DNA of 28,003 nt from a virus. Shown piece after piece: positions 1-28,003 of the stretch (the first letter of the stretch is position 1; every line of letters starts with the position of its first letter). The translations under genes and the position numbers were made by a program. Under the pieces are notes generated by a model, which was given only the letters and a program-made list of their open reading frames with translations, ran no database searches and had not been told where the DNA came from. The stretch spans positions 1 to 28,003 of IMG/VR virus record IMGVR_UViG_3300037963_000959. One strand, written 5' to 3'.

Positions 1-14
1 TTTTTAACAAAATC

Positions 15-19
15 AGGAG
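15..19 (+). promoter_or_regulatory. Shine-Dalgarno of first small gene
   Basis: AGGAG lies five bases before the ATG at 25. This fixes that start and shows the gene is complete even though it sits near the window edge. Confidence 0.75.
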
Positions 20-24
20 CAACA

Positions 25-222
25 ATGCCATACGAAATAAAAGATGATACATTCACTATTTTTGACAACGACAACAAAACTAAAGACACTCAGCCAGACT
101 ATACAGGCCAAGGTAAAGTTGGTGGTAGAGAAGTTAAGGTTGCAGGATGGAAAAAGGTTGGTCAATCGGGTAAAGAGTATGTATCTTTCAAAGTAGAGGA
201 TAAAAACAATTTACCGCTTTAA
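25..222 (+). CDS. Small conserved phage protein, function unknown
   Basis: A 65-residue soluble protein with an acidic N-terminal third and a compact C-terminal part that reads as three short beta strands (DYTGQGKVGGREVKVAGWKK, then GKEYVSFKVED). The layout of glycine-rich strand, W-K-K and 'SGKEYVSFKV' resembles small DUF736-like or nucleic-acid-binding-like proteins common in phages. That is pattern memory, not a search result. The start has a good AGGAG. Its TAA overlaps the next ATG by one base (TAATG), so it is probably co-translated with the basic protein downstream. No catalytic motif is visible. The role is unknown; single-stranded nucleic acid binding is only a guess. Confidence 0.7.
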   Translation: MPYEIKDDTFTIFDNDNKTKDTQPDYTGQGKVGGREVKVAGWKKVGQSGKEYVSFKVEDKNNLPL

Positions 223-548
223 TGAAACGAATCAGAAAAAGAACAAGTGCTAGAAAAGGCAAAAGCGCAGCATGGAGACGCAAAGAGGGACAAAATCCCA
301 AGGGCGGACTTAATGCTAAAGGCAGAGCTAGCTACAAAAGAGAGACTGGCGGAACTTTAAAAGCACCTGTTAAAAGCGGAACCAATCCAAGAAGAGTTTC
401 TTTCGCCGCAAGATTTGCTGGAATGAAAGGGCCAATGAAAGATTCAAAAGGCAGACCAACAAGAAAAGCGCTAGCATTAAAAGCTTGGGGCTTTGGTTCT
501 GTTGAGGCCGCTAGAAACTTTGCAAACAGACATAAAAAATCCAAATAG
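222..548 (+). CDS. Basic protein, DUF6321-like
   Basis: A 108-residue, very basic protein. The segment from about residue 18 (WRRKEGQNPKGGLNAKGR) through ETGGTLKAPVKSGTNPRR, SFAARFAGMKGP and KALALKAWGFGS looks like the family I know as DUF6321, found in phages and metagenomic viruses. The biochemical function is unknown. High charge and lack of a hydrophobic core suggest binding to DNA or RNA, or a basic virion component. It starts inside the stop of the preceding gene (TAATG) with no clear Shine-Dalgarno, so translation probably depends on ribosomes ending the upstream gene. Two more Lys/Arg-rich proteins follow directly. Confidence 0.75.
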   Translation: MKRIRKRTSARKGKSAAWRRKEGQNPKGGLNAKGRASYKRETGGTLKAPVKSGTNPRRVSFAARFAGMKGPMKDSKGRPTRKALALKAWGFGSVEAARNFANRHKKSK

Positions 549-557
549 GAGAATATC

Positions 558-715
558 ATGCCGGGTAAAAAAGGTTATAAAAAAATGAGTAAGCCAAAAA
601 AAGCTAAACCAAGAATGCCAAAAGGTAAAAAAAAACTATATTAAGTGCTAAGCAGAAAACTTTACCAAAAAAGTTACAGCAAGCAATTATGAAGTCTAAG
701 AAAAAGAAAAAATAG
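558..715 (+). CDS. Short Lys-rich protein interrupted at an A9 run (probable frameshift)
   Basis: ATG at 558 follows a good AGGAG (547-551). The zero frame gives only 28 residues (MPGKKGYKKM...GKKKLY) and stops at 642-644. Just before that stop is a run of nine A residues (627-635). Reading on in the -1 frame gives 26 more sensible residues (TILSAKQKTLPKKLQQ..., ending in five lysines) and stops at 713-715. That stop overlaps the next gene's GTG by one base, the same junction used elsewhere in this window. The -1 frame has no usable start of its own: it is closed at 626-628 and its only ATG is at 689. The likely product is a 52-residue basic protein made by ribosomal or transcriptional slippage. 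Alternatively one A is missing from the assembled sequence. Confidence 0.6.
627..635 (+). other. A9 homopolymer, probable slippage site
   Basis: Nine consecutive A residues in the short Lys-rich gene separate the zero frame from the -1 frame that completes it. Runs of nine or more A are known sites of RNA polymerase slippage and of homopolymer sequencing errors. I see no strong downstream stem that would mark a classical pseudoknot-stimulated frameshift. Confidence 0.6.
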
Positions 716-1101
716 TGGCAGGAACAGCAAAAAAGAAAGACCCCGCAAAGTGGGCTAGGGCAAAAGCTAGGGCAAAAGCCAAAATGGGCGGAAAGCACTC
801 TGCCAGAGCTATGCAACTTGCTGTTAAATATTACAAAGATGCTGGCGGAACCTACTCTGGAAAGAAATCATCCGGAAATAAGCTTAAAAAATGGGGCGAC
901 CAAAAGTGGGATTATGTCTCAAAGGGCGATAAAAAGAAGCCAAAGTCAAAAAGAGGTCGTTATCTGCCAAAATCTGTTAGAGAAAGTCTTTCTCCCTCTG
1001 AAAAAGCTAGTACAAATAGAAAAAAACGCGTTGCAAACGCTAGGTCACGTAGAAAAGCTACGTATAGCAAGTCAATTGCTAGAAAAGTACGTAATGCCTA
1101 G
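715..1101 (+). CDS. Basic protein, DUF5872-like
   Basis: A 128-residue protein starting at GTG within the stop of the preceding reading frame (TAGTG). The order of elements KDPAKWARAKARAKAKMGGK, HSARAMQLAVKYYKDAGGTY, KWGDQKWDY, RYLPKSVRESLS and TNRKKR matches what I recognise as DUF5872. That uncharacterised basic family occurs in phages and also in large eukaryotic DNA viruses. It is rich in Lys, Arg and Ser, with conserved Trp and Tyr in the middle. A role in nucleic acid binding or DNA packing is plausible but unproven. No Shine-Dalgarno is evident, so the one-base overlap suggests coupled translation. GTG is chosen because the family signature begins within the first ten codons. Confidence 0.8.
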   Translation: MAGTAKKKDPAKWARAKARAKAKMGGKHSARAMQLAVKYYKDAGGTYSGKKSSGNKLKKWGDQKWDYVSKGDKKKPKSKRGRYLPKSVRESLSPSEKASTNRKKRVANARSRRKATYSKSIARKVRNA

Positions 1102-1103
1102 TA

Positions 1104-2039
1104 ATGCAACCAGATAATAATATACTTAATTCTTATTTATCAAAAAATGATAATGAATTTTCTCCTAGAGATTATTTATTAACAATGAAAAATATGATAA
1201 ATAGGGTTCAAGACTCTCCTCAGGGACAAAAAGCAGTTTCAGATTTTAGAAGAACACAACAAAAAGAAAAAGGGGAAGAATTTTTCCAAACATTGCAAAA
1301 CCTAAGAAATCTTGAAAGTTCATACCAAGATAGAATAGATAGAAGCGTTGCATCTGGCGCTGATGAAACTAATGTTCGTCAAGCTCTTGATAAAGGTATT
1401 AAAAACTATCAAGATAAATTACAAAATCTTGGAATGACAAATAGAAATAGAGGAAAGTTTGGAGATGAAGTTAATGTTCAAGATGTAATGGATATTTACT
1501 CAGGAGATGATTATAAAAATGTAAAAGGATTTGTAAAAAATAGAGATATTTTTATGCCACAAGCGCCAGTTGACCCAGTAGAGAAAATGATGTACGATAT
1601 GACTTTGGCTCACGAAAGAGGTCATGCAGAAAGAATGTCTGATAATGCTTTATTAGATTTAACTGGGCAATGGTTTGAAAGAGAAGAAGAAAAACAGGCA
1701 GTGCGAGATTCTATAAATATGTTAAAAGAAAATATGGAAAGAGCCGGAATGGAGTATGACCCTTTAGCTGCTTTTAGGCTTATAACTTCAGGAAAAGGTA
1801 CTGATTATGTTGAAAATCCATCATTAGCTCCATTTTTAAACAGAATGAACTATTTACCAGTTGCGGAAGATGTTGATTTTAATATAAAAGACAGAATTGA
1901 AGATATTAAAGAAGCAAGGTTATCTACTATGAGGTCTGGTCTTGATATTACTGCTCCTTCTGAGTTTAGAAAAAACCTTCCAAATTTAGAAAATATAAAT
2001 ACTATTTTAATGAAGTACCTGTTAAGTAATGAAGATTGA
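1104..2039 (+). CDS. Hypothetical protein with zincin-like HERGH motif
   Basis: A 311-residue hydrophilic protein, helical and charged in its N-terminal 130 residues. Residues 170-174 read H-E-R-G-H in the context TLAHERGHAERM, a fit to the zinc-binding HExxH of metallopeptidases. About 20 residues on, REEEKQA (193-199) could supply the third zinc ligand, as Glu does in gluzincin-type enzymes such as ImmA/IrrE. There is no signal peptide or membrane segment. It lies two bases after the DUF5872-like gene and overlaps the terminase small-subunit gene by 11 bases, so it belongs to the packaging operon. No standard prohead protease is seen beside the portal, so a maturation protease role is conceivable. 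The motif is short and could be chance. Confidence 0.5.
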   Translation: MQPDNNILNSYLSKNDNEFSPRDYLLTMKNMINRVQDSPQGQKAVSDFRRTQQKEKGEEFFQTLQNLRNLESSYQDRIDRSVASGADETNVRQALDKGIKNYQDKLQNLGMTNRNRGKFGDEVNVQDVMDIYSGDDYKNVKGFVKNRDIFMPQAPVDPVEKMMYDMTLAHERGHAERMSDNALLDLTGQWFEREEEKQAVRDSINMLKENMERAGMEYDPLAAFRLITSGKGTDYVENPSLAPFLNRMNYLPVAEDVDFNIKDRIEDIKEARLSTMRSGLDITAPSEFRKNLPNLENINTILMKYLLSNED

Positions 2040-2838
2040 ATGCAGAGGAAAGACATTTGATGTTTATACTGAAGATGAGGCTAAGCAAAAAAATATAACA
2101 CCAATAGAAGACTGGAGAACCGCACAGGTAGGCGATTGGATAAAAACTCAAGATGGAAAGGTTATTCAGGTTATTGGAAGAAGAGAAGAAAACCCTTCGA
2201 ATGTTAAAAAGTCTTATATTTTTATTCGCACTGGATATGGTGAGTGCGGTGTCCACAAAAAACACGTATATGCTCAGGAACAACCAAATTATTATCGTGA
2301 TAAATACTATTTTGGAAAAGATTTAATAAAAAACGTAAGACCAACTGCAAAACAGAGGACATTTGTAGATGCTTTGTTTTTAAAAGGCAAGACAGATAAG
2401 CTTGGAATGTGGGATTCTGAGTCTATTATTCTTGCTTACCAGTCAATTTATAAAGATAATAACCCTGAGCAAGCATTGCGTCGTGGTATGGGTATATTAA
2501 AAAGAAAACACATAAGGGAATACATTGCTATGAATATGAGAGACAAGCTAAGTGCATTAGGAATGGATGATGATTATGTTGCAAGTCAATATAAGAATAT
2601 TATTGAAGATATAGATATACCTCCAGCTACTAAGCTAAATGCATTAAACAGAGTAAGCGATATGCTTGGTCATCTTACCAAAGAAAAGAAAGAAGAACAA
2701 ATAGAAGGCGTATTTGCATTATCTGATGGTGATATTAAAAAATTAGCTACTGTAAGAAAATCTATTGCGGAAACAACGTATGGCACAAAAGATAATAGAA
2801 ACGAAGAAATTCACACATCATCAAGAGTCCAAGAGTAA
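2029..2838 (+). CDS. terS: Terminase small subunit (probable)
   Basis: 269 residues in two parts. Residues 1 to about 95 are beta-rich (GDWIKTQDGKVIQVIGRRE) and look like a small SH3-type barrel. From about 105, TAKQRTFVDALF... is the usual opening of terminase small-subunit DNA-binding regions. It is followed by helices ending around LGHLTKEKKEE, where oligomerisation helices would lie. The small subunit normally recognises the phage packaging site and feeds DNA to the large subunit, whose gene starts about 150 bases downstream with one short gene between. The start overlaps the previous gene by 11 bases. The N-terminal barrel makes it longer than many small subunits. Position supports the call as strongly as sequence does. 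Confidence 0.7.
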   Translation: MKIECRGKTFDVYTEDEAKQKNITPIEDWRTAQVGDWIKTQDGKVIQVIGRREENPSNVKKSYIFIRTGYGECGVHKKHVYAQEQPNYYRDKYYFGKDLIKNVRPTAKQRTFVDALFLKGKTDKLGMWDSESIILAYQSIYKDNNPEQALRRGMGILKRKHIREYIAMNMRDKLSALGMDDDYVASQYKNIIEDIDIPPATKLNALNRVSDMLGHLTKEKKEEQIEGVFALSDGDIKKLATVRKSIAETTYGTKDNRNEEIHTSSRVQE

Positions 2839-3004
2839 AGACATAGACACATCTCAGCCGGGCTTGATAAATATTGATAATGAGCAGTATTTTGTAGATG
2901 GTGAAGTTGCTAAGTTTATTCTTGAATTGCTAGAAGAAGTAGATTCGTATAAAGAACAATTGAGCTTATTACAAAACGTTACAGGGGAACATGGGGAAAG
3001 CTGA
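2780..3004 (+). CDS. Short coiled-coil protein between terminase genes, DUF6447-like layout
   Basis: 74 residues from the ATG at 2780; a TTG at 2765 would add five. The first 20 residues overlap the end of the small terminase gene in another frame, and the last 14 bases overlap the large terminase gene. The core, LINIDNEQYFVDG followed by an acidic amphipathic helix VAKFILELLEEVDSYKEQLSLLQN, has a beta-hairpin-plus-coiled-coil layout like DUF6447-type phage proteins. A gene starting with the same INLDG-YIIED style opens at the right edge of the window. Function is unknown. The overlaps on both sides and a plausible protein pattern make it real in my view, but the exact start is uncertain. Confidence 0.6.
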   Translation: MAQKIIETKKFTHHQESKSKDIDTSQPGLINIDNEQYFVDGEVAKFILELLEEVDSYKEQLSLLQNVTGEHGES

Positions 3005-4631
3005 TACAAAACAATCTATGCTAGAAGCAATGTATTTAGATATATTTACATTTGCTGAAGTATTGTTTGGAGACCCTGATAACTCTATGCATTATCATTG
3101 TAGGTCTAAATCACCTGATTTTCATAGAGAAATAGCAAAAACCCTAATTGACATGGATAGCGGAGATAAGCTAGCTGTTGTAGCGCCTAGAGACCATGCT
3201 AAGTCTACCTTTATAAATTTAATATATCCTTTACATAGAATACTTTTTGGTGAAGAAAGGTTTCTCTTGTTGATTTCAGAATCTGAAATGCAGTCAAAGT
3301 ATAACCTAGAAGCAATTGGTAACGAGATTGAATTTAATCCTAAGATAAAATACTTCTTTGGAGATAGAAAAGGCCCGATATGGGGTAAGGAAGAAAAAGA
3401 AATAGTAGGCGGTATAGATGAAAATGGCAGGCCAAATGTTATGTGTAAGTGCCTTATACGTGGTACAGGACAAAAAGTTCGTGGTTTAAAGTATGGTGCA
3501 TATCGTCCAACTCTAACAATAATTGACGATGGGGAAGGCGAGTCAAATAGCACTACCCCTACTGCAAGGGATAAATTTAGAAGATGGCTTAATGCCGCAG
3601 TTATTCCGGGTAGTGGAGATGCAAAGCTTGTATTTATAGGTACAATTGTAGATACAGATGCATACTTAAACAGAATTGCTGGCCCGCTAGCATATGATAA
3701 AGAAGGTAATTATAAGGTCAAGGGTTGGAAGTCTTTATTTTTTCAGGCAGTCCCACAGGATTTGCCTCATGGAAAGTTTGCAACCTCAGGCAATGAGTTT
3801 ACAGATAAGAAAGGTAATGTAAAGGTATTGTGGCCCGATAGAAGACCTTACTCATGGCTTATGGGAGAGAAAGAAAGATTGAAGTCCGAAGGAGATATAG
3901 CATATTTTTACCAAGAGTATCAAAACATTCCGGTTGATGACAGCTTTCGTATATTCAAACAAAAAGATATGCGTTACTGGGAAGGCCGTTATATGTATGA
4001 AAAAGACCAAAGTTTTATTATGAGAACTGATGAAGGCAGAAGAGTTCAGTTACCAGTAAATATTTTTTTAGGAGTTGACCCAGCATCAAGCGAAAATGTA
4101 AAAGCTGACTATACTGTTATTATGGTTATAGCTGTAGATAAGGAATATAATATATATGTTCTTGACTATTTTAGAGGTCAAGTTGCTCCTATGGATGGAG
4201 CAGACAAGTTATTTGAGCTAGCAGATATGTATCATCCAAGAGATATAAAAATTGAAGAGACTGGTCATGTTATGCTAGCAGATTATGTTAGAAGACACTC
4301 AAAGGAAACTGGAAGGTTTTATAATATAAACACAAGAAAGGCTATAAAGGCTAAGTATTACCGAATAAAGCAAATGCAACCGCATTTTGCATCTCATTCT
4401 GTATTTCTAAAAGAAAGCCATGAAGAGCTAGAAACAGAGTTGCTAAACTTTAAAGAGCATGGTACGTTTAAAAAAGATACGCTAGATGCACTTCGTTGGG
4501 CTATTGATGATATATGGGCTCCTGACGTAGAACAGAATAAAGATGGAGACTGGATGGCTCCACCTCCAATAGTTGAAGTTGACTGGGAGACTGGTCAAAT
4601 GTTTAGCGCAGCAGATTTTGTTGAAGCATAG
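2991..4631 (+). CDS. terL: Terminase large subunit
   Basis: 546 residues, a normal length for the family. It is the packaging motor ATPase with a C-terminal nuclease that cuts concatemeric DNA. The ATPase half has the atypical Walker A APRDHAKST (65-73), a Walker B strand TLTIIDD (174-180) and a coupling-type segment VFIGTIVDTDAY (214-224). The nuclease half shows FLGVDPASS with Asp363, IKIEETG with Glu422/423 and the KKDTLDALRWA region with Asp496/499, the expected acidic metal ligands of the RNase H-like fold. The ATG at 2991 follows AGGGGA and lies inside the end of the previous gene. The stop overlaps the next gene by one base. Confidence 0.95.
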   Translation: MGKADTKQSMLEAMYLDIFTFAEVLFGDPDNSMHYHCRSKSPDFHREIAKTLIDMDSGDKLAVVAPRDHAKSTFINLIYPLHRILFGEERFLLLISESEMQSKYNLEAIGNEIEFNPKIKYFFGDRKGPIWGKEEKEIVGGIDENGRPNVMCKCLIRGTGQKVRGLKYGAYRPTLTIIDDGEGESNSTTPTARDKFRRWLNAAVIPGSGDAKLVFIGTIVDTDAYLNRIAGPLAYDKEGNYKVKGWKSLFFQAVPQDLPHGKFATSGNEFTDKKGNVKVLWPDRRPYSWLMGEKERLKSEGDIAYFYQEYQNIPVDDSFRIFKQKDMRYWEGRYMYEKDQSFIMRTDEGRRVQLPVNIFLGVDPASSENVKADYTVIMVIAVDKEYNIYVLDYFRGQVAPMDGADKLFELADMYHPRDIKIEETGHVMLADYVRRHSKETGRFYNINTRKAIKAKYYRIKQMQPHFASHSVFLKESHEELETELLNFKEHGTFKKDTLDALRWAIDDIWAPDVEQNKDGDWMAPPPIVEVDWETGQMFSAADFVEA

Positions 4632-5011
4632 TGGGAAACTTTGACATTGACCTAGACTTTGGTCAAATATACGAAGAAAAAATACGCAACCTTTTTGAAG
4701 GTGAAGGCAGTATTGAGGTAAAAACTGAAAGAGATATATGGGCTGATACTGGTAATGCGGCGATAGAAATAAAGTCTAGAGGTAAGCCGTCAGGTATTTC
4801 AACAACAGAAGCAAAGTGGTGGATTCATGTATTTACTATAGAAAATGATGTAAAGTTCATGCTGATGTTTAGAGTTGATAAACTAAGAAAAGCAGTTAAG
4901 TATATGTATTTAAACGACTTAGCGCACAAAGTAAATGGCGGAGATGATAATACCTCTGAGTTATTATTAGTACCAATATCAACTTTAATTTTATTAAATA
5001 AAAAATTTTGA
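4631..5011 (+). CDS. PD-(D/E)XK nuclease-like protein
   Basis: A 126-residue protein starting at GTG within the terminase stop (TAGTG). Its signature is an N-terminal acidic helix (YEEKIRNLF), SIEVKTERD (27-35), TGNAAIEIKSRGKPSGI (40-56), then TTEAKWW (58-64). This matches a group of small phage proteins that I associate with PD-(D/E)XK nucleases. Candidate active-site residues are Glu15/16, Asp35 or Asp39, and E-x-K at either 29-31 or 46-48; I cannot decide which. The place between large terminase and portal suggests a job in DNA processing during packaging, such as resolving branched DNA before it enters the portal. That is inference from position. Confidence 0.65.
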   Translation: MGNFDIDLDFGQIYEEKIRNLFEGEGSIEVKTERDIWADTGNAAIEIKSRGKPSGISTTEAKWWIHVFTIENDVKFMLMFRVDKLRKAVKYMYLNDLAHKVNGGDDNTSELLLVPISTLILLNKKF

Positions 5012-5014
5012 ATA

Positions 5015-5042
5015 TTGGGTTCTAGTTTTGTAAGATTATAAC
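5015..5042 (+). promoter_or_regulatory. Possible weak promoter just before the portal start
   Basis: TTGGGT (5015-5020), a 16-base gap and TATAAC (5037-5042) form a weak sigma70-like pair inside the 38-base gap. The -10 ends only seven bases before the portal ATG. Low confidence, because AT-rich spacers throw up such matches by chance. Confidence 0.25.
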
Positions 5043-5049
5043 ATAACAT

Positions 5050-7056
5050 ATGTTAGACTTACGTAAGCTAGAAACAAAAGAAATTTCGGCGGAAGAGGTA
5101 AGGTCGGACTATTTATTGTTCGAAAGCTCTTCTAGCGAATATCGTTATCAAATGGCGGAAGACCATGAGTTTTATTTAGGTTCTCAACTTACAAGGTCTC
5201 AAAAGAATTACTTGCTCAGTGTGGGTCAGCCCCCCGAAGCTAACAACAAAATACGTCCCGCCGTCGAGCAGGTTTTAGCGAATATCGCCGCATCTGCTCC
5301 TGAATGGGATGTTCACGCTGTGGGCAAAACAGACAATGATGCGGCGTTCGTCTTTGACCAACTACTTGATAAAATATGGTACGAATCTGATGCGGATGTA
5401 CATTTTAGGCAGGCTTGTAAAGATTTTATTGTTAAGGGTATAGCTTATATGTACATATATCCTGACTACCAAGGAGATGGTGGACTTGGAACAATCAAAG
5501 TAAAAAGAATGCCACCTGAGTCTATATTTGTTGACCCAAACAGTTCTTTACCAGATTTTTCAGATGCTAGCGCAATTATATACTCTGATTTGCATACAAA
5601 AGAACATTTAAAAATTTTATTTCCACAATATGCAAAACAAATAGACGATGCCAAAGAAGACCACTACAGAAACGAACAAAGTTCTGGTAAATACTCAAGA
5701 GATTTTATTGAAACAAAAGGCAATGGCGTATTAGACCATCAAAGTAGAGTAAGGAAATATTGTTATTTTGTAAAAGTAAATGTACCTCATGCTCTTATTC
5801 TAGATACAAATACTGGTAGAACTCAAACTTATACTAGGGATGAGTATAAAGAACTTGTAAAAGATGACCAGTACGAAGAATTTATTAAGCAAGGAATTAT
5901 TACAGAGCAACTTGTTTACAAAACAAGAGTCAGGGAAGTATTTGTTGTCGGAGATACTGTTTTATACGATGAAATACTACCTATCTCTGAATACCCTATA
6001 GCTGTTGCCTGTAACGAACACGCTGGAACACCATATCCAAGTGGAGATGTTCGCCATGCAAAGACTCCTCAGAGAATGTTAAATAGAACTGAGGCTTTAA
6101 TTATATCTCATACTAATGCTACTACTAATTTTAAGCTACTGTATGAAGATGGTGCTATAGATGCTAGCGAAATACAAAAGTGGCATATACCAAATGCTAT
6201 AATAAGAGCTAACCCCGGAGCATTGGCATCTGGTAAAATAAAAGAATTTGCTCCACCAGCAGTATCATCAAGTTTATACGCAGAAAAAGGCAGATACGAG
6301 GTTGATATAGAAACAGTTTTTGGCGCTTATAAGTTTCTTCAAGGAAACGCTCAAGGCGCACCCGGTACTGTTGGTGAGGCGCAAATAATGGATGAATCAT
6401 CATCAAGAAAACAAAATTGGAAAATATTGCCTATATATGATATGCTTACAAGAACTGCAAAGGTTGTTACTCAATGGATGCCTAATGTTTATGACCAACA
6501 GAGAACATTAAGAATTGTAAGCCCCACAGGCGATGAGAATGAAGTAAGATTAAATATTCCTGTTATTGATGACAAAACAGGTGCAGTTAAGAAATTATAT
6601 GATATGGAAACGGCTAGATTTGATGTTAGAGTTGTAGTCGGTTCTACTAGAAGTAAGTCGCCAATGGCTGAACTTCAAAAAGATTTAACTCTTCTGAGTG
6701 CTGGTATTTATGATAAAACTCAAGTTATTATGAATATGAAAGGCGATATTGATAAAGCATCGCTTATGCAAAGAATGGGAGAGATAGGAAACTTACAAGC
6801 GCAATTGCAACAAGCGCAACAAGAACTCAAAAGAATGCAAGGTGACTTGCAAACTAGAGAGCGTGAAGTATTTCATGCTAACATGAGAGCTGAAATTAGC
6901 GAGGCTACCAAACCTGTAAGTGAGGCAGTAAGCAAAATCAAATCAAATGCTAAGCTGGAAGAAGCGCGACAAAGAGATAGGACTCGCATGGTCGGTGAAG
7001 AACTATCTATTGCAAAACAAACGATTAACTCAGAACCAAAAGCTCCGCAAGCATAG
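5050..7056 (+). CDS. Portal protein (P22-type)
   Basis: 668 residues, in the usual range for P22-like portals, which form the dodecameric DNA channel at one capsid vertex. Visible features are an N-terminal helical part with YLGSQLTRSQK and PPEANNKIRPAVEQVLANIAA (about 60-84), KGIAYMYIYPDY (about 129-140), and PPESIFVDPNSSL (about 154-167), where portals of this type keep an Asp-Pro. A C-terminal Gln-rich coiled coil (about 573-645) could form the barrel or crown. There is no Shine-Dalgarno before the ATG at 5050, which follows a 38-base gap. An unusual initiation mode is possible. The next gene is the scaffold, as expected. The identification rests on overall pattern and position rather than a single motif. 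Confidence 0.88.
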   Translation: MLDLRKLETKEISAEEVRSDYLLFESSSSEYRYQMAEDHEFYLGSQLTRSQKNYLLSVGQPPEANNKIRPAVEQVLANIAASAPEWDVHAVGKTDNDAAFVFDQLLDKIWYESDADVHFRQACKDFIVKGIAYMYIYPDYQGDGGLGTIKVKRMPPESIFVDPNSSLPDFSDASAIIYSDLHTKEHLKILFPQYAKQIDDAKEDHYRNEQSSGKYSRDFIETKGNGVLDHQSRVRKYCYFVKVNVPHALILDTNTGRTQTYTRDEYKELVKDDQYEEFIKQGIITEQLVYKTRVREVFVVGDTVLYDEILPISEYPIAVACNEHAGTPYPSGDVRHAKTPQRMLNRTEALIISHTNATTNFKLLYEDGAIDASEIQKWHIPNAIIRANPGALASGKIKEFAPPAVSSSLYAEKGRYEVDIETVFGAYKFLQGNAQGAPGTVGEAQIMDESSSRKQNWKILPIYDMLTRTAKVVTQWMPNVYDQQRTLRIVSPTGDENEVRLNIPVIDDKTGAVKKLYDMETARFDVRVVVGSTRSKSPMAELQKDLTLLSAGIYDKTQVIMNMKGDIDKASLMQRMGEIGNLQAQLQQAQQELKRMQGDLQTREREVFHANMRAEISEATKPVSEAVSKIKSNAKLEEARQRDRTRMVGEELSIAKQTINSEPKAPQA

Positions 7057-7079
7057 CGGATAACTTTAAGGAGCATCGA

Positions 7080-7970
7080 ATGACAAATGAAGACCAAAAC
7101 AATCAGGAAGAAGTAATGAACGAAGATAACCTTTTAGCTGAACTTGATGAGTTCAACTCAGGCTCTTCACCGGAACCAGAGGTTGAAGAACCTCAGGAAG
7201 AAGAAGTTCTAGAAACTCAACCTGATGAGAATAATGACAATGAAGAACCAAATGAGCAATCTCAAGTTGAGCAATGGTTAATTGAGAATAAATTCGCAAA
7301 TGATGAGGAAGGAGTTCAGAAACTCGCTGACGCATATAAACAACTTCAATCGAAGTCCGATAAAGATAGAAATGAATGGGCTAATGAGAAGGGTAAGTAT
7401 GAAAAGCTAGCGCAGTTAGATGAATTTCTTTCGAATAATCCAGATGTAGTTCAAAAGCTGACAGAGTCAGTTCAAGAAAAACAAAAGGACATGAATGCAC
7501 CGCCTGTTAAGCCAGATGATTATGATATTCTCGATGAAAGCATTGAAAACTCTAGCTCCGCAAAATGGAGAGCAGAGCATGACAAATGGCTTATAAGTCA
7601 GGGCGCTACTCAAGCCATGCTGGAAGTTGAAAAGTTGAAGTCTGAGCTTAGTCAGTCTCAGGCATTTGACGCAGAGACTATAGAGTTACAGAAAATGGGG
7701 TTAAGCGATACAGATATTGTTGAATATAGACAATTTATGGCTGACCCAAATAATGTATCTCAGGAGAACTTAGTTGAGATTTGGAAAACGTTGTCAAACA
7801 AAGGGAATAATTCCAAACCAGAAGTAGCTCAACAGGCTCCAAAGGTGAAAAACAAGCAGAATAGCGCGGCCTCTGTAAGTGGTAACGCTCCTCAAGCTAT
7901 TGAACCTGAAGAAAAAGCAGTTGATGATTTTTGGAAAGGAATTATGGAATTTAATAATACAAATACGTAG
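7080..7970 (+). CDS. Scaffolding protein (probable)
   Basis: 296 residues between portal and MCP, the standard place for a scaffold. The first 65 residues are strongly acidic with Glu/Asp/Gln runs. The middle is helical and charged (KLADAYKQLQSKSDKDRNEWANEKGKYEK and a second helix around 175-195). Near the end a Lys-containing linker leads to a short amphipathic tail VDDFWKGIMEF. Scaffolds bind the inside of the capsid shell through a short C-terminal element and leave before or during packaging. There is no domain with catalytic residues. A clear AAGGAG precedes the ATG at 7080 by about eight bases. The call rests on composition and position, since scaffolds share little sequence. Confidence 0.8.
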   Translation: MTNEDQNNQEEVMNEDNLLAELDEFNSGSSPEPEVEEPQEEEVLETQPDENNDNEEPNEQSQVEQWLIENKFANDEEGVQKLADAYKQLQSKSDKDRNEWANEKGKYEKLAQLDEFLSNNPDVVQKLTESVQEKQKDMNAPPVKPDDYDILDESIENSSSAKWRAEHDKWLISQGATQAMLEVEKLKSELSQSQAFDAETIELQKMGLSDTDIVEYRQFMADPNNVSQENLVEIWKTLSNKGNNSKPEVAQQAPKVKNKQNSAASVSGNAPQAIEPEEKAVDDFWKGIMEFNNTNT

Positions 7971-7979
7971 TGCTATAAT
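7951..7979 (+). promoter_or_regulatory. Extended -10 promoter candidate upstream of the MCP gene
   Basis: TGCTATAAT (7971-7979) is a perfect extended -10 (TGnTATAAT). At the ideal 17-base spacing lies TTAATA (7951-7956), four of six matches to a -35. It sits right at the end of the scaffold gene, 44 bases before the MCP ATG. An extra promoter for the most abundant virion protein is reasonable. The -10 also forms one arm of a hairpin, so an RNA role instead of a promoter is possible. Confidence 0.5.
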
Positions 7980-7996
7980 CTATATAGGATTGTAGC
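7972..7996 (+). other. Hairpin in the MCP leader
   Basis: GCTATAATC (7972-7980) pairs with GATTGTAGC (7988-7996) as nine pairs including one U-G, with a seven-base loop. There is no U-tract after it, so it is not a standard terminator. It could be an RNA-processing or mRNA-stabilising element before the MCP ribosome site. Confidence 0.5.
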
Positions 7997-8023
7997 ATTG
8001 CTGTAACATAAACGGAGGTAGAA

Positions 8024-9469
8024 ATGTCTACAACAAGTTATGGTGCTGGAACTGCGTTACAATTCTCAGACGGGTCTCAAAGACAGGTCTTAGAATTAGG
8101 TGACAAAATCCACTACTACAATCCAAATGTTACTCCCATTTTCTCACTTTTTGGGCAACAGTCAGTTTTGACTCCAGTCCCTATTTTCGAGTGGATGGAA
8201 GACGAGTACATGATTAAAAAAAGCGAGAAGTTTAATATAACTTCTTCAGATGTTGCTGATACAGCAACAGGTGGCGCAAATGGCTTAAAGTCTATTCTTA
8301 TTGCAGAAAGACAAGCGCAAATGGAAATGTTTGAAGTTGGCGGTATATATTCTTTTAGCGTTGCTGGTGGAAGTGCTGCTGTTGAAACTGGTGCAGACCA
8401 TTTAATTTGTATTGCAGTTGGTAAAGATGTTGACCATGCTAGCGCAACAGATAAAATGGTTCAGTTTATTGGAGCACACGCTCATGGAAGTCTAGATGCT
8501 TATTTAGTAGAAAAGTCTGCAAGTGCTTTGATAACAGCAGACGCTGCTGGCGTGCTGACATTAAGCTATGTTGCAAATGCTGGTCAATTCTATGATGCTG
8601 GAACTGCAACAGGATATTACGGATACAACATTAAAGGTAATTTTACTTTAGCAGATATTACTGATAATGATTACTTTGATAGAGAAAATGGAGTATCTGG
8701 AATTGCTGAAGGTTCTGCTGTTGGTATTGAGACTCGTAAAAAAGTACGTAGGTTGAAAAACTGTACGCAAATTTTTCGCGAGCCATACACAATAACCAAC
8801 ACTGCAAAGGTGTCACAACAGTATGGTGGCCCTGAGCTTTCAAGGTTGCAAGCTAGAAAACTAGCTAAGATTAAGGGCGATATTGAGTGGGCAATGCTTA
8901 CTAATGGAGCCATTTCTCTTGATGCTAGCTCTGAAAATCCAAAAAGAACATTTCAAGGAATAGGTCTTGGAACTTCTAATGGTTCTATTTCATCTTTGAA
9001 TGGATTTGACAACACAAATCTGCAATTAAACTACTCTAGTGGTGATTTAAATGCTATGGATTCAGTTGTTGAATTTATATTCTCAGATATGGTAGCAGGT
9101 AGCATGAGAAAAACAGTTTTTGCATCAAATAAGTGGATGGTTAAGTTAGCATCCATGACAAGAGGTGCAGATACTGGATTCTATGATTCTGGTGAAGAAA
9201 CCAAGGGTGGATTAAGAGTTCGTTCTTATCTCGGCCCTGTTGGTGAACTTGACTTTGTGTCTCATCCTTATCTAAAAGGCGCATATGAAGATTATGCAAT
9301 TGCGATTGACCCTGCGAACTTTTCAGTTCGTCCTTTGGCTGGTCGCGATATGCAACTTCGTAAAGACATCGTTCAGGATGGCCGTGATGGTCAAACTGAC
9401 GAATGGCTAATGGAAGTTGGTATGGAAGTTCGTAACGAACAAACCCATGCTGTTCTAAAGCTGGTCTAA
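8024..9469 (+). CDS. Major capsid protein
   Basis: 481 residues with a very strong Shine-Dalgarno (GGAGGT, 8012-8017), as expected for the most abundant virion protein. The N-terminal part (YYNPNVTPIFSLFGQ, then FEWMEDEYM) and the middle (RRLKNCTQIFREPYTITNTA, then KIKGDIEWAMLTNGA) resemble the SU10/DUF5309 type of HK97-fold capsid proteins. A Gly/Ala-rich stretch at about 105-205 looks like an inserted domain. The C-terminal part (VRSYLGPVGELDFVSHPYLKG, DPANFSVRPLAGRD) fits the A-domain and last strands. The scaffold gene precedes it and a structured RNA follows it. The first 26 residues are echoed in the small gene at 9519. The family assignment is from memory. Confidence 0.88.
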   Translation: MSTTSYGAGTALQFSDGSQRQVLELGDKIHYYNPNVTPIFSLFGQQSVLTPVPIFEWMEDEYMIKKSEKFNITSSDVADTATGGANGLKSILIAERQAQMEMFEVGGIYSFSVAGGSAAVETGADHLICIAVGKDVDHASATDKMVQFIGAHAHGSLDAYLVEKSASALITADAAGVLTLSYVANAGQFYDAGTATGYYGYNIKGNFTLADITDNDYFDRENGVSGIAEGSAVGIETRKKVRRLKNCTQIFREPYTITNTAKVSQQYGGPELSRLQARKLAKIKGDIEWAMLTNGAISLDASSENPKRTFQGIGLGTSNGSISSLNGFDNTNLQLNYSSGDLNAMDSVVEFIFSDMVAGSMRKTVFASNKWMVKLASMTRGADTGFYDSGEETKGGLRVRSYLGPVGELDFVSHPYLKGAYEDYAIAIDPANFSVRPLAGRDMQLRKDIVQDGRDGQTDEWLMEVGMEVRNEQTHAVLKLV

Positions 9470-9515
9470 ACCTAATAATCGTTTGGGGGCGGGCAACCGC
9501 CCTCAAATAGGTTTA
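9467..9515 (+). other. Two-tier hairpin after the MCP gene (GCAA tetraloop)
   Basis: An inner stem of 11 pairs joins 9482-9492 (TTTGGGGGCGG) to 9497-9507 (CCGCCCTCAAA), with one G-U and a GCAA loop of the stable GNRA type. An outer stem of eight perfect pairs joins 9467-9474 (TAAACCTA, starting at the MCP stop) to 9508-9515 (TAGGTTTA), leaving a seven-base bulge on the 5' side. There is no run of U after the stem, so termination would be partial at best. It may protect the 3' end of MCP mRNA, reduce read-through or control translation of the gene at 9519, whose start is only three bases beyond the structure. Confidence 0.75.
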
Positions 9516-9518
9516 AGA

Positions 9519-9671
9519 ATGAAAGAAATAACATACGGAACTGGAGCAACAAATTTTAGCGATGGTACATCAAGGTTGATGACCACGTTAGGAACTAAAA
9601 AATCTCGTATTCGTAAAAAACGTAAAAAGAGAAAGAAAAATGCGATACCAAGAAGCATACGAACTTATTGA
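9519..9671 (+). CDS. Small basic protein with an MCP-like N-terminal arm
   Basis: 50 residues from the ATG at 9519. An upstream in-frame TTG at 9483 lies inside the hairpin and is rejected. Residues 6-25 (YGTGATNFSDGTSRLMTTLG) line up with MCP residues 6-26 (YGAGTALQFSDGSQRQVLELG), with about ten identities and one gap. The second half is a basic tail with TKKSRIRKKRKKRKK. The end overlaps the connector gene by 32 bases. No close database family comes to mind. The arrangement suggests a partial copy of the capsid N-arm joined to a nucleic-acid-binding tail. It could be a minor capsid or internal protein, or a leader peptide for the downstream gene. Function is inferred only. Confidence 0.6.
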   Translation: MKEITYGTGATNFSDGTSRLMTTLGTKKSRIRKKRKKRKKNAIPRSIRTY

Positions 9672-10560
9672 TGCTGGGGTTATAGCTGGTGGAATAGAAC
9701 TGCCTGTGTCTCATAACTTAATTGAGATATACTTTGACCAAGCAATAAAAGAAATCGCAATGAGGGCGGTTCGTAAAAAAGACTCACAAACATTTACTGC
9801 TAGCGGTAAAGAGTATATTTTTACAAAAGCAAATTACTCTGGGCAAATATATAAGGTAGAGCTAGACCAGACAGATGTTCCTTTTGTAGATGAATCAGCA
9901 ATCATATCTAATGTAGATGATGATGAAGTATCTAAAATTGGTTATTATATCAAAACAGATGTTTCAAATGGGTCTATAACAGGCGTGACAGGAGCAAGCC
10001 CAACTGTAGTAACGTCTACTTCTCATGGACTAGCAACTGGCGACTTTGTTATATTTAGCGAAATTAAAGGTCACTATGTAACCGCTAGTAAAGTTTCTCA
10101 CTTAAATAGTAAGCGACTAGCCATAACAAAAGTTGATGATAATAGTTTTTCTGTAGCCGTTGATTCTTCAGGTGGCGGTACAACAGCATATTCAAGTGGT
10201 GGCGCATGGCAACAAGACACACACAAGCTTTATTTAACTAAAAATCCTAGCTCAGATAATGGCCTTAGAGTTTATTATTATGCTAGCCCAGAAGAAAAAA
10301 CTAGCTTATCAAGTAGGGTTGACCTTCCTCAACAACTAATTCCAGCAGCAATACATTGCACTTTGGGTCATTTTTTAAATCTTGGAGGAAATCTTCAAGT
10401 TGGTAGCGGGCATATGGGATTAGCAAGAAAGATAGAGCAAGACTACATGGAAACATCACGCGCAAAAGAACCTATGCCTCATTTGATTCCAAATCCAATG
10501 CAGGTATTTGTAACTACAAGAAATGGTTCTATTGAAAATACTACAGGAGCAGATGACTAA
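9640..10560 (+). CDS. Head-tail connector/adaptor protein with an FCCH-like insert
   Basis: 306 residues. The N-terminal 45 (YQEAYELIDAGV...LIEIYFDQAIKEIAMRA) and the C-terminal part from about 225 (LPQQLIPAAIHCTLGHFLNLGG...ARKIEQDYMETSRA) are helical. This is the pattern of adaptor proteins that dock under the portal. Between them, at about 110-190, lies a beta domain reading SITGVTGASPTVVTSTSHGL...GDFVIFSEIKG...AYSSGGAW. That is typical of the E1-FCCH-like modules often inserted into phage virion proteins. The ATG at 9640 lies inside the previous small gene; the AG-rich stretch before it (AGAAAGAAAA) could act as a weak ribosome site. The stop overlaps the next ATG by one base. The assignment comes from fold-like pattern and order. 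Confidence 0.7.
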   Translation: MRYQEAYELIDAGVIAGGIELPVSHNLIEIYFDQAIKEIAMRAVRKKDSQTFTASGKEYIFTKANYSGQIYKVELDQTDVPFVDESAIISNVDDDEVSKIGYYIKTDVSNGSITGVTGASPTVVTSTSHGLATGDFVIFSEIKGHYVTASKVSHLNSKRLAITKVDDNSFSVAVDSSGGGTTAYSSGGAWQQDTHKLYLTKNPSSDNGLRVYYYASPEEKTSLSSRVDLPQQLIPAAIHCTLGHFLNLGGNLQVGSGHMGLARKIEQDYMETSRAKEPMPHLIPNPMQVFVTTRNGSIENTTGADD

Positions 10561-11213
10561 TGGCTACTTTTCAAGTAAGAATAGAAGATATAATAGGAGC
10601 TACTGCAAGTCTTGGCAGTGATGACGCGACAGCAAATCAACAGGCCATTCAAGATGCTTTACAAGATACAGCAGTTGACATAATTAATAAAGTAAGCCCT
10701 GACATCTTAATACAGTATGCAACAAAGTCTTCTAATGTGACCTCAAATCCAATTGCTAGCAACATTGAAAACAGCAAGATAGTATTGGTTGAAAGAAGAG
10801 AGTCTGATGATACCACTGATTTATATGTTTCCTGTGTTTATGCAGATGCATCATTACAAGGAAAAATTCAAAATCCTCACAGTATATTTTTTGCAACAGA
10901 CGAATCTCCAAGGTGGACTTTTAATGATAATGATGTTTATGTATATCCTGAGCCGGCAGGCGCAAATCCAAGTAGATATTATTCTATGGAAAATCCGACA
11001 ATTGAACATGGCGATAGTTCTGTTGCTAAGTTTCCAAACGAGCTAGAACACGCATTGGTTTTAGGTGCTAGCGCAAGACTTAAGCAGAGACAAATTACTT
11101 TTTTTAATGAAGATGAAGATAGTGAAGTTGTAATTTTACATAGAAGTCAGTATCAAGAGCTGTTGGTAGAATATGCAAATGCGCTAGCTCCATATATGCC
11201 ATCAAGTAAATAA
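10560..11213 (+). CDS. Second connector/head-closure type structural protein
   Basis: 217 residues, starting within the previous stop (TAATG) with an AGGAG about a dozen bases upstream. N-terminal residues 20-60 are helical (NQQAIQDALQDTAVDIINKV). The middle is beta-rich (SKIVLVERRE, TDLYVSCVYAD, SPRWTFNDNDVYVYPEP). The last 60 residues are helical and charged (FPNELEHALVLGASARLKQRQ...YQELLVEYANAL). This helix-beta-helix plan and the place between adaptor and nozzle suggest a head-completion or adaptor protein. No named family can be given with certainty. Its stop again overlaps the next start by one base, so stoichiometry with the neighbours is probably set by coupling. Confidence 0.6.
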   Translation: MATFQVRIEDIIGATASLGSDDATANQQAIQDALQDTAVDIINKVSPDILIQYATKSSNVTSNPIASNIENSKIVLVERRESDDTTDLYVSCVYADASLQGKIQNPHSIFFATDESPRWTFNDNDVYVYPEPAGANPSRYYSMENPTIEHGDSSVAKFPNELEHALVLGASARLKQRQITFFNEDEDSEVVILHRSQYQELLVEYANALAPYMPSSK

Positions 11214-14161
11214 TGCCAAAAACAACTTATAACATTCTCGGATTTCATGGAGGAGTAAATAATAGTTCTAATCCAAGAGATATAGATGAAATAGAATGCG
11301 TTGAATTAATAGACGCAGAAATACAAAACAAAGGCAGTATTAACACTAGAGGTTCTTTTGAAAACTCTTCAGCAAATGCTAATCCCGGTGTGGTCTTAGC
11401 AAACAGAGGATTGTTTGTAATGGATGCAGATAGGAAGGTAAGCGACAACACAGAAGCTGATACTTCGTTAGTAATTGTATATGATAATAATTCTACAGCC
11501 TCAGACAGAGGATTTGATATATTTGATACAGCTTGGTCAACAAATGAAATATCCCTTGATACAAGTCATCCGGTTTTTTATGTAGTAGATGGAAATCTTA
11601 GAATAGGAGATGGCTCTCTAACAAATAGTGGAAAATGGTTTGGATATAAAAATACAAAATTCTTTTCAGGTTTTAATGGGGCATTCCCAAGGGAAAGTAC
11701 AACAAATGATTGGATTTCAGAAAATCAAGATATTTCCACACCTACAAAAGGAAATTGTTTAATATCTACACCAGATGCGGGAAGCGATTCAAATGGTGTA
11801 AACTCTTCATCTTCTCAATACATTGGCAATGTTATAGATGGGACTGGGGATGACGTTTCTGATTCTAGCGCTATTAATTTAAGAGTTGGATTCCAATTTA
11901 GAAGCGACAGAACCAGCACAGCGTCTGGATATGTAAGTGATTCTGGCGTAACCTCGATAGCTGATAATACAGACCATTACCCTCTTTTTGGAGACCAGAG
12001 TATCAAAGTAACCGGTAGCTCAAGCTCCCCAATTATAAGCAAAAGCGATTCTTTAACTTTAAATGAAGAAAAAAATATATTATTTGGTTTTTTCCAAACT
12101 TCTGCTGAATATGATAAATTAACAAACGTAAAATTTACATATACAGAAAGCACGTCTGGAGACACCTTAACTTGGGAGTTTTCAAAAGAGAATATAGAAC
12201 CAGACTGTTGGAATATTCTTTCTATGTCATTAGCAAATGCTACAGAAGGAGATGCTAGCGGAGATGGTTTAGACTCTTGGCAGTTTGAGGTTACTGGAAC
12301 AGCTACGTTAAATTATTACTTTTCTGGAATAGTTATAGCTAACAATCCAACAATCGCAGGTTTTTCTGAGGGTATATACACATTTTATCATACTTATTTA
12401 TATGACGAGTCAAAACAAGAGTCTTTGCCGTTTTTATTTACAAATACAGATTCTTACAATATTAATAAAGTAAATGTAATTGGAAACTCTGTTCTTTTTA
12501 ATTTTGACATTTATTGTTCTCCTTACAAATTTACAGAGTGTACTATAGATGTTTCTGACCATCAAATAGACAAGTCAGGTCACGGACTATCTGCTGGAGA
12601 CGATGTTACTTTTTCTGGCGTAACAAATGCAAATTGGGTAGATAAAAATACTTCTACCTTTTTTGTTTCAAGTCAAAGTTTAGAAACTAACTCTTTTAGA
12701 ATATCAGCATCTTATGGCGCAGCAATAACTGGTACAAGTATAGATTTTTCAGGGACAGATGATTCAAGTGGAGTTACTTATTATAATTACAATCTAAATA
12801 AAAGAATATCTGGCTCTAGACTTTATTACAAAAAAGAACAGGATGATAACTTCTATTTAATTGGTGAATTAGATATAGATAATGTAAATGCATCATTGCA
12901 AGGTTTTAAATGGTTTCCAGAAAGCAATACCCCAGCGTACCTTTTTCAAAATACTGCAAATACTGCTGGAAATATTCTTGGAAAAACATCTTTGATTAGA
13001 GGAGTTAGTCCAGATACAGCAAACTTTGTTGACACATTTAAGTCTTTGAATGGATTTGATACTACAATTGCATCTGTTAATGCTAAATATAAAACAGCAG
13101 TTGTTCATGGAAGAAGAACTTATATTGGAAACATAGAGCAAAACGGAGTAAAACATTCAGACAGAATGATTAAAAGCAGTATAAATAAATTTGACAGCTT
13201 TCCTAGCAATAGAGGAGTTGTTGATGTAGCGATAAGAGATGGTGAGAGTATTGTAAAACTTGAAACATATGCAGATAGAATACTTCAGTATAAACAAAAA
13301 AGTTTATACATTGTTAATGTTTCTGACAATGTAGATTTTTTAGAAGATGTTTATAGAAATAAAGGATGTTTATTTGACTACCATGTAACAAAAACAGATT
13401 TTGGAATTGCTTGGTTTAATTTGTTTGGAGTTTATTTTTATGATGGCAGAACAGTTCAAAATTTATTTGAAAAAGATGGTAAGCTTTTGATAAATAAATC
13501 AGAATGGGAAAATTTTATTATTGACCCTAATGGAATTGACCCTGATGACACAACAATGGAAAACGCTCATATAGCTTATATACCAAAAAAGAGACAATTA
13601 TTTATTAAAAGTCGCGGCGGTGGGGTATATATTTATGATTTTTTGTTAAGAGCTTGGACAATTCATCAAGGAGCAGTTGCTTTTACAACTGCTATGAGCA
13701 ATTTTGCTTTAAATTCAAATCAAGAACTTATTTACATTTATAATGCTAATTTTCAAATAGCAAAATGGAACCCCGACTCATCAGAGGTATCTAATTTTAA
13801 ATATGTTACTAAAGATATTGATTTTGGTCAACCTTCTGTAAGAAAAAAAGTTTATAAAGTGTATGTTACTTATAAGTCTAATGGAGCTTCAAACGTTAGT
13901 GTAAAATATGATATTAATGGAGCTGGTGGGTTTACTAATACATTTAAAGACATGACTGATTCTCCATCTTACTTTACAAGCGATAAGCTTTTAGATACTT
14001 CTAGCAGTTTTAAACAAGCTGTTTTAAAACCTACAACTTCATCAGTTGCTAATAACATATATTCTTTTCAATTAAGATTTCAAAAGTCAGGCTCTAATGT
14101 ACCTAATAGATTTGAGATTGATGATATAACAATTGTTTATAGAATGAAAAATCCAAAATAA
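11213..14161 (+). CDS. Tail nozzle / stabilisation-type protein
   Basis: 982 residues. The opening, YNILGFHGGVNNSSNPRDIDEIECVELIDAEI...GSINTRGSF, is the style of tail nozzle proteins of podoviruses (T7 gp12 and P22 gp10 types): a GG-N motif, then a sentence about nodes and a 'Gly...Arg-Gly' close. The long beta-rich body fits a beta-propeller. An FCCH-like insert sits at about 443-525 (DKSGHGLSAGDDVTFSGV...SFRISASYG). The C-terminal half has repeated strand patterns such as VKLETYADRILQYKQKSLYIVNV and FDYHVTKTDFGIAWFNLFGVYFYDG. It would form the lower tail end. It is coupled to its neighbours by one-base overlaps on both sides. Confidence 0.75.
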   Translation: MPKTTYNILGFHGGVNNSSNPRDIDEIECVELIDAEIQNKGSINTRGSFENSSANANPGVVLANRGLFVMDADRKVSDNTEADTSLVIVYDNNSTASDRGFDIFDTAWSTNEISLDTSHPVFYVVDGNLRIGDGSLTNSGKWFGYKNTKFFSGFNGAFPRESTTNDWISENQDISTPTKGNCLISTPDAGSDSNGVNSSSSQYIGNVIDGTGDDVSDSSAINLRVGFQFRSDRTSTASGYVSDSGVTSIADNTDHYPLFGDQSIKVTGSSSSPIISKSDSLTLNEEKNILFGFFQTSAEYDKLTNVKFTYTESTSGDTLTWEFSKENIEPDCWNILSMSLANATEGDASGDGLDSWQFEVTGTATLNYYFSGIVIANNPTIAGFSEGIYTFYHTYLYDESKQESLPFLFTNTDSYNINKVNVIGNSVLFNFDIYCSPYKFTECTIDVSDHQIDKSGHGLSAGDDVTFSGVTNANWVDKNTSTFFVSSQSLETNSFRISASYGAAITGTSIDFSGTDDSSGVTYYNYNLNKRISGSRLYYKKEQDDNFYLIGELDIDNVNASLQGFKWFPESNTPAYLFQNTANTAGNILGKTSLIRGVSPDTANFVDTFKSLNGFDTTIASVNAKYKTAVVHGRRTYIGNIEQNGVKHSDRMIKSSINKFDSFPSNRGVVDVAIRDGESIVKLETYADRILQYKQKSLYIVNVSDNVDFLEDVYRNKGCLFDYHVTKTDFGIAWFNLFGVYFYDGRTVQNLFEKDGKLLINKSEWENFIIDPNGIDPDDTTMENAHIAYIPKKRQLFIKSRGGGVYIYDFLLRAWTIHQGAVAFTTAMSNFALNSNQELIYIYNANFQIAKWNPDSSEVSNFKYVTKDIDFGQPSVRKKVYKVYVTYKSNGASNVSVKYDINGAGGFTNTFKDMTDSPSYFTSDKLLDTSSSFKQAVLKPTTSSVANNIYSFQLRFQKSGSNVPNRFEIDDITIVYRMKNPK

Positions 14162-15078
14162 TGCCATTAGATAGACAAAAAAGAAAATTAATACATCAAA
14201 AGTCTAATCAACCAACTTTAGGTAGAGGTAAGCCAGATAATGCATTAGGCAAAGATGGAGACATTGCATTTAGAAAAGTGCAGGGTTCTGGAACTGTTCA
14301 ATATTTAAAACAAGATGGTAGATGGATTGCTTTATCTTCTTCTGGTAGTTTTCCTGAAGGTAGGCCCTCAATTTCTTCTTCTTCTGTATCTGGTTCGTCT
14401 AACCACTCTGGCTTATCGGGTCTTGGTGCTGACGACCACCCTCAATATTTATTAGTAGATGGAACAAGGGCTATGACTGGCGATTTGAGCCTTGGTGGGG
14501 GAGATGGGGCTTTAACGTTTACTGCTGATAATAGTTCCATAAAAATACCAGACAATAAATCAGCCAGTCTTGTTATAGAGGAAGCCAATACTGCATACTT
14601 AACATTTGTTACTACTAATAGTGGAGAAAAAATAACACTTGGTAAGAAACTAGAAGCTGGTTCAGTAGAAATAGAAGGAAGTGCATTTGATATAGATGGT
14701 GGAGCAATAGATGGAACTCCTATAGGTGCAAACTCACATACCACAATTAAAGGTACTACTATAGATGCTACAACAGATTTTACAATAGGTGGAACAGTTA
14801 TTACAGATGGTAATATTGATGATACTGGAACACTTAATATAGATGGAGCAACAGGAGTTATTTTACAGGAAGGTGGGGGTGAAGTAATAAAGATAGATAC
14901 AGATAGAGATATATTTTTTAATCAATATGCTCAAACACTTTTTCAACAATATGGATTTCATAATAAAATAGATAACTATCATCAAACAAGTGGAAGAGGT
15001 GATTTCCAACAAAATTATTCAATAGTTAGTTCTCATAACGAAGTAACTACAACTTATACATATCCAACAGGTACATAA
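14161..15078 (+). CDS. Tail fibre-like structural protein
   Basis: 305 residues with no obvious ribosome site, starting in the previous stop. After a basic N-terminus, GDIAFRKVQGSGTVQYLKQDGRWIALS (about 33-59) is a short beta module often seen in fibre bases. It is followed by a Ser-rich linker. Residues at about 80-113 contain HSGLSGLGADDHPQYLLVDG and RAMTGDLSLGG, a very common phage fibre motif. The rest is low-complexity beta repeats (IEGSAFDIDGGAIDG, TIDATTDFTIGGTVITDGNIDDTGTLNIDG) as in a fibre shaft. It likely forms a trimeric tail fibre or adaptor between nozzle and a receptor-binding tip. No enzymatic motif is visible. Confidence 0.75.
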   Translation: MPLDRQKRKLIHQKSNQPTLGRGKPDNALGKDGDIAFRKVQGSGTVQYLKQDGRWIALSSSGSFPEGRPSISSSSVSGSSNHSGLSGLGADDHPQYLLVDGTRAMTGDLSLGGGDGALTFTADNSSIKIPDNKSASLVIEEANTAYLTFVTTNSGEKITLGKKLEAGSVEIEGSAFDIDGGAIDGTPIGANSHTTIKGTTIDATTDFTIGGTVITDGNIDDTGTLNIDGATGVILQEGGGEVIKIDTDRDIFFNQYAQTLFQQYGFHNKIDNYHQTSGRGDFQQNYSIVSSHNEVTTTYTYPTGT

Positions 15079-16109
15079 TGGGAGCAGTTAATTACGTTCA
15101 AGGTATAAAAAAATATATTAAGATTCCAGATAGAAGATTAATATCTGGATTTCTTACTATTAATATAATAAACCATAATGATAACGATGCTAGTAAAGAT
15201 GATTTAGCACAAGCTGTTAAAGATAAATGGAGTAATTTAGGAGAACCGGGACAACACGCATATCCTTGGAATGATGCTGAACCAAGACAAGAAGATATAA
15301 GAGATGGTAAGCTCCAAACATTTGGAGATTATGATGTAATGTTGTTTTTTGTAGGAGGTGGAATGACTTTACATAATCCTACTTTTGGAACTAGAGCAAC
15401 TCAATCCGACCTTCATGGGGCTGGAATTATTAGTAGCCCAACTGGCCCTGCAACTTGGACAGATGGAGCTGGCTCAACTCCTACTTATGATAGCAGTGAA
15501 AGATGGTATCTCAATACTCCTTCAAATCAAGAACATGAACATTTTTGTCATCATTATGTAAAATATGTTCCTTTAGCAAGATTTAACAATGCATATTCAC
15601 ACAATGATACCAATCATAAAAGAGGACATCCTTTAAAAATTAAAAAAGTGACTGGTGGTTCTTATGATTATTTAGGAGGTAACGCTACTGAGTCTCACGA
15701 ATTTTTATATAGTAATGGAAGTTATGATAAACAAGATTCCACTGGTATTGATTTAGATGGAAAATCTTTAGGTGATTTTGGTGGAGACTTAGATAATCTT
15801 AATAAAAATACTTATTTTACTCCTGTTGATAGAGTAAAGATTTATGCAGAACATCAATTTACAATACCAAGTCATACTGGAGCTGGTGGTACTTGTTATT
15901 CAAATGGAAATACAACAAATGGTAATTACTCTCATCCAGATGTTTGCAATTTAGTAGTTGATGTTGGATTTCTTGGAGTTGATGAAGATTATAGTGGTTC
16001 TGGAAATTATAACGCTGATATACATTGGATGAAATCAAGAGTAAATGTTGGATTTTTTCCTTTTGGAGAAACTGCTAGTTTTGAGGTTTCAGATTCATTT
16101 ATTACATAG
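15078..16109 (+). CDS. Unrecognised His-rich tail protein, possible receptor-binding tip
   Basis: 343 residues, family not recognised. It is soluble, rich in His, Asn, Gly and Tyr and poor in long helices, so mainly beta structure is likely. Histidines cluster in EHEHFCHHYVKY (about 151-162), SHNDTNHKRGHPL (about 172-184) and EHQFTIPSH, which would suit metal binding at a trimer axis. There are only a few cysteines and no signal peptide. It follows the fibre-like protein by a one-base overlap and precedes the internal proteins, the usual place for a fibre tip or receptor-binding protein. The last strands (WMKSRVNVGFFPFGETASFEVSDSF) resemble a beta-sandwich end. The receptor-binding role is inference from position and composition. 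Confidence 0.55.
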   Translation: MGAVNYVQGIKKYIKIPDRRLISGFLTINIINHNDNDASKDDLAQAVKDKWSNLGEPGQHAYPWNDAEPRQEDIRDGKLQTFGDYDVMLFFVGGGMTLHNPTFGTRATQSDLHGAGIISSPTGPATWTDGAGSTPTYDSSERWYLNTPSNQEHEHFCHHYVKYVPLARFNNAYSHNDTNHKRGHPLKIKKVTGGSYDYLGGNATESHEFLYSNGSYDKQDSTGIDLDGKSLGDFGGDLDNLNKNTYFTPVDRVKIYAEHQFTIPSHTGAGGTCYSNGNTTNGNYSHPDVCNLVVDVGFLGVDEDYSGSGNYNADIHWMKSRVNVGFFPFGETASFEVSDSFIT

Positions 16110-16130
16110 ATAAATTAAAGGGTTAATATT

Positions 16131-17036
16131 ATGACAACAGCAAGAGAATTAATAGAATCATATCAAGGAGGAGCTAGGCAAGCTGGCTCTGATGTTAATT
16201 TTTTATTACGAAAATTAAGAAGAGATATGGAGCTAGCACGACAAGAAGATATACAAAGAAAAAAGAATATTAAAAGCTTTGGAAAAACAGGTTTTGACAC
16301 TTTAAAAACAAGACGCGAATTTCTTTTAGCTCAAAGATTTAATCCAGATTTAACATTTAAAGAGTTTTTGTTAGACCCTAGAACTGCTGGTGAATATATG
16401 CAACAAGGTGCAAAAAAAATAATAAGTGGTGAAGCTACTCCACTTACATTGCGTGAAACATTTGGACTTAAACCAAAAAAAGTAAATAACCTTACTAATC
16501 AACCAATAGAAAAAATTAGCCAACAGAGTGAAGAATCTGTTAGTACCGCACCCAAAGCTAATCTTTCACCTCAAAAAGAAGTGTTTGATTTTTCAAACGT
16601 TCCTGAAGATGTTATAAATAAATATAAAGCTGATTTTGCAAATTCGCCAGAAAAACTTGGATGGCAAAGAGCGCTAAACGATGCTATAATTAGCGACATG
16701 GTTCCAACTAAAAATTCTGCTGGGTTGGTAGGGCCGGGTAAGACTTTTAGATACACGCCATCTACAGATACATTAGATAAGGCTGGAATGACATTATCTG
16801 AGTCCGCAGACAATGTGTCTGCACTTGGTACAGCAGGGAATGTCCTTGGAACTGTAGGCGGGTTAGTTAACTTAGGTTCTGGACTGTCTAATATTGCAAA
16901 GGGTAGAGGTGATTTGTCTAATGTTTCTGGAGCAGCGTCAGGAGCTGCTAGTCTTGCTAGCGCAGCAGGGTTGGCAAATCCTCTTTTAGGTGTAGGTTTA
17001 GGTTTGTTAAGTTTACTTTCAAAAAGGAGAAGATAA
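16131..17036 (+). CDS. Internal/ejection protein with hydrophobic C-terminus
   Basis: 301 residues with an AAAGGG before the ATG. Residues 1-55 are strongly charged and helical (FLLRKLRRDMELARQEDIQRKK). The middle has a low-complexity linker with many Gln, Ser and Lys. From about 233 to the end the protein becomes Gly/Ala/Leu-rich with no charge over long stretches (GTAGNVLGTVGGLVNLGSGL, AASLASAAGLANPLLGVGLG), closing with KRRR. Such a membrane-active end is seen in podovirus internal proteins that line the channel through the cell envelope during DNA ejection, as in T7 gp14. It opens a run of four closely spaced genes of this type. The assignment is by composition and context only. Confidence 0.65.
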   Translation: MTTARELIESYQGGARQAGSDVNFLLRKLRRDMELARQEDIQRKKNIKSFGKTGFDTLKTRREFLLAQRFNPDLTFKEFLLDPRTAGEYMQQGAKKIISGEATPLTLRETFGLKPKKVNNLTNQPIEKISQQSEESVSTAPKANLSPQKEVFDFSNVPEDVINKYKADFANSPEKLGWQRALNDAIISDMVPTKNSAGLVGPGKTFRYTPSTDTLDKAGMTLSESADNVSALGTAGNVLGTVGGLVNLGSGLSNIAKGRGDLSNVSGAASGAASLASAAGLANPLLGVGLGLLSLLSKRRR

Positions 17037-17038
17037 TT

Positions 17039-17503
17039 ATGGCTACTAAATGGCATCCAGCATCGGGAAAGTGGGGAATACTTGGAGAAACTTCTGGTTC
17101 TAAACAAGCTAGGAGAGCATCTAAAATGATAGGTGAGTCAATAGCAGACATTGAGTCTAGGGCAGGGGGAATAAATGAGTATTTTAGACGCGTTGGTCTA
17201 TTAAGAGAACAGGAAATACAAGACGAAGCTCTTAGTGGATTAGAAAAGTTTTTAAATCAATCATATAATATAAAATCAGAATCAGAGGAAAGAGCATCTA
17301 AAGTAGGATTTGCTTTTGCATCTACTCCCGAACTAGACGAGACAATGAAAACCTTAAGAAGTTCTCAAGAAAATTTAATCGACGATTCTAGAAGAAAGTT
17401 AGAGTTGACTCAACTTGACCTTGAAAGAAAAAGACAATCAGAATTGTTTGGATTAGAGGATTTAATAAGAAATTTACAGCTAGAAAGAGAACAATATTCA
17501 TAG
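17039..17503 (+). CDS. Coiled-coil internal virion protein (probable)
   Basis: 154 residues, almost all helical. The opening MATKWHPASGKWGILG is followed by charged helices, and residues from about 95 form a coiled coil rich in Leu, Glu, Arg and Gln (LIDDSRRKLELTQLDLERKRQ and onwards). A GGAG lies just upstream, within the previous gene's end, so the two genes are two bases apart. There is no catalytic motif or membrane segment. Between a hydrophobic-tailed ejection protein and another internal protein, it is best read as a partner in the same internal-core complex. Small proteins of this kind vary widely and I do not recognise a family. Confidence 0.6.
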   Translation: MATKWHPASGKWGILGETSGSKQARRASKMIGESIADIESRAGGINEYFRRVGLLREQEIQDEALSGLEKFLNQSYNIKSESEERASKVGFAFASTPELDETMKTLRSSQENLIDDSRRKLELTQLDLERKRQSELFGLEDLIRNLQLEREQYS

Positions 17504-17512
17504 GAGGATATA

Positions 17513-18472
17513 ATGGCATATAGAGACCCAACATTTAATGCAAATATGCTTACTGATTTACTTGACACATATTTAACAAATCAGTCAAAAGAACGAGAAC
17601 GATACTTTCAAGTTGCTCAACAACAAGACAAGCCAATGATTCGTCAAGGGGCAGATGGTTATTTATATTATGCCGATAAAAGAAAAGATGATTTTGGTCA
17701 AAGAGTTTTTCCAGATATTGAAAAACCATCAAAAACAGGTAGTCAAGGACTTACCACTGAAGAGTTTTTTTATAAACCCGGAAGCGATGAAAATCAAGTA
17801 GGTCAATCTGTTTTATTGCAAAAAAAAGGTGGTCAATATTTTACGGCAGATACACAACAGCCAGTAGACCCTACTATATTTGCAAACTTGACTAAACAAA
17901 AACCAAGTTCACAGACACCAAAAGACCCTAAAGGTTTAAAAACCGCATATTACGCTGACGGAAGAACAAGGGAGTTTGACATAAGGAATGGTGTTTATAC
18001 TTGGCTTGATACAAATGAACCTATTTTAAATACTGAATGGTCTAATTTTACTTTGCAACAAGATGACAGAGATGAAAAAATAGAAACAAAAATAAGAACG
18101 GCTTATAAAAATTTAATAAATAAAACTTTAAAACCTGTTTACGCTAAATTTGCAGATGATACAAATTTTAAAATGGATAAAAAATGGCCCGGCTATCAAG
18201 ATATGTTAGAAAAAGAAAAAACATTAATAGACAATATGTTTCAAGGAAAGGTTCCAATATTTACTAGCATAGAAGATTTTAAAATGCAGTTTCCAAAAGA
18301 AATACAAGGAAAAAAAGATGAGGAAATTATTGATGCAGCAGAACAAGTTTTTGCTAGAAGTGTATCATCAGGGACTCTTCCTAAGTTTTATTTACATACA
18401 ACTGCATTTGGCAGTGAATCAGAGTTTTCAAAAATGATGTCTAACTTTAGAAATGTAAACTTAGGTAACTAA
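17513..18472 (+). CDS. Putative internal virion protein, family unknown
   Basis: 319 residues behind an excellent ribosome site (AGGAGG, 17503-17508). The N-terminal third is Gln/Tyr-rich and contains short beta-like repeats (ADGYLYYADKRKDD, VGQSVLLQKKGGQYFTADTQQ). The middle (KTAYYADGRTREFDIRNGVYTW) reads as a beta-hairpin unit. From about 185 the chain is helical (TAYKNLINKTLKPVYAKFADD...EEIIDAAEQVFARSVSS). No known motif or membrane segment is seen. Position in the ejection-protein run, immediately before the giant protein, suggests a structural or ejected role. I cannot name a family. Confidence 0.55.
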   Translation: MAYRDPTFNANMLTDLLDTYLTNQSKERERYFQVAQQQDKPMIRQGADGYLYYADKRKDDFGQRVFPDIEKPSKTGSQGLTTEEFFYKPGSDENQVGQSVLLQKKGGQYFTADTQQPVDPTIFANLTKQKPSSQTPKDPKGLKTAYYADGRTREFDIRNGVYTWLDTNEPILNTEWSNFTLQQDDRDEKIETKIRTAYKNLINKTLKPVYAKFADDTNFKMDKKWPGYQDMLEKEKTLIDNMFQGKVPIFTSIEDFKMQFPKEIQGKKDEEIIDAAEQVFARSVSSGTLPKFYLHTTAFGSESEFSKMMSNFRNVNLGN

Positions 18473-18474
18473 AA

Positions 18475-21400
18475 TTGGCTAGCCCAAATCAATTTTCTAT
18501 TTCTGATTTATTTCCTGAAGAAAAAGATTCTATTTCTCCAGAAATAGTAGATACAAATACAGGTTCGTCAAATCAATTTTCTATTTCTGATTTATTTCCT
18601 GAAGAAGAAAAGGTAGAGGAAATAAAGATTGATGATTTACCTTCTGACGCACCTGCCGATATTTCTCCAGCGTGGATGCAACCAGCCACAACAGACACTC
18701 TTGACAATCCTGTTCATCCAACATCTGATGACATAACAGATTCTAATCAGTCATTAGGTGATGCTGATGCAGAGTCTTTGCTTTCTTCAGAAATTGCAAA
18801 AAATGTTCAAGACAGAATGAGTTTACCAGAGCAAAGCATGGAACCTATCCCGTATCAAGACGCTGTGACTAATGTTGAAAGACAAGTAAATACTTTGATG
18901 GAAACAAATCCTGAAATAGTTATGAATAATCCAATGCTTTCTATGTTTCAAAATTCAAGAGAGATGGCAGAAGCATTAACTTTTGGAAGTCCTGTTTTTA
19001 CAGCTCCAGCAGTACGGAGAGAATTAGGCATTCAAGTTCCAGAATTTTTTACAGAACCTGTTGCTCCTGAAGATAAATTTTTAGGAAGAATGTATAATGC
19101 TTTGGAGCAATCAGCAACTATGGGATACACTCCAACAAGAGTTTCTGATGCGCCAATAGGGAAAAAAGAGGCTGTTGCTGATGTTGTTGGGAATTTTGTT
19201 GGTATGTTAATTCCTTTTAGTCAAGCAATGAAAGTTGGGCAAGTAGGGGTTATAGGAACATCTACGCTAGCAAAAAAAATAAAACCTTTATCTAAGTTAA
19301 TAGAAAACGTTGCAACAAAGTCTCCTAAAGCTCAAAAAATTGCAAAAGGAACATTGGCTAATTTGTATGGTTTTAACATACATACCCAGTTAGGCTCTGA
19401 TTTAGTTGAATCAAGCATTCTTGAAAGAATAGAAAGAATACCAGAATCCTCATGGCACGCTGCAATGTTTAGTGGTGCAGGAGCAATGAAAGAATTTGGC
19501 AAGCTAGCTAGGATTGCTTCATATCCTACTGTTGGCGCAATAGGATATGGCCTTACTCCAAATCCAGAAGACGACCCTAATTTTGACTCTTTAACTGATG
19601 ATGAAAAAAATAAAGCTAGAGAAATAGCTCAGGTTCAATCTATTGCAAGTGGCTTAATGCTTATGTCTTTTCATAGAACATCAGCAGGGACAAGAGTTGA
19701 AGGCATGAGAGAGTATTTAGATTCTTTTATGCCCAACATATCTAAGTCTTCTAAAAACAAAATGATTTTAAAAAGCCTTGAAACAGCACAAGCAAATCCA
19801 GAATTTTTAAAATTATCTTTAAATATGTATGAGGGTTTTAAAGATTTTAAACCAGAGCCACTTACAAAAACTGATGCTCCCGCCACTAAGCCAAAGGTCG
19901 GTAAGTCTCATCAAATGGAATTATTTGAAAATATAAAAGAATTAAAAGAAGAAATGGCTTTAGACAAAGTTGAGTCAAGTAAAAAAGAACCTACGCCAAA
20001 AGAAGAACCCGCGCCAAAAGAAGTAGAAAGCCAATTAGACCTAGATAGAGACGTTCCATCTGAACTTCCTAGAAAACCAGATGGTACTATTGCTGAAAGA
20101 GATTTTTTTGGTCAAGTTATGAATGACGTTGCAGGTTTAGAGGGTAAAGTTGTTAAATCTGATGGAGGAGCTAGCGTTAAAATTATAAAAGAAACATCAA
20201 AGTCTTTTGCTGTTGAAGTTTTAGATGGTGCAAACAAAGGTCTTAAAAAAACAATTCATAAAAGACATATGGGGGCTAAAGGACTTGACCCAGTTTTTTA
20301 TATAAACAAGAATGGTGAACTTGTTGAAAAAGTAACACTTAAACCTGAAGTTATAGCTAAAAAAGAATCTACAGCTAAAAAAGAACCTGTTAAAACAGAA
20401 TTACCTCCTAAAGAAAAAACAAAAAAACAAACTCAAAAATTTGACAGAAAACAATCAAAAAGAAAAATTGAAGCTCTTTTAGAAGGGGTTAACGAACCTT
20501 CCGCTAGCTATAGATATGACAAATCAATTGAAAACTTAAAATCAGACAAGATTTCTTATAGGTACGATGCTCTTGTTGAGCTAGCAAAAGAAAGAGGAGT
20601 TTACGATTCTAAAAATAATAATAGAAATGATATTGTTAATTCTTTGCTTGACTCTTTTAAAAATCCAGATATTCAATCTCAAAAACCACCAAAGGTTGTT
20701 GATGGCTTAAAAATAGCTTATGACAATCAGGGCAAGATGAAAATGGATATATATAATTATGAAGAAGTATCTAGAGTTGCAAAAAAAGTTGGAGTATATG
20801 ATAAAAAATTAAGTAGGCTAAAATTAATTGATGCAATAATAAGAGCAGATGCTGAAGGTAAAGTAACAAAAGACCCTCTGCCTGCTAAAAAAGAAGCTGA
20901 ATACACCCTACTAAAAGAAAATGTTGAAAGCTTAAGGGGTCAAATAAAAAATGATTTGTCAGAAGGTAAGACATCAAAAGACCTTGACGTACAAAGAAAA
21001 AGAGCTTCTATAAGACAAGCTAAAGAATTAATTGATGCTTTAGAAAATAAATATGATTTATCTGGGCTAGAAAAAGCAAAATCTGATATTTTTCCGGGTA
21101 TAAGCTTAGTAGTTGACTATTTACGTGCTAGAAAAAAGTTTAAAGAAGCAAGAGAACCACTAACAAATGAAGAAATAGAAGCTTTATATGGTTTTTATAC
21201 TGGCAAAAATATAACAGATGAACAGCTTGCGCTAGCATACTCTGCTATGCAACAAAAACCAATGACAAAATCTTTGGGCGCAGATGGATTAACTAATGTT
21301 ATTAGAGAAGTAAGAAAAGTATTTAACCCCTTAGCTGATATTCCAAAAGAGCAAAGAGACGCATATCTTGGATTTAGATACAAGTTTTTAGGACAACAGT

Positions 21401-23625
21401 ATAATTTAACAAAAAGATTAGAGGAGTTGGTTTCTGGTTATAAAAACTATACAGAAAGAGACAGAATATTAAGCTATTTAGTTCTTACTGGAGAAGCAGA
21501 TATTGCATCAATTAAAGACCCTAAATTGAAAAAAATTACCCAAAAAACAAGAAGATTGTTTGATACTGCTGGAAAAGGCTTAGTTAAAAGAGGTTTATTG
21601 TCTGAGGAAGCATATAATGATTTAAAAGGTCAGTATATAACTAGAATATATTTAAGGTATATGCTTGACAAAGGGCCACAGTTAGGTGGTAGAAGTAAAA
21701 TGTCTGGAGTTTATAATAATGTAAGAAAAGAAATGACTCCTGAAATGAGAGCTAAGTTAGGCGAAATAAGAACTCCAGAGCTACCAATTACAGTTGGGTT
21801 AACTAGGGAGTTCGGAGATATAGCAAAATATGATTTTTTTAAATTATTAGCAGAAGATGGTAGATTTACATTTCAGCCAGCAAGAGCTGAAGTAGATGGA
21901 AAGATGCTTAGCATTGGTCAAATGCAACACGAACTTACTGTTTATAGGCAAATGTTGCCAAAAGCAGAAGAATCTCAAAAAGCTTTTATTGCAGAATATA
22001 TAAACAAACTTGAAATGAAATTACAAGAAGTCTCTGAAACAATGGGTCAAACTCCAGAAAACTTTAAACAAATGCCAATACATGAAGGATATGGGCCTTT
22101 ATCTGGAGCTTTTGTAAACAAAGCAATACACGATGATATTGTGTCTATGTTTCAAATTACAGAAGGTTCTGAGTATAGAACTTTAGGAGAAAAATTTATT
22201 TCCGCAGAAAAAAAAGTAACTGCATTGTGGAAAACTGGTAAAGTTGCATTTAATCCTCCAACTGTAATGAGGAATATACTATCTAATCCTTGGCAACTGT
22301 CAATTTCTGGTATGGGATATGGAGAAATAATTACAACAATGGGTAGCGCCGCAAAAAAAATGGCAACAAATCATCCAGATTTTATTAATGCTGGTAAAAA
22401 TGGTGTTTTTGGAGGAACTTGGTCTCAAGCAGAAATACAATCAATATTAAAAACAATGCGTCAAGTTGAAAAAGAATTTCAAACAACTAATAATATTAAT
22501 TTATCAATACAAAAAATATTTAGTGAAACTGCTGGGTTTTATTCAAGGATAGATGAGTTTTATAAATTTGTAAAATATCTAGACGGAAAAAACAAAGGTT
22601 TGTCAGACTCTGAGGCAGCAATACAATCTCAAAAATGGGTAATGGATTATTCATTGGTTAGTCCGGTTGTAAGAACTTTAAGAGAACATTTTTTTGGTGT
22701 TCCATTTATAACTTATCAAGCAAAAATATTACCACTTGTTACAGAGGCGGCTTATAAAAGACCTTGGACTTTATTAATGCCATATCTACTGACAGAGCTA
22801 GGTACAAATTATTCTTTAAATAAATTAGACATAGACGAAGAAGGTTTCGGAGAGCTACAAGTTGCAATGGGCAATAAAATGGCTAGCTCAAAAGCTTTAC
22901 TTGTTTTACCCTTTAAAGACTCAAAGGGAAGAGTCCAAGTTACTAACCTAGAATATGGATTACCTTGGGAATTTTGGATTGAGTTTGGAGAAAATGCAAT
23001 TAATGGAGACATAACTCAATTAAGAAATAATATGGGCGTAACACCCTTATTTACAGCTTTATCAGCAGTACACACAGGTACTATACCTACTCAAGATGGT
23101 GGCTATATTGAATTGTGGAACTCTCAATCAACTAACCAAGAAAAAGCACAAGCAATACTTACCTTTTTATGGGATATGTCATTACCTAGCACATTTGGCC
23201 CAAGAGGTGCAATTGCAAATATATTATCAGACGAAACTGAACTGGGCAAGCCAGAAACTACTATAGGCCAAGATATATCAAGATTTCTTCCATATACATT
23301 TAAACCGATTACTGATGAGGGTTATCAACGAGCTATAAAAATTTCTAATGCTAAGTTGTCTGCTTTGGGAAAAGAGTATGCAATTAAAGAAAATAAATTA
23401 AGAAAAAAATCAAAAGTAACAGGTGAAATTTTTATAGAAACAGAAGAATATAAAGATTTAATGTTAGAAAAACAGATTAAGATTATGGATATTCGTAAAA
23501 AACATATGGGGCCTTTGGTAATTGGAAGACATAAAGATGGTAGTCTTAAAACTGTTGAATCTGTTATGGACTCAACTCAAGAAGCACTTATTGAAATGTT
23601 TAAAGAAATTAATATAGAAGAATAA
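18475..23625 (+). CDS. Giant polyvalent-type internal/ejected protein
   Basis: 1716 residues starting at TTG two bases after the previous stop. The next in-frame ATG is at about residue 68 and would remove both copies of NQFSISDLFPEE (residues 5-16 and 33-44), so TTG is preferred. Parts seen in order are an acidic leader, a helical region with a Gly/Ala-rich stretch (about 225-370), and a Lys/Glu/Pro linker (about 503-520). Next come a small KOW-like barrel (about 555-600) and a second Lys-rich linker (about 629-665). Two SAP-like helix-extension-helix motifs follow (about 697-727 and 761-790), then a long helical C-terminus. The stretch around 1253-1285 (KTGKVAFNPPTVMRNILSNP) resembles large polyvalent protein domain LPD38. 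It is probably packaged in the head and ejected with DNA, like T7 gp16, with a DNA-binding segment. No transglycosylase motif is visible. Confidence 0.75.
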   Translation: MASPNQFSISDLFPEEKDSISPEIVDTNTGSSNQFSISDLFPEEEKVEEIKIDDLPSDAPADISPAWMQPATTDTLDNPVHPTSDDITDSNQSLGDADAESLLSSEIAKNVQDRMSLPEQSMEPIPYQDAVTNVERQVNTLMETNPEIVMNNPMLSMFQNSREMAEALTFGSPVFTAPAVRRELGIQVPEFFTEPVAPEDKFLGRMYNALEQSATMGYTPTRVSDAPIGKKEAVADVVGNFVGMLIPFSQAMKVGQVGVIGTSTLAKKIKPLSKLIENVATKSPKAQKIAKGTLANLYGFNIHTQLGSDLVESSILERIERIPESSWHAAMFSGAGAMKEFGKLARIASYPTVGAIGYGLTPNPEDDPNFDSLTDDEKNKAREIAQVQSIASGLMLMSFHRTSAGTRVEGMREYLDSFMPNISKSSKNKMILKSLETAQANPEFLKLSLNMYEGFKDFKPEPLTKTDAPATKPKVGKSHQMELFENIKELKEEMALDKVESSKKEPTPKEEPAPKEVESQLDLDRDVPSELPRKPDGTIAERDFFGQVMNDVAGLEGKVVKSDGGASVKIIKETSKSFAVEVLDGANKGLKKTIHKRHMGAKGLDPVFYINKNGELVEKVTLKPEVIAKKESTAKKEPVKTELPPKEKTKKQTQKFDRKQSKRKIEALLEGVNEPSASYRYDKSIENLKSDKISYRYDALVELAKERGVYDSKNNNRNDIVNSLLDSFKNPDIQSQKPPKVVDGLKIAYDNQGKMKMDIYNYEEVSRVAKKVGVYDKKLSRLKLIDAIIRADAEGKVTKDPLPAKKEAEYTLLKENVESLRGQIKNDLSEGKTSKDLDVQRKRASIRQAKELIDALENKYDLSGLEKAKSDIFPGISLVVDYLRARKKFKEAREPLTNEEIEALYGFYTGKNITDEQLALAYSAMQQKPMTKSLGADGLTNVIREVRKVFNPLADIPKEQRDAYLGFRYKFLGQQYNLTKRLEELVSGYKNYTERDRILSYLVLTGEADIASIKDPKLKKITQKTRRLFDTAGKGLVKRGLLSEEAYNDLKGQYITRIYLRYMLDKGPQLGGRSKMSGVYNNVRKEMTPEMRAKLGEIRTPELPITVGLTREFGDIAKYDFFKLLAEDGRFTFQPARAEVDGKMLSIGQMQHELTVYRQMLPKAEESQKAFIAEYINKLEMKLQEVSETMGQTPENFKQMPIHEGYGPLSGAFVNKAIHDDIVSMFQITEGSEYRTLGEKFISAEKKVTALWKTGKVAFNPPTVMRNILSNPWQLSISGMGYGEIITTMGSAAKKMATNHPDFINAGKNGVFGGTWSQAEIQSILKTMRQVEKEFQTTNNINLSIQKIFSETAGFYSRIDEFYKFVKYLDGKNKGLSDSEAAIQSQKWVMDYSLVSPVVRTLREHFFGVPFITYQAKILPLVTEAAYKRPWTLLMPYLLTELGTNYSLNKLDIDEEGFGELQVAMGNKMASSKALLVLPFKDSKGRVQVTNLEYGLPWEFWIEFGENAINGDITQLRNNMGVTPLFTALSAVHTGTIPTQDGGYIELWNSQSTNQEKAQAILTFLWDMSLPSTFGPRGAIANILSDETELGKPETTIGQDISRFLPYTFKPITDEGYQRAIKISNAKLSALGKEYAIKENKLRKKSKVTGEIFIETEEYKDLMLEKQIKIMDIRKKHMGPLVIGRHKDGSLKTVESVMDSTQEALIEMFKEINIEE
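18486..18606 (+). repeat. 37-base direct repeat, two copies
   Basis: Two identical 37-base copies at 18486-18522 and 18570-18606, 84 bases apart (28 codons). They encode the repeated peptide NQFSISDLFPEE near the start of the giant protein. The copies are identical at DNA level, including third codon positions, which points to a recent duplication or gene conversion. Confidence 0.9.
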
Positions 23626-23722
23626 TGTACTTTATTATTATATTCTAGCACAATTTATTATTGATGCGCCCATGTCAACTATTCTTGGGCGGTAAGGCGC
23701 ACAAAACCACAAGGAGAATATT
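23626..23722 (+). other. 97-base intergenic gap with alternative stems
   Basis: This is the longest non-coding stretch in the window, between the giant protein and the small beta protein. CGCCCA (23667-23672) pairs with TGGGCG (23686-23691). In competition, GCGCC (23666-23670) pairs with GGCGC (23696-23700). There is no U-tract, so termination is not clear. The upstream part is AT-rich with no convincing -10/-35 pair. AAGGAG at 23711-23716 serves the next gene. Confidence 0.5.
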
Positions 23723-24088
23723 ATGGGTAATTATTTACCAACAAAATCACACAAGAAAAGTGTGGTTGAATCCCTAAATGCCGATGTATCAGCTAGTTGG
23801 AGCGTTTCTAGCGCACTTGATATATCAAGTGCAGCTCATGCATCTAAAACGCTGGATGCTAGCACAAACTCAATCTTGATTTATTCTGATTCAGATGTTT
23901 ATATAAGATTTGACCAACTAACAAGCGATACAGTATCTACTGCTAACGATGTAATTATACCAGCTCAGACACTTATGAGCATTCGTGTCCCAAATGGTTT
24001 AAAAGCTAGCGCAGATACAGCAATTACAGTTCATTTTAAGCAAGTAGCTTCGGCTGGAACTAAATCCCTAAGATTAGTAGAGGTCTAA
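23723..24088 (+). CDS. Small beta-rich virion protein (probable)
   Basis: 121 residues behind a strong AAGGAG. After a short polar N-terminus it reads as alternating strands with Ser/Ala/Thr-rich loops (TNSILIYSDSDVYIRFDQL, DVIIPAQTLMSIRVPNGL, TAITVHFKQV, KSLRLVEV). It resembles small structural proteins common in marine phage genomes, whose exact place in the virion is not established. It lies one base before the long fibre gene and after a 97-base gap, so it probably opens the fibre transcription or translation unit. It could be a fibre attachment or capsid decoration protein. There are no cysteines or catalytic motifs. Confidence 0.65.
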   Translation: MGNYLPTKSHKKSVVESLNADVSASWSVSSALDISSAAHASKTLDASTNSILIYSDSDVYIRFDQLTSDTVSTANDVIIPAQTLMSIRVPNGLKASADTAITVHFKQVASAGTKSLRLVEV

Positions 24089-24089
24089 A

Positions 24090-27000
24090 ATGTTTCGTTC
24101 GATAACTAATAATACAGCAAAAAATTTAAGCGCTGGAGGTACGATTTCTGGTGATGTAACTATTGATGGTGATTTAATTGTTAATGGTAATCCGACTGGC
24201 AACTACGATGAAATAATCAATGGTAATTTAGTTTTATCTTCTGGAAGTAAACTTGGAATAGGAACAGGGGATGCAGACCCATCACAACCACTTCATATAA
24301 AATCTGCTACACCCTCTATTCTATTTGAAGATACTACTAATGGAAATTTAGCTCTTATTGGTGATGCTCAAGATTTTCTTACAGGAGATTCACCGGGTGC
24401 TGATTCTTTTGGTATTAGAAGTGAAGGCGATATTCGTTTAGGAACTGGTGGTAATAATTTAAGAATGACTATTGACTCTTCTGGGAATACTACTTTTGCT
24501 GGTGTTACAACCTTACAAAGCAACAATGGAAACGCATCACACACTTTATTAAAAATACATAATAATGATGAGACTGGTTCTGGTGAAACAGGGCAGACAG
24601 CAGATATAGAATTTAATTTTCAAGGCAGTACAAATGGTGGTGTTAGTTATGCAACTAAGAACGCTGGTGCGATTCGTGCTGGTAAAGATACAGATTATCA
24701 CACATCAAGTGCAGATAATATGGATTCTTACCTCGCTTTCTACACTTCTCAAGACAATACAAATACTCTAGCTATGCATATAGATTCCAATCAAAATATT
24801 GGTATAGGAACGGCAAACCCAGATTCTCAGTTTCATCTTCACGGCTCAACAGGTATAAGATTAACAGACAGCAATCAAAACGCTAATGAATATGCAGAAA
24901 TAAAATTCGACAATGGTGGAAATACGAATTTATATATAAACAACGATTGGACTAATTCAAATGCTTTAATCAATTTTCAGTTAGCTGGTTCAACAAAAAT
25001 GGTAGTCAGAGGTGATGGAAATGTTGGTATAGGCGAGACCTCACCCGGTGAGAAATTAGCAGTTGCTAATGGTAATATAGAAGCAATAATGACTACTGCT
25101 GGTAGTGGTTTAAGAATAATAGTAGACAGAGTAGACACTAGCGACTTTGCTGGTTTTGAAGCAAGGACTGGTGGTAATCAAAAATGGTTCATTGGATTAA
25201 GAGAAACATCTGATGAGAATTTACATTTTTATGACCCCAATGGTACAGCAGGAGATAGGCTTGTACTTGACTCCAACTCCAGAATCTCACTTTCTAATAA
25301 TGATAGTGGTGTATCAAATACTATATTTGGTAAAGATGCTGGAGACTCTGATGGTGCTGGAGATTACAACGTCTTTGTGGGTGAGAAGGCTGGAGGTACT
25401 GGAACACAAACAGATGATGCTGATTACAATGTTGGACTTGGTTACTGGGCATTGACTGACCTGACAAATGGAGAATCTAATGTCGCAGTAGGAGCTTTTG
25501 CGTTAGAAAACAACACATCTGGTGGGGCTAATGTCGCAATAGGTTCTTGGGATACTTCTACATTTCAAGCACCTCTGACAACAAATCAAGTTGGCTCTTT
25601 TAATATTGCTATTGGAAGTGGAGCATTAAGATTAGCAAATGATGATTCAGTTGATGGCTCAATAGGTATTGGTTATGGAGCATTAAATGAACACGTTGGT
25701 AATAGTTCAAATGCAAGGTTTGCCAATACAGCGATTGCTATAGGATATAAAGCTCTTTTGCAGATGTCATCTGGTTCAGGAAATTTGGCAATCGGATATT
25801 TAAGTGGTTTAAATGTTACCACAGGTGCAAACAATCTTGGAATAGGTGAAAAAACATTAGGTGGAAATTCAAGCACAGCATTAACTGGTAATGATAATAT
25901 TTCTTTAGGTGCAAACGCTGGTAGAGATATGGAAGGAGCGGCTGAAGGAAATGTTTTAGTAGGTAAAGATTCTGGAATCTCTTTAACAACAGGGAACTTT
26001 AATGTTCTTATTGGAAGAGACGCTGGAGATTCACTTGGCGCTCAAACTCATAACACAGCAATAGGAACAGATGCGCTTGGTGGTTCAAGTTTAGTAGACC
26101 AGACAGTAATTGTTGGTTCACAAGCCGCTACGGGGGCAATGACTGCGGCCGCTGATGGAACAGTTGCTATAGGATATGAGGCTCTTAAAGTATTAACATC
26201 TGGAACTGGTAATTTGGCGATAGGTTATCAAGCGGCAGATGCAGTATCTACAGGAGATTACAACACAGCAATCGGATACCAAGCCCTTAGTACAGAAGAT
26301 ACTGGAGATAGAAATACAGCAATAGGTTATCAAGCATTGCTAAATGTAGATGGTGGTAATCACAATGCTAATACAGCATTAGGATATTTGAGCGGAACAA
26401 ATATTAGTACAGGGATAAAGAATGTGGCAGTAGGAGCAGATTCTGGCGGTGTTCTTTCAACTGGAGATTATAATACACTTATAGGTCATACCACTGCACC
26501 AGATGCAAGTGGTGGAGAAAATCAAATAGTGATTGGATACCACGCAACAGGGCAAGGAGATAACACAGTAACACTTGGCAATGGAGATGTAAATGATGTT
26601 TATATGTCAGAAGATAGTAAAGCCGCAGTTCGTTGTGGTAAAATATTAAATAATAATTCTACTATTGACACATCAGTATCATATATTGGTTTGCAAAATA
26701 CTCATACTAAAACTGCTGGGTCAACAAATGCAAGTGATGATTTCTATGGAGAGGATACATCAATAACCTTTAATGATGGTGATGCATTTTATTATTCCTT
26801 AATAGGTGGGCATTTCTTGGCTTATTCACAAGCATCAGCAGGTGAATCAAATAATATACGAGGAGTTACTTCAGTTGCAAAAATGGCAGGAAGTACAGAT
26901 GTTAATGATATTTATGGTTTACACACTACTACAGATGTTGATGCTGGTACAGTAGATAGTAATGTTTATGGTTCGTACGTTAGTGTTGATATTGAAAGTG

Positions 27001-27914
27001 GATGCACTTTAAGTAATGATGTATATGGCTTTAGAATGGATATAGATTCTGATACTAATCCTTCTGGGGGAGTCACTTCTTTTTATATGAGGTTAGATGG
27101 AAATGGTGACAAATTTATTGATACTACTGATGTTGCTAATAGTACAGATAGATTTGAAGTTTTGGTAACTGGTGTGGTAAATGCTGAAGGAACAATAAAT
27201 GCCTCTCAATCAATGGACTATGCAGAATACTTTGAAAGTAAAGATGGTAAAGAAATTGCAGTAGGCACAACAGTTAAACTTGATGGAAATAAAATAGTTG
27301 CTTGTTCTGATGGGGATACTCCATTAGGAGTTATAAGACCTAAATCTGGAAATCAAATAGTTGGTGGTGGTCAAATGTTTCATTGGGAAGGTATGTTTAT
27401 GAAAGATGATTATGGTGCAAATATTTGGGAAGATTATACTAAGGTACAATGGACTGAAGAAATCACACTTGAAGAATATAATAAAAGAGGAAAAGATGAA
27501 ACTGGTGGAGCATTAGGTGGTTCAGTTGAAGATTCAAAGGTCAAAGGCAGTGAAGCAATTAAAGCAAAAGATGCTGTTTTAGATGAGGATGGAAAAGAGA
27601 TAGAGCCAGCAGTAGATGCTGTAGATGCTGTTCCAGACAAGTATTATAGAAAGCATAAATATCATAGCGATAGACTTCCAGATGGAGTTACTGCACCTAA
27701 AGATGCTAAAGTAATTAAAATGGATAAACAAAGGCAAAAATTAAATCCTGACTACGATGTAAGTAAATCATACCAATCAAGAGAAAAAAGAACTGAATGG
27801 CACATAGTTGGTTTACTTGGTCAAATACCAATAACTAAAGGTCAGCCAGTTGCATCACATTGGATTAAAATGAATGACGTTTCAGATAAAGTTGAAATGT
27901 ATTTTGTAAAATAA
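24090..27914 (+). CDS. Long tail fibre with YadA-like beta-roll and autocleaving chaperone
   Basis: 1274 residues. The N-terminal part has fibre repeats such as GDVTIDGDLIVNGN and three 'GIG-T-P' type units (LGIGTGDADPSQPLHI, IGIGTANPDSQFHLHG, VGIGETSPGEKLAVANG). Residues about 410-835 hold roughly 20 or more repeats of the form N-x-A-I-G-x-x-A-L/G, the left-handed beta-roll of YadA-head-like (Hep_Hag) proteins. From about 1040 begins a Peptidase_G2 / intramolecular-chaperone domain. SMDYAEYFE has Asp1043 and Glu1046, the D-Y-A-E pattern used for self-cleavage in the phi29 gp12 tail spike, and the end (REKRTEWHIVGLLGQIPI, HWIKMNDVSDKVEMYFVK) is typical of it. The trimer probably folds on this chaperone, which is then cut off. 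It is the main host-range candidate. Confidence 0.88.
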   Translation: MFRSITNNTAKNLSAGGTISGDVTIDGDLIVNGNPTGNYDEIINGNLVLSSGSKLGIGTGDADPSQPLHIKSATPSILFEDTTNGNLALIGDAQDFLTGDSPGADSFGIRSEGDIRLGTGGNNLRMTIDSSGNTTFAGVTTLQSNNGNASHTLLKIHNNDETGSGETGQTADIEFNFQGSTNGGVSYATKNAGAIRAGKDTDYHTSSADNMDSYLAFYTSQDNTNTLAMHIDSNQNIGIGTANPDSQFHLHGSTGIRLTDSNQNANEYAEIKFDNGGNTNLYINNDWTNSNALINFQLAGSTKMVVRGDGNVGIGETSPGEKLAVANGNIEAIMTTAGSGLRIIVDRVDTSDFAGFEARTGGNQKWFIGLRETSDENLHFYDPNGTAGDRLVLDSNSRISLSNNDSGVSNTIFGKDAGDSDGAGDYNVFVGEKAGGTGTQTDDADYNVGLGYWALTDLTNGESNVAVGAFALENNTSGGANVAIGSWDTSTFQAPLTTNQVGSFNIAIGSGALRLANDDSVDGSIGIGYGALNEHVGNSSNARFANTAIAIGYKALLQMSSGSGNLAIGYLSGLNVTTGANNLGIGEKTLGGNSSTALTGNDNISLGANAGRDMEGAAEGNVLVGKDSGISLTTGNFNVLIGRDAGDSLGAQTHNTAIGTDALGGSSLVDQTVIVGSQAATGAMTAAADGTVAIGYEALKVLTSGTGNLAIGYQAADAVSTGDYNTAIGYQALSTEDTGDRNTAIGYQALLNVDGGNHNANTALGYLSGTNISTGIKNVAVGADSGGVLSTGDYNTLIGHTTAPDASGGENQIVIGYHATGQGDNTVTLGNGDVNDVYMSEDSKAAVRCGKILNNNSTIDTSVSYIGLQNTHTKTAGSTNASDDFYGEDTSITFNDGDAFYYSLIGGHFLAYSQASAGESNNIRGVTSVAKMAGSTDVNDIYGLHTTTDVDAGTVDSNVYGSYVSVDIESGCTLSNDVYGFRMDIDSDTNPSGGVTSFYMRLDGNGDKFIDTTDVANSTDRFEVLVTGVVNAEGTINASQSMDYAEYFESKDGKEIAVGTTVKLDGNKIVACSDGDTPLGVIRPKSGNQIVGGGQMFHWEGMFMKDDYGANIWEDYTKVQWTEEITLEEYNKRGKDETGGALGGSVEDSKVKGSEAIKAKDAVLDEDGKEIEPAVDAVDAVPDKYYRKHKYHSDRLPDGVTAPKDAKVIKMDKQRQKLNPDYDVSKSYQSREKRTEWHIVGLLGQIPITKGQPVASHWIKMNDVSDKVEMYFVK
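27216..27227 (+). other. Predicted fibre self-cleavage site (D-Y-A-E)
   Basis: Codons for Asp1043-Tyr-Ala-Glu1046 of the fibre. In the phi29 gp12 family the bond before this Asp is cut, with the Asp and the Glu three residues later required. Here Met1042 precedes the Asp where phi29 has Ser. Confidence 0.6.
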
Positions 27915-27936
27915 TTAACTAACAAGGAGTCACATA

Positions 27937-28003
27937 ATGGCTAAAGAAAAAAAAGAAAAGCCAGTTATTAATCTTGATGGTGTAGAGTATATCATTGAGG
28001 ACT
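27937..28003 (+). CDS. Start of DUF6447-like gene (partial, cut by the window end)
   Basis: 22 codons are visible from ATG after a good AAGGAG (27924-27929). The protein begins with a Lys/Glu-rich segment and then VINLDGVEYIIED. That is the opening I associate with DUF6447-type phage proteins: a short beta-hairpin that normally leads into a coiled coil. Function is unknown. It resembles the core of the short gene between the terminase subunits. The rest lies beyond the window. Confidence 0.6.
   Translation, partial: MAKEKKEKPVINLDGVEYIIED

Follow-up and report, generated by a model that had tools for sequence, protein, structure and literature searches.

What could a protein of only 50 amino acids do for a phage when it begins like the major capsid protein (MCP) and ends in a run of lysine and arginine residues? 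This question is raised by the head gene block in the window, by which we mean the whole stretch of 28,003 nucleotides that was analysed, the first 28 kb of a virus record of 43,280 bases. The block comprises, in this order, terL, the portal gene, a gene for an acidic protein, the MCP gene, the small gene, a gene for an adaptor-like protein and a candidate for an SU10-type adaptor (Table 1).

The capsid protein, its N-terminal arm and the neighbouring elements

The MCP is a member of the SU10 family. Residues 19-479 matched the Pfam family PF17236 (SU10_MCP) with an E value of 1.6e-37 (130.1 bits, cut-off 24.1), and the match to PHROG 1328 identifies a major head protein. The nearest relatives from annotated phages are distant, with about 25% identity; capsid structures exist for SU10 and for phage VP1. 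In 18 diverse MCPs the N-terminal arm is invariant at Y6, G7, G9, T10, Q13, F14, Q19, R20, Q21, L23, E24, L25 and G26, and few stretches of this divergent protein are as well conserved. The N-arm of HK97-type capsids serves as a contact element: in P22 it bears scaffold-binding residues, its acidic residues pair with basic residues of the scaffold, and on maturation it changes from a helix to a loop that reaches into the neighbouring subunit (PMC9965877). The strong conservation of the MCP arm observed here is what a contact element predicts. AlphaFold modelling of the MCP with 18 sequences, few and similar, gave a pLDDT of about 24-31 over the first 50 residues; the arm is not confident and unusable in this model.

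The acidic protein encoded upstream of the MCP is probably the scaffold. The same position between portal and MCP is occupied in relatives, and the sequence is acidic close to the N-terminus; the protein is without a family match in Pfam and PHROG. On the other side, the adaptor-like gene is a conserved downstream neighbour, which in most relatives abuts or overlaps the small gene. Within this gene a match to Pfam E1_FCCH was obtained (E 1.1e-7), probably a beta-barrel insertion of a kind that also occurs in tail proteins.

MCP and small gene are separated by a hairpin with a core of 12 pairs, a GCAA loop and no U tract, for which neither a terminator call nor an Rfam match was obtained. It was found behind the stop codon of the MCP in all relatives folded, whether or not they have the small gene, and the stem sequences differ between clades. 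It looks like an element of the MCP 3' end, involved in mRNA processing or stability, rather than a classical terminator. In four loci (L163, L173, L191 and L038), which come from different MCP subclades, a stretch (cagagagcaatgcaatcg...) is inserted in the apical part of the hairpin.

Table 1. Head gene block of the window: positions of genes and elements
Feature	Position	Strand	Basis
Terminase large subunit (terL)	2991-4631		
Portal	5050-7056		
Acidic protein before the MCP, putative scaffold, possible arm-binding partner	7080..7970	+	position, composition
Major capsid protein (MCP), HK97-fold, SU10_MCP family, 481 aa	8024..9469	+	Pfam, PHROG, relatives
MCP N-terminal arm, residues 1-26 (MSTTSYGAGTALQFSDGSQRQVLELG), common segment	8024..8101	+	invariant residues; small-protein profile match
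Stable hairpin at the MCP 3' end, between MCP and small gene	9467..9515	+	folding
Small basic protein, 50 aa, arm mimic (1-25) and Lys/Arg tail (ATG at 9519, stop at 9671)	9519..9671	+	alignments A1/A2
Arm-like segment of the small protein, residues 1-25 (MKEITYGTGATNFSDGTSRLMTTLG)	9519..9593	+	MCP identities, hhalign
Polybasic tail of the small protein	9594..9668	+	Lys/Arg content
Gene after the small gene (MRYQEAYELI...), adaptor/head-completion-like by position	9640..10560	+	
SU10-type adaptor candidate	10560-11213		26.3 bits, just below the curated cut-off of 27

The small protein carries the conserved residues of the arm

The small protein has the sequence MKEITYGTGATNFSDGTSRLMTTLGTKKSRIRKKRKKRKKNAIPRSIRTY. 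Its last 10 residues, NAIPRSIRTY, are encoded in the overlap with the next gene and are absent from many relatives. The resemblance to the MCP, described in the earlier note with about ten identities and one gap, was reproduced by alignment: between MCP residues 6-26 and residues 6-25 of the small protein, 11 identities were counted with one gap (Y-G-x-G, A, F-S-D-G, R, L-G), and the motif begins at residue 6 in both proteins. It was also correctly stated that the arm alone is common to both. The match stops at about residue 25, and the comparison of both family profiles with hhalign aligned columns 1-24 only, at 46% identity and an E value of 5.3e-6, which refers to a single comparison and not to a database search. 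An HK97-fold body was not found in the small protein, which has 50 residues in total and aligns with residues 1-25 alone.

None of 20,000 shuffled versions of the small arm reached the observed score. Among the N-termini of 1,844 six-frame open reading frames from the loci, those near this score were only MCPs or members of the small-protein family, and the best unrelated one scored 30 versus 47. When 33 whole virus records were searched with a profile built from the small proteins alone (A2), 40 matches at E<=1 were obtained. Thirteen of these were small genes; the other 27 fell on the beginning of long open frames with the size of an MCP (387-532 codons), and wherever coordinates were compared the frame was the MCP. 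From the window's own 43 kb genome two matches were retrieved, the small gene (5e-23) and MCP residues 1-24 (E 0.001). Y, G, G, F, D, R and L, the residues common to both proteins, are those that do not vary within each family; the small arm carries the most conserved residues of the MCP arm together with their spacing. The earlier note had named a loss of these residues in homologues as a sign of chance similarity, and they instead persist among the most conserved positions of both families.

All copies of the small protein have a length of 36-54 aa and consist of an arm of about 24 residues and a tail. The spacing F-x-D-x3-R-x4-L is fixed in the arm. In one clade the small proteins are without YGxG and have kept the FxDGxxR...TL half, whereas their own MCPs keep YGxG. 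The switch to a Lys/Arg tail, as previously described, holds for the window and for the family: from residue 25 on, the window's protein has 14 Lys/Arg and no Asp/Glu, and in 41 distinct trimmed small proteins the mean Lys/Arg fraction of the tail is 0.66 (at least 0.48 in each), with 6 acidic residues in all tails together. The tail holds 10-15 Lys/Arg while sequence, order and length drift, as expected of electrostatic binding. Small size, high basicity and few acidic residues, the traits of DNA-condensing core peptides, are all found in this protein, and the attached polycation would most simply be a binder of DNA or of polyanions in general. AlphaFold modelling of the small protein gave a pLDDT of 54-67 over the first 25 residues, and the arm is not confident.

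No match to the small-protein family was found in Pfam, NCBIfam or PHROG, and a tblastn search of 50,697 phage records with the small protein gave none either. A profile search did not detect the family in any of the four annotated phage records tested, and a cultured member of this group was not found in the collection of annotated phages. In the resources covered here, the family has no description.

Distribution, selection and origin of the small gene

Searches with three MCP queries yielded more than 80 viral contigs, and an MCP tree of 72 rows, some of them near-identical, was used to follow the small gene. As the earlier note had proposed to check, it was looked for behind the MCP genes of related phages, and in a clade of 45 rows it is located there in 40, the remaining 5 being contigs that are too short to include this position. 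The claimed adjacency of both genes applies to the window and to this clade. It does not apply to a second clade of 9 rows, with a support of 100/100, or to the lone lineage L148, whose homologue is still recognisable but located upstream of terL. In three of seven rows it touches the start of terL or runs into it, and in the remaining four about 157-159 bases separate the two. At 7 loci other genes are inserted behind the MCP and the small gene is retained 0.5-0.7 kb downstream. The gene is thus always inside the head and packaging block, beside the MCP or upstream of terL. An inserted gene (MAESYKDSLRINNNNQGVDSTLRTVVSGDGDTTGL...) between MCP and small gene was observed at L012, L019, L024, L032 and L058 and possibly encodes a decoration protein.

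In at least 8 relatives with both positions sequenced the small gene is absent, and it is therefore not universally needed. Most of the rows without the gene, in one clade, bear other Lys-rich ORFs behind the MCP, perhaps as arm-less substitutes. Such short ORFs (e.g. MASKIMKKMAKKISTKKKKIKKKAKKKVIRKIKY) were seen at L190, L186, L066, L183, L192 and L211, where the small gene was not found.

The carriers are a group of uncultured marine phages. In the collection of bacterial and archaeal genomes only two relatives of the MCP were detected (L252 and L253), both on contigs of Candidatus Marinimicrobia (Fidelibacterota) assemblies, which suggests SAR406 bacteria as the hosts of this phage group.

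Across the family the arm of the small gene has a median dN of about 0.24, a dS of about 1.0 and a dN/dS of about 0.25, and variation is highest at its third codon positions. Purifying selection acts on the arm, and the small gene is real, under selection and linked to the head genes. At residues identical between the small protein and its own MCP the codons agree in 31%, which is below or near the level expected by chance from codon usage. The similarity of the small proteins to their own MCP (49.5) equals, to within a few tenths, that to MCPs of other phages (49.1). Since there is neither an excess of codon matches nor an excess for own pairs, recent duplication or gene conversion is excluded: there was no recent copying and there is no ongoing conversion. 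The partial duplication that had been called likely is plausible as the simplest account of the arm, but it must be old. Convergence on one binding site is a possible alternative origin.

A capsid-docked basic peptide as the proposed function

We infer, with a probability of somewhat under one half (about 0.47), that the small protein is a capsid-docked, nucleic-acid-binding peptide which aids DNA packaging or condensation. Its first residues, about 24, would copy the conserved part of the MCP N-terminal arm that serves in docking, and a peptide that keeps just these residues can be expected to use the arm's own site or partner. The arm may thereby take an arm-binding position in the capsid or procapsid, either on a neighbouring MCP subunit, e.g. 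at lattice positions where the subunit's own arm is displaced, or on a partner that binds MCP arms during assembly, e.g. the scaffold. The Lys/Arg tail would then rest on the interior face of the shell and bind DNA without sequence preference; as an HK97-type arm can change its place during maturation, this interior location is an assumption. As a result, the prohead could be helped to engage the genome, as proposed for gpFI of phage lambda, or the packaged DNA could be neutralised as in the adenovirus core. In this proposal, docking at arm sites, the interior location, the binding of DNA and the part played in packaging or condensation are all inferred. Both positions of the gene, the interval between MCP and adaptor and the one upstream of terL, fit a function in DNA packaging. 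We count the retention of the gene in spite of 0.5-0.7 kb of inserted genes in favour of the proposal, and the small proteins without YGxG in one clade as well as the relatives without the gene against it. More tentative is the idea that the arm of a shell protein was split off and fused to a polycation, so that the resulting adaptor competes with or supplements the MCP arms within the lattice and ties DNA to the shell. We know of no description of capsid self-mimicry of this form in tailed phages.

Parts of this proposal have precedents. In phage lambda the gpFI gene sits directly behind the MCP gene; gpFI differs from the small protein in being larger and folded, and to our knowledge it has no copy of the MCP arm. 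Searches in Pfam, PHROG and NCBIfam gave no family relation of the small protein to gpFI. This capsid-bound, DNA-binding packaging chaperone, proposed to bind both the MCP lattice and DNA and so to help terminase docking, is nevertheless the nearest functional precedent (PMC4856287). The nearest anatomical precedent for a basic peptide with a common capsid pocket is adenovirus pVII. This core protein is very basic and condenses DNA, and its N-terminal peptide sits in the hexon pocket that a peptide of pVI also occupies (PMC8156859). There, however, capsid and proteins are unrelated to those described here, the pocket is shared with pVI and not with the shell protein's own arm, and pVII is processed by a protease. 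A small protein bearing the capsid-binding motif of another assembly protein is exemplified by CpmB of SaPI1, which carries the motif (RIIK) of the 80alpha scaffolding protein and competes for its site (PMC5644958). The CpmB motif is scaffold-derived, C-terminal and satellite-encoded, and CpmB has no polybasic tail of this kind; in our case the motif is common to the small protein and the MCP, not to the putative scaffold. As far as the searches reached, gpFI, pVII and CpmB are not related to the small protein in sequence. The internal proteins of T4 are small proteins brought into the head by a conserved N-terminal tag (PMC3012670), and the present tag resembles the MCP arm; no site for processing was identified here. 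A targeting tag for multiple cargos was rejected, as profile searches of whole records found the motif in the small protein and the MCP and in no third protein.

CpmB also provides the model for an assembly regulator, in which the mimic would contend with the arms of the MCP, or for the partner of these arms, at special places like pentamers or the portal vertex and would tune nucleation, size or scaffold release, while the tail contacts the acidic scaffold. Competition by a common capsid-binding motif (PMC5644958), the pairing of basic and acidic residues between P22 scaffold and N-arm (PMC9965877) and the acidic region near the N-terminus of the putative scaffold agree with such a regulator; we consider it unlikely, since a tail that conserves charge only, with drifting sequence and length, suits a non-specific polyanion like DNA better, and the alternative position upstream of terL points to packaging. 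Doubtful to a similar degree is a small protein that is not derived from the MCP, both peptides having arisen independently and being recognised by the same third protein, with the capsid not being the site to which the small protein binds. The codon agreement of 31%, the equal similarity to own and foreign MCPs and the clade that retains only the FxDGxxR...TL half would all fit such a convergence, but an old duplication would equally have left the synonymous sites saturated, and the common span starts at the same residue and has the same spacing apart from one constant indel.

The strong hairpin between both genes in the window could point to a role at the RNA level, with the arm binding nascent MCP and the tail binding the hairpin in a feedback on MCP or adaptor expression. 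This is very unlikely, as the hairpin is also present behind the MCP in relatives that have no small gene or carry it upstream of terL. Being independent of presence and position of the small gene, it belongs to the MCP transcript and not to the small protein, and as a part of the small-gene system it was rejected, since it follows the MCP in all clades. A chance similarity or an unexpressed reading frame, which the shortness of the protein and the missing matches in family libraries might suggest, is hardly credible and was ruled out by the shuffles, the profile searches, the conservation over more than 40 loci and the signs of selection (median dN/dS 0.25, variation at third positions).

A basic peptide docked to a capsid is known, and the new element in the proposed capsid-docked peptide is the self-mimicking arm. 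If this arm docks in the lattice, it would be a natural, self-derived capsid tag, in which 24 residues would be sufficient to bring cargo into an HK97-type head. The role of MCP N-arms would then become directly testable, and a short targeting peptide for loading cargo into capsids would be available. Tiny Lys-rich ORFs are numerous behind phage capsid genes and tend to be dropped by annotation pipelines; for one of them the proposal suggests a function.
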